From positions 1-64,000 of the forward strand of contig NZ_BSFD01000006.1 in the NCBI RefSeq assembly GCF_027922165.1: a stretch of 64,000 nt of DNA. The letters run 5' to 3'. A model generated the notes under the pieces. That model was not told the origin of the DNA. It searched no databases and was given only the letters and a program-made list of their open reading frames with translations. Source of the stretch: Brevundimonas intermedia (GTDB taxonomy: Bacteria > Pseudomonadota > Alphaproteobacteria > Caulobacterales > Caulobacteraceae). Positions 1-64,000 of the stretch are shown here, piece after piece (within the stretch, counting starts at the first letter, position 1; each line of letters opens with the position of its first letter). The translations under genes were made by a program, and so were the position numbers.

Positions 1-157
1 TTCCGAGCGAGGCGGTCCTATACGGGCCACCCTTTTTCACCGCAACCAGATTCTGAACCTTTGTGAAAGATTCTCGAAAACCATCGATGGACGACCCGCG
101 TCCGCCATTCTCGTTCGCCCCGCGCCGGCCCGGCCCCTCTCTCAGCCTCCTCCGCCA

Positions 158-182
158 GGAACGGCGCGCCTGCCCGCCCGTT
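158..182 (+). promoter_or_regulatory. EcfG/SigT-type promoter of the lipocalin gene
   Basis: The sequence reads GGAAC (158-162), a 16-nt spacer, then CGTT (179-182). This is the -35/-10 pattern of the general stress sigma factor of alphaproteobacteria, and the spacing equals that of the five copies in the phyR-ecfG locus of this window. CGTT lies only 8 nt before the ATG at 191, so the transcript would start at or very near the start codon. A chance match in GC-rich DNA is possible. Confidence 0.6.
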
Positions 183-190
183 GGGCGCTC

Positions 191-751
191 ATGACAAGAC
201 CTATCCTCGCGACCCTGATGGGCGCCGGCGCCCTCCTGGCCCTTTCCGCATGCGCCAGCCTGCAATCCGGCCCGGTCGGCAACAGGGCGGTTCCCGAGCC
301 GACCCGCCCCGTAGACCTGACCCTATATGCGGGACGCTGGTATGAGATCGGCCGCTACGAGGCCGGCTTCCAGCGCGGATGCGAAGCCAGCACCGCGACC
401 TACGGCCTTCGCGCAGACGGACTGGTCAGCGTGATCAACACCTGCCGTCAGGATCGGGTGGACGGCCCGCTGCGCTCTATAGAAGGCAAGGCGAAGGTCA
501 TCGACGGCAGCGCAAACGCCAAGCTGAAGATCTCCTTCTTCGGCCCCTTCTATATCGGGAACTACTGGGTGCTGGATCACGCTGAGGACTATTCCTGGTC
601 CATCGTCGGCGAGCCTTCAGGTCGCTATCTCTGGCTGCTGTCGCGGACGCCCCAGCCTTCAGCGCAGACCCGACAGACGATCATGGCCCGGGCGCGCGAC
701 CTGGGTTACGACCTGTCTCTGGTGAGATGGACCCGGCAGCCGGGCGCCTGA
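191..751 (+). CDS. Lipocalin family outer-membrane lipoprotein (Blc-like)
   Basis: This 186-residue protein is a probable bacterial lipocalin that binds lipids at the outer membrane. The N-terminus is a short hydrophobic signal peptide ending in a lipobox (LSAC, Cys21). The lipocalin signature YAGRWYEIGRY follows at about residues 46-56, and the length is normal for Blc proteins. No ribosome binding site precedes the ATG, but an EcfG-type promoter ends 8 nt upstream, so the message may be leaderless. E. coli Blc is induced in stationary phase and stress, which fits general stress control here. The family call is secure; the physiological ligand is unknown. Confidence 0.9.
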   Translation: MTRPILATLMGAGALLALSACASLQSGPVGNRAVPEPTRPVDLTLYAGRWYEIGRYEAGFQRGCEASTATYGLRADGLVSVINTCRQDRVDGPLRSIEGKAKVIDGSANAKLKISFFGPFYIGNYWVLDHAEDYSWSIVGEPSGRYLWLLSRTPQPSAQTRQTIMARARDLGYDLSLVRWTRQPGA

Positions 752-863
752 GGCCCTGCGGAACGCCCCCGGTGCGGCGGCCGCGCGAGCGGCGCGCCGC
801 AAATGCGAGCCGTCGACCGCTGGAGAGCGGTTTTCGCAACCCTTTGAATGTCTTGGGAAGAAA

Positions 864-938
864 TGGTGGACGCGACAGGGATTGAACCTGTGACCCCCTC
901 GATGTCAACGAGGTGCTCTCCCGCTGAGCTACGCATCC
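864..938 (-). tRNA. tRNA-Val (anticodon GAC)
   Basis: On the minus strand a full cloverleaf can be read. The acceptor arm GGATGCG pairs with CGCGTCC, the D arm contains GCTCAGCGGGAGAGC, the anticodon stem CCTCG/CGAGG encloses the loop TTGACAT (anticodon GAC), and the T arm contains GGTTCAATCC. The 3' CCA is encoded. The anticodon reads GTC valine codons, frequent in this GC-rich genome. Confidence 0.96.
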
Positions 939-981
939 GCCGTAGGGCTCCGGGAAATGGCTCCGGAGCGGGAAGAGCGGT

Positions 982-1010
982 CGTATAGCGGCAGGCCCGG
1001 ACGGCATCAA
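982..1010 (-). promoter_or_regulatory. Housekeeping-type promoter of the tRNA-Val gene
   Basis: On the minus strand TTGATG (1005-1010) and TATACG (982-987) are separated by 17 nt, close to the vegetative sigma consensus. The -10 lies 44 nt upstream of the mature tRNA 5' end, a normal distance for a tRNA leader. Confidence 0.6.
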
Positions 1011-1084
1011 GCCGATTTCACGGCGAGAATGCGATTTTTGGCCGAACGCCGTTAAGCCCGCCGTTCTGCCGCCTTAAGACCGCG

Positions 1085-1441
1085 TCAGGCCGCAACCATC
1101 CGTTCGACCTCATTGACCAGGTCTCGCAGGTGCACGGGCTTGGACAGTACCTTGGCCTGAGGCGAGGCCTGGGCGGCGGTGAGGGCCACCGCGGCGAAGC
1201 CGGTGATGAACATGATGCGAAGCCCCGGCTGGCGGGCGGCGGCGACGCGCGCCACCTCGATCCCGTCGGCGCCCGGCATGACGATGTCCGTCAGCAGCAG
1301 ATCGTAAGGGCCGTGCTCCAGGGCGTCGATGGCGTCGTCGCCATTCTCGCAGTCGATCACCTGATGCCCGGCCCGCTCCAGCGCCCGGGTCAGGAAACCG
1401 CGAAGCGAACTGTCGTCTTCGGCCAAAAGTATGCGCGCCAT
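1085..1441 (-). CDS. cpdR: Single-domain response regulator CpdR
   Basis: The protein is a stand-alone receiver domain of 118 residues. It has the acidic pair D9/D10, the phosphoacceptor D52 in LLLTDIVMPG, the conserved T80 and the K101 of SKP. The opening (MARILLAEDD) and the segment IMFITGFAAVAL match Caulobacter CpdR as I remember it. In that family the unphosphorylated form primes the ClpXP protease to degrade cell-cycle regulators and is itself degraded through its final two alanines; this protein also ends in VAA. Phosphate normally comes from the CckA-ChpT relay. It is monocistronic and divergent from the next gene. Confidence 0.9.
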   Translation of the reverse strand: MARILLAEDDSSLRGFLTRALERAGHQVIDCENGDDAIDALEHGPYDLLLTDIVMPGADGIEVARVAAARQPGLRIMFITGFAAVALTAAQASPQAKVLSKPVHLRDLVNEVERMVAA

Positions 1442-1556
1442 TCGAGAAGCACCCGTTTTAATCAGGGCCGCAGCCTAGGCCGCCAAGCGTAAACCGGCGA
1501 TGAAATTCCGGACTTCGCCGCCTTCCTTCCACAACGAAACGCGCTATGCGGTGCTT

Positions 1557-2393
1557 ATGAGTACGGACGGGGCCAGTTTCACGATCACTCTGCCGCCCGA
1601 GTCGGCGCCACAGACGCCCCTGGTCTTCGCCTCCCCCCACTCGGGGCAGACCTATCCCGACGACATGGGCGCGGTCGAAGGCCTGTCGCGTTCCAGCCTG
1701 AAAAGCGCCGAGGACGCCCTGGTCGGAACCCTGGTGCGGGCCGGCCCCGACCATGGAACGCCCCTGATCGAAGCGCGGATCGGTCGGGCCTATCTGGATC
1801 TGAACCGCGATCCCGCCGAGCTGGATCCCAGCCTGATCGACGACGTCGAGGGACCGGTCGGGGCGAAGACCCGGGCAGGATACGGTCTGATCCCGCGCCT
1901 GACCGGCGACGGCCTGCCGCTTTACGACCGCCGCCTGTCACGGGCGGAGGCCGAGGCGCGGATCCGCACGGCCCATACCCCCTATCATGACGCCCTCGCG
2001 GAAATGATGGCCCGGACGCACGGCCGCTGCGGCCGGGCGGTGCTGATCGACTGGCATTCAATGCCGGCGCGGGCGGTGGGCGCCGAGGTGGTGCTGGGCG
2101 ACAGGCATGGGACCTCATGCCGATCGCGACTGACGCGGCGGTTGCGCGATCTGTTCGAGGGACTGGGCTGGCGGGTGGCGCTGAACCATCCCTATGCCGG
2201 CGGCTGGTCTACCCAGGTCTGGGGCCGGCCCGAGGACGGCTATGAGGCGATCCAGATCGAACTGAGCCGCAAACTCTATCTGGACGAGGCGACCCAGACG
2301 CCGAACGCCGCCCACGGCGCGACGGCCAAGGCGTTGAACCGCGTCATCGCCGCCCTGTGCCGCGAGGATTGGGCGGACGGATCCCGTCTCTGA
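1557..2393 (+). CDS. N-formylglutamate amidohydrolase family protein
   Basis: The 278-residue protein belongs to the FGase (HutG) family of zinc-dependent hydrolases that release formate from N-formyl-glutamate, the last step of one histidine degradation route. Family hallmarks visible are FASPHSG near the N-terminus, DLNRDP in the first third, and the later IDWHSMP and IQIELSRKLY segments. An in-frame ATG at 1500 would add 19 residues with no family similarity, so 1557 is preferred; neither start has a strong ribosome binding site. No hut genes lie nearby, so it may act on other N-acyl amino acids. Confidence 0.83.
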   Translation: MSTDGASFTITLPPESAPQTPLVFASPHSGQTYPDDMGAVEGLSRSSLKSAEDALVGTLVRAGPDHGTPLIEARIGRAYLDLNRDPAELDPSLIDDVEGPVGAKTRAGYGLIPRLTGDGLPLYDRRLSRAEAEARIRTAHTPYHDALAEMMARTHGRCGRAVLIDWHSMPARAVGAEVVLGDRHGTSCRSRLTRRLRDLFEGLGWRVALNHPYAGGWSTQVWGRPEDGYEAIQIELSRKLYLDEATQTPNAAHGATAKALNRVIAALCREDWADGSRL

Positions 2394-2410
2394 CTGATCA
2401 ACGACAAGTC

Positions 2411-2438
2411 AAAAAAAAGCCGCGCCCGGAGGCGCGGC
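2411..2438 (-). terminator. Intrinsic terminator of the small RNA
   Basis: On the minus strand an 8-bp perfect GC stem (2419-2426 with 2431-2438, loop of four) is followed by eight consecutive T (2418 down to 2411). It defines the 3' end of the small RNA. Confidence 0.92.
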
Positions 2439-2495
2439 ATATAAAGTCTATAGGGAGGAAACGCCCAGGAAGGGCAAGACGCCCGGAGGCGTCGA
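2411..2495 (-). ncRNA. Small RNA of the alpha-r8 / suhB / MmgR type
   Basis: A self-contained RNA gene lies between two protein genes. A near-consensus promoter (2501-2529) predicts a start at about 2495. The transcript of about 85 nt would fold into a GACGCC/GGCGTC hairpin (2478-2493) with loop UCCG, a small GCCC/GGGC hairpin, a single-stranded stretch with UUUCCUCCCU (complement of 2452-2461), and a terminator hairpin with eight U. That ten-base motif, complementary to Shine-Dalgarno sequences, is the hallmark I recall for the alpha-r8 family, which includes MmgR of Sinorhizobium (control of polyhydroxybutyrate). Family membership is inferred from motif and architecture, not from a search. 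Confidence 0.75.
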
Positions 2496-2500
2496 AGATC

Positions 2501-2529
2501 AATCTAGGTTGCGATGCACAATCGGTCAA
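2501..2529 (-). promoter_or_regulatory. Housekeeping-type promoter of the small RNA
   Basis: TTGACC (2524-2529, minus strand) and TAGATT (2501-2506) are separated by exactly 17 nt. This is one of the closest matches to the vegetative consensus in the window, and it sits 6 nt before the first hairpin of the RNA. Confidence 0.8.
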
Positions 2530-2566
2530 GCGGCGACAGCGGTTTTCGGGTCACGGGTTGTTACGC

Positions 2567-2591
2567 AATTGCGGCGCCTTTCGCCGCAATT
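2567..2591. repeat. 10-bp perfect inverted repeat between DUF599 gene and small RNA promoter
   Basis: The arms AATTGCGGCG (2567-2576) and CGCCGCAATT (2582-2591) flank a 5-nt loop. No T-run follows on either strand, so it is either a factor-dependent end of the DUF599 transcript or an operator for the small RNA promoter 38 nt away. Confidence 0.5.
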
Positions 2592-2647
2592 CACCGCTTT
2601 GGCGATGTCTCGGGGCTTCCGCGCCTACCGCAAACGCAAAATAACCG

Positions 2648-3331
2648 TCATTCACCCAGCAGGCGACGCGCGGTGCGGATGGCGCGGGCGGCGGGCGAGG
2701 CTTCCTGGCGATAGATCAGCAGACCGAAGGACGAGGCCACGCCCAGGGCCAGCCACAGCGGTCCGAACAGCCAGGCCGCCGCCGCCAGAGCGAAGTAATA
2801 GCCCCGCACGCCCTGGCTGAACGAACTCAGCGCCGGGTTCAGCAGTTCGGCCGCCGCATCGCCGAACGCCTTGCGGTCAGTCTTGTGGTGTAGCTCGGGG
2901 GCCGAACCGATCAGGGCCAGGGTGTAGTTCATCTGGCGCAGGGCCCAGATGAAATCGAGGAAGCCGCGCGTCAGGCAGATCAGCACCAGGGCCAGCTTGG
3001 CCTCCAGGATCTTGATCGGAACATTGTCCGCCCCGACGGCGGCGAAACCTTCCAGCTTGCTCTCGCCGCCGAACAATATCCCCCCCACCGCCGCGATCAG
3101 CAGCAGGTTGGTCGAGGCGAAGAAGGAGGCGGAATTGATCGAATGGCCCATCAGCTGGCTGTCGACCAGCCGGATCTCGCGGTGGGTCATGGCCGACATC
3201 CACACCCGGCGGACATGGCTCATGTCGTCGTTCAGCGAACCGCCGTGGCGGCCGACGAACTTCAGGATCGGCGCATAGCCGAGCCAGCAGATGAAGAAGA
3301 GCGCCAGCGCGGCCCAATCAACCCAGGTCAT
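2648..3331 (-). CDS. DUF599 family membrane protein
   Basis: This 227-residue integral membrane protein has hydrophobic segments near residues 7-25, 65-88, 108-130 and 180-205. The conserved DUF599 features seen are the N-terminal WLGYAP segment, the RRVWM stretch, and the motif near residues 125-145 with FIWALRQMNY. The family is common in proteobacteria and has no established function. It is a single gene, divergent from pyrophosphatase, with the sRNA gene downstream on the same strand. Confidence 0.87.
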   Translation of the reverse strand: MTWVDWAALALFFICWLGYAPILKFVGRHGGSLNDDMSHVRRVWMSAMTHREIRLVDSQLMGHSINSASFFASTNLLLIAAVGGILFGGESKLEGFAAVGADNVPIKILEAKLALVLICLTRGFLDFIWALRQMNYTLALIGSAPELHHKTDRKAFGDAAAELLNPALSSFSQGVRGYYFALAAAAWLFGPLWLALGVASSFGLLIYRQEASPAARAIRTARRLLGE

Positions 3332-3455
3332 GGCGCGAAATGACCCCAGTCCGGGGCGCCGCGCAAGGGCGCCGACTCACGTCGCGCTTGCCCCGGCCGC
3401 GCGCGCGGCCTATCACCCATCGCCCAATATTCGCAGTCGCAGCAAAAGACCCGCC

Positions 3456-4004
3456 ATGAACCTCGACGCCATTCCGGTCGGCCCGAACGCCCCCTGGGAC
3501 ATCAACGTCATCATCGAGATCCCGCAAGGGGGCCTGCCGGTGAAGTATGAGATGGACAAGGCCTCGGGCGCCCTGTTCGTCGACCGCTTCCTGCACACGG
3601 CCATGTACTATCCCGGCAACTACGGCTTCATCCCGCACACCCTGTCGGACGACGGCGATCCCTGCGACGTGATCGTGCTGAACCCGACGCCGGTCGTGCC
3701 GGGCTGCGTCATCCGCTCGCGCCCCATCGGCGTGCTGAAGATGGTGGACGAGGCCGGCGGCGACGAGAAGATCCTGGCCGTGCCGGTCGACAAGCTGAAC
3801 CCCTATTACACCGAGATCGCCAGCTATCGTCAGCTGCCGGCCATCCTGATCGAGCAGATCGAGCACTTCTTCACCCGCTACAAGGATCTGGAGAAGGGCA
3901 AGTCGGTCACGGTCAAGGGCTGGGGCGACGCCGGCGAGGCCGCCGAACTGATCCAGGCCGGCATGAAGGCCCACCAGGACAAGCTGGCCGCCAAGAAGGC
4001 CTGA
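3456..4004 (+). CDS. ppa: Inorganic pyrophosphatase (family I)
   Basis: The 182-residue enzyme hydrolyses diphosphate to phosphate in the cytoplasm and so pulls biosynthetic reactions forward. The soluble family I metal-binding signature is present as [10 protein letters not shown] (residues 66-75, three aspartates), preceded by the YPGNYGFIP segment. The length is typical of bacterial hexameric enzymes. The reading frame is open from 3291, but the upstream part is proline/arginine-rich and unrelated to the family, so the ATG at 3456 is chosen. A strong terminator follows. Confidence 0.96.
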
Positions 4005-4030
4005 TCCAAGGCGGCATCGCCGAACCCATC

Positions 4031-4062
4031 AAGGCGTCCTCCGATCCGGGGGACGCCTTTTT
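4031..4062 (+). terminator. Intrinsic terminator of ppa
   Basis: The stem AAGGCGTCC/GGACGCCTT (4031-4039 with 4051-4059) runs into five T (4058-4062). The next gene, arsC, ends at 4064 on the other strand. Confidence 0.9.
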
Positions 4063-4063
4063 G

Positions 4064-4489
4064 CTATCCCCCGACCCGGCGACCGTCAGCGTCGATCACC
4101 ACCTCGCCGTCCTCCTTGACGAAGGGCTTCAGCCCCTCCTCGGGCAGCAGGTCCAGCACCGCCTCGGACGGCCGGCACAGTTTCACGCCCCGGGGCGAGA
4201 CGACAATGGGCCGGTTCATCAGGATCGGATGGGCCTCGATCGCATCCAGCAACTGATCGTCCGACAGGCCGGGCTCGCCCAGACCCAGTTCGGCATAGGG
4301 CGCGCCCTTCTCGCGCAGGATGTCGCGCACCGATACGCCCATCCGTTCGACCATCTGCGCCACCATCGCCCGGCTGGGCGGGCTCTTCAGATAGTCGACC
4401 ACATGAGGCTCGATCCCGACATGGCGGATCAGGGCCAGGGTGTTGCGCGACGTCCCGCAGGCGGGATTGTGATAGATGACGACGTCCAT
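4064..4489 (-). CDS. arsC: Arsenate reductase (glutaredoxin type)
   Basis: The 141-residue protein belongs to the glutathione/glutaredoxin-dependent ArsC family, which reduces arsenate to arsenite for export. The catalytic loop NPACGTSRN places the nucleophilic Cys at residue 11, and the later [10 protein letters not shown] segment supplies the anion-binding arginines. It is divergent from arsB, its expected partner. No arsR regulator or arsH lies nearby. A long perfect inverted repeat occupies the divergent promoter region. Confidence 0.95.
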
Positions 4490-4513
4490 CAGGGCCTCGG
4501 TTGCAAAAGAGAG

Positions 4514-4571
4514 CCGGTTCAGTCAGCAGGAAGCCGCACGCCCGACGCCGGCCCCCTGCTGACTGAACCGG
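4514..4571. promoter_or_regulatory. Symmetric 17-bp inverted repeat in the arsC/arsB divergent promoter
   Basis: The arm CCGGTTCAGTCAGCAGG (4514-4530) is repeated perfectly as its complement at 4555-4571, with a 24-nt centre. The outer edge of each arm is 23-24 nt from the start codon of arsC on one side and arsB on the other, so both genes see the same sequence at the same distance. This suggests a shared operator or a pair of 5' leader elements. It does not resemble known ArsR boxes. Confidence 0.6.
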
Positions 4572-4594
4572 GCCCGCGCGTCCAGAGCCTCTTC

Positions 4595-5878
4595 ATGATC
4601 GTCGCCCTTCTGATCTTCGCCGTCACCATCGTTCTGGTGCTGTGGCAGCCCAGGGGATTGCAGATCGGCTGGAGCGCCCTGGGCGGGGCGGCGGCGGCCC
4701 TGCTGCTGGGGGTCGTGGCCCTGAACGACATCCCCGTGGTCTGGGGCATCGTCTGGAATGCGACGGCGGCCTTCGTCGCCATCATCGTCATCAGCCTGCT
4801 GCTGGACGAGGCCGGCTTCTTCGAATGGGCGGCGCTTCATATCGGCCGCTGGGGCGGCGGTCATGGACGGCGGCTGTTTGTCCTCGTGGTCCTGCTGGGC
4901 GCAGCCGTCTCGGCCCTGTTCGCCAATGACGGGGCGGCCCTGATCCTGACGCCCATCGTCATCGCCATGCTGCTGGCGCTCGGCTATGGGCCCAAGGCGA
5001 CCCTGGCCTTCGTCATGGCGGCGGGCTTTATCGCCGACACCGCCAGCCTGCCGCTGGTGGTGTCCAACCTGGTCAATATCGTCTCGGCCGACTTCTTCGA
5101 CATCGGCTTTGATCGCTATGCGGCGGTCATGGTCCCGGTGAACCTGGCTGCCGTCGCCGCCACCCTGGTCGTCCTGTTCGCGGTCTTCGGGCGCGACATC
5201 CCCAAAGCCTATGAGGTCGAGCGCCTCGCAGCGCCCGACACGGCCATCAAGGACCGCGCGACCTTCGTCGCCGGCTGGCTGGTGCTGGCCCTGCTGCTGG
5301 TCGGCTTCTTCGTGCTGGAGCCCCGGGGCGTCCCCGTCTCCGCCATCGCCGCCGCCGGCGCCGTCGTGCTGCTGGTCGTCGCCGGGCGCGGTTCGAAGAT
5401 CAGCACCACCAAGGTCCTGCGCGAGGCGCCCTGGCAGGTCGTGATCTTCTCCCTCGGCATGTATCTGGTGGTCTATGGATTGGGCAACGCCGGCCTGACG
5501 CGTCACCTGGCCCAGCTGATGGACGGGTTCGCCCAAGGCGGAGTCTGGGGCGCGACCTTCGGCACCGGCTTCCTGACCGCCGTCCTGTCGTCCATCGCCA
5601 ACAACCTGCCCACGGTCCTGATCGCGGCCCTGTCCATCGACGCCTCGTCGGCGACCGGCCCGGTGCGGGAAGCCATGATCTACGCCAATGTCATCGGCAG
5701 CGACCTGGGCCCCAAGATGACCCCCATCGGCTCCCTGGCCACCCTGTTATGGCTGCACGTCCTGGCCCGAAAGGGCGTCCGCATCGGCTGGGTCTATTAT
5801 ATCAAGATCGGCCTGATCCTGACCCTCCCTGTCCTCGCCGTCACCCTGACCGCCCTGGCCCTGCGGCTGACGGTCTAG
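4595..5878 (+). CDS. arsB: Arsenite efflux permease (ArsB family)
   Basis: This protein of 427 residues is almost entirely hydrophobic with about 11-12 membrane segments, matching ArsB, which exports arsenite across the inner membrane. Family signatures include [12 protein letters not shown] in the first third, a second half with SSIANNLPT, and the closing [20 protein letters not shown] region. The frame is open from 4061, but the N-terminal extension overlaps arsC antisense, so the ATG at 4595 is chosen. The last 228 nt are duplicated at 7254-7481. Confidence 0.93.
5651..5878 (+). repeat. Direct repeat, copy 1: 3' end of arsB
   Basis: These 228 nt recur without gaps at 7254-7481 with about six differences by eye, each of them silent in the arsB frame. 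The two copies flank the amidohydrolase gene at 5882-7147. Confidence 0.93.
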
Positions 5879-5881
5879 CCG

Positions 5882-7147
5882 TCAGGGGCGTCTGTAAACG
5901 ACCTTGCCTGCGCGGATCACCAGAACCACGTCCGACAGGGCGCCCAGGTCCGCCGTCGGATCTCCGGTCACGACCACCAGGTCCGCGACCATGCCCGGCG
6001 CCAGACGGCCCCGCCGGGCCTCTTCGCCGACCACGGCCGCCGGCGCCGTGGTCAGGGACGCCAGCAGGCCCCGCCAACCCACAGCCTCATACATCAGCCG
6101 CATCTCGCTCGAGGTGTCGAAGGCGTCGGTAAAGCCTGCGTCCGTGCCGAACAGCACCCGTCCCCCCGCCGCATACAGGGCGCGGGTCTGCTGGATCGCG
6201 GTCTGGACCGGCGTGCGCGGATCGGCGGCTTCCTCGAACAGGGCCAGCGTCGGAACCAGCGCCACGTCGGCGGCCAGCAAGGCGCGAACATCCGCGTCGG
6301 ACCAGGGCCCCATGATCGGCGCCGAATGGGCCAGAACATCGACGCCGTTCCGGATCGCGACATCCAGGCCCGCCCGGTCGGTCGGGTGGGCGAAGACGGG
6401 TCGCCCCCTGCGATGCGCGGCGTCGGTGATCGCGCGCACCGTCGCGGCCTCCATATGCACCACATCTGGATCGCCGCCGACGATGGAGCCCGTGAACAGT
6501 TTCACGGCCGCGGCGCCCCCGTCGATCTGATCCGCCACCCTCGCGACGGCCTCGTCCGCCGACACGATCTCCGCCGACGGCAGGCCGAAGGCCTCATAGA
6601 AGGGACGGGCGTAAACCGGCGTCGCCCCCGGCGGATAGAAGGGCGCGCCGACACTCAGCAATCGCGGGCCGCGCACCCGCCCCTCTTCGATCCGGTCGGA
6701 GACCCCCTTGGCGATCGCCGTCGTCGACGCCAGATCCAGGATGGTGGTGAAGCCCCAGCGGGTGAAGTCGTTGTCCAGTTCGGCCTGAAGGGCGGCGTCC
6801 GTCTGCTCGCTCGCCGTCATCAGGACGGGCCGGGTCAGGTGAATATGGCTGTTCCAGAAACCGGCCAAGGCGCTGCCGCCCGGCGTTTCCAGCACCTGAT
6901 AGGCTTCGGGAACCGGCCCCGCCTCGCGCCCGGACACCCGCGTGATCACCCCGTCCTCGATCAGAATGACGACATCCTCGATCGGCGCCGCCTCCGGCGA
7001 GGGAAAGGCCCGCACCCCGACGACGGCGATCCGATCCGGCGTCGCCGAAGCCGTCGTCGCGCCCGACTGCGCCGCCGCCGGCCCGGCCAAACTCAAACCC
7101 GCCAGGACGGCGATCAGGGCGCGGGCGAAAGATCGGTTTGTGGTCAT
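5882..7147 (-). CDS. Exported amidohydrolase (imidazolonepropionase-like)
   Basis: The protein of 421 residues has a cleavable signal peptide (ending AGPAAAQ) and a metal-dependent amidohydrolase domain. The HxH motif is in WNSHIHL, a carboxylated-lysine candidate in AAVKLFTG, later metal histidines in FAHPT and LAHSAP, and the catalytic Asp in LFGTDAGF. It would act in the periplasm on a cyclic amide or peptide-like substrate that cannot be named. Start 7147 is preferred because GGGAG lies just upstream. The gene sits between two copies of the arsB 3' end, which implies insertion by duplication. Confidence 0.86.
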   Translation of the reverse strand: MTTNRSFARALIAVLAGLSLAGPAAAQSGATTASATPDRIAVVGVRAFPSPEAAPIEDVVILIEDGVITRVSGREAGPVPEAYQVLETPGGSALAGFWNSHIHLTRPVLMTASEQTDAALQAELDNDFTRWGFTTILDLASTTAIAKGVSDRIEEGRVRGPRLLSVGAPFYPPGATPVYARPFYEAFGLPSAEIVSADEAVARVADQIDGGAAAVKLFTGSIVGGDPDVVHMEAATVRAITDAAHRRGRPVFAHPTDRAGLDVAIRNGVDVLAHSAPIMGPWSDADVRALLAADVALVPTLALFEEAADPRTPVQTAIQQTRALYAAGGRVLFGTDAGFTDAFDTSSEMRLMYEAVGWRGLLASLTTAPAAVVGEEARRGRLAPGMVADLVVVTGDPTADLGALSDVVLVIRAGKVVYRRP

Positions 7148-7253
7148 GGCGGCGTCTCCCGCCCCCACCATATCGGACCGCGCCGCCGGGTAAACCTCAG
7201 CCGCACGGCCCACAAAACATCGGTCGCCGCCATCGTGCTGCTGTGCGTCGCCA

Positions 7254-7481
7254 GCGACCGGCCCGGTGCGGGAGGCCATGATCTACGCCAATGTCATCGG
7301 CAGCGACCTGGGCCCCAAGATGACCCCCATCGGCTCCCTGGCCACCCTGTTATGGCTGCACGTCCTGGCCCGAAAGGGCGTCCGCATCGGCTGGGTCTAT
7401 TATATCAAGATCGGCCTGATCCTGACCCTCCCCGTCCTCGCCGTCACCTTGACCGCCCTGGCTTTGCGACTGACGGTCTAG
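7254..7481 (+). pseudogene. arsB 3'-end fragment (direct repeat, copy 2)
   Basis: This segment encodes only the last 75 or so residues of ArsB, ending in a stop at the same place as the intact gene. The similarity begins abruptly near GCGACCGG at 7254, with no start or 5' part of arsB upstream. All six differences from copy 1 are synonymous, so the fragment was under protein-level selection until recently. It overlaps the sequence just upstream of the amidohydrolase. It is not expected to be functional. Confidence 0.88.
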
Positions 7482-7522
7482 GTCGCAACACCAGCCGCCG
7501 CCGCCCAACCACCCGCCCGTCT

Positions 7523-7541
7523 CCTCCCCCTCCGGGGGAGG
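7523..7541. repeat. C-rich intergenic palindrome
   Basis: An 8-bp palindrome (CCTCCCCC/GGGGGAGG, 3-nt loop) is followed by a shorter GGAGGGGG echo at 7548-7555. The same CTCCCCC...GGGGGAG core makes up the ends of the larger element at 37372-37529. The surrounding stretch 7482-7708 holds no recognisable gene. Confidence 0.7.
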
Positions 7542-7708
7542 TGTGACGGAGGGGGTGTGTCCGCGAAGCCGGCGCCCTGATCGCACGCAGACCCTTGGCT
7601 ACCATGAGCCTAGCTTCGCCCGATTGTCCGCCCGTGACTCCAAGGCGAAGTTCGGAAGATGGACGACGGCGGGTCCCGCCCTCGGGGTTGAACCGTCAGC
7701 GCTTGCGG

Positions 7709-9199
7709 TCAGCGGCCGTCGCCGCCTCGTAGGCGTCTGACGCCGTCGATGGCGTATTGGTTTTCCGGGTCGATCTGCAGGGACGTCTCGAAATGCAAGA
7801 TCGCCGCAGCCTTGTCGCCTTCGGCCGCCGAAATATCGGCCAGGCCGTCATGGCTGTAGGCCGATTGGGGAAACTGCTCGAGCGCGAACTGGAACACCCG
7901 ACGCGCCGCCTCCATTGAGGGCAGCCCAAGAAGTTCATAGCCTATCTCGACGATCATTTCGTCGGTCGTGAAGATTTCAGCGGAGGGCTCAGCGACCTTC
8001 ATCTCCTGATACCGACGCAGGCCCGCATCCACGCCGCCCGAGAGGATCGCATCCAGGATCAGCGTCTTTGGCTGGACTTCAGGCAGAGCCTGCGGGTCGC
8101 CGAAATATATCCCGGCCAGGGCGCGGGCCGTGCCGCCCCCGCTGGCCTCGTCGCTGTTGCTCAGAACGACGACCGTCAAGTCGTCGTCCGGGAAACGCGC
8201 GACCATGTTCGAGAAGCCCGGCCCGCTGCCAGCGTGACCAATCATGCGACGACCGTGCCAGGTCCTGATTTCCCAGCCGAAGCCGTAGTTGTTCCGAGCC
8301 TGGTCGATCATCTGTTCAGTGGACGCGCGAGAGATAAGCGTGTGGGTGTCAACCGCGCGAGCCCAGATCAACAGATCGCCCACCGTACTGCTGAGCCCGG
8401 CCTCGCCATACACGCCGGTCATCGATTGCGGCGTGGCCTCAATGAAGGTGGAGCCGAGGGAATAGTAGCCCGTCGCCAGATGAGGGATCACGAGGCGGGA
8501 GGCGTTGAAGACCGTATGGTCCATTCCAAGCGGCGTCAGGATCCGGTCCTGTAAGACATCCGGCAGCGGCTTTCCGGAAACGCGTTCGATGATCGCGCCG
8601 AGCAGATTGTAGCCCGCGTTGCTGTATCGATAGCCTTCGCCGGGTGCGAACTCGAGCGGGAGGTCCCGCACAAGCGCCACCAAGCCGCCCGTGCCGTAGG
8701 TCCGGCTGTCCAGGGTTTCGTCCCAATCCGGCAGGCTGCTGTAATTCGGTATGCCGGAGGTGTGGGTCAGCAGTTGCCGGATGGTGATGGAACGCCAGGC
8801 GAGGGGGCAATCGGCGAGATAGTCACAGGCAAGATCATCGACCTTCAGCTTGCCTTCCTCCTGCAGCATCATGATCAGGAGGGCGGTGAAGGGCTTGGTG
8901 ACCGACGCCAACTGGTAAAGGGTGTCGTCCGCATTGGGAACGTCAAAGGCTCTGTTCGCCAACCCATAGCTCTTGCGGAAGATCGGCGCGCCGTCCCGGG
9001 CGACCAGGACCGTGCCGCTGAAGGCCGCGTTCCGGACGGCGGCCTGCATATAGGCGTCAAACGCTGCGCTTTGGTCCGCCGACCGCCCGGACGGCTGGGT
9101 CGCTGCGGAGTGAGCCGGGCCGGCGCCTGGAGCCGCGAGCGCAGGCTGCCCCAGTGTGAATGCCGAGATGGCGAAGGTCGCCGCCAAAAGTTTTGTCAT
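7709..9199 (-). CDS. Serine hydrolase (beta-lactamase/class C PBP fold) with C-terminal repeat domain
   Basis: This secreted protein of 496 residues has a signal peptide ending PALAAP. The penicillin-binding-like catalytic domain shows SVTK (S99-K102), YSN in YRYSNAGYN, and HAG in MIGHAGSGPG. The last 80 or so residues look like one or two TPR-like helical repeats, seen in many esterase-type members. The substrate is unknown (ester, peptide or D-amino-acid bond). It is divergent from the MarR gene at 9312, with an AT-rich palindrome between them, so MarR control is likely. A GTG two codons upstream is an alternative start. Confidence 0.88.
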   Translation of the reverse strand: MTKLLAATFAISAFTLGQPALAAPGAGPAHSAATQPSGRSADQSAAFDAYMQAAVRNAAFSGTVLVARDGAPIFRKSYGLANRAFDVPNADDTLYQLASVTKPFTALLIMMLQEEGKLKVDDLACDYLADCPLAWRSITIRQLLTHTSGIPNYSSLPDWDETLDSRTYGTGGLVALVRDLPLEFAPGEGYRYSNAGYNLLGAIIERVSGKPLPDVLQDRILTPLGMDHTVFNASRLVIPHLATGYYSLGSTFIEATPQSMTGVYGEAGLSSTVGDLLIWARAVDTHTLISRASTEQMIDQARNNYGFGWEIRTWHGRRMIGHAGSGPGFSNMVARFPDDDLTVVVLSNSDEASGGGTARALAGIYFGDPQALPEVQPKTLILDAILSGGVDAGLRRYQEMKVAEPSAEIFTTDEMIVEIGYELLGLPSMEAARRVFQFALEQFPQSAYSHDGLADISAAEGDKAAAILHFETSLQIDPENQYAIDGVRRLRGGDGR

Positions 9200-9230
9200 G
9201 GTCACGGTGACGGCCCCCTGAAGCGAAAAT

Positions 9231-9261
9231 ATCTTTGTATCAAAATATATTATGCAAAGAT
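9231..9261. promoter_or_regulatory. Putative MarR operator
   Basis: The arms ATCTTTGTAT (9231-9240) and ATGCAAAGAT (9252-9261) form an inverted repeat with one mismatch and an AT-rich centre. It is the only strongly AT-rich stretch in the area and lies between the divergent MarR and serine hydrolase genes, where an autoregulatory MarR site is expected. Confidence 0.55.
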
Positions 9262-9311
9262 TCTTTCTGTCAAGGTTTGTGCCCACCCGAGCGCTGGGTT
9301 AGTGTGATCGA

Positions 9312-9830
9312 ATGACGACGACATCATCCCGTCCGGACGTGATCGATACGGTGCTCGCAGATTGGCGGAGCGCGCGCCCAGAGACCAAGGCAGGCGCGTT
9401 GCACGTGGTGGGGCGCATTCTTTGGTTGGGGCGGCGCTATGAAGAAGCCGTCGCTCAGTTGCTGTCGGAGCACCATCTCTCCTATTCCGACTACGACGTC
9501 CTCGCGACCCTGCGCCGGGCTGGCGCGCCCTTCGAGTTGACCCCGACCGAATTGGCCAAACGCGTGCTTCTGAGTTCCGGCGGCCTCACCGCCTGTCTTC
9601 GACGTCTGGAGTCCTCGGACCTCGTCTCCCGTCATGGCGTGCCGGAAGATCGCCGACGCCTGATGGCCAAACTGACGCCCAAGGGGTTTGACCTGGTGGA
9701 ATCGTTCATTGATCAGCGGTTCGCCCTGGCGGATCTTGCCTTGGTCGAGCTTGATCGTGATGAGAGAGATCAGATGGAAGCCCTGCTGCGTCGGCTTGTG
9801 GTTTCGGCTGGGGGGGAGGCGCTCCGCTAA
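9312..9830 (+). CDS. MarR family transcriptional regulator
   Basis: The 172-residue protein has the MarR winged-helix layout. A dimerisation helix leads into YSDYDVLATL, the recognition helix region contains LAKRVLLSSGGLTACLRRLE, and the wing contains EDRRRLMAKLTPKG. Such proteins repress neighbouring genes and release DNA on binding a small phenolic or lipophilic ligand or on oxidation. No obvious redox cysteine pair is present. The likely target is the divergent serine hydrolase gene. The ligand is not predictable. Confidence 0.9.
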   Translation: MTTTSSRPDVIDTVLADWRSARPETKAGALHVVGRILWLGRRYEEAVAQLLSEHHLSYSDYDVLATLRRAGAPFELTPTELAKRVLLSSGGLTACLRRLESSDLVSRHGVPEDRRRLMAKLTPKGFDLVESFIDQRFALADLALVELDRDERDQMEALLRRLVVSAGGEALR

Positions 9831-10266
9831 GCGGCAGAGCCGTGGCCTCCAAAGCTGACCGTTTCAGACGGCGCCTGCGGCTCTCGCCCTCGGCCGGAAC
9901 CGTCGCCAACCGACGTCTATTCGCCGTTTCCTGCATCGGAACAGCGTCGCCTGGGACGCTCGCGATCACGACTTCCCATCCCAATTCCGCAACCAAACCC
10001 CCGCCTTTTCAACCCCCTGCCTCCCGCAACCGCCCTTCAACCTATCACACCCCAAAACCGTGCCATCATGCCCGCACGGTCTTTGACAACTGAACCCCCT
10101 CGCCCGTCCCGACCCGCTCGGGTCGGCGCGCCCCGGCGCCCCACCCCGAAGATTGTACGAAAATAGACTCCTTTTTTTTGCAGTGGATTGAGTCTAATCC
10201 CGCCCCGGAACGGCCCGTCGGCCCCGCCCCCTCCCGCTCGGGCTTTCGGCGCCCTATCTGCAGTCC
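9831..10266 (+). other. Intergenic stretch upstream of hslU
   Basis: No convincing gene is seen here. The only structured element is a 7-bp inverted repeat, TAGACTC (10164-10170) and GAGTCTA (10190-10196), that encloses a run of eight T. It lies about 70 nt before hslU. The T-run is inside the loop, so it is not a normal terminator. Confidence 0.5.
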
Positions 10267-11568
10267 ATGACTGACCTCTCCCCCCGCGAAATCGTCTCCG
10301 AACTGGATCGCTATATCGTCGGCCAGGACGACGCCAAGCGCGCCGTGGCCGTGGCCCTGCGCAATCGCTGGCGTCGCAAGCGCGTGCCCGAGGATCTGCG
10401 TGACGAGGTGACGCCCAAGAACATCCTGATGATCGGCCCGACCGGCGTCGGCAAGACCGAGATCGCCCGGCGGCTGGCGCGGCTGGCCGGGTCGCCCTTC
10501 CTCAAGGTCGAGGCGACCAAGTTCACCGAGGTCGGCTATGTCGGCCGCGACGTCGATCAGATCATGCGCGACCTGGTCGAGAGCGCCCTGGTCATGGTGC
10601 GCGACCGCCGCCGCGGCGAGGTCCGGGCGCGGGCCGAGGGCGCGGCCGAGGACCGGATCCTGGACGCCCTGGTCGGTCCCGGCGCCGGGCCGGCGACGCG
10701 CGACAGCTTCCGCAAGAAGCTGCGGGCCGGCGAACTGGACGACAAGGAGATCGAGATCGCCCTGGCCGACACCGCCTCGCCGATCCAGGGGCTGGACATC
10801 CCCGGCGGCGGGGCCGTGGGCCTGCTGAACCTGTCGGAGATGCTGGGCAAGATGGGCGGCGGCCGGACCAAGACGGTCAAGCTGACGGTCCGCGACGCCA
10901 CCGGCCCCCTGATCGCCGAAGAGGGCGACAAGCTGCTGGATCAGGACAGCCTGACCAAGGAGGCGCTGATCCTGGCCGAGAACGAGGGCATCGTCTTCCT
11001 GGACGAGATCGACAAGGTGGCCGCCCGCCAGGGCGCGTCCGGGGCCGATGTGTCGCGCGAGGGGGTGCAGCGCGACCTGCTGCCCCTGATCGAGGGGACC
11101 ACCGTCTCGACCAAATACGGGCCGGTGAAGACCGACCACGTCCTGTTCATCGCCTCAGGCGCCTTCCACGTGGCCAAGCCGTCGGACCTGCTGCCCGAAC
11201 TTCAGGGCCGGCTGCCGATCCGGGTCGAGCTGAAGGCCCTGACGCGGGACGACTTCAAGCGGATCCTGACCGAGCCCGAGGCCAATCTGATCCGTCAGAA
11301 CCAGGCCCTGCTGGCCACCGAGGACGTGACCCTGACCTTCACCGACGACGCGGTCGAGGCCCTGGCCGACGCAGCGGTGGCGGCCAACTCGGCCGTCGAG
11401 AACATCGGGGCGCGGCGGCTTCAGACCGTGCTGGAGCGGGTGCTGGAGGAGACCAGCTTCAAGGCCTCGGACCTGTCGGGCCAGACGGTCACCTTCGACG
11501 GAGCGGCGGTGCGCGACAAGCTGAGCGCCCTGACCAAGGACGTGGATCTGAGCCGGTTCATTCTTTAG
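10267..11568 (+). CDS. hslU: ATP-dependent protease ATPase subunit HslU
   Basis: HslU is the hexameric AAA+ unfoldase that feeds substrates to the HslV peptidase. The 433-residue protein has Walker [10 protein letters not shown] (57-65), Walker B IVFLDEID (about 240-247), the family-specific I domain between them, and the C-terminal tail ending SRFIL, which docks into HslV. hslV is usually adjacent but is not in this window. The last 11 nt overlap the end of the convergent BrkB-like gene. Confidence 0.96.
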
Positions 11569-12805
11569 CGGCCTTGTCCCGCTCGCGGCGGTTCCGGCGG
11601 CGCATCAGCCGGTCGGCGACCGCCTCGGCGTGGCGCTGGGTGAAGGCCAGGGCGGCGGGGTTGCCCCGCTTGGCGCCGACGCTGTCGGCCACCTTGGCGC
11701 CCCGTTCGCCTATGGGCTGCGACTTGCCGGTGGTGGTGTCTATCGCCGTCTGATGCTCGATCTCGGCGTTCAGCTCGGCGCCCATCAGGATCACCTGGAC
11801 CGACAGCCAGGTCCACAGCAGGAAGCCCATCATGGCCGCCAGCGGGCCATAGGAGTCGGTGCGGACGAAGTTGGTCAGGTACCAGCTGAAGACGAACGAG
11901 ACCGTCAGGCTGACCACCGCCGCAAAGATCGCCCCCGGCGTCAGCCAGCGCCAGCGCGCCTTCTGCCGGCACGGACCGAACCGGTAGATCAGGGTCAGGG
12001 CCGCGACATAGCCGACCAGCAAAAGGGGCCAGCGCAGCAGGGCCAGCAGGCCCCACTCCTCCTGCAGACCGAACAGACGCACCACCACCGGCACCCCGAC
12101 CACCAGCAGCGAGCTGAACAGCACGGCGGCCACCGCCCCCAGAGTGAAGCCCATACACAGAAGGTTGTAGCGGACGATGTTGCGGCGCTCGACCTCGTGA
12201 TAGGCGATGTTCAGCCCGTAGAAGAGCACCTTGACCGCCCCATTGGCCGTCCACAGCGACAGGGCCAGGGTCCAGATCAGGGTGAAGGTCAGTTGCCCGC
12301 TGGAGTTCGCGGCCAGCCGCTCCATCTCGCCGCCCAGGAAGGCGGCGATGCTGCTGGGCATGACGCCATACAGGAACTGGAGCCGGCTCCAGGCGTCGGC
12401 CGGATCGGCGAACAGGCCGTACAGGGTCACGAACGTCCCCAGCAGCGGGAACAGGGACAGCAGGGTGAAGAAGGTCACGCCTCCAGCCACGAACCCGACC
12501 CGGTCGCCGAAGTAGGAGCCCCCCGTGCGCCACAAGATGTCGGTCCAGCCCTTGCGCGGGATGTGTTCGGGCCGGGCCGCCATCCGGCCGCGGCCCGGCT
12601 CCTTCGTTTCGTAGTCCTCGGGCGTCGGGGGTTTGGGCGGCAGGGGTTCGGGGCGTTCGGGCCGCAGCTCCAGCCCCACCTTGTGACCCTGGGTATAGAG
12701 CAGATGGGCCGCGCCGGCGCCGGCGCTCAGACCGCCCAGGGCCGCAGCGACGAACTTCCACAAGGGGCGGCGGGGGGGAGGCGCGGAAGACTTGAACCTG
12801 GACAT
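11558..12805 (-). CDS. YihY/BrkB family inner membrane protein
   Basis: The protein of 415 residues has a proline-rich cytoplasmic N-terminus, about six membrane segments, and a charged C-terminal tail. Family signatures seen are [21 protein letters not shown], the Y-H-E region near the middle, and the [19 protein letters not shown] segment near the end. The role of the family is unsettled; it is sometimes misnamed ribonuclease BN. ATG 12805 is chosen because it sits 9 nt after the CGTT of an EcfG-type promoter; the frame continues upstream into prmC. Confidence 0.88.
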
Positions 12806-12814
12806 CAGCAGGCG

Positions 12815-12839
12815 AACGGCGCAGCCGCCGCGACGTTCC
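12815..12839 (-). promoter_or_regulatory. EcfG/SigT-type promoter of the BrkB-like gene
   Basis: On the minus strand GGAAC (12835-12839) and CGTT (12815-12818) are separated by 16 nt, identical in layout to the promoters of the stress locus. Nine nt separate CGTT from the ATG, so the message would be leaderless or nearly so, as for the lipocalin. Confidence 0.6.
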
Positions 12840-12898
12840 CGCCGGGCGCGCAACCGGCCGTGCTTGAAATCCCCGCCGCGAAGGGCCAATCACCCGAA

Positions 12899-13813
12899 AT
12901 GACCACCGAGCCCCTCTCCCCCAAGCCGAACGACGGCGCCGCAACCCTGCTGACCGTGTGGAAGGCCGCCCAGGCCCGCCTGAAGGGCGGACGCATCGAC
13001 AGCCCGGCCATCGACGCCCGCCTGCTGCTGGAAGCCGCCGCCGGCGCCAGCCGTATGGACATTCTGACCGATCCCTATCGCGTCGTCACGCCCGAGCAGC
13101 AGGCCGAGTACGAGGCCATGGTCGAACGCCGCCTGCGCCGCGAGCCCGTCTCGCGGATCGTCGGCAAGAAGGGCTTCTGGAAGATCATGCTGAACGTCAC
13201 CCCCGACGTCCTCAGCCCCCGCCCCGACACCGAGACCATCCTCGACATCGCCCTGCTGGCCTTCGCCAAGACCCAGGCCTTCAGCATCGCCGACCTGGGC
13301 ACCGGCTCGGGCGCCATCCTGCTGGCCCTGCTGGCCGAGCGGCCGGCGGCTCAGGGCGTGGGCACCGATATCTCGACCGAGGCCCTGGCCGTGGCCAAGG
13401 AGAACGCCGCCAACCTGGACCTGAACGAACGCGCCGCCTTCCTGCGCACCGAATGGGCGGCGGGCTTCGGCGACGCCGGCTTCGACCTGGTGGTGTCCAA
13501 CCCGCCCTATATCCCCACCGACCACATCCCGACCCTGGACCCCGAGGTCCGCGACCACGACCCCCACCTGGCCCTGGACGGCGGCCCCGACGGGCTTCAG
13601 GCCTATCGCGACCTGGCGCCCGAGGTGAAGCGGATCCTCAAGCCCGGCGGCGTCTTCGCCGTCGAGATCGGCTGGGACCAGGGGCCCCAGGTCAAGGCCC
13701 TGTTCGAGGCCCAGGGCTTCGCCGACGTCAAGGTGATCAAGGACCTGGGCGAACGCGACCGCGTCGTCACCAACGGCCCCGACCCCCGGACCAATCCGAT
13801 CCCGCAGGACTGA
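12899..13813 (+). CDS. prmC: Peptide chain release factor N(5)-glutamine methyltransferase
   Basis: PrmC (HemK) methylates the GGQ glutamine of release factors using S-adenosylmethionine. The 304-residue protein has an N-terminal helical domain, the SAM-binding motif ADLGTGSGAI, and the catalytic NPPY motif (residues 201-204). The length is typical. The frame stays open far upstream, but that region is antisense to the BrkB-like gene; the ATG at 12899 matches the family start. prfA, the usual neighbour, is not present. Confidence 0.94.
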   Translation: MTTEPLSPKPNDGAATLLTVWKAAQARLKGGRIDSPAIDARLLLEAAAGASRMDILTDPYRVVTPEQQAEYEAMVERRLRREPVSRIVGKKGFWKIMLNVTPDVLSPRPDTETILDIALLAFAKTQAFSIADLGTGSGAILLALLAERPAAQGVGTDISTEALAVAKENAANLDLNERAAFLRTEWAAGFGDAGFDLVVSNPPYIPTDHIPTLDPEVRDHDPHLALDGGPDGLQAYRDLAPEVKRILKPGGVFAVEIGWDQGPQVKALFEAQGFADVKVIKDLGERDRVVTNGPDPRTNPIPQD

Positions 13814-13905
13814 GGGCGAACTGTAAAGCCTTGATTTTTCAAGCGGCGCCTTAGGAACCGCGCCCGCACAGCCGGATTGAACTCGCTCACACTGGGAGAT
13901 CCGAC

Positions 13906-15063
13906 ATGAAGGCGTTGTGCTGGCACGGCAAGGGCGACATCCGCTGCGAAGAGGTGCCTGATCCCACCATCGAGGACGGCCGCGACGCCGTCATCCGGGT
14001 GACGAGCTGCGCCATCTGCGGCTCGGACCTGCACCTCTACGGCGGCTTTGTGCCCGGCATGAAGTCCGGCGACGTCATGGGCCACGAAACGATGGGCGAG
14101 GTCGTCGCCGTCGGCAAGGACAACGACAAGCTCAAGGTCGGCGACCGCGTCGTCGTGCCCTTCACCATCAGCTGCGGCGACTGCAAGATGTGCCGCGCCA
14201 GCCTGTTCAGCCTGTGCCAGCGCTCCAATCCGAACGGCGCCGAACAGGCCAAGCAGACCGGCTATCCGACCGCCGGCCTGTACGGCTACAGCGAGATGTA
14301 CGGCGGTTTCGCCGGGGGCCAGGCCGAGTACCTGCGCATCCCCTACGCCGACGTCGGACCGATCAAGGTGCCCGAGGGTCTGACCGACGATCAGGTGCTG
14401 TTCCTGTCCGACATCTTCCCGACCGGCTGGATGGCGGCGGAGAACTGCAACATCCAGCCCGGCCAGACCATCCTGGTGTTCGGCTGCGGGCCGGTGGGCC
14501 AGTTCGCCATCCGCAGCGCCTTCATGATGGGCGCCGGCCGGGTCATCGCCATCGACCAGGTGCCCGAGCGGCTGGCCCTGGCCCAGGCGGCCGGCGCCGA
14601 GACCATCGACTTCTCCGAGGGCGACCTGCAGGAACGGATCAAGGCCCTGACCAACGGCGAAGGCCCGGATGCGGTGATCGAGGCCGTCGGTCTGGAGAGC
14701 CACGGCTCGGGCAGCATGCTCGAGAAGGTGCAGGAGACGGTCGCCGGCAAGCTGGAACGCCCCTATGCGTTGAACCAGGCCATCGTCGCCTGCAAACCCG
14801 GCGGGATCATCAGCCTGCCCGGCGTCTTCGTCGGCGTCGTCCCCACCATGCTGGGCGCCTTCGTCGGCAAGGCCCTGACCCTCAAGACCGGTCAGACCCA
14901 CGTCCAGCGCTACCTGGAGCCCCTGATGAAGAAGGTCGTCGACGGCGAGATCGACCCCAGCTTCCTGATCACCCACAAGATCGGGCTGGAAGATGGGCCG
15001 GACGCCTACAAGACCTTCCAGGAGAAGGCGGACGGCTGCATCAAGGTGGTGATCAACCCCTGA
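13906..15063 (+). CDS. Zinc-dependent alcohol dehydrogenase
   Basis: The 385-residue medium-chain dehydrogenase has the catalytic zinc site (CAICGSDLH and GHE), the four-cysteine structural zinc lobe ([15 protein letters not shown]), and an NAD-binding segment [13 protein letters not shown]. The long form with NLMKKV-type C-terminus resembles glutathione-independent formaldehyde dehydrogenase-like enzymes found across alphaproteobacteria. The substrate is not predictable. A clear Shine-Dalgarno (GGGAG) lies 7 nt upstream. The gene stands alone. Confidence 0.9.
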
Positions 15064-15070
15064 CGCCGGT

Positions 15071-15102
15071 TCCAGACCCTGGGGGAAAGACCAGGGTCTG
15101 GA
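15071..15102 (+). terminator. Hairpin after the alcohol dehydrogenase gene
   Basis: A perfect 12-bp stem (15071-15082 with 15091-15102, loop of eight) starts 8 nt after the stop codon. There is no T-run, so it is either a weak terminator or an mRNA 3'-end stabiliser. Confidence 0.55.
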
Positions 15103-15385
15103 GCGTCGCACCGAGTCGGGGTTGGCGCATGAGCCTGTCGTAAAAACAGGGTGACAAAGCGCCAAAAGCGCCAAATCCCGATATGCATTTCGTCCGAACA
15201 TGCGCCATGCCGTCCTTGGTCCCGAAACTTCGCGGGCGACAGGATGGCATGGTTTTCGGGGGTGGTGGGCAGGAGGCGGTTTGACGGGGTCAAGGCCTTG
15301 ATAAGGCAGGGATTTGCGATTCGAATTGGGCGCGTTCGACGGCGAGGCGGACCTTCCCCCGCTTGCGGCACGCGTGACTATTGGT

Positions 15386-15582
15386 CCCTCTCCCGTTGGG
15401 AGAGGGCTTGAGCGCACGGCGGCGCAGCCGTCGTCCTTGCGCGAAAGGGTGAGGGTCGTGCGCCACCCGGCGTCCGCTGCGGCCAGACCGGTGCGACGGC
15501 TTGCGCCGACTTGGACACCCGACCCTCATCCGTCCGCTTCGCGGCCACCTTCTCCCAATGGGAGAAGGATAAGAGGTGCGGC
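15386..15582. repeat. Long composite repeat, copy A (upstream of DUF559 gene)
   Basis: This element begins with a hairpin (CCCTCTCCC, GTT, GGGAGAGGG; 15386-15406), continues with several internal palindromes including a GGGTGAGGGTCG / CGACCCTCAT pair, and ends with a second hairpin (CCTTCTCCC, AAT, GGGAGAAGG; 15548-15568) and a shared tail. It recurs in the same orientation at 16083-16304 with an internal length difference. The pair flanks the DUF559 gene. The rest of 15103-15718 shows no gene. Confidence 0.88.
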
Positions 15583-15718
15583 TGTCCGATTCACTGTGCG
15601 CTTACCCATCTTGCCGAAAGGCGCAGAACGGTATCGGATGACTGTCGGCAGGAGGCTTGATGGCTTTTTATCGGGCGGTCTCCCTGCGACGGGTTGAGAT
15701 GACGCCGATGCTCGAGCA

Positions 15719-16075
15719 ATGACGTCCAACCGGCTGACGCCGCATGCGCGGGGACTGCGACAAAGCGGCGGCTTGGCCGAGGACCGTGTCTGGACGCGGT
15801 TGCGCGGCGGCGCTGTCGATGGCTGGAAGGTTCGGCGTCAGCATCCGGTCGGCCGCTTTGTCGTCGATTTCGCCTGCGTCCCGCTCCATCTGGTCATCGA
15901 GATCGACGGCGGGGTGCATGAACGCGATGACGTGGTGCTGAACGATCACCTTCGCCAGCAAACCATCGAGGCCCTCGGCTGGACCGTCGTTCGCTTCACC
16001 AATGCCCAAGCCCTGACCGAACCCTGGCGCATAGACGACGCGATCCGGGATCGCGCGAAGACACTAGGCTTCTGA
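15719..16075 (+). CDS. DUF559 protein (Vsr/PD-(D/E)XK nuclease-like)
   Basis: The 118-residue protein carries the DUF559 core: RRQHPVGRFVVDFAC (residues 39-53), LVIEIDGGVH (58-67), and VVRFTNAQAL near the end. The arrangement of D and E-x-D resembles the active site of Vsr-type mismatch endonucleases, so DNA cleavage is plausible but unproven. The gene is a single cistron lying between two copies of a roughly 200-bp composite repeat, copy B starting 8 nt after the stop codon. This suggests an association between nuclease and repeat. Confidence 0.85.
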   Translation: MTSNRLTPHARGLRQSGGLAEDRVWTRLRGGAVDGWKVRRQHPVGRFVVDFACVPLHLVIEIDGGVHERDDVVLNDHLRQQTIEALGWTVVRFTNAQALTEPWRIDDAIRDRAKTLGF

Positions 16076-16082
16076 CGGCCTT

Positions 16083-16304
16083 CCCTTTCCCGTTGGGAGA
16101 GGGCTTGAGCGCACGGCGGCGCAGCCGTCCTTCTTGCGCGACCCGAAGGGCGGCGCGAAGCAGCCAAAGGGTGAGGGTCGTGCGCCGCCCTATCGTCCGC
16201 TGCGGCCCGGCCGGTGCGACGGCTTGCGCCGGCTTCGACACCCGACCCTCATCCGTCCGCTTCGCGGCCACCTTCTCCCAATGGGAGAAGGATAAGAGGT
16301 GCGG
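16083..16304. repeat. Long composite repeat, copy B (downstream of DUF559 gene)
   Basis: Same orientation and same terminal hairpins as copy A (15386-15582). It has extra sequence in the middle (about 16139-16172, with GCGCGACCCGAAGGGCGGC). The outer hairpin starts 8 nt after the DUF559 stop codon, and the tail ATAAGAGGTGCGG is shared by both copies. It lies between the DUF559 gene and the end of clpB. Confidence 0.88.
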
Positions 16305-16357
16305 CGTCCAGAACCCCTCCAACCCCGCGCAGGCGGGGAGGAGACGGCGCGACGGCC

Positions 16358-18946
16358 CTAATGCACCCGCGCCTTCCCGATCTCCAACCCACCCTCGCCG
16401 GCCGTCACCGCAATAACCCCGCCGTCCTCGATCTCGCCGGCCAGCAGCTTGCGCGCAATCGGGTCCACCAGCTCCTTCTGGATCACCCGCTTCAGCGGCC
16501 GCGCGCCATAGGCGGGGTCGTAGCCGCGGTCGGCGAGCCAGGCCAGACCGGCGTCGTCGATGGACAGGTTCAACCGCCGGTCGGCCAGCAGTTTTTCGAA
16601 CCGTGACAGCTGGATCCGCACGATGCCGCCCATCTGTTCGCGGCCCAGGCGGTGGAACAGGATGATCTCGTCGATCCGGTTCAGGAACTCGGGCCGGAAG
16701 TGGGCGCGGACGGCGTCCATGACATAGGGGCGGACGGCCTCGACGTCGTCGCCCTCGCCCTGTTCGGCCAGATACTGGCTGCCCAGGTTGGAGGTCATGA
16801 TGATCAGGGTGTTGCGGAAGTCGATGGTGCGGCCTTGGCCGTCGGTCAAGCGACCGTCGTCGAGCACCTGGAGCAGCACGTTGAAGACGTCGGGGTGGGC
16901 CTTTTCGACCTCGTCGAACAGGACGACCTGATAGGGGCGGCGACGCACGGCCTCGGTCAGGGCGCCGCCCTCGTCATAGCCGACATAGCCGGGAGGGGCG
17001 CCGATCAGGCGGCTGACGCTGTGCTTCTCCATATATTCGGACATGTCGAGGCGGGTGATGGCCGCCTCGTCGTCGAACAGAAACTCGGCCAGGGCCTTGG
17101 TCAGTTCGGTCTTGCCCACGCCGGTCGGGCCCAGGAACAGGAAACTGCCGAGCGGGCGGTTGGGGTCGTTCAGGCCGGCGCGGGCACGGCGGACGGCGTC
17201 GGAGACGGCGGCCAAAGCCTCGTCCTGACCCACGACGCGGCCGCCCAGGGCGGTCTCCATCTGGAGCAGTTTCTCGCGCTCGCCCTCCAGCATCTTGTCG
17301 ACGGGGACGCCGGTCCAACGGCTGACGACGGCGGCGATCTGTTCGGCGTCGACGACTTCTGGCGTCAGGGGGCCCTTTCCGGAGGTTTCATTGGCCTCGG
17401 CCTCGGCCAGCTGTTTTTCGATCTGGGGGATCTGGCCGTAGGCGATCTCGGACGCGCGGCCGAGGTCGCCGGCGCGCTGGGCGTTGGTCAGTTCCAGACG
17501 CAGGCGGTCCAGGGTTTCACGCAGCTGGGCGCCCTGGCCGACCTTGTCCTTTTCGGCCTTCCACTGGGTGGTCAGGTCGTCGGACTGGCCTTCCAGATCG
17601 GCGATCTCGTCCTCCAGCTTTTCCAGCCGGGCCTTTGAGGCCTGGTCGGTCTCCTTCTTCAGGGCCTCGCGTTCGATCTTCAGCTGGACCAGGCGGCGGT
17701 CGATTTCGTCCAGGGCCTCGGGCTTGGAGTCCACGGCCATGCGGACGCGGCTGGCGGCCTCGTCGATCAAGTCGATGGCCTTGTCCGGCAGGAAGCGGTC
17801 GGTGATGTAGCGGTTCGACAAGGCAGCAGCGGCTATGATGGCGCCGTCAGCAATTCGCACCCCGTGGTGGACCTCGTACTTCTCCTTCAGGCCGCGCAGG
17901 ATGGAGACCGTGTCCTCGACCGTCGGTTCGGCGACGAAGACCGGCTGGAAGCGGCGGGCCAGGGCGGCGTCCTTCTCGACGTGCTTGCGGTATTCATCGA
18001 GCGTGGTGGCGCCGACGCAGTGGAGTTCGCCGCGCGCAAGGGCGGGCTTCAGCAGGTTGGAGGCGTCCATGGCGCCGTCGCCTTTGCCGGCGCCGACCAG
18101 GGTGTGCATCTCGTCGATGAACAGGACGATGCCGCCCTCGGCCGCCGAGACCTCGTTCAGCACGGCTTTCAGCCGCTCCTCGAACTCGCCGCGGTATTTG
18201 GCGCCGGCGATCAGGGAGCCCATGTCGAGGGCCATGACGGTCTTGTCGCGCAAGGATTCGGGCACGTCGCCGTTGACGATGCGCAGGGCCAGGCCCTCGA
18301 CGATGGCGGTCTTGCCGACGCCGGGCTCGCCGATCAGGACGGGGTTGTTCTTAGTGCGGCGGGCCAGGACCTGGATGGTGCGGCGGATCTCTTCGTCGCG
18401 GCCGATGACCGGGTCGATCTTGCCGTCGCGGGCGGCCAGGGTCAGGTCGCGGGCGTAGCGTTTCAGGGCGTCATAGCCGTCTTCGGCGCCGGCGCTGTCG
18501 GCGGTCTTGCCCTTGCGCACCTCGGCGATGGCGGCGTCCAGTTTTTCGGCGTTGGCGCCCGAGGCCTTCAGCACCTCGGCGGCGACCCCGCCCTCGCGCG
18601 CCAGGGCGGCCAGCAGGCGTTCGGTGGTGACGAAGGCGTCGCCGGCGGTCTTGGAGGCCTCCTCGGCGGCGGCGAAGACGCGGGCGGTGTCGCCGTCCAG
18701 ATAGAGCTGGCCCGAGCCGCCGGAGACCTGGGCGCGCTTCTTCAGCGCGGTCTCGACATCAGCCTCGGCGCGGCGGGCGTCGCCGCCGGCGGCGGTGATC
18801 AGATTGCGCGCCAGGCCGTCGCGTTCTTCCAGCAGCACCTTGAGCAGGTGTTCGGGGGCGAACTGCTGGTGACGGCGGGCCAGGGCCAGCGACTGGGCCG
18901 ACTGGACCGCCTGTTTGGCGCGGTCGGAATAGAGATCGAGATTCAT
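16358..18946 (-). CDS. clpB: Chaperone ClpB
   Basis: ClpB is the hexameric AAA+ disaggregase that works with DnaK to rescue aggregated proteins after heat. The 862-residue protein has the N-terminal repeat domain, the first ATPase module (Walker A GEPGVGKT, about residue 205), the coiled-coil middle domain (about 410-525), the second module (GPTGVGKTE, about 605) and the usual C-terminal domain. The start [11 protein letters not shown] is the family start, although the frame is open further upstream. A candidate RpoH promoter lies about 75 nt upstream. Confidence 0.97.
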
Positions 18947-19018
18947 GCGTGTCCCCTCGTGAGGCGGAAATGGTCCGACGCGCCCTCTGGAGCAAGCGAC
19001 GCGTCCGTTCGCTGATGG

Positions 19019-19047
19019 AAGTGGGTGTGTTGAACCGGCCACACAAG
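19019..19047 (-). promoter_or_regulatory. Candidate heat-shock (RpoH) promoter of clpB
   Basis: On the minus strand CTTGTG (19042-19047) is followed after 16 nt by CCCACTT (19019-19025). This resembles the alphaproteobacterial sigma-32 pattern (CTTG then CCCAT-like), and clpB is a classic RpoH target. The -10 match is imperfect. Confidence 0.4.
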
Positions 19048-19202
19048 AGCCCGAGCGGGGGCGGGCGCGCCTTGACCGGGGTCAATTGCGGCGAACACCG
19101 GTCCGGTTGATGTCCGAAACGAAATATTCAAATGAATGCAACGGATTAGCCGGGACGAAGCGTTTAGCAGACATCTATTCAACTACGGAAAGGCGCTGTC
19201 CC

Positions 19203-19565
19203 ATGCGCAAGTCAATCATCGCAATCGCCGCCGGCCTGATGGCCCTGAGCACCGTCTCGGCCCAGGCCGCCGCCCTGGACCAGAACCGTCCCGCGCCGGA
19301 TCGCCAGGAGCAACGCCAGGACCAGCGCCCGAACAATGATCGCGGCAACGACCAGCGGAACAACGCGCGCGGCGAACACCGCGATTCTTACGGCTCTTGG
19401 TCGTCGAGCTGGGGTTCGCGCCCGCCGGCGCCGCCGGCCCACTTCAAGCGCCAGTCGAATTGGTACGCCCACGTCCGCGCCTGCCAGCAGCGTTATCGCA
19501 GCTATAACCCGCGCACCGACCGCTACACGGTCCGCGCCGGCCGCACGGCCGTCTGCAGCCTGTAA
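19203..19565 (+). CDS. Small secreted BA14K-like protein
   Basis: The 120-residue protein has a signal peptide ending SAQA, a polar low-complexity stretch rich in Arg, Asn, Gln and Asp, and a C-terminal domain with CQQRYRSYNPRTDRYTV and a final Cys. This C-terminal pattern is that of BA14K-family proteins, small periplasmic or surface proteins of alphaproteobacteria without a firm function (lectin-like activity is reported for Brucella BA14K). The two cysteines may form a disulfide. It is monocistronic, with an intrinsic hairpin downstream. Confidence 0.75.
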   Translation: MRKSIIAIAAGLMALSTVSAQAAALDQNRPAPDRQEQRQDQRPNNDRGNDQRNNARGEHRDSYGSWSSSWGSRPPAPPAHFKRQSNWYAHVRACQQRYRSYNPRTDRYTVRAGRTAVCSL

Positions 19566-19573
19566 GGCCGACA

Positions 19574-19608
19574 GCGCCGCCCGCCCCTCCCGGCGGGGCG
19601 GGCGGCGC
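19574..19608. terminator. Strong GC hairpin between convergent genes
   Basis: A perfect 14-bp stem (19574-19587 with 19595-19608, loop of seven) lies between the stop codons of the BA14K-like gene and the convergent outer-membrane receptor gene. No long T-run follows. It probably ends both transcripts. Confidence 0.7.
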
Positions 19609-19624
19609 AAAGCCGATCCGGGCG

Positions 19625-21934
19625 TCAGCCGCCGGTCGGGCCCGTCGAGAAGTCGAACTGCTCCGGCTGGCGACGCGGCCCGCCGAAGTTCCAGGTCAGG
19701 CCGATGTAGAAGGCCCGCAGCTTGATGTCCTGGTCGGCCTGTTCGCGGAACTGCGGCGTCTCGAAGATGGTCGTGGTGTTGAAGGTGTTGAACAGGTCGC
19801 GGGCGGTGAAGTTGAACGACAACTGCTCGCTCAGCTTGCGGCGATAGCCGAGGTTGATCATGCCGCCGGCCTCGCGACGGCCCTGGGCCAGCAGGCTGTC
19901 GCCCTGCCAGAAGCTGGACACCTGGAGGAAGTCCTTGGCCGTCGGCTGCCAGTTCAGGCTGATCCGGCCGCTGGCCAGGGTCGCCTCCCTGTCGTCGCCG
20001 CCGACCACGGCGCCGGCCTCGATCTCCTGACGGAAGACATTGACCCCGGCGCTGTAGCGCAGGGTCGACAGCAGGCGGCCGTTCGCCGTCGCCTCGACCC
20101 CCAGGTCCTGACGCGAACCCAGGTTCTCGGGCCGGGTCAGGAAGACGTCGCCGCCGATGTCGGTCGTCACGTCGGTGAAGGCCTTGTCCGTGTTCCGCAG
20201 ATAGGCCGTCGCCTGGTAGAAGCTCTGGCCCTTGCGCAACTGCCACATGGCCTCGAACGAGTCCGTTTCCTGCGGCTCGAGATCCGGATTGCCCGACCGC
20301 ACGTTCAAAGGATCCTGATAGGTCACCAGCGGGTTCAGCTGGGCGGGCTGGGGCCGCTGGATGCGGCGCGAATAGCTGGCGCGCAGGGTCTGGGTTTCCG
20401 ACAGCTGATATTGCAGGTGAGCCGTCGGATAGGTGCGGAAATAGTCCTGAGAGGCCGAGGCGCCGCCCGTCAGATCCTTGATCTCGACCTCGGCCTGCTC
20501 CAGCCGCAGACCCAGTTGGGCCGACAGCTTGTCGCCCAGGGGCCGTTCGTAGGTAGTGTAGAGGGCGTGCACCGTCTGCTCGGCCTCGAACCGGTTGTTC
20601 AGCCCCGGCGCCGGCGCCAGGGCCGCCTCGGACGGTCCGCGCAGGAACTCAGCCTCCTGCTCGGGCTGCTGGATGTTCAGCTCATACCCCAGCCGCAGCT
20701 TGCCCCCGTCGGACATCGGACGGGTGTAGGCGCTGGTGAAGCCCCAGGTGACCTGATCAACAAGGTTGCGCGTCCGCTCGTACAGATCGGCCCCGGCCGG
20801 CGTCAGGAAGATGGAGCGCGCCTGGCCGTCGCTTTCATTGCCGTTGGAATCGTAGCGCAGTTCGTTCGACCACTCGTGGCCGTCGCCGGTGAAGCGGCGC
20901 AGCACTCGCGCCGTGGCGCCCCAGTTGGTGAAGTCGAAATCCGACGAGCCGTCGCGACGGTAGGCGCTGGTCACGGCGCCGGCCGCATTGCGCGTCTCGT
21001 ACAGGCTGGAGGTCGATCCGGTCCCGTCGAAGGCGACGCCGCGCAGTTCGCCGGTCACCTGGGTCTTGTCGTCCAGCTTGTATTCGGCGGTGAAGCGGCC
21101 GATGAGCCCGTTCTGTTCGGACTCGATCGGCTGATCGACCGTAGTGGTCGCGATCAGCGCGCCCGTCGTCGGATCGAACTGCTGACGCACGCGGTTGAAG
21201 CTCAGCTCGGTGGGGTCGGAGCGATAGCTGGCGTCGCCCGACAAGGTCAGGCGGTCCTTCTGCCACGACCCGCTGAGGCCGGCGTTCCAGCGTCCGTTGT
21301 CGCCGATGTTCACCCGCACGGAGCCGGTGGTCTGGGTTCCCGGCTTGGGCGCCGTCGGCTTGGTGATCAGGTTGATGACCCCGCCCGAGCCTTCGGGGCT
21401 ATAGGCGGCGGAGGGGTTGGTCATGACCTCGATCCGCGCATACTGGCTGGCCGGGAGTTGGATGAGCGCCTGACCGCGACCGGGGCCGGTCAGGATTCCG
21501 GACGGCCGCCCGTCGACCAGGATGGTGACGTTCGAATCGCCACGCAGCGACACATTGCCTTCCGGGTCCACATCGACCGAGGGCACATTGCGCAGGGCGT
21601 CGGCCAGGCTGCCGGTCGTCGCCTGCAGATCATTGGCCAGGCTGTAGCTGACCGAATCGATTGAGGTGCGGACCTGGTCCGCACGCCCGGTCACCGTCAC
21701 GTCGCCGACCGTGGCGGGCGCTTCCTGAGCCGGGGCCGGCTGGGCTGCGGGCTGTTGGGTTGCGGACGGCTGGGTCGCGGGCTGGCCGGAAGAGGACTGG
21801 GCGCCGGACTGGGCCGGAGTCGAAGGCCCCGTCGTAGCCGGCGCCGGCGGGGCGCCCGCAGACTGAGCCCATGCTCCCCCCGCAACACCCGAAACGGCGA
21901 CGCCGAGCATTAGCGCGAACTTGAAGGATTTCAT
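19625..21934 (-). CDS. TonB-dependent outer membrane receptor
   Basis: The protein of 769 residues has a signal peptide, a long Pro/Gln/Ala/Ser-rich linker (about 25-75), a plug domain (SLADALRNVPSVDVDPEGNVSLRG, with the later SPEGSGGVINLIT), and a C-terminal barrel that resembles the outer membrane beta-barrel family found in siderophore-type receptors. It ends NFGGP..., not with the usual aromatic residue, because of a short extra tail. The substrate is unknown. No regulator or permease is adjacent. Alternative starts further upstream are unlikely because the signal peptide begins at 21934. Confidence 0.87.
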   Translation of the reverse strand: MKSFKFALMLGVAVSGVAGGAWAQSAGAPPAPATTGPSTPAQSGAQSSSGQPATQPSATQQPAAQPAPAQEAPATVGDVTVTGRADQVRTSIDSVSYSLANDLQATTGSLADALRNVPSVDVDPEGNVSLRGDSNVTILVDGRPSGILTGPGRGQALIQLPASQYARIEVMTNPSAAYSPEGSGGVINLITKPTAPKPGTQTTGSVRVNIGDNGRWNAGLSGSWQKDRLTLSGDASYRSDPTELSFNRVRQQFDPTTGALIATTTVDQPIESEQNGLIGRFTAEYKLDDKTQVTGELRGVAFDGTGSTSSLYETRNAAGAVTSAYRRDGSSDFDFTNWGATARVLRRFTGDGHEWSNELRYDSNGNESDGQARSIFLTPAGADLYERTRNLVDQVTWGFTSAYTRPMSDGGKLRLGYELNIQQPEQEAEFLRGPSEAALAPAPGLNNRFEAEQTVHALYTTYERPLGDKLSAQLGLRLEQAEVEIKDLTGGASASQDYFRTYPTAHLQYQLSETQTLRASYSRRIQRPQPAQLNPLVTYQDPLNVRSGNPDLEPQETDSFEAMWQLRKGQSFYQATAYLRNTDKAFTDVTTDIGGDVFLTRPENLGSRQDLGVEATANGRLLSTLRYSAGVNVFRQEIEAGAVVGGDDREATLASGRISLNWQPTAKDFLQVSSFWQGDSLLAQGRREAGGMINLGYRRKLSEQLSFNFTARDLFNTFNTTTIFETPQFREQADQDIKLRAFYIGLTWNFGGPRRQPEQFDFSTGPTGG

Positions 21935-22096
21935 AGCTTTGCGACCCCAATACGACCCCGGCGTCAAGCCGTCCCCGTCGTGACGTCCCTGGAAATACCG
22001 AGGGCGCTTTGAAATGCAAAGTTACTTCTTGTCCATATGATTACCGCTTCGTCATGATGATGGCCGCACAGCCTGGGCCGGTCGGATGCCGGCGCG

Positions 22097-22741
22097 CTAT
22101 AGCCGCGTCTCCCAAGCGGTCCACGCGGCGATAAGAACCATGGCCCCGGCCATCAGGGCCCGCACGCCGGAGCCTTGGCTACGCGCGATCAGGCCGCCGG
22201 CGCGGGCGGCCAGAACGACGATGAGACTGTGGACGGCCAGGCTGATCACCACATGGATGGCGCCCAGTGCGAGCGCCTGGGGCAGGGTCGGGCCGTGGCT
22301 GGGCCGGATGAAGCCGGGCAGCAGGGCGATGTAGAACAAGGCCGCCTTGGGGTTCAGCAGATTGGCTGTCAGTCCACGCAGGAACAGGGCGCGGCGCCGA
22401 TGTTCGGTCTCTTGCGTCGGTTTGGCCGGATCGCCCTCGCCTCGCCACGCCTCCCAGGCGAGCCAGAGCAGGAAACCGACCCCGGCCCAGCGCACGGCCT
22501 GATACAGGGCCGGCCATTTCAGCACGATCTCGGTCAGGCCGAAGGCGGCGGCCAGCATCCACAGCGTCAACCCCAGGGTGATACCCGCCACCGCCGACAG
22601 CCCCGCCGTCCGCCCCTGAGACACAGACAACAGCGCCAGCCAGCCCATATTGGGGCCGGGCGTGAACTCGATCAGAACGACCGCAACCAGGAACGGCAGG
22701 ATCACGCCTGGATCGACCGGCCCGTTCGTCAGAAATTCCAT
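22097..22741 (-). CDS. LysE family amino acid exporter
   Basis: This 214-residue inner membrane protein has about six membrane helices and the family signature IEFTPGPNMGWLALLSVSQGRTAGLSAVAGITLG near the N-terminus (residues 23-56). LysE/RhtB proteins export amino acids or their derivatives. A second conserved patch, LTANLLNPKAALFYIALLPGF, is in the middle. It is divergent from the serine hydrolase gene at 22874. The exported compound cannot be deduced. The frame is open much further upstream, but that part is antisense to the neighbour. Confidence 0.9.
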   Translation of the reverse strand: MEFLTNGPVDPGVILPFLVAVVLIEFTPGPNMGWLALLSVSQGRTAGLSAVAGITLGLTLWMLAAAFGLTEIVLKWPALYQAVRWAGVGFLLWLAWEAWRGEGDPAKPTQETEHRRRALFLRGLTANLLNPKAALFYIALLPGFIRPSHGPTLPQALALGAIHVVISLAVHSLIVVLAARAGGLIARSQGSGVRALMAGAMVLIAAWTAWETRL

Positions 22742-22873
22742 CCACGCCTCCGGCCTGAGGTCTAGGCCGTGTCGGGCGGCGGGTCCAATCGCGACCGGCG
22801 GGCCTTGGCCAGGCGTTGCATTCGGCCCGGCGGGGCGGCTAAGCCTTGTCGTCCTTCGTCGGAGTGCTTTTTC

Positions 22874-24520
22874 ATGACCGTCCGCCTGTCGCGCCGCGCC
22901 CTGTTCGTTTCCGGAGGCGCGACGGCGCTGGCGGTCCAGTCCGTGGGCGCTCCGGTCTGGGCCCAGGCGGCCAATGACGACGCCGCCCTGGCCGAGGCGG
23001 TCGACGCCTATGTGAAGACCGCCATGGCGGCCTGGCCCGAGCAGCCGGCGCTGGGGATCGCCGTGGTCAAGGATGGAAAGCCGGTGCTGACGCGCGGCTA
23101 TGGGGTCAAGGTCCAGGGCAAGGCCGCCCAGGCTGACGAACACACCCTGTTCGCCATCGCCTCGAACAGCAAGAACGTCACCGCCGCCGCACTGGCCACT
23201 CTGGTGGACGAGGGCAAGGTGAAGTGGGACGCGCCCATCAAGACCTATCTGCCCGATTTCCAGCTGGTCGATCCCTATATCGCCGACCACATCACGGTGC
23301 GCGACACCCTGAGCCACCGGGCCGGGTTCGGCCTGGGCGCCGGCGACCTGCTGTTCTGGCCCAACAGCGACCGGACCCGGGCCGAGGTCCTGGCCCAGGC
23401 CGCCTTCGTGCCGATCGAGGACGGGTTCCGGGCGCGCTATCACTATTGCAACCTGATGTTCGTGGTCGCGGGGGCGGTGATCGAGGCCGTGTCGGGCCTG
23501 ACCTGGGAAGACTTCATCCAGACGCGCATTCTGGACCGCGTCGGCATGAGCGAGACCGTTCCCCTGGCGCGGTTGGCCGATCCGGCCAAGTCCGCCCTGC
23601 CCCACGGCCGGGTCGGACCGCCCCTGCGTTATCAGGGCGCGATGACCCAGATCGCAAACTCCATCGTCGATGTCTGGAACTGGGATTCGGCGGCGGCGGC
23701 GGGCGGAATCTGCACCACCCCGACGGACTGGGCCAAATGGATGACCATGCGGCTGAACGAGGGCCTGCTGCCCGACGGAACGCGGCTGTTCTCGGAAGCG
23801 GCGGCGCGCGAGATGGTCCGGCCCAATATCATTACCGGCAGTTCGCCGGGACCCACGGCGGAACTGCCGAACCGGGCCATCGCCTCGACCTACGCCATGG
23901 GGTTCCAGGTCCAGGACTATCGCGGCGAACGGCTGATCAGCCACGGGGGCGGCTCGCCCGGCGGGATTTCGGCGACGGTGCTGATCCCCGGCCGCAAGAC
24001 CGGCTTCAGCATCTTCTCCAACGCCGAGGAGAGCTTCCTGCTGCGGGCGCTGCGTTCGGGCGTCGCCGACCTTTGCATGGGCAAGGTGGATGTGGACTGG
24101 ATCGCCGATTCCAAACGGCTGGAGACCGAGGGGAACGCCAAGTCCATCAAGGCGGCGGCCGAGATCGACGCCAAACAGGCGGCCGGTGCTGCGCCGTCAA
24201 TGCCGCTGGACGCCTATGCCGGAACCTGGCGCGATCCCTGGTACGGGGACATCGTGATCGCCCCCAAGACCGAAGGGCGGGGGCGCAATCGCAAGACCGG
24301 TCTGTGGCTCAGCTTCACCCACACCCCGGCGCTGCAAGGCTGGCTGGAGCCCTATGACGGCGAGACCTTCCGCACCCGGTTCCCGGACAAGCGGGAGGAG
24401 GACGCCTTCGTCACCTTCAACATCCAGACCGCCAAGCCCGCCACGGCGACGATGAAGGGGGTCTCGCCCGACATCGACTTCTCGTACGACTATCAGGATC
24501 TGAGATTGACGCGGGTCTAG
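22874..24520 (+). CDS. Tat-exported serine hydrolase (beta-lactamase family) with DUF3471-like domain
   Basis: The protein of 548 residues has a twin-arginine signal (SRRALF) ending APVWAQA. The catalytic domain carries SNSK (S97-K100), YHYCN as the tyrosine motif, and HGGGSPGG in place of KTG. The last 110 or so residues (after MPLDAYAGTWRDPWYGD) match the DUF3471 beta-barrel often found behind such domains. Related proteins act as D-aminopeptidases or esterases. A single gene; its twin-arginine signal implies folding or cofactor binding before export. Confidence 0.88.
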   Translation: MTVRLSRRALFVSGGATALAVQSVGAPVWAQAANDDAALAEAVDAYVKTAMAAWPEQPALGIAVVKDGKPVLTRGYGVKVQGKAAQADEHTLFAIASNSKNVTAAALATLVDEGKVKWDAPIKTYLPDFQLVDPYIADHITVRDTLSHRAGFGLGAGDLLFWPNSDRTRAEVLAQAAFVPIEDGFRARYHYCNLMFVVAGAVIEAVSGLTWEDFIQTRILDRVGMSETVPLARLADPAKSALPHGRVGPPLRYQGAMTQIANSIVDVWNWDSAAAAGGICTTPTDWAKWMTMRLNEGLLPDGTRLFSEAAAREMVRPNIITGSSPGPTAELPNRAIASTYAMGFQVQDYRGERLISHGGGSPGGISATVLIPGRKTGFSIFSNAEESFLLRALRSGVADLCMGKVDVDWIADSKRLETEGNAKSIKAAAEIDAKQAAGAAPSMPLDAYAGTWRDPWYGDIVIAPKTEGRGRNRKTGLWLSFTHTPALQGWLEPYDGETFRTRFPDKREEDAFVTFNIQTAKPATATMKGVSPDIDFSYDYQDLRLTRV

Positions 24521-24541
24521 GGGCGCAAGCCCAGGCCAGGT

Positions 24542-25282
24542 TCAGCGGGTGATCTCGAGCAGTTCCAGCTTGGCTTCCTGTTTCGGCCAGGGGATGACCA
24601 GCCGCCAGCGGTTCTGACCGATCCGTTCAAGAACGCCGACCTGATCACGCTCGCGGGTGTCGCCATAGGCAGGGAAGGCGGTTTCCGCCTCGCCCCAGGC
24701 CTGGGCTCCGATATAGACGAGGCGACGCTCCGTATCCGGATAGAGCAAGCCACGCGTGCGCTGCGAGCCCGTGGTCTTGGTGAGGACCAGGTCGCCGCCG
24801 GGTGTCAGTTCGACTGAGCAGGCGAACCAGGGATAGCCGACATAGGCCAGGCCCTGGCCCTCTGTGCGACGCCCCAGTTTGATGGTGCGGCAGCGATAAG
24901 TTCCGGGCGTGGGATGAAGACGTCCGGGCTGGGCCGCGTTGGGGTCCACCAGCGGCCCCAGGGCTTCGACCTGCTGCGCGAATCCAGCCGTTTCCGCCTC
25001 TGCGCGCGCCAGGCGCCAGGCCTGGTCCAGACGCCCCAAAATGCTGGCGTCGGCGGCTGAGGCGACACGGCGCCAGTCGGCGGCCCCGCCTTGGAGGCCG
25101 CCGACCGGGGCCGCCGCCTGTTGTTCGGGCGTGGCGCGGGCGGAGGGAGCGGCGCGGGCGGGCACGCCTGCGGCGGGTTCGGATACGGCGGGCGAAATCT
25201 CGGCCGCGCTGTTCGGGCTGTTTTCCCCGCAGGCCGAAAGGGCGGTCGCGGCGGCCATGGCGAGGAGAAGCGTGCGGCGCAT
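24542..25282 (-). CDS. DUF4893 lipoprotein (copy 1)
   Basis: The protein of 246 residues has a lipobox (LSAC, Cys18), an Ala/Pro-rich linker, then the DUF4893 domain from about residue 65: DWRRV start, LGRLDQAW, GTYRCRTIKLG, KTTGSQRTRGLLY, GVLERIGQNRWRLVIPWP and a final LELLEITR. The function is unknown; the predicted location is the inner leaflet of the outer membrane or the periplasmic face of the inner membrane. The same fold is encoded by the next gene at 25341. Confidence 0.85.
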   Translation of the reverse strand: MRRTLLLAMAAATALSACGENSPNSAAEISPAVSEPAAGVPARAAPSARATPEQQAAAPVGGLQGGAADWRRVASAADASILGRLDQAWRLARAEAETAGFAQQVEALGPLVDPNAAQPGRLHPTPGTYRCRTIKLGRRTEGQGLAYVGYPWFACSVELTPGGDLVLTKTTGSQRTRGLLYPDTERRLVYIGAQAWGEAETAFPAYGDTRERDQVGVLERIGQNRWRLVIPWPKQEAKLELLEITR

Positions 25283-25340
25283 GATCGAAGGGTCCCACGG
25301 AGGTTCCCCAGCCTAACGGCCAGGCCGCCGCAGGGTTCAG

Positions 25341-25997
25341 TCAGCCGCCGCTGGCCGGAACCAGTTCGATCAAGTCGAGGTTGGACTCGTACTGGGGCCA
25401 GGGCAGGACCAGGCGCCAGCGGGCGTCGCCGACCCGTTCAAGCACGGCGACCAGATCGCGGTCGGGGTTGCGGCCGTAGGAGTTGGCGGCGGGTTCCTGG
25501 GCAAGGGCCATGGAGCCGAGCAGCAGCATGTGGCGGTCGTTCTCGGGGAACAGCAGGCCGGAGGGGCGTTGGGACCCGGTCAGTTTGGTGAACTTCAAGC
25601 CGCGCGGGGTCTGTTCGATTCGGCAGGCGAACCAACCGTAGACGACATAGCCGAGACCTTCTTCGCCGCCCTGGGAGCCCAGTTTGACGGTGCGGCAGCG
25701 ATAGGCGCCGGGGGGCGGGGCGACGTCGGAGCGGCCGGCGTAGGGGTCGATCAGGGCGCCGAGGCTGTCCAGGTCGCCCGAACCGCGTTGGCGGCGCGCC
25801 TGCTGCAAGGCCAGGCTCCAGGCGGCGTCGCGGCGCTGGTAGCGATCACGGTCTGCAGCGGTGATGATCCCGCGCCAGTCCATCAGGACCGCGCCGGTCC
25901 CCCCGCTGGGCGCCGGCGGAGGCGGCGGCGGCGGCGGTGGTGCGGAAGCGCAGGCCGCAGCGGCGAGCACCGCAGTCAGCGCGACGGGTCTGATCAT
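25341..25997 (-). CDS. DUF4893 lipoprotein (copy 2)
   Basis: This protein of 218 residues shares with copy 1 the same order of motifs: DWRGI, YRCRTVKLG, KLTGSQRPSGLLF, AVLERVGDARWRLVLPWPQYESNLDLIEL. A lipobox (AAAC, Cys20) is followed by a run of 10 or so prolines. The frame is open to 26129 but the signal peptide begins at 25997. Together with the gene at 24542 it looks like an old tandem duplication, since the pair shares motifs but not overall sequence. Confidence 0.85.
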   Translation of the reverse strand: MIRPVALTAVLAAAACASAPPPPPPPPPAPSGGTGAVLMDWRGIITAADRDRYQRRDAAWSLALQQARRQRGSGDLDSLGALIDPYAGRSDVAPPPGAYRCRTVKLGSQGGEEGLGYVVYGWFACRIEQTPRGLKFTKLTGSQRPSGLLFPENDRHMLLLGSMALAQEPAANSYGRNPDRDLVAVLERVGDARWRLVLPWPQYESNLDLIELVPASGG

Positions 25998-26176
25998 GGC
26001 GCGAAGCCTGTCGGACGCCGAAGAGCGAGACTGTAAGCATTGACGCATCAAGGCTTCCCTTAAGGCTGGTCGAGGGCCGCGCCTGGCGACGCGGGCCCTT
26101 TTAGGCGCCGTATGGGCCGCCGACGTCAAGGCCGTTCGTGCGCCGCCCGGCCGGAGAGGCCCGGGAGCGCGGCCGG

Positions 26177-27133
26177 TCAGCCTTCGCTGTCGGCGACCTC
26201 GGCCTTGCGACGGGGCGCGCGGCGGCGGGGCGCGGGTTCTGCGTCCTCGGCGGTCTCGGCGGCGGGAACGGAGGAGCGGGTCAGGAAGCCCGGCAGAGCC
26301 GTCGGCGCCTCATCGTCGGCGGCGACGACAGCCGGACGACGCGACCGGCGCGCGGGACGCTCGTCCGCCGCCGGCGATTCGACGGGCGCCTCGAACGCAG
26401 GCTCGGCGGCCGGCGCGGCCTCGGCTTGAACGTCCGAGCCTTCATCCGACCCGGGGTTTTCCTGGTTGTCGAAGCGGCGGTTGCGTTCTTCGCGACGACG
26501 CTCCCAGCGTTCGCGACGGCTCTCGCGACGACCGCCGCCCTCGCCCTCGGCGCGGACCTCGCCGTCTTCGCGCGGCTCGCGGGGTTCGCGTGGAGGCTGG
26601 GCGTCGCGGTTCTGGTCGCGGTCGCGGTTCTGAGATTGGTCCCGGTCCCGGTCCCGCTCGCGATTGAAGTCGCGGTCACGGTTCTGGTCGCGATCGTTGC
26701 GGTCGCGATTGGGGTTCTGCTCGCGGTCCGCAGCCTCCTGGGCCTGACGGTCGGCGGCCTGCTGGGCGGCGACGAAGGCGGCGGCCTGGGCGCCGGACTC
26801 GTCCTCGAAATCGATGTCGAAGCCCTGGTTCGACTGTTCGCGCGCGGCGATGTCGGAGAAGGACCGCTGGGGCTGAAGGGCGCGCAGGACGCGGTAATAG
26901 TGTTCGGCGTGCTGCTGATAGTTTTCGGCCAGCACCCGGTCGCCGCCGGACGCCGCGTCGCGGGCCAGCTGCTGATAGCGCTCATAGACGGTCTGGGCGT
27001 TGCCGCGGACCTTGATGTTTTCGGGGCCTTGCGAGTCCCACGAACGATTCGGATTGGCGCTGTTGGCGTTCGAAGCGCCCGCCTTGTTCCGATTGCGTCC
27101 GCGCTGACGCTTCATGCCCTTGAAATCTCTCAT
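26177..27133 (-). CDS. DUF4167 domain protein
   Basis: The protein of 318 residues has the DUF4167 domain in its first 90 residues (RNKAG, PNRSWDSQGPENIKVRG, YERYQQLARDAASGGDRVLAENYQQHAEHYYRVL). The rest is low-complexity: repeated Arg-Asp-Arg-Asn units around residues 145-180, then Arg/Glu-rich and Ala/Pro-rich tails. The basic, repeat-rich tail suggests nucleic-acid binding. In many alphaproteobacteria this gene neighbours prmC and clpB; here both lie 7-14 kb away. Confidence 0.85.
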   Translation of the reverse strand: MRDFKGMKRQRGRNRNKAGASNANSANPNRSWDSQGPENIKVRGNAQTVYERYQQLARDAASGGDRVLAENYQQHAEHYYRVLRALQPQRSFSDIAAREQSNQGFDIDFEDESGAQAAAFVAAQQAADRQAQEAADREQNPNRDRNDRDQNRDRDFNRERDRDRDQSQNRDRDQNRDAQPPREPREPREDGEVRAEGEGGGRRESRRERWERRREERNRRFDNQENPGSDEGSDVQAEAAPAAEPAFEAPVESPAADERPARRSRRPAVVAADDEAPTALPGFLTRSSVPAAETAEDAEPAPRRRAPRRKAEVADSEG

Positions 27134-27486
27134 TCGCGCTACCGTGTGCAGGGATGGAGCCCAGGCCAGCGGCCGGTTCCGTCCGTTTCGTGGTTCCGTT
27201 TCGCTCGGGGCCGATCCCCGATTGTCGAACTGTCGGAATGCCTTGTCGCCCGCATGGTGCGCCGGTCCTTTCGGGACAGACCGTCATGATCGGCTCAAGC
27301 CGCGAACAGCCGGGTGTAGGCCCGTAAAGCTGCGTTTGAGTGGGAGACGAGCGAGACTTAGCCTGTGCGACGGCGCTTTCCAAGGGGTATTCGTCAAAGC
27401 GTCGCACCCATAGGCCACAGCCCCGCTTTGCCGAAGGCCCTCGCCTGGGCTAGGCATGAACTTTGAGACGACGACGAGGCTTTTTC
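27134..27486. other. Intergenic stretch between DUF4167 and sqdB genes
   Basis: The two divergent genes are separated by 353 nt. No gene, tRNA, clear promoter or long palindrome is visible. A short GTCC/GGAC hairpin with a TTTC loop lies near 27270. The region presumably holds both promoters. Confidence 0.5.
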
Positions 27487-28719
27487 ATGCGGGTTCTGGT
27501 TCTGGGCGGCGACGGCTTCTGCGGTTGGCCGACGGCCCTGCATCTGTCGGCCAACGGCTGGGACGTGATCATCGTCGACAACCTGAGCCGCCGGAACATC
27601 GACAACGAGCTGGAGGTCCAGTCGCTGACGCCGATCCGCACCATGGGCGAGCGGATCAAGGCTTGGAAAGCGGTGTCGGGCCGCGACATCGGCTTCGTCA
27701 ATATGACCGTCGGCAAGGAGTTCGATCGCCTGGTCGCCCTGATCCGCGACCTGGCGCCCGACAGTGTGGTGCACTTCGCCGAACAGCGGGCGGCCCCCTA
27801 TTCGATGAAGTCGGCGCGGCACAAGCTGTACACCGTCGACAACAATATCAACGCCACCAACCACCTGCTGGCCGCCATCGTCGAGAGCGGGCTGGACGTG
27901 CATCTGGCCCACCTGGGGACCATGGGGGTCTATGGCTACGGCACCGCCGGCCTGCGCATCCCCGAGGGCTATCTGAAGGTGACGGTGGACACCGACCACG
28001 GCCCGGCGGAACAGGAGATCCTGTTCCCGCCCAATCCGGGCAGCATCTATCATATGACCAAGACGCAGGACGCCCTGCTGTTCCAGTTCTACGCCCGCAA
28101 CGACGCCTTGCGGATCACCGACCTGCACCAGGGCATCGTCTGGGGGACGCAGACGGTCGAGACCAAGCTGGACGAGCGGCTGATCAACCGGTTCGACTAT
28201 GACGGCGACTATGGCACGGTGCTGAACCGGTTCCTGATGCAGGCGGCGGTCGGCTATCCGTTGACGGTTCACGGATCGGGCGGCCAGACCCGGGCCTTCA
28301 TCCATATCCAGGACACGGTGCGCTGCGTCGAACTGGCGCTGAAGAACCCGCCCAAGCGCGGCGACCGGGTCAAGATTCTGAACCAGATGACCGAAAGCCG
28401 CCGGGTCCGCGACCTGGCCGCCCTGATCGCCGACAAGACCGGCGCGGTGATTCACAACGTCGCCAATCCGCGCCAGGAGGCCGACGAGAACGATCTGGTC
28501 GTCGCCAACGACCAGTTCCGCGACCTGGGGCTGAAGCCCATCACCCTGGCCCAGGGCCTGATGGACGAGGTGACCGAGGTCGCCCGACGCTATGCCGACC
28601 GGGCCGACCTGACGCGGGTGCCCTGTGTCTCGGCCTGGAACCAACGCCGGGCCGAGGCGCTGGAAAATGAAGCGCGGCCATATTCACCGTCTTCGTCGCC
28701 AAAAGTCCTGTCTGCCTGA
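27487..28719 (+). CDS. sqdB: UDP-sulfoquinovose synthase-like SDR protein (SqdB)
   Basis: The protein of 410 residues is an extended short-chain dehydrogenase. The NAD-binding start reads MRVLVLGGDGFCGWPTALHLS, followed by VDNLSRR; the catalytic region has GTMGVYG and the Tyr-x-x-x-Lys in YHMTKTQ, preceded by PPNPGS. This set of motifs is close to SqdB, which makes UDP-sulfoquinovose from UDP-glucose and sulfite for the membrane sulfolipid SQDG. Brevundimonas is known to contain such a lipid. The glycosyltransferase that uses the product is not adjacent. A frame-open extension to 27463 is unlikely. Confidence 0.8.
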   Translation: MRVLVLGGDGFCGWPTALHLSANGWDVIIVDNLSRRNIDNELEVQSLTPIRTMGERIKAWKAVSGRDIGFVNMTVGKEFDRLVALIRDLAPDSVVHFAEQRAAPYSMKSARHKLYTVDNNINATNHLLAAIVESGLDVHLAHLGTMGVYGYGTAGLRIPEGYLKVTVDTDHGPAEQEILFPPNPGSIYHMTKTQDALLFQFYARNDALRITDLHQGIVWGTQTVETKLDERLINRFDYDGDYGTVLNRFLMQAAVGYPLTVHGSGGQTRAFIHIQDTVRCVELALKNPPKRGDRVKILNQMTESRRVRDLAALIADKTGAVIHNVANPRQEADENDLVVANDQFRDLGLKPITLAQGLMDEVTEVARRYADRADLTRVPCVSAWNQRRAEALENEARPYSPSSSPKVLSA

Positions 28720-28727
28720 GTAGATTT

Positions 28728-29621
28728 ATGCCCGATTCCGCCCCTGTACCGTCCCTGCTGGTCTTCGGCGGCGGCTATCTGGGTCGCGCTGCGGCGCTGG
28801 AGGCGATCCGGCGCGGCGGCCGGGCGACGGCCACGTCCCGCGACCCCGAACGACGGCGCGCGCTGGCGGCCGAAGGGATGACCGCGATCGATCCAGCCGA
28901 TGCGCAGTCGCTGAAGGGTGCGCTGGAGGCGGCGACGGCGGTGCTGGCGACAGCGGCGCCCGACTCCCACGGCTGTCCGGGGCTGCGCGCCCTGGCGCCG
29001 GTGGCGTCACAGGCCTGGCCCGATTGGATCGGCTATGTCTCCTCAACCAGCGTCTATGGCGACCGGGCGGGCGGCTGGGTGTTCGAGGACGGACCGTTGA
29101 ACGCCGCAAGTCTGGAAGGCGCGCGGCGCGTGCGGGCCGAGCGCGACTGGCTGGACGGGGCGCAGGGGATGGGGCTGACGGTGCAGATCTTCCGCCTGCC
29201 CGGCTTCTATGGGCCGGGACGCAGCGTCGTGGATCGGCTGCGCGACGGGACGGCGAAACTGGTGAAGAAGCCGGGCCAGGTGTTCAACCGCATCCATGTG
29301 GACGACGTGGTCTCGGGCCTGTTCGCCTCGATGGATCGGCCGCGCCCCGGCGCCGCCTATAATCTGACCGACGACGCCCCTTCGCCGGCCGATGTGGTGA
29401 CGGCCTGGGCCGCCGACCGGATGGGCCTGCCCCGCCCGCCCGAGGTCGACTGGACCGACGACAGCGTCAGCGAGGCCATGCGGCGCTTCTATCTGGACTC
29501 CAAACGCGTCTCGAACGCCCTGGCCAAGGCGGAGCTGGGCTGGCGGCCCGTCTATCCGAGCTGGCGCGAGGGGTTGGCGGCGCTGATGGACGCGCCGCCG
29601 CCCTTGAGGTTGGTCGGTTAA
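28728..29621 (+). CDS. NAD-dependent epimerase/dehydratase family protein
   Basis: The protein of 297 residues has a Rossmann start with GGGYLGR (residues 15-21), a conserved YVSSTSVYGDRAGGWV segment, and the later FRLPGFYGPGRS and NRIHVDDVV. It lacks the canonical Tyr-x-x-x-Lys, so it is an atypical SDR similar to YeeZ-type proteins. It begins 8 nt after the sqdB stop codon, so they are probably co-transcribed. The reaction is unknown. Confidence 0.83.
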   Translation: MPDSAPVPSLLVFGGGYLGRAAALEAIRRGGRATATSRDPERRRALAAEGMTAIDPADAQSLKGALEAATAVLATAAPDSHGCPGLRALAPVASQAWPDWIGYVSSTSVYGDRAGGWVFEDGPLNAASLEGARRVRAERDWLDGAQGMGLTVQIFRLPGFYGPGRSVVDRLRDGTAKLVKKPGQVFNRIHVDDVVSGLFASMDRPRPGAAYNLTDDAPSPADVVTAWAADRMGLPRPPEVDWTDDSVSEAMRRFYLDSKRVSNALAKAELGWRPVYPSWREGLAALMDAPPPLRLVG

Positions 29622-29628
29622 GTCCGCC

Positions 29629-30684
29629 TCAGGCCTTTTCGAACAGCTTGTTCCAGCGGCGCTTGTCGCGGGCCTTCCAGGCGCCGCGGTGATAGGCGTC
29701 GGAGCCGATCAGGGGGACGACGGTGGTGGCCTCGGCGAAGACCATCTGTTCGTGGGTGGTCTGGACCTTGCCCCACGACGCCGCCTCTTTCAGCGTCGAG
29801 GACGAGCAGGCCCCGTCGCGGACGTCGGCGACGGTGATCTGGACCGCATAGCGGTGCATCTCGGCCTCGACGCCCAGGATTTCGGCGCAGACGACGGTGT
29901 CCTGGGCGAAATTCTTGGGCACGCCGCCACCGACCATGAACAGGCCGGTGACGCCGGCGGCGATCTTGATATCGGTCAGTTCGCGGAAGTCGGCGATGGC
30001 GTCCAGCATTAGATAGGCCTGACCGGCGGCCGCGCGTTCCTTCTGATGCTTGACCAGGCCGAACCCGGCGGAGCTGTCGACGAAGGCCGGGCAGAAGATC
30101 GGCACGCCTTCTTCATAGGCGGTCTGGATCAGCGAGCCGGGCTTCTTGGCGTTGCCCTCGCTCAGCCACTTGCCCATCTCCCAGATGAACTCACGGCTGG
30201 AATAGCCGCGCGGCTCCAGCCGGTTGGCGATCTCCAGGATGGTGTGGTCGCAGGCCTGGAGCTCTTCCTCGTCGATATAGGTGTCGTAGATCCGGTCGAT
30301 GTAGTTTTCGCGCAGGACGTTGTCGTCCACCTCGCCGGCGGCCTGATAGTGTTTGAAGCCCAGGGCCTCGAAGAAATCCATGTCCACGATCGAGGCGCCG
30401 GTGGCGACGACGGCGTCGACCATGCCGAACTTCACCATGTCGCGGTAGACGTGCATGCAGCCGCCGGCCGAGGTCGAACCGGCCAGGATCAGCCAGGGCG
30501 AGCAGTCCTTGTCCTCAATGGCCATGGAGAAGATGTCGGCGGCGCGGGCGGTGTCGCGCGACGAGAAGGACATCTTGCGCATCGAGTCGATGATCGGGCG
30601 GGCGTCGAAGGACGTGATGTCGACGTGTTCGACGACATTTTGCAGCAGCTGAGCCTTGGCGTTCGACGAAACGGGTGCGTTCAT
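29629..30684 (-). CDS. Deoxyhypusine synthase-like polyamine enzyme
   Basis: The 351-residue protein belongs to the deoxyhypusine synthase superfamily, whose NAD-dependent members move an aminobutyl group. Visible motifs include LAGSTSAGGCMHVYRD, ICAAGVTGLF-like IKIAAGVTGLFMVGGGVPKN, and near the end SDAYHRGAWKARDKRRW, which supplies the reactive lysine. Bacteria have no eIF5A, so these enzymes act on free polyamines and usually make homospermidine or related compounds. It lies next to, and on the same strand as, an ornithine/lysine decarboxylase that could supply putrescine. The precise product is unknown. Confidence 0.85.
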   Translation of the reverse strand: MNAPVSSNAKAQLLQNVVEHVDITSFDARPIIDSMRKMSFSSRDTARAADIFSMAIEDKDCSPWLILAGSTSAGGCMHVYRDMVKFGMVDAVVATGASIVDMDFFEALGFKHYQAAGEVDDNVLRENYIDRIYDTYIDEEELQACDHTILEIANRLEPRGYSSREFIWEMGKWLSEGNAKKPGSLIQTAYEEGVPIFCPAFVDSSAGFGLVKHQKERAAAGQAYLMLDAIADFRELTDIKIAAGVTGLFMVGGGVPKNFAQDTVVCAEILGVEAEMHRYAVQITVADVRDGACSSSTLKEAASWGKVQTTHEQMVFAEATTVVPLIGSDAYHRGAWKARDKRRWNKLFEKA

Positions 30685-30772
30685 TTCGGAGGTTTCCCTT
30701 TTGATTTGAGCGCCCGTCATAGCCTTCTGGACCATCGGGACGGAGCGACCGAGGATCCTAATAGACCGTCAG

Positions 30773-30861
30773 CCTCGGGCTTGTCCCGAGGGCCCACCTG
30801 TCAGTCGCACAATCCCATCATCGGGGAGGCAAAACCGTGGGCCCTCGGGACAAGCCCGAGG
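30773..30861. repeat. 25-bp perfect inverted repeat between the two polyamine genes
   Basis: Two perfectly complementary arms (30773-30797 and 30837-30861) are separated by 39 nt. Each arm contains the smaller palindrome CTCGGGnnnnTCCCGAG, so the element can fold in two ways. It sits between the decarboxylase and the DHS-like gene and would interrupt or attenuate a joint transcript. It looks like a dispersed intergenic element. Confidence 0.85.
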
Positions 30862-30875
30862 GTGACGCAATCAAG

Positions 30876-32141
30876 TTACTTCCGGCGCGACTTGCGCTGA
30901 CCGGCCTTACCTTTCGGACGTGACAGGCGCACGACCTTGCGGGCGTTCTCCTCGGCCGTGGTGCGCACGGTGGGGATGGAGCGCGGGGCCAGGCCGTAGA
31001 GCGAGGCCATCGGGGCGTCCTCGACCGCAGCGATATCGTGTTCGCCATAGCCGTTAAAGCCCGTCGACATGGCGACGCCATAGGCGCCGAGCATGCCGAT
31101 CTCGATGAAGTCGCCTTCGCGGATGTCGGCCGGCAGCCAGAACGGGCCCGGCATATGGTCGATCGAGTCGCAGGTCGGACCGTAGAACTGGAACGCCTTC
31201 AGCTCGGACGCAGCCTCGCCGTCCCGGACCAGCTTGGTGGGGAAGGGCCAGCGCGAGTGGGTCGCGTCAAACAGCGAGCCGTACGAGCCGTCGTTCAGAT
31301 ACAGGGCGTCGCCCTTGCGCAGATCGACGCGGGCCAGGATTGACGAGGATTCGGCGACCAGGGCCCGGCCGGGCTCGCACCACAGCTCGGTCGTTTCCGA
31401 CACCGGCATCTCGTTGAAGCCGCGATGGATGGCGTCCGCGTATTCGCTCATGTCCGGCGGGACCATGCCCGGATAGACCGAGGGGAAGCCGCCGCCGACA
31501 TCGACGATGTCCACGATGACGCCGGCGCGGCTGATCGAACGGCCGACCTGGGCCATGGCGGCCTGGTAGGCGGTCGGACGCATGCACTGGGAGCCGACGT
31601 GGAAGCTGACGCCCATCAGACCGTCCTTGACCGCCTGGCGGGTGGCCATCAGCAGGGCCGGCGCCTGATCGGACGAAACGCCGAACTTGCCCGAAAGCGT
31701 ATAGGCGGCGCCGTCGGCGGAAACCGCCATGCGCACGATGAGATTCAGGTCGTCCGCGCCGCCGGTGGCGTCGAGGATCTTGTTCAGCTCATCGACACAG
31801 TCGAGCGAGAAGGTCCGAACGCCATGTTCGAAATAGGCCTTGGTGATCGCAGACCGGCTTTTGACCGGGTGCATGAAGGCCAGGCGAACGTCATGGCTGA
31901 CCGAGCGGACCAGCTCGATCTCGGCGATGGACGCCACGTCGAAACCGCGAACCCCGGCCTCGATCAGGGTCTCGATGACCCAAGACGACGGGTTCGCCTT
32001 CACGGCATAAAAGACGTCGGCCTTTAGATTATCCTGGAACCAGCGCGCCGCTACGGAAACCGAACGCGGCCGCACGAGGGCGACGGGACGTTCAGGGGAC
32101 CGCTCACGGACCAGGTCCAGGGGAAGCTGATACGTGCGCAA
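30876..32141 (-). CDS. Type III PLP-dependent ornithine/lysine/diamino acid decarboxylase
   Basis: The protein of 421 residues has the alanine-racemase-like fold of eukaryotic-type decarboxylases. The PLP lysine is K48 in FYAVKANP, and further signatures are GFDVAS, FHVGSQ, DVGGGFPSVYPG, EPGRALVAES and the active-site Cys in GPTCDS. It would make putrescine (or cadaverine) for the adjacent DHS-like enzyme. It starts with TTG at 32141 with GGGGG 9-10 nt upstream. Substrate preference (ornithine vs lysine vs both) is not readable here. Confidence 0.93.
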   Translation of the reverse strand: MRTYQLPLDLVRERSPERPVALVRPRSVSVAARWFQDNLKADVFYAVKANPSSWVIETLIEAGVRGFDVASIAEIELVRSVSHDVRLAFMHPVKSRSAITKAYFEHGVRTFSLDCVDELNKILDATGGADDLNLIVRMAVSADGAAYTLSGKFGVSSDQAPALLMATRQAVKDGLMGVSFHVGSQCMRPTAYQAAMAQVGRSISRAGVIVDIVDVGGGFPSVYPGMVPPDMSEYADAIHRGFNEMPVSETTELWCEPGRALVAESSSILARVDLRKGDALYLNDGSYGSLFDATHSRWPFPTKLVRDGEAASELKAFQFYGPTCDSIDHMPGPFWLPADIREGDFIEIGMLGAYGVAMSTGFNGYGEHDIAAVEDAPMASLYGLAPRSIPTVRTTAEENARKVVRLSRPKGKAGQRKSRRK

Positions 32142-32517
32142 TTCACGTAACCCCCTGCTAATTGTGAAACCCAGACCGGCGTTAGCAGCGCTTAACGGTT
32201 AGACCACGGGGTCCGCCGGAAGGCGCGATATGGGGGTATCGAACTGTCATGTAAAGGGGTTTTTTCGTGGCGGGGCCTAGGTTTGGACTGTCACAAATCC
32301 CCTACGGCAGCGTCACAGGCCCCAAGGGGCTCGCGGTCGAGCTTTCTGCACCGATTATGGAAGGTCCGCACCTCGCCCCGACACGGACAATCGCGGCATA
32401 AAAGGCCACGAACGGCACGGCTCTGGACGACATCGCGCCCAACGTGCGATTAAGACTTGCCCAAACGCGCCTATCGCGTCATGCGGCGCCCGTTCGCCAC
32501 AGCCTCCCAGCGAGTTC
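32142..32517. other. Divergent regulatory region between decarboxylase and phnC
   Basis: No gene is seen in these 376 nt. The phnC-proximal half has the Pho-box-like repeats described separately and a lone CTGTCAT at 32243-32249. The decarboxylase-proximal half is a leader of unknown content. A known RNA leader, speF, precedes ornithine decarboxylases in some alphaproteobacteria, but I could not recognise it here. Confidence 0.5.
32288..32316 (+). promoter_or_regulatory. Pho-box-like direct repeats upstream of phnC
   Basis: Three 7-mers spaced 11 bp apart can be read: CTGTCAC (32288-32294), CCCCTAC (32299-32305, weak) and GCGTCAC (32310-32316). A Pho box is a tandem CTGTCAY repeat with 11-bp period bound by PhoB, and an extra CTGTCAT lies at 32243. 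Control of phnCDE by phosphate starvation is likely but not proven. Confidence 0.5.
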
Positions 32518-33327
32518 ATGAGTTCATCCGCAGCCGCCGTCGCCCCCGGGCTAGTCCTGGCGCGTGACGTGTCGAAGACCTTCGGATCGCGAAAGGCGCT
32601 GGACGGCGTCTCGATTTCCGTCGCCTCGGGCGAGATGGTCGCCCTGATCGGCCCGTCAGGATCCGGCAAGTCCACGCTTCTGCGCTCCATCACCGGGCTT
32701 CAGTCGATCGACCCCGGCCAGGGGACGATCAGCGTCTTCGGCGAGACGGTTCAGAAGGACGGCCGCGTCACCGGCGCCGTGCGCAAGGCGCGCGGCAAGC
32801 TGGGCATGATCTTCCAGCAGTTCAATCTGGTCGGGCGCCTGAGCCTGTTCGCCAATGTCATGCTGGGCGCCCTGGGGCGACTGCCGGCTTGGCAAGGCCT
32901 GCTGGGCCTGTGGCCCCAGGCCGACAAGGACAGGGCCATGGCCGCCCTGCACCGGGTCGGGGTCAGCGACTACGCCGGGCAGCGCGCAAACACCCTATCG
33001 GGCGGCCAGCAGCAGCGCGGCGCCATTGCCCGCGCCATTGTACAAGGCGCAAAGGCCATCCTGGCCGACGAACCGGTCGCCTCGCTGGACCCGGTTTCGG
33101 CCCGCAAGGTCATGGAACTGCTGGTCGAGTTGAACAAGCGCGACGGCATGGGGGTGATCGTCACCCTTCACCAGGTCGACTACGCCATCCGCTACTGTGA
33201 CCGCGTCATCGCGCTGCAGGGCGGCAAGATCGTCTATGACGGTCCCGCCACGGGCCTGGATCACCAGCGCCTGATCGATATCTACGGTCCTGAATTCGAG
33301 GACGCGTTCTGGGAGACCAAGGCATGA
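32518..33327 (+). CDS. phnC: Phosphonate/phosphate ABC transporter ATP-binding protein
   Basis: The protein of 269 residues is a single ABC ATPase with Walker A GPSGSGKST, the Q-loop FQQFNLV, the signature LSGGQQQR, Walker B AILADEP and the switch H. QQFNLVGRLS and the later sequence are typical of PhnC. It powers phnE with PhnD as binding protein. phnC, phnD and phnE overlap by 4 nt each (ATGA, then a TGA/TTGA overlap), so they form one translationally coupled operon. Confidence 0.94.
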   Translation: MSSSAAAVAPGLVLARDVSKTFGSRKALDGVSISVASGEMVALIGPSGSGKSTLLRSITGLQSIDPGQGTISVFGETVQKDGRVTGAVRKARGKLGMIFQQFNLVGRLSLFANVMLGALGRLPAWQGLLGLWPQADKDRAMAALHRVGVSDYAGQRANTLSGGQQQRGAIARAIVQGAKAILADEPVASLDPVSARKVMELLVELNKRDGMGVIVTLHQVDYAIRYCDRVIALQGGKIVYDGPATGLDHQRLIDIYGPEFEDAFWETKA

Positions 33328-34340
33328 GCCTGTCCCGCAATCCCCTGTCCCGTCGCCTGTTCGCGGCGGCCGGCGCCGCCGTCCTGCTGCTGGGCGTCGC
33401 CTCGTGCGGCGGCGGCGATGAAAAACAGGCCGCCGGAGCCATGCCGTCGGAACTGACCTTCTCCATCCTGTCGGCGGAAGGCCAGGCGTCTTCCGGACCG
33501 CTGTGGCAACCGCTGCTGGATGACATGTCCAAGGCTGTCGGCGTGCCGGTGAAACCCTTCTTCGCAGGCAACTATAATGTCCTGATCGAAGCTATGCGTT
33601 TCAACCAGACCCAGGTGGCCTGGTTCTCGGCCAAGCCGGCGCTGGAAGCCGTGGACCGCGCACAGGGCGAGGTCATCGCCCGCATCGTCGATCCGGAAGG
33701 CCGCGACAGCTACACCTCGACCCTGATCGTGCGTAAGGGTTCGGGCGTCACGCTGGACAAGGTGCTGGCCTGCGGCAAGCAGTATGACTTCGGCATCGGC
33801 GACGCCCAGTCGACCTCGGGCACCCTGGCCCCGCTGACCTTCCTGTTCAATCCGCGCGGCATCGTGCCGAACCAGTGTTTCAAGACCGTGCGCTCCGCCA
33901 GCCACCAGGCCAACGCCTTCGCCGTCGCCACCGGCGTGGTCGATGTGGCCACCTCGAACTCGGTCAACACCGTCTTCATGCGTCGCGAGAACCCGCAACT
34001 GGCGTCGCAGATCGAGGACATCTGGGTTTCGCCGCCGATTCCAGAATCGGGCATCGTCATCCGCGAGGATCTGGACCCGGCGCTGAAGGAGAAGCTGCGC
34101 AGCTTCTTCCTCACCTATGGCCAGGGCCAGGGGCCAGAGGCAGATCGCCAGCGCCAGGTGTTGGCCGGACTGAACTATTCGATGTTCCGCGCCGCCGACG
34201 ATTCCTACCTGGATCCGGTCCGTGAGATGGTCGCTGACCAGAAGCTGAGCGAAGCCAAGGCCAAGAACGATCAGGCCGGCGTCGCCGCCGCCGAGCGCGA
34301 CCTGGCCGCCCTGCGCGCCAAGCGTGAGGTCCAGCCTTGA
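33324..34340 (+). CDS. phnD: Phosphonate/phosphate ABC transporter substrate-binding lipoprotein
   Basis: The protein of 338 residues has a signal peptide with a twin arginine and a lipobox (GVASC), then a PhnD-type periplasmic binding domain: EGQASSGPLWQPLLDDMSK, NYNVLIEAMRF, VAWFSAKPA and the central GDAQSTSGTLAP region. PhnD proteins bind phosphonates, phosphite or phosphate. The C-terminal tail is alanine/lysine-rich. The ligand here is unknown. No C-P lyase genes are nearby. Confidence 0.92.
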   Translation: MSLSRNPLSRRLFAAAGAAVLLLGVASCGGGDEKQAAGAMPSELTFSILSAEGQASSGPLWQPLLDDMSKAVGVPVKPFFAGNYNVLIEAMRFNQTQVAWFSAKPALEAVDRAQGEVIARIVDPEGRDSYTSTLIVRKGSGVTLDKVLACGKQYDFGIGDAQSTSGTLAPLTFLFNPRGIVPNQCFKTVRSASHQANAFAVATGVVDVATSNSVNTVFMRRENPQLASQIEDIWVSPPIPESGIVIREDLDPALKEKLRSFFLTYGQGQGPEADRQRQVLAGLNYSMFRAADDSYLDPVREMVADQKLSEAKAKNDQAGVAAAERDLAALRAKREVQP

Positions 34341-35227
34341 CCGACGTCACCGCAGACATGGCGGCACGGGGCGGCGTCGCCCCGGGAACCGTGCCCTCGG
34401 CCCCGACCAAGTCGCTGTCCTCGACCCTGTTCGACCTCCTGCTTTGGGGGGGTCTGGCGATCATACTGATCGCCAGCTTCGGCAAAGTCGACATGCAGAA
34501 TTTCGGCCGGCTGTTCTCGGGCTCGTCGAACATCTCGACCTATGGCGCGGATCTGCTGCGGCCCGACTGGGCGGCCATCTTCCCGCCCGGCGACTTCTGG
34601 ACCTCCTTCACCCACATATTCACCCAGCCGACGACCAGTCTGGCCGGCCAGATGTGGCTGACGGTGCAGATCGCCCTGTGGGGCACCTTCCTGGCCGTCT
34701 TCCTGGCCCTGCCGCTCAGCCTGATGGCGTCGCGCAACATCGCGCCGGGCTGGATGGTCTTCATCGTGCGCCGGTTTATGGACCTGCTGCGGTCGATCCC
34801 CGACCTGGTCATCGCCACCCTGTTCATCGTCGCCGTCGGCCTGGGCCCGCTGGCCGGGGTGCTCGCCCTGGCGCTCAACACCGGCGGGGTGCTGGCCAAA
34901 CTGTTCTCGGAAGCGGTCGAGTCGATCGACAAGGGACCGGTCGAGGGCGTGCGCGCCACGGGCGCCGGCAAGCTGCACGAGATCGTCTGGGGCGTCTTCC
35001 CCCAGGTCGCGCCGCTGTGGACCTCGTTCGCCCTGTACCGGTTCGAATCGAACAGCCGCGCGGCCACCGTGCTGGGCCTGATCGGCGCGGGCGGCATCGG
35101 CCAGACCCTGTTCGAAAGCATCCAGGCCTTCGACTATAGCCGCGTCGCCGCCATCGCCATTGTCATCGTGGTGGCCGTGACCTTGATCGACACCCTGTCC
35201 CAGGTCATGCGCAAACGCCTGCTGTAA
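34337..35227 (+). CDS. phnE: Phosphonate/phosphate ABC transporter permease
   Basis: The protein of 296 residues is an inner membrane permease with about six helices. The cytoplasmic EAA loop, which contacts the ATPase, reads ESIDKGPVEGVRATGAGKLHEIVWGVFPQ. The family is PhnE. It starts with TTG overlapping the phnD stop. A single permease gene serves this transporter; many PhnCDE operons have two. Confidence 0.92.
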   Translation: MTDVTADMAARGGVAPGTVPSAPTKSLSSTLFDLLLWGGLAIILIASFGKVDMQNFGRLFSGSSNISTYGADLLRPDWAAIFPPGDFWTSFTHIFTQPTTSLAGQMWLTVQIALWGTFLAVFLALPLSLMASRNIAPGWMVFIVRRFMDLLRSIPDLVIATLFIVAVGLGPLAGVLALALNTGGVLAKLFSEAVESIDKGPVEGVRATGAGKLHEIVWGVFPQVAPLWTSFALYRFESNSRAATVLGLIGAGGIGQTLFESIQAFDYSRVAAIAIVIVVAVTLIDTLSQVMRKRLL

Positions 35228-35323
35228 CGGTTTCGCCCCCTGTCTCGCTGCCGGGACGCGGGAAAAACCTTCACAATCGTCTGGTCTAAACGTCGTGAAA
35301 TCGATGCTCAGGGAGAGCGCAGA

Positions 35324-36394
35324 ATGATCCGCACACTGAAACTGACAACGGCGGCAGCCGCGCTTCTGGCCCTGGCGGCCTGCGGCGACGGCGGCTCCGG
35401 CGGCGGGTCCTCGGGCGCTCGTTCGGGCATCTGGTCGGCCGGTTCGTCCACCGTCTTCCCCTTCGCCACGCGTGTGGCCGAGAATTTCGCCCGTACCTCG
35501 GGCGGTTCGGCGCCGCGCGTCGAATCCCTGGGCACCGGCGGCGGCATCCAGGCCTTCTGCCAGGGCGTCGGCCCGACCACGCCGGACATTGCCAACGCCT
35601 CGCGCCAGATGAAGGCGTCCGAGTTCGACCTGTGCGCCAAGAACGGCGTGACTGAAATCGTCGAGATCAAGATCGGCTTCGACGGCATCGTCATCGCCAC
35701 GGCGCGCAACGGCAACAGCTTCAACTTCGAGCTGAACGACATCTACGAAGGCCTGGCCAAGGAAGTCCCCGGACCGAACGGCGCCTTCATCGCCAATCCC
35801 GCGACGACCTGGAATCAGGTCAACGCCGGCCTGCCGAACCAACGCATCCAGGTCTATGGCCCGCCGCCCACTTCGGGCACGCGCGACGCCTTCCTGGAGC
35901 TGGGCATGACGCCAGGCGCGAAGCTGGTGCCCGCCGCCGCCGCCGTGGAAAAGGCCGACAAGGACCGGTTCGAGGCCCTGGCCCACACCCTGCGTGAAGA
36001 CGGCGCCTGGATCGACTCGGGCGAAAATGACAACGCCATCGTCCAGACCCTGACCCGCACCCCCGGCTCCCTGGGCGTGTTCGGCTATTCCTTCCTGGAA
36101 CAGAACCTGGACACGGTGAAGCCCGAGACCATCGACGGCGTCACGCCCAATGCGGACACCATCGCCAGCGGCGAATACCCGCTGTCGCGCAGCCTCTACA
36201 TCTATGTGAAGAAGGCCCATGTCGGGGTGATCCCCGGCCTTCAGCAGTTCGTGCAGGAATTCCTGTCCGAAGGTTCGGCCGGCAAAGGCGGCTATCTGGC
36301 CGATCGCGGCCTGATCCCGCTGCCGGAAGATCAACTCGTCGCTCAACGCGCCATCGTTTCAGCGATGACGCCGATGCAACGGCCCGCCAAGTAA
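35324..36394 (+). CDS. pstS: PstS-family phosphate-binding lipoprotein
   Basis: The protein of 356 residues has a lipobox (LAAC), a Gly/Ser-rich linker, and the PBP-like phosphate fold: AGSSTVFPFA, GTGGGIQAFCQG, NASRQMK, and GPPPTSGTRDAF for the phosphate-coordinating loops. pstCAB are not adjacent, as in Caulobacter where pstS also stands apart. GGGAGAG lies 7 nt before the ATG. Together with phnCDE it makes this segment a phosphate-acquisition island. It ends 86 nt before galU. Confidence 0.9.
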   Translation: MIRTLKLTTAAAALLALAACGDGGSGGGSSGARSGIWSAGSSTVFPFATRVAENFARTSGGSAPRVESLGTGGGIQAFCQGVGPTTPDIANASRQMKASEFDLCAKNGVTEIVEIKIGFDGIVIATARNGNSFNFELNDIYEGLAKEVPGPNGAFIANPATTWNQVNAGLPNQRIQVYGPPPTSGTRDAFLELGMTPGAKLVPAAAAVEKADKDRFEALAHTLREDGAWIDSGENDNAIVQTLTRTPGSLGVFGYSFLEQNLDTVKPETIDGVTPNADTIASGEYPLSRSLYIYVKKAHVGVIPGLQQFVQEFLSEGSAGKGGYLADRGLIPLPEDQLVAQRAIVSAMTPMQRPAK

Positions 36395-36480
36395 CGACGC
36401 TCTCCCTGAAAGCTACCCGCCCCTTTCCTCAGCCGGTCCGTCGGCTATGATGGGGGCGGGATAGCAATCAGGAAAACCCT

Positions 36481-37359
36481 ATGACTTCTCAGCCCGCGCG
36501 TCTGCGCAAGGCCGTGCTGCCTGTCGCCGGTCTCGGCACCCGTGTCCTCCCCGGCACGAAGACCACGCCGAAGGAACTGCTGAACGTCGTCGATCGGCCG
36601 ATCCTTTCGTATATCGTCGAAGAGGCCCGCGAGGCCGGGATCGAGCATATCGTCTTCGTCACCGGCCGCTCCAAAGGTGCGATCGAGGACTATTTCGATC
36701 ACCAGATCGAGCTGGAAAGCCAGCTGGAAGCCAAGGGCAAGACCGAGATCCTGGACCAGCTGCGGGCCGAACTGCCGAACGCCGGCGAGATGAGCTTCAC
36801 CCGCCAGATGTCGCCCAAGGGCCTGGGCCACGCCGTCTGGTGCGCCCGCGACATCATCGGACATGAACCCTTCGCCGTCCTGCTGCCCGATGTCATCGTC
36901 GACAGCCGGCCGGGCGCGCTGAAGCAGCTGATCGACGCCTATAACGAGGTCGGCGGCAATCTGATCGGCGTCGAGGCCGTGCCCGAGAGCGAAACCCACA
37001 AATACGGCATCGTCGATCCGGCCAGCCGTGAGGGCCGCCGCATCACCATGAAGGGGATGATCGAAAAGCCGGCCAAGGGCACGGCGCCGTCGAACCTGTC
37101 GATCTCGGGCCGCTATATCCTGCAGCCGGAAATCTTCGACCTGCTGGCCACCCAGGAACGCGGCGCCGGCAACGAGATTCAGCTGACCGACGCCATGGCC
37201 CGCCTGATGGCCGACCAGTTGTTCACCGCCGTCGAATACGAAGGCGTGACCCATGACTGCGGCGACAAGATCGGCCTGCTGAAAGCCAATGTCGCCCTGG
37301 CCCTGAAACGCCCCGACCTGGGCGAGGCCGCCCGCGCGGCGGTGACGGCCTTGCTGTAA
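36481..37359 (+). CDS. galU: UTP-glucose-1-phosphate uridylyltransferase
   Basis: GalU makes UDP-glucose for polysaccharide, glycolipid and (via SqdB) UDP-sulfoquinovose synthesis. The 292-residue protein has the nucleotidyltransferase motif VLPVAGLGTRVLPGTKTTPKEL, the substrate-binding EKP in MIEKPAKG, and the typical length. Its product is the substrate of the SqdB-like enzyme at 27487, though they are in different operons. Confidence 0.96.
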   Translation: MTSQPARLRKAVLPVAGLGTRVLPGTKTTPKELLNVVDRPILSYIVEEAREAGIEHIVFVTGRSKGAIEDYFDHQIELESQLEAKGKTEILDQLRAELPNAGEMSFTRQMSPKGLGHAVWCARDIIGHEPFAVLLPDVIVDSRPGALKQLIDAYNEVGGNLIGVEAVPESETHKYGIVDPASREGRRITMKGMIEKPAKGTAPSNLSISGRYILQPEIFDLLATQERGAGNEIQLTDAMARLMADQLFTAVEYEGVTHDCGDKIGLLKANVALALKRPDLGEAARAAVTALL

Positions 37360-37371
37360 ACACGGCGACTT

Positions 37372-37529
37372 TTCTCCCTCCCCCTGCGGGGGAGGGGCGT
37401 CGCGTCAGCGACGGGGCGGGGGCGGCAAGGCGATGTCGCACGGATCTTATGTCGGTGATGCTTCACCCGGCCCTTCCCACCCGGCTTCGGCTACGCCTTC
37501 GCCCCCCTCCCCCGCAGGGGGAGGGAGAA
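37372..37529. repeat. 158-bp intergenic element with 26-bp perfect inverted ends
   Basis: The outer arms (37372-37397 and 37504-37529) are perfect inverted repeats of 26 nt, each a C-rich palindrome around CCCTGCGGG. The middle contains no reading frame of note. It fills most of the galU-fabI gap. The CTCCCCC/GGGGGAG core is shared with 7523-7541. It is likely a REP/BIME-like or miniature mobile element. Confidence 0.88.
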
Positions 37530-37589
37530 GACGTTGAGCCGATGGCCCGCCCCTGCTAACCCTCCGCGCAAATCATCAGGAGACGAACC

Positions 37590-38411
37590 ATGGCCACTTC
37601 CGAAGGCTGGGACATGCCGACCGGCGACCTCATGAAGGGCAAGAAGGGCCTGATCATGGGCGTGGCCAATTCCAGCTCCATCGCCTGGGGCATCGCCTCG
37701 CAACTGGCGGCCCAAGGCGCGGAACTGGCCTTCACCTATCTGGGCGAAAGCCTGGAGCGTCGCGTGCGCCCGTTGGCCGAAAGCGTCGGCGCCAAGCTGC
37801 TGATCCAGGCCGACGTCACCGACGACGCCTCGATGGACGCCGCCTTCGCCGAACTGGAAAAGACCTTCGGCACGATCGACTTCGTCGTCCACTCGGTGGC
37901 CTTCGCCAACAAGGACGAGCTGAAGGGCTCCTTCGTCGACAACACCACGCGCGACAGCTTCCTGCTGGCCATGAACATCTCGGCCTTCAGCTTCGTGGAC
38001 GTGTCCAAACGAGCCGCCAAGCTGATGCCGAACGGCGGCAGCCTGATCACCCTGACCTATCTGGGGTCGGAGCGGGTCATTCCGAACTACAACACCATGG
38101 GCGTGGCCAAGGCGGCGCTGGAGGCGGCGACCCGCTATATCGCCCGCGACCTGGGGCCCAAGAACATCCGCGTCAACGCCATCTCGGCCGGGGCCATGCG
38201 CACCCTGTCGCTGGCCGGCATCTCGGGCGGGCGCGGCCTGCATTCCAAGAGCGCCCAGTTCTCGCTGATCAAGGAAGAGACCTCGATGGAGGGCGTCGCC
38301 GGCGCCGCCCTGTGGCTGTGCTCGGACCTGGGTCGTTCGACCACGGGCGAGGTCGTCCACGTCGATGCGGGCTTCCACGCCGTGGGCCTGCCGGACGACA
38401 TGGAGAGCTGA
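37590..38411 (+). CDS. fabI: Enoyl-[acyl-carrier-protein] reductase (NADH), FabI
   Basis: FabI does the last reduction of each fatty acid elongation cycle and is the triclosan target. The 273-residue protein has the start motif GLIMGVANSSSIAWGIA, the catalytic pair Tyr and Lys in PNYNTMGVAK (spacing 7), and the typical TYLGSERV. The C-terminus (GLPDDMES) is that of proteobacterial FabI. GGAG lies 9 nt upstream. The transcript is probably ended by the hairpin at 38444-38473. Confidence 0.95.
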   Translation: MATSEGWDMPTGDLMKGKKGLIMGVANSSSIAWGIASQLAAQGAELAFTYLGESLERRVRPLAESVGAKLLIQADVTDDASMDAAFAELEKTFGTIDFVVHSVAFANKDELKGSFVDNTTRDSFLLAMNISAFSFVDVSKRAAKLMPNGGSLITLTYLGSERVIPNYNTMGVAKAALEAATRYIARDLGPKNIRVNAISAGAMRTLSLAGISGGRGLHSKSAQFSLIKEETSMEGVAGAALWLCSDLGRSTTGEVVHVDAGFHAVGLPDDMES

Positions 38412-38443
38412 TCCCGCTCTTCCGCCGCTTACGGCGACGGTTT

Positions 38444-38473
38444 AAGGCCGGGGCATGACTGCCCCGGCCTTTT
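38444..38473 (+). terminator. Terminator-like hairpin at the start of the BenE gene
   Basis: AAGGCCGGGGCA (38444-38455) and TGCCCCGGCCTT (38460-38471) form a perfect 12-bp stem with loop TGAC and TTTT (38470-38473). This is a standard rho-independent terminator for fabI. It overlaps a possible ATG at 38455, which argues for the start at 38476. Confidence 0.85.
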
Positions 38474-38475
38474 CC

Positions 38476-39636
38476 ATGCGCGCCCCACCTGCCTCCGCCT
38501 TTTCATCGGCCGCCGTCGCCACGGCGATCGGCTTCGGCGGGACGGTGGCCCTGGTGGTTCAGGCGGGGCAGGCCCTGGGCGCGGACGCCGGGCAGATCGG
38601 CTCCATGGTCACGGCCCTTTGCCTGGCCATCGGCGTTCCGGGCGCCCTGCTGAGCTGGCGGCTGAAGATCCCTGTGGTCCTGGCCTGGTCGACGCCGGGC
38701 GCGGCCCTGCTGGCCGCTTCGACGCTGGGGCTGTCGTGGCAGACGGCGGTCGGCGCCTTCGTCTTTGCCGCCCTGCTGATGATCCTGACCGGCCTGATCC
38801 CGGCGCTGGGGCGACTGGCGGGGCGGATCCCGTCGGCGGTAGCCTCGGCCATGCTGGCGGGCGTGCTGCTGCCCTTCGTGATGCGACTGTTCAAGGTCGT
38901 GCCGGACGACGGGGTTCTGGTCGTGGGCCTGATCGCGGTCTTTCTGGTCTTTCGGCGGCTCTGGCCGACCTGGGCCCTGCCCGCCGTGCTGGCGGCGGCC
39001 TTTGCGGTTCTGGCGGTGCGCGGCCAGCTGGCCCTGCCCGCGGGGACCGGCCTGTTCGGCCACCTGGGGCCCGTGGTTCCCGCCTTCGACTGGAAGGCGG
39101 CGGTCAGCCTGGGCTTCCCCCTGTTCCTGGTGACCCTGGCGGCGCAGAACCTGCCGGGTCTGGTGGTGCTGCAGAGCGCCGGCTATCCGCCCCCCGCCAA
39201 CCGGCTGATCCTGGCGACCGGGATCGCCAGCCTGGTCGCCGCGCCGTTCGGCGCGCACGGGGTCAATCTGGCCGCCATTACGGCGGCGATCTGCACCGGC
39301 CCCGACGCCCATCCGGATGCAGGCCAGCGCTGGGTGGTGGGGGTGATCTACGGCGGCTTCTATCTGATCACGGCCCTGTTCGCCGCGCCGCTGGCGGGCC
39401 TGTTCATCGCCATGCCCCCGGCTGTGCTGGCGGCCGTAACGGGCCTGGCCCTGATCGCCCCCCTGACCGGCGCCTTACAGAGCCTGACGGCCGATGCGCC
39501 ATCGCGCGAGGCCGCCGTCCTGACCTTTGCGGCGACGGCCTCGGGCCTGGCCCTGTTCGGGGTGGGATCGGCCTTCTGGGGCCTGGTGGTCGGCTTCGCG
39601 GCCCTGGGCGCGGGCCGCTTCCTCCGGCGCGGTTAG
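38476..39636 (+). CDS. BenE family benzoate/H+ symporter
   Basis: The protein of 386 residues is hydrophobic with 10-12 membrane helices and belongs to the BenE family. Visible family segments are GGTVALVVQAGQALGA, VVLAWSTPGAALLA, and the later LPGLVVLQSAGYPPPANRLI with GAHGVNLAAITAAICTG. It would take up an aromatic acid or another carboxylate with protons. An ATG at 38455 lies inside a strong hairpin, so the downstream ATG is preferred. No benzoate-degradation genes are nearby. Confidence 0.88.
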   Translation: MRAPPASAFSSAAVATAIGFGGTVALVVQAGQALGADAGQIGSMVTALCLAIGVPGALLSWRLKIPVVLAWSTPGAALLAASTLGLSWQTAVGAFVFAALLMILTGLIPALGRLAGRIPSAVASAMLAGVLLPFVMRLFKVVPDDGVLVVGLIAVFLVFRRLWPTWALPAVLAAAFAVLAVRGQLALPAGTGLFGHLGPVVPAFDWKAAVSLGFPLFLVTLAAQNLPGLVVLQSAGYPPPANRLILATGIASLVAAPFGAHGVNLAAITAAICTGPDAHPDAGQRWVVGVIYGGFYLITALFAAPLAGLFIAMPPAVLAAVTGLALIAPLTGALQSLTADAPSREAAVLTFAATASGLALFGVGSAFWGLVVGFAALGAGRFLRRG

Positions 39637-40334
39637 TCCCGCGCCGGAATGTTCAGGCCGCGCTGAACGGCCGGACGGGCCAGGCCGCGTTCCAGCCAGG
39701 CGGCGACGCGGGGGAAGTCCGCAAAGCCGACAATCTCGCCCGCCTCGTAGAAGCCGATCAGATTGCGGACCCAGCCCAGGGTGGCGACGTCGGCGATGGA
39801 GTAATCCCCTACGATCCAGTCCCGGTCTTCAAGACGCGTCTCCAGCACGCCCAGCAGGCGGCGGCTTTCGGCGACGTAGCGGTCACGCGGACGCTTGTCC
39901 TCGTAGTCCTTGCCCGCAAACTTGTGGAAGAAGCCCAACTGGCCGAACATCGGGCCGATCGCGCCCATCTGGAACATGACCCACTGGATGGTCTCGTACC
40001 GGGTCGCAGGATCGGCGGAGAGCAGTTTGCCCGTCTTCTCCGCCAGATAGATCAGGATGGCGCCGGATTCGAACAGGGCCAGCGGCTGTCCGCCGGGGCC
40101 GTCCGGATCCAGGATCGCCGGGATCTTGCCGTTGGGATTCAGCGACAGATATTCCGGCCCCCAGGTCTCATTGGCCATGATGTCGATCAGGTGCGGCTCA
40201 TAGGCCAGGCCGATCTCCTCCAGCATGATCGAGACCTTCACGCCGTTGGGCGTCGGCAGGGAATACAGCTGGAGCCGGTCGGGATGCTGGGCCGGCCAGC
40301 GGCGGGTGATCGGGAAGTCGGTCAGGGCGGTCAT
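39633..40334 (-). CDS. Glutathione S-transferase family protein (YfcG-like)
   Basis: The protein of 233 residues has an N-terminal thioredoxin-like domain with SLPTPNGVKVSIMLEE, the glutathione-binding LNPNGKIPAI and ESGAILIYLAEK, and a C-terminal helical domain. The early asparagine/threonine site and these motifs are those of the YfcG (Nu-class) disulfide reductase group. It converges on the BenE gene with 4-nt overlap. It is probably cytosolic. Confidence 0.9.
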   Translation of the reverse strand: MTALTDFPITRRWPAQHPDRLQLYSLPTPNGVKVSIMLEEIGLAYEPHLIDIMANETWGPEYLSLNPNGKIPAILDPDGPGGQPLALFESGAILIYLAEKTGKLLSADPATRYETIQWVMFQMGAIGPMFGQLGFFHKFAGKDYEDKRPRDRYVAESRRLLGVLETRLEDRDWIVGDYSIADVATLGWVRNLIGFYEAGEIVGFADFPRVAAWLERGLARPAVQRGLNIPARD

Positions 40335-40416
40335 GGGTCAGCCTCGGCTTTGCGATAGGCCCTATGTCGGAGCTGACTTCCCGATCCGCAACACCCACAG
40401 GAGCGGTGAGACGCCT

Positions 40417-40944
40417 TTAGTCCGGCTCGCGCTCACCCACCTCGGTCGGCGGTACGGCCAGAAGCCAGCCGTCGGCCAGGTGCAGCTCGGGCGTCGCTTC
40501 CTTGGTGAAGGGCAGGTACCAGGTCGGGCCGCCGGTGGCGGGGGCGATTTCCAGCATGTCGTCGGCGCCGAAGTTCTGGACCGACTTGACCGTGCCCATG
40601 ACCGCGCCCGCCGTGTCGCGGACCTCGACCCCGATCAGGTCGGCGAGATAGAATTCATCCTCCTCCGGCTCTGGGAAGCGGTCGCGGGGCACGTAGAGTT
40701 TCAGGCCGCGCAGGGCGTCGGCTTCCTCTTTCGTCGCGATCTCCTTGGCCCGTCCGACGACGCCGTTCTTATCGGGCCGCGTCGAGGTCAGGGTCAGGGC
40801 CACGGTCCCATCGGCGCGCAGCAGCGGGCCATAGGCGGTCAGGGCCAGGGGATCGGCGGTGAAGGCGGTCACCCGCACCTCGCCCCGCACCCCGAAACCG
40901 CCGCCGATCTGGCCGACGAGGATCAATCTGCTGTCCGTGGTCAT
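40417..40944 (-). CDS. rimM: Ribosome maturation factor RimM
   Basis: RimM assists 16S processing at the 30S head, binding S19. The 175-residue protein has the start signature LVGQIGGGFGVRGEVRV and the conserved PRC-barrel half with EFYLADLIGVEV and YLPFTKEATPELHL. It follows rpsP at 69 nt but with a strong intrinsic terminator between. trmD and rplS, its usual companions, are missing here. Confidence 0.93.
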   Translation of the reverse strand: MTTDSRLILVGQIGGGFGVRGEVRVTAFTADPLALTAYGPLLRADGTVALTLTSTRPDKNGVVGRAKEIATKEEADALRGLKLYVPRDRFPEPEEDEFYLADLIGVEVRDTAGAVMGTVKSVQNFGADDMLEIAPATGGPTWYLPFTKEATPELHLADGWLLAVPPTEVGEREPD

Positions 40945-40962
40945 GGTCGTCCTTAGCGCATG

Positions 40963-40991
40963 AAAAAGGCGGCGTCGAAGGACGCCGCCTT
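40963..40991 (-). terminator. Intrinsic terminator between rpsP and rimM
   Basis: An 11-bp stem (40966-40976 with 40981-40991, loop GAAG) has a run of five A on its plus-strand left side, which is a T-run on the minus strand. It would stop transcription after rpsP, leaving only read-through for rimM unless rimM has its own start. Confidence 0.88.
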
Positions 40992-41013
40992 GATCGTGTC
41001 GAGACCGAGAGCC

Positions 41014-41556
41014 TTAGGCTTCGGTCTTTTCTTCGGTTGCTTCTTCAGCAGCCGGAGCTTCTTCAGCAACAGCTTCAGCGGCGGGCGCTTCTTCGGCCGG
41101 GGCTTCCTCGACAGCCGGAGCAGCAGCAGCGGCGGCGGCTTCTTCCTTGGCGCGAGCGGCGGCTTCAGCGGCCTCAACCTTGGCGGCGGCTTCGGCTTCC
41201 AGGCGGTCGGCTTCGCGCTGGGCGCGTTCGGCGGCGCGCTCTTGCGCCTTCTTGCCGGGAGCGCCCTTGTTCGGGTTGTTGGACTGGGTCCACTTCACCT
41301 TGGCGCCCAGGGTCTCGTCCTGCGACAGGAAGCGAGCGACGCGGTCGGTCGGCTGGGCGCCCTTGCCGAGCCATTCGGCGATACGCTCGACCTTCAGGGC
41401 GACGCGCGGCTGAGCGCCGTCCTTGGGCAGCATCGGGTTGTAGCTGCCGACCTTCTCTATGAACTTGCCGTCGCGGGGCGAGTGCGAGTCGGCGATGACG
41501 ATGTGGTAGTAGGGGCGCTTCTTGGCGCCGCCGCGGGCCAGACGAATCTTCAGCAT
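41014..41556 (-). CDS. rpsP: 30S ribosomal protein S16 with long acidic tail
   Basis: The first 80 or so residues are a standard S16 ([41 protein letters not shown], then [23 protein letters not shown]). The next 100 residues are an Ala/Glu-rich charged tail, absent from E. coli S16 (82 residues) but common in Caulobacterales. It is the second gene of an ffh-rpsP pair (25 nt gap). Confidence 0.95.
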
Positions 41557-41580
41557 TGTCAGTCTCTTTCTAGGAAATCG

Positions 41581-43128
41581 TTATTTCTTGGGAGGGAAGC
41601 CCGGAAGGCCCGGCAGGCCGCCCGGAAGTTGTCCGCCGCCCAGGCCCGCGAGGCGGTCCTGAATGGCTTTCAGTTCGTCGGCGCTGGGTTCCGGCGTCTT
41701 GCCGCCGCCCAGGGCCTTCAATCGGTTCAGATCGGGGCCGCCGCCCATGCCCGGCATGCCGGGGATGCCGCCGCCGCCGCCGAGGCCGCCCAGCATGGCG
41801 GCCATCTGCTGCATCTTCTTGGGTCCGCCGCGCGCCATCTGTTTGACCACGTCGGCCATCTGGCGGTGCTGTTTCAGAACCCGGTTAACGTCCTGCACAT
41901 CGACGCCGGCGCCGGCGGCGATCCGCTTCTTGCGGCTGGCGTTCAGCAGGTCGGGCTTCTTGCGCTCGGCCTTGGTCATCGAGGAGATGATGGCTTCCTG
42001 GCGCAGGATCATGCGGTCATCGACGCCGCTCTCGGCCATCTGCGACTTCATCTTGGCCACGCCGGGCAGCATGCCCATAATGCCCTGAAGCCCGCCCATC
42101 CGCTTCATCTGCTGAAGCTGACCGGCCAGGTCGTCCAGGTCGAACTGGCCCTTGGCCAACTTCCTGGCCATCTTCTCGGCCTTGGCCTGGTCCAGGTCCT
42201 GGCTGGCCTTCTCGACCAGGGCGACGATATCGCCCTGGCCCAGGATGCGGCCGGCGACGCGGCGGGCGTCGAACACGTCCAGGGCGTCGACCTTTTCGCC
42301 AGCGCCCAGATATTTGATCGGCAGGCCAGTGACCGCCCGCATCGACAGCATGGCGCCGCCGCGACCGTCGCCGTCGGCGCGGGTCAGGACCAGGCCGGTC
42401 AGGGGCAGGCGGGCGTGGAAGGCGGCGGCGGTGCGGACGGCGTCCTGGCCGGTCAGGCTGTCGGCGACCAGCAGGGTCTCGACGGGCTTGGAGATCTCGG
42501 CGACCTCGGCCACCTCGTTCATCAGCCCTTCGTCCAGGGTGATACGGCCGGCGGTGTCGAGGATCAGGACGTCGAAGCCCTGAAGCTTGGCCGACTGCAG
42601 CGCCCGGCGCGTGATCTGGACGGCGCTTTCGCCCGCCACGATGGGCAGGACGGCGACGTCGATCTGTTTGCCCAGCTGGGCAAGCTGTTCCATCGCGGCC
42701 GGACGACGCGTGTCCAGCGAGGCCATCATGACCTTCTTGCGATCGAACTTCGTCAGGCGCAGCGCCAGCTTGGCCGAGGTCGTGGTCTTGCCGGAGCCCT
42801 GGAGGCCGGCCATCAGCACCACGGCAGGCGGGGTGGCGTTGGTGTTGAGCGGGACGGGCTCCTCGCCGCCCAGCATCTCGATCAGGCCGTCATAGACGAT
42901 CTTGACCACCTGGTCGGCGGGGCGGACCGAACGGATGACCTCTTCACCGGTGGCGCGTTCGGTGGCGAAGGCGATGAATTCCTTGACGACCGGCAGGGCG
43001 ACGTCGGCCTCGAGCAGGGCCACGCGCACTTCGCGCATCGCCTCGGCGACATCCTTTTCGGACAGGGCGCCGCGGCCGGTGATCCGGTCGAAGACGCCTG
43101 TCAGCCGCTCGTTCAGAGCCTCGAACAT
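41581..43128 (-). CDS. ffh: Signal recognition particle protein Ffh
   Basis: Ffh targets nascent membrane proteins to the translocon through FtsY and 4.5S RNA. The 515-residue protein has the N domain, the GTPase core (G1 GLQGSGKTTT near residue 107, DTAGR, TRADGDGRGG) and the methionine-rich M domain. The tail after about residue 455 is unusually glycine/proline-rich. A structured leader of about 300 nt lies upstream. Confidence 0.96.
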   Translation of the reverse strand: MFEALNERLTGVFDRITGRGALSEKDVAEAMREVRVALLEADVALPVVKEFIAFATERATGEEVIRSVRPADQVVKIVYDGLIEMLGGEEPVPLNTNATPPAVVLMAGLQGSGKTTTSAKLALRLTKFDRKKVMMASLDTRRPAAMEQLAQLGKQIDVAVLPIVAGESAVQITRRALQSAKLQGFDVLILDTAGRITLDEGLMNEVAEVAEISKPVETLLVADSLTGQDAVRTAAAFHARLPLTGLVLTRADGDGRGGAMLSMRAVTGLPIKYLGAGEKVDALDVFDARRVAGRILGQGDIVALVEKASQDLDQAKAEKMARKLAKGQFDLDDLAGQLQQMKRMGGLQGIMGMLPGVAKMKSQMAESGVDDRMILRQEAIISSMTKAERKKPDLLNASRKKRIAAGAGVDVQDVNRVLKQHRQMADVVKQMARGGPKKMQQMAAMLGGLGGGGGIPGMPGMGGGPDLNRLKALGGGKTPEPSADELKAIQDRLAGLGGGQLPGGLPGLPGFPPKK

Positions 43129-43444
43129 TCACTACCTCGTGGCGACGGGTGAAGCGGCTCCATACGACAACGGCCTCTGGCGACGATCACGTCGGCAGAG
43201 GGTTCTCGCCAGCCTCGTTCTTTCCTTAGGGCTACCGGCCTTCGGCCTACTTGAGCCCGAAAAGGGCCGTGCTCAAGTAGCGCTAAGCGCGATAGCACAA
43301 CAGAAAAGCTGTCGTGCTGGTGGAGACGCGAGGTTCACTTGCGTCGGAAGCGGCGGCTTATGAAGGAAAACAAGGGGAATGTCGAATCCCCTCTTTCGTC
43401 ATTCTCCGGCATGCGGCGAAGAGCCGGAGAATGACGAAAGTAGG
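43129..43444. other. Structured intergenic region between ffh and ctpA
   Basis: No gene is seen. Two hairpins occur close to ffh: 43174-43201 (CCTCTG/CAGAGG with an inner CGACG/CGTCG after one mismatch) and 43247-43280 (perfect 10-bp CTACTTGAGC/GCTCAAGTAG). A CTTAG...CTAAG pair encloses the second hairpin together with a small GGCC-TTC-GGCC hairpin, giving a multi-branch shape. If transcribed on the minus strand, this would be the 5' leader of ffh-rpsP. Confidence 0.5.
43393..43440. repeat. 17-bp perfect inverted repeat next to ctpA 3' end
   Basis: CTTTCGTCATTCTCCGG (43393-43409) is repeated as its complement at 43424-43440, with a 14-nt loop. It starts 4 nt after the ctpA stop codon (43445). 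It may end the ctpA operon and looks like a dispersed intergenic palindrome. Confidence 0.8.
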
Positions 43445-44818
43445 TTACGGCTCCTCGGGCGTCTCGGCCGGAGTTTCGTCCTTCTTCGGTTCGGAGCCCG
43501 GCTCCGTCACGACGATGGTCTCGGGCGGGGCGGACAGTTTCGACAGGTCGCCGCCGGCGCGCAGGACGTCGAGGGCGCGCTGAAGCTGGTAGTCCTCGTC
43601 CTTGTCGAAGTCCTTGCCCGGAGCCTCATAGGGCGTGTGCGGTCCCTTGCGCTCGGCCCCGATGGAGGAGTCCAGGGCCGTGGCGTAGGCCGCTTCGGAA
43701 TAGATGAAGCTGGAACGCGAAACGATCCGCGCCTCGGCCTCGGACCGGGCGACCTCCAGGTCCGGCTCGATGCCGATCTTCTGAATCGAGGCGCCGGACG
43801 GGGTGTAGTAGCGGGCCGTGGTGATCGACAGGGCGCCGTCGCGCCCCTGGCGCAGCGGGATCACCGTCTGGACCGATCCCTTGCCGAAGCTGGTCAGGCC
43901 GACGATGGTCGCCCGCTGGTGATCCTTCAGGGCGCCGGCGACGATTTCGGACGCCGAGGCCGAGCCGTAATTGACCAGGACCACGACCGGCAGGCCGCCG
44001 GTCAGATCGCCTGCCTTGGCGGAATAGCGCTGGATCTGCTCGGGCTTGCGGCCGCGCTGGCTGACGATCTCGCCGCGCTCCAGGAAGGCGTCGGAGACGT
44101 CGATGGCGGCGTTCAGCAGGCCGCCGCCATTGTTGCGCAGGTCCAGGACATAGCCCTTCACGCCGGGCTTCTCGGCCTTGATCTTGGCGATGGCCTCGGT
44201 CAGTTCGCGGCCGGTGTTCTCGTTGAAGGTCGAGACGCGCAGATAGCCGAAATCGCCTTCGACCCGGCCGGTGACCGACTGGACCTTGATGATCTCGCGG
44301 GTCAGGACGACCTCGCGCGGCTCTTCGCCGTCACGCAGGAAGGTGACGCGGACGCTGGTGCCGACGGTCCCGCGCAGTTTCTCAGACACCTGGCTGACGG
44401 TCAGGCCCGCCGCGTTCTGGCCCTCGATCGAAGAAATGACGTCCCCGGCCTGAACCCCGGCCTTGGCGGCGGGGCTTTCGTCCATCGGCGAGATGACCTT
44501 CACCAGGCCGCCTTCCGAGGTGATGGTCAGGCCGACGCCCGAATACTGGCCCTCGGTCCGTTCGCGCAACTCGTCATAGTTGGACGGCGGAAGATAGTTG
44601 GAGTGGGGGTCCAGCGCCGTCATCATGCCGGCCAGGGCGGCCTCGATCAGCTTCTTGTTGTCGACCGGGACCACATAGGCCTGCTCGACGATGCCGACCA
44701 CGTCGCCGAACAGCTCCAGCATGCGGAAGGTTTCGTTGCGGGGCGTCTGGCTGGTGGCGACGGCGGCCGAGCCGCCGAGAACCAGGGCGGCGCAGCCGAC
44801 GAGGAGCAGTTTACGCAT
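43445..44818 (-). CDS. ctpA: S41 family C-terminal processing peptidase
   Basis: The protein of 457 residues has a signal peptide, a PDZ domain (about 85-170: GVGLTITSEGGLVKVISPMD...AGDVISSIEG), and the S41 protease domain with the catalytic Ser in YGSASASEIVAGAL and Lys in SFGKGSVQT. It is a periplasmic carboxyl-terminal protease of the CtpA type. The C-terminus is long, Pro/Glu-rich. It follows the M23 gene and belongs to the nadD-rsfS-rlmH cluster. ATG 44818 is chosen over 44845, for it begins the signal peptide. Confidence 0.93.
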   Translation of the reverse strand: MRKLLLVGCAALVLGGSAAVATSQTPRNETFRMLELFGDVVGIVEQAYVVPVDNKKLIEAALAGMMTALDPHSNYLPPSNYDELRERTEGQYSGVGLTITSEGGLVKVISPMDESPAAKAGVQAGDVISSIEGQNAAGLTVSQVSEKLRGTVGTSVRVTFLRDGEEPREVVLTREIIKVQSVTGRVEGDFGYLRVSTFNENTGRELTEAIAKIKAEKPGVKGYVLDLRNNGGGLLNAAIDVSDAFLERGEIVSQRGRKPEQIQRYSAKAGDLTGGLPVVVLVNYGSASASEIVAGALKDHQRATIVGLTSFGKGSVQTVIPLRQGRDGALSITTARYYTPSGASIQKIGIEPDLEVARSEAEARIVSRSSFIYSEAAYATALDSSIGAERKGPHTPYEAPGKDFDKDEDYQLQRALDVLRAGGDLSKLSAPPETIVVTEPGSEPKKDETPAETPEEP

Positions 44819-44956
44819 TCGGTCTCTTTCGGTCGGGCCGATCATGATGGGCGCCCGTTGGGAAGGTAAGGCCCCGCAGACACGACGGAATCGTGGCGGC
44901 GCGGCGTCATGTCGATAAAATCAGCGTCAGGGCGGATTGCAAAGCTCTATTGCGGG

Positions 44957-46036
44957 TTATCGCAGCCAAGGACCGGGGTCGATGGGGCGTTCCTCGCGTC
45001 GCAGCTCGAAATAGACGTCGCCGTCCGGGCCGCTGCGACCCAGGGTCTGGCCGTCGGCGACGCGGGCGTCGGGCGCCACCTCCACGCTCTCGAGCCCCGC
45101 GATCACCGCCCGCCAGCCGGGGCCCAGGTCCAGGATCACCACCTGGCCCCAACCGGTGAGAGGCCCGGCATAGGCGACCTTGGCGTCGGCGGGCGCGACC
45201 ACGGCCGCCCGATCCGCGCGCCAACGCCAGCCTGATGTCCCTGCCCCCCAGGTCTGGCTGGGCGCGCCCTGGACCGGCGCGCTGAGGCGGCTGCGGCCTG
45301 CGGGCAGGCGGGAGGGCTCGGCCTCGGTCGTCGCTGCGGCCGGGACGGCGCCGCCCAATTCGCGAATACGGCCTTCCAAAACGCGAGCGGCCCGTTCGGC
45401 GGTACGGGCCTCGGCGTTCAGAACGGCGGTCAGGGCGGTCTTGCGCGCGGTCAGGCCCTCGATCTCGGCGCGGCGGTCGCCCTGGGCGCTTTCAGTCGTC
45501 AGCAGCCGCTCGGACGACAGGACCGCAAGACGGCGGATGCGCATGATTTCCGCCTGACGCGCGGCCAGGGCTTTGGCGCGCTTTTCCAGGTCGGGCGTCA
45601 TGGCCTTCAGCAGGATGGAGGCGCGCACCGTGTCGATCGCCTTGTCCGCCGGGACCAGCAGGGGCGGCGGGGGGCGGCGGCTCATCATCTGCAGGGCGCT
45701 GAGCAGACGGCCCTGGGCGCCGCGTTCGCGAGCCAGGTTCGCGACCAGTTCAGCCTCACGCGCGCTGAGTTGCTGAAGGCGCGCACGCTGATCCTCGATC
45801 TGACGGTCATCGGTCTGTTCGTCGGCGCGCAGACCGGCCAGCCGACGCTCCAGCTGCGCCAGTTCGTCCTTGGCGGCCTCGGCGTCGGCGCGCAGGCGAC
45901 GCGCCCGCACGGCCTCGTCGCGATATTCGGCTTGAATGCGCGCCAGTTCGCTCTCGGGCGCCTGCCGTCCTGCGGCAGGGGCGGCGAGGACGAGCCCCGT
46001 CAGCAGGGCGAGGGAAAGTGTGGCGGCGCGACCCAT
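44957..46036 (-). CDS. EnvC-like murein hydrolase activator (M23-fold)
   Basis: The protein of 359 residues has a signal peptide, a coiled coil (about residues 28-245, rich in Arg, Ala, Glu), and a C-terminal LytM domain. In the LytM part I see YAGPLTGWGQVVILDLGPGWRAVIAGLE and DVYFELRR, but the canonical metal ligands HxH are replaced (the first H of HxxxD is missing and the last H of HLHF is V-Y-F), so the domain is probably non-catalytic. EnvC-type proteins activate cell-division amidases. It overlaps the rlmH region by 1 nt spacing. Confidence 0.88.
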   Translation of the reverse strand: MGRAATLSLALLTGLVLAAPAAGRQAPESELARIQAEYRDEAVRARRLRADAEAAKDELAQLERRLAGLRADEQTDDRQIEDQRARLQQLSAREAELVANLARERGAQGRLLSALQMMSRRPPPPLLVPADKAIDTVRASILLKAMTPDLEKRAKALAARQAEIMRIRRLAVLSSERLLTTESAQGDRRAEIEGLTARKTALTAVLNAEARTAERAARVLEGRIRELGGAVPAAATTEAEPSRLPAGRSRLSAPVQGAPSQTWGAGTSGWRWRADRAAVVAPADAKVAYAGPLTGWGQVVILDLGPGWRAVIAGLESVEVAPDARVADGQTLGRSGPDGDVYFELRREERPIDPGPWLR

Positions 46037-46037
46037 G

Positions 46038-46502
46038 TCAGTCGCGATGATAGGGTGATCCGGCCAGAATGGTAACCGCCCGATACAGCTGTTCGGCCAA
46101 CATGGCGCGGGCCAGGGCGTGGGGCCAGGTCTGGGGACCGAAGGCCAGGGTCGAGGCGGCGGCGACGCGCACGCTCTCGTCCAGCCCGTCCGCCCCGCCG
46201 ATCGCGAAGACCAGGCGGCGTTCGCCCTGGTCGCGCAGTCTGGCGATATGGTCGGCGAAGGCGCGCGAGCCATAGGTCTTGCCCCGCTCGTCGCAGGCGA
46301 TCAGGTGGGCGCCCTCAGCGGCGGCGAGGATCAGCTCCGCCTCCGGCGCCTTGCCCGGCTTGCGGGCCTCCAGATCGATCAGTTCGAGGGGACCCAAGCC
46401 CAGCGCGCGTCCCGCTAGGGTGGCGCGCCGGGCGTAGTCGTCGGCGAGCGTCGCCTCAGGCCCTCGGCCCGGTCGGCCGATGGCGACGATGCTCAGCTTC
46501 AC
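46038..46502 (-). CDS. rlmH: 23S rRNA (pseudouridine-1915 N3)-methyltransferase RlmH
   Basis: RlmH (SPOUT class) methylates pseudouridine 1915 of 23S rRNA. The 154-residue length and the motifs FAIGGADGLDESV, LAFGPQTWPHALARAMLAEQLYRA and YHRD at the C-terminus are family features. It follows rsfS by 4 nt in the operon. Confidence 0.96.
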   Translation of the reverse strand: MKLSIVAIGRPGRGPEATLADDYARRATLAGRALGLGPLELIDLEARKPGKAPEAELILAAAEGAHLIACDERGKTYGSRAFADHIARLRDQGERRLVFAIGGADGLDESVRVAAASTLAFGPQTWPHALARAMLAEQLYRAVTILAGSPYHRD

Positions 46503-46506
46503 GATC

Positions 46507-46932
46507 TTAGTCGCGGACCATGCGGTGGGCGGAATCGACCGCCCAGATCTTCTCGATATTGTAGAAGGTGCGCACTTCCGGGCGGAACAGGTGGACGATC
46601 ACGTCGCCGGCGTCGATCAGGACCCAGTCGCAGTGCGGCAGGCCCTCGACCTTGGCCTTGCCCAGACCCTGTTCTTTCAGAGTGCGCAGCAGGTGGTCGG
46701 CGATGGCGCCGACGTGACGGTGCGAGCGCCCGGAGGCGACGATCATGGTGTCGGCCATGGCGCTTTTGCCCTTCAGGTCGATCAGCACCATGTCCTGGGC
46801 CTTGTCCTCGTCGAGGCGGCTCAGCAAGGCTTCTTCCAGCGGTGTAGAGCCCACCGGGCGCGGGGCGGAATCGCCGAACGCCAGGGGGGATTCATATCCG
46901 TCTTCGGAATGGAGAGGTTCGATAGGGTCCAT
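46507..46932 (-). CDS. rsfS: Ribosomal silencing factor RsfS
   Basis: RsfS binds L14 on the 50S subunit and blocks subunit joining in starvation. The family core starts at LDEDKAQDMVLIDLKGKSAMADTMIVASGRS and ends YNIEKIW. With ATG 46932 the protein is 141 residues; an in-frame GTG at 47034 would add 34 residues of low similarity. It lies between nadD and rlmH in the usual operon order. Confidence 0.9.
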   Translation of the reverse strand: MDPIEPLHSEDGYESPLAFGDSAPRPVGSTPLEEALLSRLDEDKAQDMVLIDLKGKSAMADTMIVASGRSHRHVGAIADHLLRTLKEQGLGKAKVEGLPHCDWVLIDAGDVIVHLFRPEVRTFYNIEKIWAVDSAHRMVRD

Positions 46933-47065
46933 CTCGTGCGCCGTGTTCGAAACGGCGGCGTCTTGCGTATCATACGCGGGCGAGGGGGTCAGCGGAGGGC
47001 TCCGGGAGCGTTGACTAAAGAAGTCCTCTAGCACGAATGGGCCGGAACGTGAACCGTCGCCCCGA

Positions 47066-47644
47066 TCACGAGCCTGCGCGTCGCCCTTTCGCCGTTCTGA
47101 TCGCCGTCGAGGACAGGGGATTCAGGGGCGCCGTCAGATAGGTCCAGGCCGGCGCCGCCAGGGTCGGCAACAGGCCTGCTTGCTGGGCGGGAATACGGAA
47201 ACCGGCGAAGCGTGCGGCGGCGGGCGCCGTGCGGCTGTCCAGCAGCGAGCCCGGCCGAGCGATCACCGCCACGGGCATCAGACGCATGATGTCGGTCCAG
47301 CCTCTCCAGCGGTGGAAGCTGGCCAGATTGTCCGACCCCATCAGCCAGACGAAATGGACGCCGGGATGCCGGGCGACCAGCAGGCGCAGGGTGTCGACGG
47401 TCCAGGCCACGCCGGTGCGGGCTTCAAAGTCAGAGACGATCATGGACGGGCCATGGGCATGTTCGCGCGCGGAGGCCACGCGGTCGGACAAGGGAGCGCT
47501 ATGGCGGGCGTCCTTCAAAGGATTCTGAGGCGAGACCAGCCAGACCACCCGGTCCAGGCCCAGGCGACGCATCGCCGTCTCGGCCACATGGGCGTGACCG
47601 TCGTGGGCCGGATTGAAGGAGCCGCCGAACAAGCCGACCTTCAT
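47066..47644 (-). CDS. nadD: Nicotinate-nucleotide adenylyltransferase NadD
   Basis: NadD joins ATP and nicotinate mononucleotide for NAD synthesis. The protein of 192 residues has the GxFNPxHxGH motif GGSFNPAHDGHAHVAE and the C-terminal SSTAIR. The start ATG 47644 gives MKVGLFGG; TTG starts at 47674 or 47731 would add the LTPG segment seen in many alphaproteobacterial NadD proteins, so the true start may be upstream. It leads the nadD-rsfS-rlmH-M23-ctpA cluster. Confidence 0.92.
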   Translation of the reverse strand: MKVGLFGGSFNPAHDGHAHVAETAMRRLGLDRVVWLVSPQNPLKDARHSAPLSDRVASAREHAHGPSMIVSDFEARTGVAWTVDTLRLLVARHPGVHFVWLMGSDNLASFHRWRGWTDIMRLMPVAVIARPGSLLDSRTAPAAARFAGFRIPAQQAGLLPTLAAPAWTYLTAPLNPLSSTAIRTAKGRRAGS

Positions 47645-47829
47645 CCCCGGCGTCAGGATCAGACCGTCACGCAAGCCCCCGGTTCGGGGACCGGCGCCTT
47701 TGGGCGCGGGACCGGCGTGAAAGAAGGACAAGCGGGGCGTCTCGGGGAGTTATGCTCAGCGGCGCCCTTATCATGGCGGGCAATGGTCCGCATACCGATT
47801 TCTCCCCCGTCAGGAGAAGTCGCCCCGAT

Positions 47830-48720
47830 CTAGACGGCGGCCTCGAACAAGGCGTCGCGGGCGACGTCGGCGTGGGTCATGGGGAACAGGTGGCCTGCGC
47901 CGCTCACGACCTCGACCGTCACGTCCCCAAGCCCTTTCTGCGACACAGGCACGAAGGTCAGAGCGCCGTGCTCCGCCTTCAGAATACGGATCGGGCCGGG
48001 GTATCGCCGCATCGCGCGCCAGGGATTGTGCGCCTGGGCCGCATAGTTGGCGGCTTCCCAGGCGGGAGTGGCGCTGAGACTGAGCCCCTCAGGCGTCTCG
48101 ACCAGGCCCTCGGACAGATAGTCGGCCAGGACCATGTCCGGCCAACCTTTGAAAGCGCCGCGTCCGCGATAGGCGGCCAGGGCCTGTTCGCGGCTGTCGA
48201 ATATGGCGCGCCGACGCCGGGTGGCCTTGGCGATGGGAATGCCCGCCATCAGCCGATGCGCGAACGGCAGGTTGAAGGCGAAGACCGCCGACCGCCTCCA
48301 GATCACCGGATCGAAGAGCACGAGGCTGGAGACCCGGTCAGGCCGTTCCGCCGCCGCCAGCAGCGAGGCGGTTCCGCCCATGGAATGGCCGGCCAGCACC
48401 ACGGGCGGTCCGTCGATGGCCTCGAGCAGAGCCAGCAGATCGTCGCGGTGGTCCAGCCAGCTGGCCTTGGGTCGGGCGAAGACCGGCAGGCCGGAGGCGC
48501 CGTGCCCGCGAAGGTCGGGCGCCCAGATGCGCAGCGAGGCCGACAGAGGCGACAACAGGCTGCGATAGGTGGCGGCGTTGAAGCCGTTGGCGTGAGAAAA
48601 GACCAGGTCGACCGGCCGGTTTGGATCGCCGAAATCCAGCACCGACATCTGACCGGCGCCCCAATGGTTCTCAATGGGGATGCTGAGCCGGCGCGGCGCG
48701 GACATCCGGGCGACGTCCAT
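47830..48720 (-). CDS. Alpha/beta hydrolase
   Basis: The protein of 296 residues has the fold motifs SHANGFNAATY (oxyanion region), the nucleophile elbow GHSMGG, and a late GAGHLFPM with the catalytic His. Its substrate is unknown. The ATG lies 2 nt after the zur stop codon, so it is translated from the zur transcript. The frame is open to 48750, but the coupling to zur supports the 48720 start. Confidence 0.88.
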   Translation of the reverse strand: MDVARMSAPRRLSIPIENHWGAGQMSVLDFGDPNRPVDLVFSHANGFNAATYRSLLSPLSASLRIWAPDLRGHGASGLPVFARPKASWLDHRDDLLALLEAIDGPPVVLAGHSMGGTASLLAAAERPDRVSSLVLFDPVIWRRSAVFAFNLPFAHRLMAGIPIAKATRRRRAIFDSREQALAAYRGRGAFKGWPDMVLADYLSEGLVETPEGLSLSATPAWEAANYAAQAHNPWRAMRRYPGPIRILKAEHGALTFVPVSQKGLGDVTVEVVSGAGHLFPMTHADVARDALFEAAV

Positions 48721-48722
48721 GA

Positions 48723-49220
48723 TCAGCCGGCCTCGCGGCAGGCCAGGCACAGGCCGTGCGCCTCGATCGTGGTGCGCGCGATCACATAGCCGGCGCCGGC
48801 GGCGGCGGCGTCGATGGAACCCTGGTCCGGGCCGGCGATCTCGCGCGTCGCGCCGCAGCAGTCACAGATCAGAAAGGCGGCGGCGTGGGGCGCCGACCCG
48901 TTCGCGGCGCTGCCCGAACAGGCGACATAGGCGCTGATCGAAGCGATCCGGTGCGCCATCCCCAGACGTTCGAGAAACTCCAACGCGCGATAGACGGTCG
49001 GCGGCTTGGCGGCCTGTCCGTCCTCGCCGAAGCGGGCGATCAGATCATAGGCCTTCACCGGCTCGCCGGTTTCCAGCAGCAGGGACAGCACCCGACGGCG
49101 CGGGGCCGTCATCCGCTCCCCCGCCTCAGCCATTCGGGCTTCCGCGCCCTGCAGTGCGCGCGCCAGGGCCGCGCCGTGGAGGCCGGAATGGTCGTGGTCA
49201 TGGTCGCAGGTGGAACTCAT
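48723..49220 (-). CDS. zur: Zinc uptake regulator Zur (Fur family)
   Basis: The protein of 165 residues is a Fur-family repressor. The N-terminus is His/Asp-rich (CDHDHDHS), the winged helix has APRRRVLSLLLE and the recognition segment KPPTVYRALEFLERLG, and the zinc-binding CDCCG (structural site with CLAC) is at 120-125 and near the C-terminus. It is divergent from the zinc receptor at 49328 with a Zur-box between. This linkage supports Zur rather than Fur or PerR. Confidence 0.88.
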   Translation of the reverse strand: MSSTCDHDHDHSGLHGAALARALQGAEARMAEAGERMTAPRRRVLSLLLETGEPVKAYDLIARFGEDGQAAKPPTVYRALEFLERLGMAHRIASISAYVACSGSAANGSAPHAAAFLICDCCGATREIAGPDQGSIDAAAAGAGYVIARTTIEAHGLCLACREAG

Positions 49221-49280
49221 AGGCCACAGCTAATGGCTGACAGGCGTCACCGCAACAGATCACGGCTTGACGCCTCGTGA

Positions 49281-49295
49281 TGTTATCTCATAACA
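49281..49295. promoter_or_regulatory. Zur-box
   Basis: TGTTAT (49281-49286), CTC, ATAACA (49290-49295) form a palindrome like the alphaproteobacterial Zur consensus (GTTATnnnATAAC type). It lies between zur and the receptor gene, 33 nt from the receptor's ATG. Confidence 0.75.
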
Positions 49296-49327
49296 CACCA
49301 TCATCTCTCCCCGAAAGTAGGCCGTCC

Positions 49328-51364
49328 ATGCGTCCCTTCGTCACCCGCCCTCTGCTGCTGTCCGCCGTCGCGTGGAGCGCCCTGGCCTCCAGCGGTCTGG
49401 GCGGCGCCGCCTTCGCCCAGACCCAAACTCAGCCCACCACGGTGGATGACGTCATCGTCACCGCCACCCCGTTCGCCGTGACGCAACGTGCGACCACCAT
49501 CGCCACCGACGTGCTGGACGAGCAGAAGCTGGCCATCGCCCCCGCCACCTCGTTGGGGGATCTGGTCAACGGCATGCCGGGCATTCGCTCCACCGATTTC
49601 GCGCCGGGCGCCAGCCGGCCGGTGATCCGGGGCCTGTCGGGACCGCGCGTCCAGGTGCTGACCAACGGCCTGGGCCAGATCGACGCCAGTTCGGTGTCGC
49701 CTGACCACGCCGTGGCCACCGATCCCGGCGAAGCCCACCGCATCGAGATCGTGCGCGGTCCGGCGACTCTGGTCTATGGCGGCTCGGCCATCGGCGGGGT
49801 GGTCAACATCATCGACGACCGGATTCCCGAGACCCTGCCGGAAGGCGGGATCGAGGGCCGAGTCTCGACCCAGTATTCCAGCGTCGACGACGGACGCGGC
49901 GCCTCGGGCCACGCCACGGTCGGCGTCGGGCGTTTCGCCTTCAACGTCAGCGGCGTGACCCGCAAGACCGACGACTATGACATCCCCTCGCCCGCCCGCT
50001 CGCAGGTGTTGGCCGACAGCGACGGCCAACCGCGGGGCGACGGCGGCAAGCAGCCCAACTCCTGGTCCGAACTGAACGCCTGGGGCGTCGGCGGCGCCTA
50101 TATCGCCGACAAGGGCTTCGTCGGCCTGTCCTACAAGTCCACCGAGAGCGAATACGGCACGGTCGCAGAGCCGGAAGTCTTCATCAATCTGGAACAGGAG
50201 CGCTGGGACGGACGCGGCGAGTACCGATTCGACAGCGGCCCCTTCGCCAAGGTCCGCGCCTCCTACGGCCACGCCGACTATACCCACACCGAGTTCGAAG
50301 GACCGGGCGAGCCCGGCACCGTGTTCAACTCCGACGGCTGGGAAACGCGCGGCGAACTGGTTCAGCGCGAGCAGAACGGCTGGAACGGCGCCATCGGCGT
50401 CCAGGCCCTGGAGCGCAATTTCGAGGCCATCGGCGAGGAAGCCTTCGTCCCGACCGTGAAGATCGAGGAACAGGGCCTCTACACCGTCCAGCGCTATGAC
50501 CTGGGCCGCTACGGCTTCGAAGGCGGGCTGCGCTACGACCGCCGCACCCTGACCGCCACGCCTCTGGGCAAGACGGCCGAGGTCGAGCGTGAGTTCGATA
50601 ACTGGTCGGCCAGCGCCGCCGCCTTCCTGCGCCCGCAGGCTGGCCTGTTCCTGGGCCTGAGCCTGTCGCGCACCGAGCGCGCGCCCAGCGAGGTCGAACT
50701 GTTCGCTGACGGCGTCCACATCGCCACCGCCGCCTATGAGACCGGCGACGTGAACCTGGACACCGAGAAGGTCACCACCCTGGAAGGCACGATCCACTAT
50801 GATCGTGGGCGCTTCACCGGCGACCTGCACGTCTACAAGTCCTGGTACGACAGCTTCATCGACGAACGCCGCACCGGCGCAGACTTCACCACCGACGAAG
50901 GCGACGTCTTCCCGGTCTATCAGTTCGTTCAGACCGACGCCGATTTCTATGGTTTTGAAGCCGAGGCGGCCTACGCCCTGTGGCAGAGCGGCGACCGCAA
51001 ACTGTCGCTGGAAGGCGTTGCGGACATGGTCCACGCCGACACCGACCTGGGGCCCGCGGCTCGCATCCCGCCGTGGTCGGCGACCACCCGGCTGGCCTGG
51101 ACCTCGAAACTGTGGGATCTGGCCGGCGAAGTCCGTCACGTCGGCGAGCAGGATCGCCTGTCGGAGGGCGAACTGCCGACCGACAGCTACACCATGGTCA
51201 ATGTGCGCGGTGCGATCCGTCCGTTCCAGGATCGCGACATCACCGTCTTCGCCGAGGCGCACAATCTGACGGACGAGGAAGCGCGCGAGCATACCTCCTT
51301 CCTGAAAGATATCGCGCCCCTGGCCGGTCGGAACCTGCGCGTCGGCGTCACCTACGCCTTCTAA
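49328..51364 (+). CDS. TonB-dependent zinc receptor (ZnuD-like)
   Basis: The protein of 678 residues has a signal peptide (ending FAQ), a plug (DDVIVTATPF, GDLVNGMPGIRS, VIRGLSGPRVQVLTNG, SVSPDHAVATDPGEAHRIEIVRGPATLVYGGSAIGGVVNI) and a barrel ending in the aromatic F. The segment QIDASSVSPDHAVATDP is a hallmark I know from ZnuD of Neisseria. It should import zinc across the outer membrane under Zur repression. The start at 49328 follows the Zur box. Confidence 0.9.
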   Translation: MRPFVTRPLLLSAVAWSALASSGLGGAAFAQTQTQPTTVDDVIVTATPFAVTQRATTIATDVLDEQKLAIAPATSLGDLVNGMPGIRSTDFAPGASRPVIRGLSGPRVQVLTNGLGQIDASSVSPDHAVATDPGEAHRIEIVRGPATLVYGGSAIGGVVNIIDDRIPETLPEGGIEGRVSTQYSSVDDGRGASGHATVGVGRFAFNVSGVTRKTDDYDIPSPARSQVLADSDGQPRGDGGKQPNSWSELNAWGVGGAYIADKGFVGLSYKSTESEYGTVAEPEVFINLEQERWDGRGEYRFDSGPFAKVRASYGHADYTHTEFEGPGEPGTVFNSDGWETRGELVQREQNGWNGAIGVQALERNFEAIGEEAFVPTVKIEEQGLYTVQRYDLGRYGFEGGLRYDRRTLTATPLGKTAEVEREFDNWSASAAAFLRPQAGLFLGLSLSRTERAPSEVELFADGVHIATAAYETGDVNLDTEKVTTLEGTIHYDRGRFTGDLHVYKSWYDSFIDERRTGADFTTDEGDVFPVYQFVQTDADFYGFEAEAAYALWQSGDRKLSLEGVADMVHADTDLGPAARIPPWSATTRLAWTSKLWDLAGEVRHVGEQDRLSEGELPTDSYTMVNVRGAIRPFQDRDITVFAEAHNLTDEEAREHTSFLKDIAPLAGRNLRVGVTYAF

Positions 51365-51474
51365 TCGTGTCGATGCGGCCTCATGGAATCCCCTTCTCCG
51401 TGAGGCCGTTTGCCGCTGGGGCGGGCTTGAGCTAGAAGGCCCGCCTCAATCAATTCCAGAGTGCCTGGCTTCAA

Positions 51475-52251
51475 ATGACCGACACGACCAACTCACCGCT
51501 CGAAGGCAACGTCCTCTTCTACACCAAGCCCGAGCCGTTGGATCCAGTCCAGCACGGCGGGCTGGGCGTCAACCCGGCCGACAAGCCCTACGCTTTCGTG
51601 GCCCAGACCAATGTCGTGCCCCTGACGGTGACCGAGTTCGCCGCCGCCGCCCTGTCCTATCCGGTCATCTTCACCGGCGAAAACCGCCAGCCGGTCGTGG
51701 TCATGGGCCTGCGCCAGGGCGAGAACCTGTTCGTGGCGGGCGACGGCGAGTTCCGCCCCGACGCCTATATCCCGGCCTATGTGCGCCGCTATCCGTTCGT
51801 CTTCGCCGACGACAAGCAGAACCAGCGCCTGATCCTGTGCATCGACCGCGGCTCCCCGATCGTCGCCGAAGGCGGCCAGAACCCCCTGTTCGTCAATGGC
51901 CAGGCCAGCGACTACACGACCATGGCGATGGAGTTCTGCAACAACTTCGAGCAGGAGCGCCAGCGCACCGACGCCTTCGTCAAACTGATCCAGGATTTGG
52001 ATCTGCTGGACGTGCGTGAAGCCGTCTTTACCCCGCGCAACCCGGACGGCACGCCGGGCGCGCCGCAGAAGTTGGCCGAATACTACGCTGTGTCGGAAGA
52101 CAAGCTGAGGGCCCTGCCAGCCGAGAAGCTGGCCGAGCTGCGCGACAACGGCGCCCTGGGCCAGATCTACGCCCACCTGGTGTCGCTGCTGGGCTGGGAC
52201 CGCCTGATCGCCCTGGCCTTCCTTCGCCAGGCGCCGGGCACGGTCAACTAA
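51475..52251 (+). CDS. SapC family protein
   Basis: The protein of 258 residues matches the SapC family (DUF-like, named from a Campylobacter S-layer locus). Conserved features are ALSYPVIFTGE, YIPAYVRRYPFVFA, LCIDRGSPIV, and LGWDRLIALAFL near the end. It is cytoplasmic without a signal peptide. Its role is not established; no S-layer genes are in the window. A strong bidirectional terminator follows. Confidence 0.87.
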   Translation: MTDTTNSPLEGNVLFYTKPEPLDPVQHGGLGVNPADKPYAFVAQTNVVPLTVTEFAAAALSYPVIFTGENRQPVVVMGLRQGENLFVAGDGEFRPDAYIPAYVRRYPFVFADDKQNQRLILCIDRGSPIVAEGGQNPLFVNGQASDYTTMAMEFCNNFEQERQRTDAFVKLIQDLDLLDVREAVFTPRNPDGTPGAPQKLAEYYAVSEDKLRALPAEKLAELRDNGALGQIYAHLVSLLGWDRLIALAFLRQAPGTVN

Positions 52252-52270
52252 GACCTCGGCATCGAGAACA

Positions 52271-52303
52271 AACGCCCCGCCGGTTCGCCGGCGGGGCGTT
52301 TTT
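52271..52303 (+). terminator. Intrinsic terminator of the SapC gene
   Basis: A 13-bp perfect stem (52271-52283 with 52288-52300, loop TTCG) ends in five T (52299-52303). The next gene is on the opposite strand and ends 5 nt further, so this also lies at the end of that operon. Confidence 0.93.
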
Positions 52304-52307
52304 CGTT

Positions 52308-52715
52308 TCAGCGTCGCGCGAACAGGGCTCGGGTCAGGCAGGAGAAGACCAGCCGCCCCGCCTCGTCCAGCAGGTCGTGCGACGCGATCACGATGCCTTT
52401 TTCGTCGCCGACCGGATCCTTGCCCATCACGGTCATCCGGCCGCGCAGCAACTCGCCCGGCGGCGGATTGCGCATGAAGCGCAGGCCGTCCACGGCCAAC
52501 ACCTTGGTCTGGGCCCAGCCGCCGGATTTTTCAGCGGCCAGGCGGCTCCACAACACATAAACCATGGCGTCAGGTGCGCCGTAGGCGGTGTCCCAGCCGG
52601 GCGCAAACCGCTCGACGAAGACGTCGAGGGCCGCCGGATCGACCGCGCAGGCGCCCAGCGGCACCACCTGCCCTGTCTCTAGATCCTCAAAATGGACGAG
52701 CAGGGGGTCGCTCAT
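52308..52715 (-). CDS. MaoC-like hot-dog domain protein
   Basis: The protein of 135 residues has a hot-dog fold start (VHFEDLETGQVVPLGACAVDPAALDVFVERFAP) and the later VDGLRFMRNPPPGELLRGRMTV, the pattern of MaoC-like enoyl-CoA hydratases. The catalytic Asp/His pair is not evident, so enzymatic activity is uncertain. It is downstream of the oxidoreductase at 52725 by 9 nt and probably cotranscribed. Confidence 0.75.
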   Translation of the reverse strand: MSDPLLVHFEDLETGQVVPLGACAVDPAALDVFVERFAPGWDTAYGAPDAMVYVLWSRLAAEKSGGWAQTKVLAVDGLRFMRNPPPGELLRGRMTVMGKDPVGDEKGIVIASHDLLDEAGRLVFSCLTRALFARR

Positions 52716-52724
52716 GGCAATCCT

Positions 52725-53753
52725 TCAGGCGGGTTCTTCGGAAACGCGAACCAGCAGCTTGCCGTCATGATCGCCGGTGAACAAGCGGTTCAGCGAGTCG
52801 ACCGCGCCTTCCAGCCCGTCATCGACGTGAACCTTCCATTTGACCTTGCCTTCGCTCAGCCAGGGTCCCATCTCGGCGACCATTTCACGGGCGAGGGGAG
52901 CGTAGTCGAGCACCAGGAAGCCCTGCACGTTCAGGCGATGGGTGATGATCCGGGCGAAGTTGGGCGACGGCGGAGCCTTGGTGGCGTTGTAGGAGGACAC
53001 CAAACCACAGACCGCCATCCGGCCATGCACCTTCAAACGGTTGAAGACGGCGATCATGATATTGCCGCCGACGTTCTCGAAATTCAGATCGACCCCATCG
53101 GGCGCCAGACGGTCCAGCGCCTCGCCGACATCCTCGTTCTTGTAGTCGATGGCGGCGTCGAAGCCGAGCTCGTCCGTCAACCACGCGCATTTCGCGGGTC
53201 CCCCGGCGATACCGATGACGCGGCAGCCGCGCTGTTTGGCGATCTGTCCCGCGATCGAGCCCACCGCGCCGGCGGCCGCTGAGATCACCAGAGTCTCGCC
53301 CGCCTTGGCCTTCAGCACATCGGTGACGCCGAAATAGGCGGTCAGGCCCGTCATGCCGAGCACGGAAATATTGGCGGTCAGAGGCAGGCCCGGCGCGCGG
53401 TGCACCGGTCGAAGCCCGGCCTCCGGCACGACGGCGTAGTCGGCCCAGCCGCCCGAGGCCGGCATGACCAGATCCCCGACCTTGAACCGATCCGAGCGAC
53501 TGTGCTCGACGATCCCCAAGGTCAGGCCGCGCATCACCTCGCCCAGGCCGACCGGCGGCAGATAGCCCTCGGAATCATTCATCCAGGTGCGGTTGGTCGG
53601 ATCGAGCGACAGATAGATCGTCCGGACCAGAACCTCGGACTCTCTGATGTCGGGGATCCGGCCTTCGACCAGTTCGAGGTCGCCCGGCTGGATCAGGCCC
53701 TTGGGTCGCTGACGCAGCACCCATTGGCGATTGGTCTTTCCGTTCGAGGTCAT
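52725..53753 (-). CDS. NADP-dependent medium-chain oxidoreductase (CurA/PTGR-like)
   Basis: The protein of 342 residues has the MDR fold without zinc ligands. Key segments are YLSLDPTNRTWMNDSEGYLPPVGLGEVMRG, the NADP-binding AAAGAVGSIAGQIAKQRG, FENVGG, and GLVSSYN. It resembles leukotriene/prostaglandin reductases and the curcumin reductase CurA, which reduce conjugated double bonds. It leads a two-gene operon with the hot-dog protein. The substrate is unknown. Confidence 0.9.
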   Translation of the reverse strand: MTSNGKTNRQWVLRQRPKGLIQPGDLELVEGRIPDIRESEVLVRTIYLSLDPTNRTWMNDSEGYLPPVGLGEVMRGLTLGIVEHSRSDRFKVGDLVMPASGGWADYAVVPEAGLRPVHRAPGLPLTANISVLGMTGLTAYFGVTDVLKAKAGETLVISAAAGAVGSIAGQIAKQRGCRVIGIAGGPAKCAWLTDELGFDAAIDYKNEDVGEALDRLAPDGVDLNFENVGGNIMIAVFNRLKVHGRMAVCGLVSSYNATKAPPSPNFARIITHRLNVQGFLVLDYAPLAREMVAEMGPWLSEGKVKWKVHVDDGLEGAVDSLNRLFTGDHDGKLLVRVSEEPA

Positions 53754-53828
53754 CGTCTATCCTCCGCAGGTTTTCTTTGAGGACCATGGTGGCCCGGTCT
53801 CGCGCGACGGTCGAGGCCCGCCGCAAAG

Positions 53829-53942
53829 AAAAAGGCGACCCCTGAGGGCCGCCTTGAAGTGGCATCATCGAGAATGAGGCGCGGAGGCGACAGATTGGCT
53901 TTCGCCAATCTCAAGTCGGGGGGGCGTCGCCGCCTCCGCAAT
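53829..53942 (-). ncRNA. GsrN-like general-stress small RNA
   Basis: An EcfG-type promoter (53948-53972) and an intrinsic terminator (53829-53855: AAGGCG/CGCCTT stem with a mismatch, then TTTTT on the minus strand) bound a transcript of about 114 nt. Near its 5' end a run of seven C follows GGCGAC, and a perfect hairpin GATTGGC-GAAA-GCCAATC and a GTCGCCTCC segment allow a stem that presents the C-run in a loop. GsrN of Caulobacter is an EcfG-dependent RNA with a C-rich loop that regulates katG. No protein frame of quality is present. Identity with GsrN is inferred from promoter, size, C-rich loop and location. Confidence 0.72.
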
Positions 53943-53947
53943 GCAAT

Positions 53948-53972
53948 AACGACGACCTTGATTTGCGGTTCC
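53948..53972 (-). promoter_or_regulatory. EcfG/SigT promoter of the GsrN-like RNA
   Basis: GGAAC (53968-53972, minus strand), 16 nt, CGTT (53948-53951). It has the same geometry as the promoters of phyR, nepR and the others in this locus. Confidence 0.8.
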
Positions 53973-54033
53973 GTACGCGTTGCGCTTTTTTCCTCATTCA
54001 CCTTCGAACAGATCGGCCAATCCGCGGCGAACA

Positions 54034-54058
54034 GGAACGTCGGTTTCCACATCGCGTT
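54034..54058 (+). promoter_or_regulatory. EcfG/SigT promoter of the small membrane protein gene
   Basis: GGAAC (54034-54038), 16 nt, CGTT (54055-54058), 36 nt before the ATG at 54095. It is divergent from the GsrN-like RNA promoter, 62 nt away. Confidence 0.75.
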
Positions 54059-54094
54059 GATCTCGCAACACGAACACATGCGGGAGCCCGGAAG

Positions 54095-54445
54095 ATGACG
54101 CATCAAGACCCTTCCTTACGAACTGTAAAGCCGACAGAGGCTGGCCAGCCCGTTAGCGCTCGATCAACCCGCCAAGGCAGGCCGGGAACGCGGATCCTGT
54201 GGCTGCTGATCATTTCCGGCGGCGCGGCGGCCGTCCTGCTTCTGGGGATCTGGTTCTTCAGCCAGGGCGGGCTATCAAGCACCAACGCCAATAACGGCGA
54301 TCAGGCTACAGATGCTCAAGCCTTCCAGGGCGATGCCGCAACCCCGCCGGCCGCCGACGCGCCCACCGGACCGACCGGCGAGGCAAGGCCGGCCCCCACA
54401 GGAGAAACGCCGAACGTCAACGCGCCGACCGCGCCCTCCAACTAA
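54095..54445 (+). CDS. Small single-span membrane protein, unrecognised
   Basis: The protein of 116 residues has a basic N-terminal 30 residues, one membrane helix (about 34-56, ILWLLIISGGAAAVLLLGIWFF) and a C-terminal region of some 60 residues rich in Pro, Ala, Thr, Asn and Asp. The topology would place the tail in the periplasm. I know no family for it. It sits between the GsrN-like RNA and phyR, with its own EcfG promoter and GGAAG near the ATG, so it is probably a general stress gene. The frame is open upstream to 53963. Confidence 0.72.
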   Translation: MTHQDPSLRTVKPTEAGQPVSARSTRQGRPGTRILWLLIISGGAAAVLLLGIWFFSQGGLSSTNANNGDQATDAQAFQGDAATPPAADAPTGPTGEARPAPTGETPNVNAPTAPSN

Positions 54446-54453
54446 TAGGCAAG

Positions 54454-54483
54454 AAAAAGGTCCCGCGACGCCGTCGCGGGACC
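54454..54483 (-). terminator. Intrinsic terminator of phyR
   Basis: An 11-bp stem (54459-54469 with 54473-54483, 3-nt loop) has five A on its plus-strand left (54454-54458), a T-run on the minus strand. It ends phyR transcription 24 nt after its stop codon. Confidence 0.92.
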
Positions 54484-54506
54484 CGCAGCCCATGACCCTC
54501 TTGGGA

Positions 54507-55301
54507 TTAAGCCGCTTCTTTGTGGCGCGAGGGATGGAAGAACAGCGCCTGGCTGATCGCCGCCTTCACCGTCTCCGGCTGGAAGGGCTTGGTGATCAGG
54601 AAGGTCGGCTCGGGGCGCTCCCCGGTCAGCAAGCGTTCCGGGAAGGCGGTAATGAAGATCACCGGCACATCCATGCTCTTCAGGATTTCCTTGACGGCGT
54701 CGATGCCGGACGATCCGTCAGCGAGTTGGATGTCCGCTAGGACCAGGCCGGGCTTGTGACGCGCGACGGCCTCGATCGCTTCCTCATGCGTGGTGGCGGC
54801 TCCGGTGACACGGTGTCCCAGTTCCTTCACCAGGCTCTGGATGTCGGCCGAAATGATGGCTTCGTCCTCGATCACCAAGACGTCGGTCGCCAGTTCGGCG
54901 TCGATGTCGGACTGAGCGTCGGCGATCAGGCGTTCCACGTCCCGCGCATCGGCGGAGAGGATCTGGGCGGCCTCGGAGGGCGTGAAGCCCTCAAGCGCAG
55001 TCAGCAGAAAGGCCTGGCGAGACCGGGGCGCGATGCGCAACAGGCGGCTGGATGCGTCCGAACCGCTCTCGGCGCCGATTCCGTCCTCAAGCTGGGCGCC
55101 GGTCGAGGACCAGATGGCGTGGAAGACGTGATAGAGCGCCACACGCGGGGTCATCTCCGGCGAAAGCTGCTGCTCGCCGGCGGCGAGAGCCTCCAGCGCG
55201 ACGCGCACATAGTTGTCTCCAGTCGCCTGGTCGCCGGTAAGCGCCCGCGCATAGCGACGGACGTAAGGCAGATGCGGCGCAAGTCTGGCCAGAAGGCTCA
55301 T
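54507..55301 (-). CDS. phyR: General stress anti-anti-sigma factor PhyR
   Basis: PhyR sequesters NepR when phosphorylated and so frees EcfG. The 264-residue protein has a sigma-like N-terminal domain (about 1-130) and a C-terminal receiver with acidic pocket E145/D146, phosphoacceptor D190 in LVLADIQL, the FATGUY-type motif FITAFPERLL and K238. The start MSLLARLAPH is that of Caulobacter PhyR. It is divergent from nepR-ecfG and has its own EcfG promoter. Confidence 0.96.
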   Translation of the reverse strand: MSLLARLAPHLPYVRRYARALTGDQATGDNYVRVALEALAAGEQQLSPEMTPRVALYHVFHAIWSSTGAQLEDGIGAESGSDASSRLLRIAPRSRQAFLLTALEGFTPSEAAQILSADARDVERLIADAQSDIDAELATDVLVIEDEAIISADIQSLVKELGHRVTGAATTHEEAIEAVARHKPGLVLADIQLADGSSGIDAVKEILKSMDVPVIFITAFPERLLTGERPEPTFLITKPFQPETVKAAISQALFFHPSRHKEAA

Positions 55302-55364
55302 ATAGTCAGTCCCCGACAAAATTCGCTGGATCGTCTCACAGGACGCAGCGCTACAAGAGCTGGA

Positions 55365-55389
55365 AACGTGCCAATCGGCTCACGGTTCC
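55365..55389 (-). promoter_or_regulatory. EcfG/SigT promoter of phyR
   Basis: GGAAC (55385-55389, minus strand), 16 nt, CGTT (55365-55368). It lies 64 nt upstream of the phyR start and back to back with the nepR promoter. It gives positive autoregulation of the stress switch. Confidence 0.85.
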
Positions 55390-55429
55390 GCTCCCGCGCC
55401 CAAGCTTGAGCATTTATTCCACAATCCCC

Positions 55430-55454
55430 GGAACTCGCCGCTTGGAGGGACGTT
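55430..55454 (+). promoter_or_regulatory. EcfG/SigT promoter of nepR-ecfG
   Basis: GGAAC (55430-55434), 16 nt, CGTT (55451-55454), 47 nt before the nepR ATG. EcfG autoregulation is known in this system. Confidence 0.87.
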
Positions 55455-55501
55455 ATCCATGCGCATTTCTGCACTGCAGTTGGGTGGGCGGTGTTCTGTC
55501 T

Positions 55502-55705
55502 ATGATTGATTCTTCCGATTCCTCGCGGCGCAAAGGCGCCGATAAACCGGGGGAGGCGGGGCTCGAAGAAGCTCGCCTTCGTCAGCAGGCAATTGGCGTC
55601 AAGCTTCGCCACATGTTCGACGAAGTCGTAAACGAGCCTGTTCCTGATGAATTCCTTGAGATTCTGAAGCGCGCCGACGCCAAGTCTCCTGGCGGTGGCT
55701 CATGA
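55502..55705 (+). CDS. nepR: Anti-sigma factor NepR
   Basis: NepR holds EcfG inactive in unstressed cells and is displaced by phosphorylated PhyR. The 67-residue protein has the family core QQAIGVKLRHMFDEVVNEPVPDEFLEIL (residues 32-59, with EPVP). It overlaps the ecfG start by 4 nt. The frame is open to 55406, but that part lies across the promoter, so the ATG at 55502 is preferred. Confidence 0.93.
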   Translation: MIDSSDSSRRKGADKPGEAGLEEARLRQQAIGVKLRHMFDEVVNEPVPDEFLEILKRADAKSPGGGS

Positions 55706-56313
55706 GTTCGCCACGTCTGGGCGCCGCGCCCAAGCCTGCTTCGGCGGACGATGAGGGCTTCAAGCGTGAACTGGTCCAGCTGATCCCGCATCTGCGGGCG
55801 TTTGCCCGCACCTTGACCGGCGATCCGACAGCAGCCGACGATCTGGCTCAGGACGCCATGATGAAGGCCTGGGACGCACGCGCCAGTTACCAGATGGGCA
55901 CAAATATGAAGGCCTGGACCTTCATGATCCTGCGCAACCAGTTCTACTCCGAGAAGCGCCGGTCCTGGCGCCAGTCGCAGCTGGACCAGGAGGCCGCCGA
56001 GCGTACTCTGGTGGCGGTCGACGACCCCGAGGCGCCCGTGGCCTTGGACGAACTGCGCCAAGCGCTGAAAACCCTGCCTGAGGAACAGCGCGAGGCGCTG
56101 ATCCTCGTCGGGGCGGGCGGCTTCGCCTACGAAGAGGCGGCCGAGATCTGCGGCTGCGCCGTCGGTACGGTGAAGAGCCGTGTAAGCCGGGCGCGCCGCG
56201 CCTTGCAGGCGACGCTGGAGAAGGGCGGCTACGGACGCGACGGCAAGGCGGCGGGCGACGCCATGCGCTCCATCCTCGGCGAGGCCGACAGGCTGGCCGG
56301 CGCCCGTTCCTGA
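55702..56313 (+). CDS. ecfG: General stress sigma factor EcfG (SigT)
   Basis: EcfG directs RNA polymerase to general stress promoters of the GGAAC-N16-CGTT type seen here. The 203-residue protein has sigma-2 (LTGDPTAADDLAQDAMMKAWDAR, FMILRNQFYSEKRR) and sigma-4 (LPEEQREALILVGAGGFAYEEAAEICGCAVGTVKSRVSRARRAL). It is called sigT in Caulobacter. It overlaps nepR by 4 nt and is followed by phyK after 7 nt. Confidence 0.96.
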   Translation: MSSPRLGAAPKPASADDEGFKRELVQLIPHLRAFARTLTGDPTAADDLAQDAMMKAWDARASYQMGTNMKAWTFMILRNQFYSEKRRSWRQSQLDQEAAERTLVAVDDPEAPVALDELRQALKTLPEEQREALILVGAGGFAYEEAAEICGCAVGTVKSRVSRARRALQATLEKGGYGRDGKAAGDAMRSILGEADRLAGARS

Positions 56314-56320
56314 GCCCCCG

Positions 56321-58129
56321 GTGACGGAGGAAGCCAGACCCGACCCGGCAGCCGCACAGCCGCGGCTCGAGCGGAAGTGGAACGCCGCCCGATTTCAGGG
56401 AATTCGTTTCCGGCTGGGCTTGGCCATGGCTCTGGCCCTTTTGCCGATCCTCATTCTCATCTTGGTTCAGACTCAAGCCGACTTCAGCGGTCAGGCCGAG
56501 GACCGCAAGGTCGATCTGCAACTCGCCGCGGAGCGCAGCGCAGGCGACATCAAAGCGCGGCTGGACAGCGCCCAGGTCTTGTTGCGAGCGCTGAGCCCGG
56601 ACGCCTTGGGGCCCTACTGCGCGCCCCGGCTGACGGCTCTGGTTGATCGCCTGGATGGCTATGAAGGGCTTTATCGCCTCAGTCCCTCCGGCGACGCCGT
56701 CTGTGCATCCGGCCGCCGCGACGGGCTGCGGTCCGGGGTGGCGCCCGCTGCCCAGGCCGACTGGTTTGAGCGCCTTCGACAGGGCGAGGAGTTGGTCGTC
56801 GTCCGCGCGCCCGCCGGCGCCGGCTATCCCGCCGCCCTTATCATCGCCATTCGGGCGGAAAGGCCTATGGGCCGGTTTGACGGCGCCATGGCGGCCGTCA
56901 TTCCCTTATCGGCGCTTCAGCCCGACATTCAGGACCCCGCCCTGCCCTCGGCCTCGGAAGCCGCCCTGACCGACGGCGCCGGTCGTCTGTTGGTCGCAAG
57001 CGATCCCGGCGCCTTCAAGTTCGCTGACGGCGGCGATGTTTCGGGCTGGGTCGCACGGGCGCGAGATGAAGGCTCAGCCGTCTTCGCCGCCAAGGACAGT
57101 CGCGGCCAGAGGCGCGATTATGCAGGGGCCGTCTTGGCGGGCGGCGACCTGTATGCGCTGCTTTCAGCGCCGGCGCCGGGACTTCTGTCCTGGGCCAGAC
57201 TCAATCCGATCGGCAGCCTGCTGCTGCCTTTGGGCGCATGGTTGACAGCCTTCGCGGCGGTGATGCTTCTGTCCGAGCGCATCTTCATCCGCTGGCTCGA
57301 CTATCTGGAGCGGATCGCCGCCCTCTACGCCAAAGGCCGGTTTTCGGTGCGGCCGTTGCAGGCCATGAACGCCCCGTCTGAAATCCGCACCCTGGCCCGG
57401 ACCCTGGACGAGATGGCCGAAGCCATCACCGTGCGCGACCGCGAGCTGACCGATGCGATCGCCGAGAAGGACGCGCTGATGCGCGAAATCCATCACCGGG
57501 TGAAGAACAATCTCCAGATCATCTCGTCCCTGCTGTCGATGCAGCAGCGGGCCCTGACGGACGCCCCGGCGAAGGCGGCGCTGGGGGACACGCGCCAACG
57601 GATCTCGGCCTTGGCCCTGATCTACCGCACCCTGTACCAGAGCGATGATATCCGCCACGCCGACGCCCGGGAGTTTCTGACCGAACTTGTCGGTCAACTG
57701 GTGGCCAGCGAAGCCGTGCGGGGACCGGTCGTGGTCAGTTCGGTTGAGGCGGACTCTCTGTTCGTCGATCCCGACAAACTGGCGCCCCTCGCGCTGTGGC
57801 TGGTCGAGGCCGTAACCAATGCCCAGAAGCACGCCTTTGCAGGGCGGGGCGGTGCGTTGAGCGTCCGTTTCCGGGTTCATGGAGAAACCTCCACGCTAGA
57901 GGTCGAAGACGACGGTCCCGGCCCCTCGGACGGCGCGGAGGCGGGGGTGGGACGAACCCTGATGGGGGCCTTTGCGAAACAGCTGCGGGGTGAGGCCGAG
58001 TTCGTCGCGGCGCCGAACGGCGGAACCATCGCCCGCATGACGTTCGCCACGCCCGAAGCCTTGTCGCCGACGGATCCTGCGGACAAGACAGGCGGCGCCG
58101 ACGGAACCGGAGCCGTGCGGTCGCGTTGA
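56321..58129 (+). CDS. phyK: Sensor histidine kinase PhyK (HisKA_2 type)
   Basis: PhyK phosphorylates PhyR in response to stress. The 602-residue protein has two membrane helices (about 31-51 and 298-318) around a periplasmic sensor domain of 245 residues, a HAMP-like linker, the HisKA_2 box EIHHRVKNNLQ (phospho-His H392), and the ATPase domain with LVEAVTNAQKHAF and DDGPG. The order phyR, nepR, ecfG, phyK is that of Caulobacter. It starts with GTG 7 nt after ecfG. The sensed signal is unknown. Confidence 0.93.
   Translation: MTEEARPDPAAAQPRLERKWNAARFQGIRFRLGLAMALALLPILILILVQTQADFSGQAEDRKVDLQLAAERSAGDIKARLDSAQVLLRALSPDALGPYCAPRLTALVDRLDGYEGLYRLSPSGDAVCASGRRDGLRSGVAPAAQADWFERLRQGEELVVVRAPAGAGYPAALIIAIRAERPMGRFDGAMAAVIPLSALQPDIQDPALPSASEAALTDGAGRLLVASDPGAFKFADGGDVSGWVARARDEGSAVFAAKDSRGQRRDYAGAVLAGGDLYALLSAPAPGLLSWARLNPIGSLLLPLGAWLTAFAAVMLLSERIFIRWLDYLERIAALYAKGRFSVRPLQAMNAPSEIRTLARTLDEMAEAITVRDRELTDAIAEKDALMREIHHRVKNNLQIISSLLSMQQRALTDAPAKAALGDTRQRISALALIYRTLYQSDDIRHADAREFLTELVGQLVASEAVRGPVVVSSVEADSLFVDPDKLAPLALWLVEAVTNAQKHAFAGRGGALSVRFRVHGETSTLEVEDDGPGPSDGAEAGVGRTLMGAFAKQLRGEAEFVAAPNGGTIARMTFATPEALSPTDPADKTGGADGTGAVRSR
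58103..58127 (+). promoter_or_regulatory. EcfG/SigT promoter of the entericidin-like gene
   Basis: GGAAC (58103-58107), 16 nt, CGTT (58124-58127), at the very end of phyK and 50 nt before the ATG at 58178. It lies inside coding sequence, but position and geometry support function. Confidence 0.75.
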
Positions 58130-58177
58130 TAGGCCAAGACCGACAGACTCCCATGTCGGCTCAACCGGAGCTTTCTC

Positions 58178-58315
58178 ATGCGCAAGATTTTCGTCCTGGT
58201 CGCCGCCGCCGCCGCCCTGACCACCGCCGCCTGCAATACCGTCGAAGGCGTGGGTCGTGACACCCAAGCCGCCGGTTCGGCCGTTTCGGGCGCAGCCCAA
58301 GACGCCAAGAACTGA
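58178..58315 (+). CDS. Entericidin-like small lipoprotein
   Basis: The protein of 45 residues has a signal peptide with a lipobox (TAAC, Cys19), then a short polar peptide (NTVEGVGRDTQAAGSAVSGAAQDAKN). This is the pattern of entericidin A/B family lipoproteins, which are stress- or stationary-phase-induced in E. coli. GGAG is 9 nt before ATG. An EcfG promoter precedes it and an intrinsic terminator follows. Confidence 0.88.
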   Translation: MRKIFVLVAAAAALTTAACNTVEGVGRDTQAAGSAVSGAAQDAKN

Positions 58316-58350
58316 TCGTCTGCGGCCAAGGCCGCGGAATAGAGACTTGC

Positions 58351-58380
58351 AAGGCCCCGCTTCGTCGGGGCCTTGTTCGT
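58351..58380 (+). terminator. Intrinsic terminator of the entericidin-like gene
   Basis: A 9-bp stem (58351-58359 with 58366-58374) with a 6-nt loop is followed by TTGTTCG TTT. It separates the stress locus from gabD. Confidence 0.8.
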
Positions 58381-58405
58381 TTCAGGACCTCATCTGGAGA
58401 TTTCC

Positions 58406-59860
58406 GTGAACCAGACCGCAAGGAACGCCGGCCTCGCCCTGCTGCGTCAGCACGCCTTGATCGCCGGAGAGCCCGTCCCGGCCAACGGCCACGGGATTGC
58501 AGTTGATGATCCCGCAACGGGAGACATCATCGGCCATGTTCCCGACCTGGACGCCCCCGAGACCGAACGCGCCATCCAGGCCGCCGCCGACGCCTTTCCC
58601 GCCTGGTCCCGCTCCGATCCGCACAAGCGCGCCGCCTTCCTGCGCCAATGGGCCGAGCTGATCGACGAGAATGTCGAGGGCCTGGGCGCCCTGATGGCGC
58701 TGGAGAACGGAAAGCCGTTCGAAGAGGCCAAGGGCGAGGTTGTCTACGCCAACGGCTTCATCAAATGGTTCGCCGGCGAGGCCGAACGACTGATCGGCGA
58801 GACCCAAGACAGCCCGCTGGGTCATCTTCTGCTGACCTATCGCGAGGCGGTGGGGCCGTGCGCCCTGATCACGCCCTGGAACTTCCCGGCCGCCATGCTG
58901 ACGCGGAAGCTGGGTCCGGCTTTCGCCGCCGGCTGCACTGCCGTGGTCAAGCCGGCCAGCCAGACGCCTTTCACCGCGATCGCCCTGGCCGAACTGGCCT
59001 ATCAGGCGGGCCTGCCAGCCGGCGCCCTGTCGATCGTGACGGGCGAAGCCGCGGTCATCGGCAAGGTGCTGACGGAAAGCCCGCTGATCCGCAAACTGTC
59101 CTTCACCGGATCGACCGGGGTGGGGCGGAAACTGGCGGAACAGTGCGCCCCGACCCTGAAGCGGGTGTCGATGGAACTGGGCGGCGCCGCGCCTCTGATC
59201 GTCTTCGCCGACGCCGATCTGGACCTGGCCGTGGCCGAGACCATCAAGGGCAAGTTCCGCAACTCGGGCCAGACCTGCGTCTGTCCCAACCGCGTCTATG
59301 TCGAACGGTCGGTGTCTGAGGCCTATGCCGAAAAGCTGGCGGCGGAAGTGGCGAAGATCAAGGTCGGTCAGGCCTTCGACGACGGCGTCAAGGTCGGCCC
59401 CCTGATCGAGGACAAGGCCATCGACAAGGTGGAGAAACACGTGGCCGCGATCCAGGCCGACGGCGGGCGGGTGCTGACCGGCGGTTCGCGCCCTGAGCTG
59501 GGCGGCCGCTTCTTCCAGCCGACCGTCACCCTGGGCGGAGACGACACCCTGTTCCGCAAGGAAGAGACCTTCGGCCCTATGATCCCGGTCTTCCCCTTCG
59601 ACAGCGAGGACGAGGTTCTGGAAAAGGCCAACGCCAGCGACTACGGCCTGGCCTCCTATCTGTTCACCCGTGACCTGGACCGGGCTATGCGGTTCAGCCG
59701 CCGGATCGAGGCGGGCATGTGCGGGGTCAACACCGGCCTAATCTCCACCGCGGTCGCCCCGTTCGGCGGGGTCAAACAGTCGGGCTATGGCCGCGAAGGC
59801 TCGATCCACGGCATCGACGAGTATGTGGACGTGAAGACGGTGACCCTGGCGCTGAAATGA
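58406..59860 (+). CDS. gabD: NAD(P)-dependent succinate-semialdehyde dehydrogenase
   Basis: The protein of 484 residues is an aldehyde dehydrogenase of the GabD group, oxidising succinate semialdehyde to succinate at the end of the GABA shunt. The catalytic Cys is in NSGQTCVCPNR, the general base Glu in MELGGAAP, and the cofactor segment FTGSTGVGRKL. The start is GTG at 58406 with GGAG 8 nt upstream; an ATG-type start at 58373 lies in the terminator region. It is monocistronic. Confidence 0.92.
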   Translation: MNQTARNAGLALLRQHALIAGEPVPANGHGIAVDDPATGDIIGHVPDLDAPETERAIQAAADAFPAWSRSDPHKRAAFLRQWAELIDENVEGLGALMALENGKPFEEAKGEVVYANGFIKWFAGEAERLIGETQDSPLGHLLLTYREAVGPCALITPWNFPAAMLTRKLGPAFAAGCTAVVKPASQTPFTAIALAELAYQAGLPAGALSIVTGEAAVIGKVLTESPLIRKLSFTGSTGVGRKLAEQCAPTLKRVSMELGGAAPLIVFADADLDLAVAETIKGKFRNSGQTCVCPNRVYVERSVSEAYAEKLAAEVAKIKVGQAFDDGVKVGPLIEDKAIDKVEKHVAAIQADGGRVLTGGSRPELGGRFFQPTVTLGGDDTLFRKEETFGPMIPVFPFDSEDEVLEKANASDYGLASYLFTRDLDRAMRFSRRIEAGMCGVNTGLISTAVAPFGGVKQSGYGREGSIHGIDEYVDVKTVTLALK

Positions 59861-59863
59861 ATC

Positions 59864-60340
59864 TCAGATCGGCAGGACCCCCCGCTTGACCACCGACCGC
59901 ATGGCGACGCTGGAAGACACCCGGTGGACGCCCGGCAGGCGCGTCAGGGTCTTGGCGTGGACCCGTTCCAGATCGTCGACGTCGCGCACCACCAGCCGCA
60001 GCAGATAGTCGGCGCCCCCGGTCATCAGATAGCATTCCATCACCTCGGGCGCGGCGGCGACCGCCTGTTCGAAGGCGCTCAGCGCCGCCTCTGACTGGGA
60101 CGACAGGGTGACGGTGACGAAGACGCTGATCGGCAGCCCCACGGCCCGCTCGCTGATCACGGCGGCGTAGTGATCGACCACCCCCGCCGCCTCCAGGGCC
60201 CGCAAACGACGCAGGCAGGCGCTCTCGGACAGGGCCACCTGACGCGCCAGATCGGCGTTGGTCATGCGGCCGTCCTGCTGCAGAAGACGGAGCATCTTCC
60301 TGTCGGTTCCGTCCAGTTCGACGGCGGAAACGGTCTTCAT
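59864..60340 (-). CDS. Lrp/AsnC family transcriptional regulator
   Basis: The protein of 158 residues has the AsnC-type winged helix (LDGTDRKMLRLLQQDGRMTNADLARQVALSESACLRRLRALE) and the RAM/ligand domain (VTLSSQSEAALSAFEQAVAAAPEVMECYLMTGGADYLLRLVVRD). It is divergent from ald, which in many bacteria is activated by a neighbouring Lrp-type regulator in response to alanine. A weak inverted repeat (TCGCAGA 60353-60359 / TCTGCGA 60402-60408) lies between. Confidence 0.92.
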   Translation of the reverse strand: MKTVSAVELDGTDRKMLRLLQQDGRMTNADLARQVALSESACLRRLRALEAAGVVDHYAAVISERAVGLPISVFVTVTLSSQSEAALSAFEQAVAAAPEVMECYLMTGGADYLLRLVVRDVDDLERVHAKTLTRLPGVHRVSSSVAMRSVVKRGVLPI

Positions 60341-60487
60341 CGGGTCACTCCATCGCAGAGACTGCGCATGTACGGCGATCAGGTCGCGAAATGAACAGGA
60401 TTCTGCGACCCGCTCGGCGCTATATGTGAAGCGACGGCGATCCGCCCGCAGAGACGGACGCTCCCCCTACACCACGGAGAGGTTCCC

Positions 60488-61606
<1,119 letters not shown>

Positions 61607-61625
61607 TTTAGACGTTCAGGAAAAC

Positions 61626-61654
61626 GCCGGCCGCCCCTCCGGGTCGCGGCCGGC
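61626..61654. terminator. GC hairpin downstream of ald
   Basis: A 9-bp stem (61626-61634 with 61646-61654) with an 11-nt loop lies 20 nt after the ald stop. It has a short T-run only on the minus strand, so it is a weak or factor-aided terminator. Confidence 0.5.
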
Positions 61655-61699
61655 AGGGATCTGATTGCAGGACTGCCGTGAACTGATAGGCTTGATCTA

Positions 61700-62000
61700 T
61701 GATCATCTCACTTATCGCCGCAGCGCTTCTTCAGACCGCACCGGTTCAGCCGCCCGTGGTGTGGAGCACCCCGCCCCGCATCGAGATGCGCCCAAGGCCT
61801 TAGAGAGCGGTGCGTCCGGCAAGGTTGTCCTGCGTTGCGTCATCATCGACGGCGGTGCGGTCTCTAGCTGTGTGGTGGTTTCCGAGACACCTGCCGGACA
61901 GGGATTCGGACGCGAGGCTTTGCGCGGGATTAGGACCGCAAGGGCGCAGCCAGGTCAGGAAGGAACGCGCGAAATCACTCTGATCTTCGCTACGCACTGA
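61700..62000 (+). pseudogene. Frameshifted TonB C-terminal-domain protein
   Basis: An ATG at 61700 opens a frame that encodes a signal peptide-like start (MIISLIAAALLQTAPVQPPVVW, then STPPRIE) and stops at 61802. A second frame continues from there with GKVVLRCVIIDGGAVSSCVVVSETPAGQGFGREAL, a TonB-C-like domain, ending at 62000. A shift of one or two bases near 61785-61795 would join them. It may be an inactivated gene or an error in the sequence. The protein would be a small periplasmic TonB-like one. Confidence 0.7.
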
Positions 62001-62022
62001 TCCCTTCGGGGCACGACTGTAA

Positions 62023-63099
<1,077 letters not shown>

Positions 63100-63240
63100 C
63101 AGTCATCCGGCTGCGCAGGTGTGGCGTGCAAACGTCACCCCAGGATTTCGCCGGATAATCCTTCGGAGAAGTGGGCGGACAACGGTTTTCGATGCTATGC
63201 GTTAACCAGCGCCAACGGTAAAGCTGGAGCCCGCCTCCCC

Positions 63241-64000
63241 ATGCGTCGACTACTGATATGGTCAGCCCTGGCCGCCCTAATCGGCCTGATCCTGGCCGGG
63301 GTCGGCTATTGGGCCTACTGGAACTTCTATTCGCGGTTCCAGCCGGTCACGATCAGCCGCGACCAGGCCCAGATCCAGCAACTGCTCGACGAGGCCTCCT
63401 GGGTGTCCGGCGGCGGCGGGGGAGAGCCCCTCTATATCATCGCCTATCGGGACAGCGCTTCGGCCCAGCGCTATGAGCGCGAGGAAGTGGCGAAGCTGAG
63501 GGCGGCGGGGGTCGAGGCTCGGGTCATCCTGTTCGCCCGCGCCGATCGGGAAGGCCTGCCCCAATCCACGGCCGCCGAGCGGGCCACGATCGCCGAACTG
63601 TGGCTGACCCGCGACTGGTCGCTGTATCAGCGCTGGACCGCGACGCCGGCGAGCGCCTGGACCGCAGCGGGCATACCGGCGGCGGACGGCAATCTGGCTC
63701 GCTCGGCCGTGGTCGAGGCCAGCCGCCAGTTCGAGACGCGTCTCGGCGCCCTGCTGAAGGATGCGGGCGTGCAGATCACCTATCCCCTGATCCTGTGGCG
63801 CGACCGCGAGGGCTTCCTGAAGGCCTGCGGCTGCGCGGACAGCCGGGCCTGGGTCTTTATCCGCGACGATCTGAACGCCCCCGACCGGGTGGGGCAATCC
63901 GCGCCGGTGGACGCCCTGCCGGCGCCGGAGGCGACACCTGGCGACGGGACCCCGGCGGCGGCGAATCCGTCCGCCCTGCCCTATCCGGCCCTGCCGGCTA
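63241..64000 (+). CDS. Unrecognised protein with N-terminal membrane anchor (runs off the window end)
   Basis: The gene is open from an ATG at 63241 to the last base, at least 253 residues. It has one N-terminal membrane helix (about 4-26), then a soluble region with a thiol pair (CGCADSRAW) and a Pro/Ala-rich part that starts near residue 220. Periplasmic location is likely. I do not recognise the family. It starts 142 nt after obgE. Confidence 0.72.
   Translation, partial: MRRLLIWSALAALIGLILAGVGYWAYWNFYSRFQPVTISRDQAQIQQLLDEASWVSGGGGGEPLYIIAYRDSASAQRYEREEVAKLRAAGVEARVILFARADREGLPQSTAAERATIAELWLTRDWSLYQRWTATPASAWTAAGIPAADGNLARSAVVEASRQFETRLGALLKDAGVQITYPLILWRDREGFLKACGCADSRAWVFIRDDLNAPDRVGQSAPVDALPAPEATPGDGTPAAANPSALPYPALPA

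What the first reader, a model, noticed from the sequence alone, without database searches (positions are those of the whole stretch)
53826..53972. GsrN-like small RNA next to the general stress locus
Seen: an exact EcfG-type promoter, a 114-nt transcript with a C7 run that can be placed in a loop, a perfect internal hairpin, and a T-tailed terminator, with no protein frame. Known: GsrN of Caulobacter is an EcfG-dependent RNA with a C-rich targeting loop that regulates katG. Inferred: this is the Brevundimonas homologue, and it is physically linked to phyR.
Basis: partly seen in the sequence, partly recalled or inferred. Interest (0 to 1): 0.8.

Follow-up and report, generated by a model that had tools for sequence, protein, structure and literature searches.

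The report
GsrN stress small RNA, Brevundimonas copy
This is the already described stress-controlled small RNA GsrN, sitting in Brevundimonas beside the stress regulators that are predicted to switch it on; its catalase target from Caulobacter is not recognisable here, and in some relatives its targeting half has been rewritten.

Summary
Minus strand 53829-53939 encodes a full-length member of Rfam RF01529 (CC3552), 114.6 bits against a cut-off of 50, behind an exact GGAAC-N16-CGTT promoter and ahead of a T-tailed terminator. In two C. vibrioides genomes the RF01529 hit reproduces the published GsrN landmarks (C53, T54, T64, six cytosines), so RF01529 is GsrN. phyR lies upstream on the same strand in 72 of 74 assessable named loci. 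Brevundimonas homologues near the stress genes were already reported (PMC5869019), so the element itself is known.

Two results go further. First, the katG target is not recognisable here: both C. vibrioides leaders have the 7-nt complement, but only 1 of 31 Brevundimonas leaders has 7 or more, and genomes lacking katG can keep the canonical loop. Second, in Brevundimonas the two halves of the RNA evolve apart. In one clade of 10 genomes the slot, promoter, terminator and 3' module stay (86-93% identity) while the 5' stem and loop are hardly recognisable (53-61%, shuffles 47-51%). Three other genomes have still other 5' halves. All function is inferred; there were no expression data.

The parts
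53948..53972 (-). EcfG-type promoter, GGAAC (53972-53968), 16-nt spacer, CGTT (53951-53948)
   Evidence: exact match; same element upstream of many relatives
53829..53939 (-). GsrN / CC3552 small RNA, predicted transcript of about 111 nt
   Evidence: RF01529 114.6 bits over 53833-53937; 5' end by homology to C. vibrioides GsrN
53929..53939 (-). 5' arm of the closing stem (GCGGAGGCGGC), pairs with 53891-53881
   Evidence: fold; helix paired in 100% of cells in 40 relatives, 3 of 11 pairs with changes on both sides
53912..53928 (-). unpaired targeting loop GACGCCCCCCCGACTTG, with C7 at 53924-53918
   Evidence: centroid fold; the equivalent loop of C. crescentus GsrN pairs with katG (PMC5869019, passages)
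53892..53911 (-). internal hairpin AGATTGGC-GAAA-GCCAATCT
   Evidence: fold; 6 of 8 pairs with changes on both sides
53881..53891 (-). 3' arm of the closing stem; the position equivalent to the C. crescentus processing site lies at about 53886/53885
   Evidence: fold; published C53/T54 carried over by alignment, inference
53856..53880 (-). 3' module GCCTCATTCTCGATGATGCCACTTC, the part kept when the 5' half is rewritten in relatives
   Evidence: 86-93% identity in 10 genomes with a rewritten 5' half, shuffles 54-57%
53829..53855 (-). intrinsic terminator with T-tail
   Evidence: 10-bp hairpin; 10 of 10 pairs show changes on both sides among relatives, 91.8% of cells paired
54507..55319 (-). phyR, general stress response regulator, upstream of gsrN on the same strand
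   Evidence: PF22029, PF22233, PF00072
55499..55705 (+). nepR, anti-sigma factor (start codon assumed)
   Evidence: PF18557
55702..56313 (+). ecfG, general stress ECF sigma factor
   Evidence: PF04542, PF08281, position beside nepR
56321..58129 (+). sensor histidine kinase of the stress locus
   Evidence: PF07568, PF07536
54095..54445 (+). 116-aa protein with one hydrophobic stretch, no Pfam match, divergent from gsrN, EcfG-type promoter at 54034-54058

Best explanation
This is the orthologue of the Caulobacter small RNA GsrN. Under stress, PhyR is expected to bind NepR, freeing EcfG, which transcribes the RNA from the GGAAC/CGTT promoter. The RNA folds into a closed 5' domain that presents a C-rich single-stranded loop, followed by an exposed 3' module and a terminator. 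The loop is expected to base-pair with G-rich stretches in target mRNAs and change their translation or stability, and the 5' domain is probably released as a stable processed form as in C. crescentus. Shown here: membership, promoter sequence, covarying structure, linkage. Inferred: EcfG dependence, processing, pairing. The targets in Brevundimonas are probably not, or not mainly, katG.
For: RF01529 114.6 bits. Identity of RF01529 with GsrN: in G244 and G268 the hit, numbered from the G 8 nt after CGTT, gives C53, T54, T64 and six loop cytosines as published, and their katG leaders carry GTCGGGG, a 7-nt complement with four loop cytosines as published. Covariation on 40 relatives: 96.7% of cells paired, 19 of 29 pairs with changes on both sides, 0 of 500 shuffles as high on any of five measures. 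phyR lies upstream on the same strand in 72 of 74 named loci with at least 2.4 kb of upstream sequence. RF01529 is found in 279 of 390 family genomes.
Against: No transcript, no ecfG-mutant data and no pairing data for this genome. The 40 aligned relatives and the 74 synteny loci come from a capped pattern scan that fixes the loop and its edges (three of the 40 aligned rows come instead), so they cannot show that the loop is invariant. Two other genomes titled C. vibrioides (OR37 and T5M6) have C7 and do not fit the published numbering; I take them for other species under that name. The published GsrN sequence is in a figure that I could not see.
Confidence: 0.92

Rival explanations
1. GsrN acts here exactly as in C. 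crescentus, mainly by pairing its C-rich loop with the katG leader and raising catalase-peroxidase.
For: The genome has katG. The katG leader holds GGGGC, complementary to the edge of the C-run, and similar short G-runs recur in several near relatives. G158 has an 8-nt complement.
Against: Longest perfect complement is 5 nt here, and 1 of 31 Brevundimonas leaders has 7 or more, no more than chance, while both C. vibrioides leaders have the published 7-mer. Duplex energy is -14.0 against a shuffle mean of -14.5 (in the six leaders scored before the script stopped, 0.115 to 0.54 of shuffles were as strong). Genomes without katG keep the canonical loop, for example G076, 100% complete.
Confidence: 0.2
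2. The element is a leader or attenuator of the oxidoreductase gene 52725-53753 just downstream, not a free RNA.
For: In most Brevundimonas loci the oxidoreductase starts about 180-300 nt from the RNA start on the same strand (exceptions with enough sequence: L061, L111).
Against: A strong terminator ends the RNA. No locus titled Caulobacter sp. or Phenylobacterium sp. shows that gene within the sequence held, yet they have the RNA. GsrN of C. crescentus is a free RNA seen on Northern blots (PMC5869019).
Confidence: 0.03
3. The sequence encodes a small protein, or a dual-function RNA.
For: ORFs of 118 aa (TTG) and 79 aa (GTG) overlap it.
Against: C-run length 6-10 and many indels among relatives, while the base pairs are kept.
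Confidence: 0.01

Closest known systems
GsrN (CCNA_R0081) of Caulobacter crescentus, Tien et al. 2018, PMC5869019
   Same: RNA family, promoter, C-rich 5' loop, internal hairpin, 3' exposed region, terminator
   Different: C7 instead of C6; next to phyR instead of distal to it; katG leader lacks the 7-nt site
Rfam RF01529 (CC3552)
   Same: full-length match, positions 1-106 of 106
   Different: nothing essential in the window copy. On the ten rewritten relatives the model stays under its cut-off: 20-39 bits at the right place in seven, no match listed there in G061, G075 and G082
GsrN-like RNAs proposed beside the stress locus of Rhizobiaceae and Brucella (PMC5869019, section 14, passages seen)
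   Same: position by the stress locus, EcfG promoter, exposed 5' loop
   Different: in that paper BLASTn hits were limited to Caulobacteraceae; Rfam Atu_C8 matches the window only at chance level (18.6 bits, E 0.39)

Membership tests
GsrN / Rfam RF01529 | covariance-model score above the curated cut-off over the full model | tested here: met
   114.6 bits, cut-off 50, positions 1-106
GsrN / Rfam RF01529 | EcfG (sigma-T) consensus promoter directly upstream | tested here: met
   GGAAC-N16-CGTT; the published criterion is strict elements with 15-17 nt spacing
GsrN / Rfam RF01529 | exposed C-rich 5' loop closed by a stem that involves the 5' end | tested here: met
   prediction and covariation
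GsrN / Rfam RF01529 | proximity to ecfG, nepR, phyR (typical, not universal) | tested here: met
   about 570 nt from the phyR end
GsrN / Rfam RF01529 | transcription dependent on the general stress sigma factor | not testable with these tools
   needs an ecfG deletion
GsrN / Rfam RF01529 | processing to a stable 51-54-nt 5' isoform | not testable with these tools
   equivalent position at about 53886/53885; no RNA data
GsrN-katG regulatory pair (function in C. crescentus, not a criterion for the RNA family) | 7-nt loop complement in the katG leader | tested here: not met
   5 nt in this genome; 1 of 31 Brevundimonas leaders with 7 or more; both C. vibrioides controls positive

The most novel reading that the evidence does not exclude
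GsrN is a two-part RNA whose targeting half is replaceable. In Brevundimonas the promoter, 3' module, terminator and position are held, while the 5' stem and loop drift and have been rewritten at least twice, so that the same stress signal is wired to a different set of mRNAs in different lineages; katG is a Caulobacter client rather than the ancestral one.
Probability: 0.55. Interest if true: 0.55.

Novelty: already known. Interest (0 to 1): 0.33.

Why it matters
The element confirms that a stress-response small RNA belongs to the core stress locus of this family. The comparison made here suggests that its best known target does not travel with it, and it gives a natural series (canonical, changed loop, rewritten 5' half, lost) in one genus. 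That makes a general question testable: does the client list of a bacterial small RNA change by rewriting its seed while its regulation and 3' half stay fixed?

Tried and rejected
katG loss as the cause of loop rewriting: the eight genus genomes that lack both katG (no TIGR00198 match) and an RF01529 match in the family scan all carry the rewritten RNA. But the rewritten RNA forms one group on the phyR tree (support 93, quick method), two of its ten members (G102, G122) have katG, and five genomes without katG have a canonical loop (G076, G094, G113, G125, G159; completeness 100, 87, 75, 90, 99%). Independent pairs showed no association (median p 1). The rewritten group was labelled by hand from the sequences.

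Second copies: four genomes had two matches. In three of them the second match was fetched (36-37 bits, under the cut-off); none of the seven neighbour proteins searched for is near it, and I took these as chance matches without testing what they encode. The fourth (G106, 35 bits) was not read.

Target search in the window's genome with CAAGTCGGGG: 14 matches, one of them the RNA itself, against 49 for the reversed pattern, so no enrichment. One site lies 38 nt inside an ORF that reads like an ABC-transporter ATPase (my reading, no search); not pursued.

A known family for the rewritten RNAs: 12 loci scanned, 6 of them rewritten. Rfam gave sub-threshold RF01529 matches in 2 of the 6 (36 and 39 bits) and in the two diverged loci G120 and G164 (32-33 bits), and only weak unrelated matches elsewhere.

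Invariance of the loop from alignment A1 was dropped as a claim because nearly all its rows were picked by a loop pattern.

Losses of the RNA: in G144 and G163 phyR and the oxidoreductase are about 160 nt apart with no EcfG-type promoter between, and no RNA was found downstream of phyR in G101 and G095. Four more genomes (G117, G141, G145, G169) gave no PhyR match at E <= 1e-60; G145 and G169 have no PhyR-domain match at E <= 0.001.

Full report
Observation. On the minus strand the window carries GGAAC-N16-CGTT (53972-53948), then GCGGAGGCGGCGACGCCCCCCCGACTTGAG... down to a T-tailed hairpin at 53855-53829. The promoter pattern occurs 9 times in 64 kb against 1.74 expected, and four of the nine cluster between 53948 and 55454, placed to serve gsrN, the small divergent gene, phyR and nepR-ecfG.

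Identity. A scan of the window against Rfam gives RF01529, 'CC3552', at 53833-53937 with 114.6 bits over the whole model. To tie that family to GsrN I used published landmarks (PMC5869019; seen: abstract, outline, sections 7, 29 and 45, and find-passages; figures are not held): internal ends at C53, T54 and T64, six tandem cytosines, and a katG mRNA whose first seven nucleotides pair with the loop including four of the six cytosines. Their katG leaders contain GTCGGGG, a 7-mer with four loop cytosines; that this is the 5' end of the mRNA I take from the paper, and the start codon used there is uncertain. Against this, two further genomes titled C. vibrioides, OR37 (L100) and T5M6 (L062), have C7 and fit no offset, and their RNA lies beside phyR; I read them as other species under that name. 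With that caveat, RF01529 is GsrN.

Context. Pfam names PhyR, NepR, an ECF sigma factor and a HisKA_2/HWE kinase in the order expected of a general stress locus. Of the 118, 74 have at least 2.4 kb upstream of the RNA, and 72 of these 74 have phyR on the same strand 82-1416 nt upstream; the two exceptions are L054 and L109. The promoter is strict in 17 of 24 Brevundimonas loci and in 35 of 47 loci whose titles begin Caulobacter, Caulobacteraceae or Caulobacterales (10 relaxed, 2 none). It is GGAAC with a relaxed GTT-type -10 in 33 of 35 Phenylobacterium loci. RF01529 is present in 279 of 390 genomes of the family, 270 over the cut-off. The paper already states that homologues in Caulobacter, Brevundimonas and Phenylobacterium are typically next to the stress genes, with C. 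crescentus the exception. In the held library only that paper holds both GsrN and Brevundimonas, and only it holds general stress response, EcfG, small RNA and Brevundimonas together. GsrN alone is in 14 papers, of which I looked into PMC5869019 and, by passages, PMC5988900; the others I saw as listings. CC3552 with sRNA and RF01529 are in none.

Structure. On 40 relatives (A1) the three helices keep standard pairs in 96.7% of cells; 19 of 29 pairs show changes on both sides; 0 of 500 shuffles and none of the six slid versions come near. The loop edges in A1 are fixed by the search pattern for nearly all rows, so nothing is claimed from their invariance.

katG. The genome has one katG match, beside what I read as an oxyR-like gene (not searched). 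Its leader offers the loop only GGGGC. Of 34 leaders examined, 31 are from Brevundimonas; one of these (G158, 8 nt) has a perfect complement of 7 or more, G081 and G151 have 6, and so does G089 with a doubtful start; the rest have 5 or fewer, G149 also with a doubtful start. For most of these genomes I used a standard canonical loop rather than each genome's own, which was read only for some; for G079, whose RNA has no such loop, the test has no meaning. By simple counting a 20-nt loop and a 105-nt leader share a 7-mer by chance in roughly one case in twelve, so 1 of 31 is no excess. Duplex energies for six leaders had 0.115 to 0.54 of shuffles as strong. One Caulobacter outside C. vibrioides (G225) also lacked a complement of 5 or more. 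In the genus, 7 of 131 genomes have an RF01529 match but no katG (counted from the lists). Five of these have a canonical loop, among them G076 and G159 at 100 and 99% completeness. The loop is therefore maintained by something other than katG in those genomes.

Rewritten relatives. In 21 of 131 genus genomes the family scan, which uses stricter filters, found no RF01529 match at E <= 0.001. A laxer search and the phyR loci showed the following. Eight have an RNA in the same slot, with an exact EcfG promoter, a terminator and the 3' module CCTCATTCTCGATGATGCG, but a different closing stem and a short loop with a run of four or five cytosines. Three (G079, G161, G168) have still other 5' halves, unlike each other; the G079 fold shows no unpaired C-run, the G168 fold is not convincing (z -1.85), and G161 was not folded. 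Two (G120, G164) have diverged loops. Four show no RNA downstream of phyR (G095, G101, G144, G163), and four have no strong PhyR match (G117, G141, G145, G169). Two further genomes with weak RF01529 scores (G102, G122) belong to the rewritten set, making ten. Identity to the window RNA is 53-61% for the 5' domain (shuffles 47-51%) and 86-93% for the 28-nt 3' module (shuffles 54-57%) in all ten. Eight of the ten were found by position and two by a weak model match at the position; all ten also passed the 3' motif that the script required. For the other rows that motif is a bias: 55 of 76 loci passed, and the 21 that failed are five outgroup loci, four genomes without a found RNA and twelve with a changed or unread 3' part, so overstates how well the 3' module is kept in the genus as a whole. 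Folds of four of the ten leave the short C-run unpaired in a 7-9-nt stretch (z -3.6 to -4.6). On a phyR tree of 71 rows (5 of 76 loci lacked enough phyR) the ten form one group (support 93, quick method, no bootstrap), next to a group of six whose loops are also changed, two of them with C-runs of four or five. Eight of the ten lack katG, but this is one clade and the tree gives no independent support for a link.

Reading. The window element is an ordinary, well-kept GsrN. The C-rich loop very probably pairs with G-rich leaders under EcfG control, but which mRNAs it serves in Brevundimonas is unknown, and katG is a poor candidate. The family in this genus looks modular, with a constant promoter-and-3' part and a changeable 5' targeting part. 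That last reading rests on sequence comparison alone.

Noticed in passing
window 54095-54445 (+): A 116-aa protein with one hydrophobic stretch, no Pfam match and an EcfG-type promoter upstream lies divergently between phyR and gsrN; a tblastn match to it sits in the same place in most Brevundimonas loci and in a part of the Caulobacter and Phenylobacterium loci, at 31-60% identity in the latter and in distant Brevundimonas.
   Followed up: partly
Phenylobacterium loci, for example L037, L039, L077: The gsrN promoter there keeps GGAAC but has a relaxed -10 ending in GTT in 33 of 35 loci, hinting at a shifted -10 preference of EcfG in that genus.
   Followed up: no
G145 and G169 (unnamed Brevundimonas genomes): No PhyR-domain match at E <= 0.001 although G145 is listed as 100% complete; both also lack RF01529 in the family scan.
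   Followed up: no
L178 (G158), katG leader: CTCAAGTCG in the leader is complementary to the 3' edge of the canonical GsrN loop, the only complement of 7 nt or more among 31 Brevundimonas leaders.
   Followed up: no
window 2404-2482 (-): Rfam suhB/mmgR small RNA, 63.1 bits, cut-off 41.
   Followed up: no
L009 and L149 (C10) against their near relative L010 (C7): The cytosine run in the targeting loop changes length between close relatives, as homopolymers do; whether it varies within a population was not looked at.
   Followed up: no
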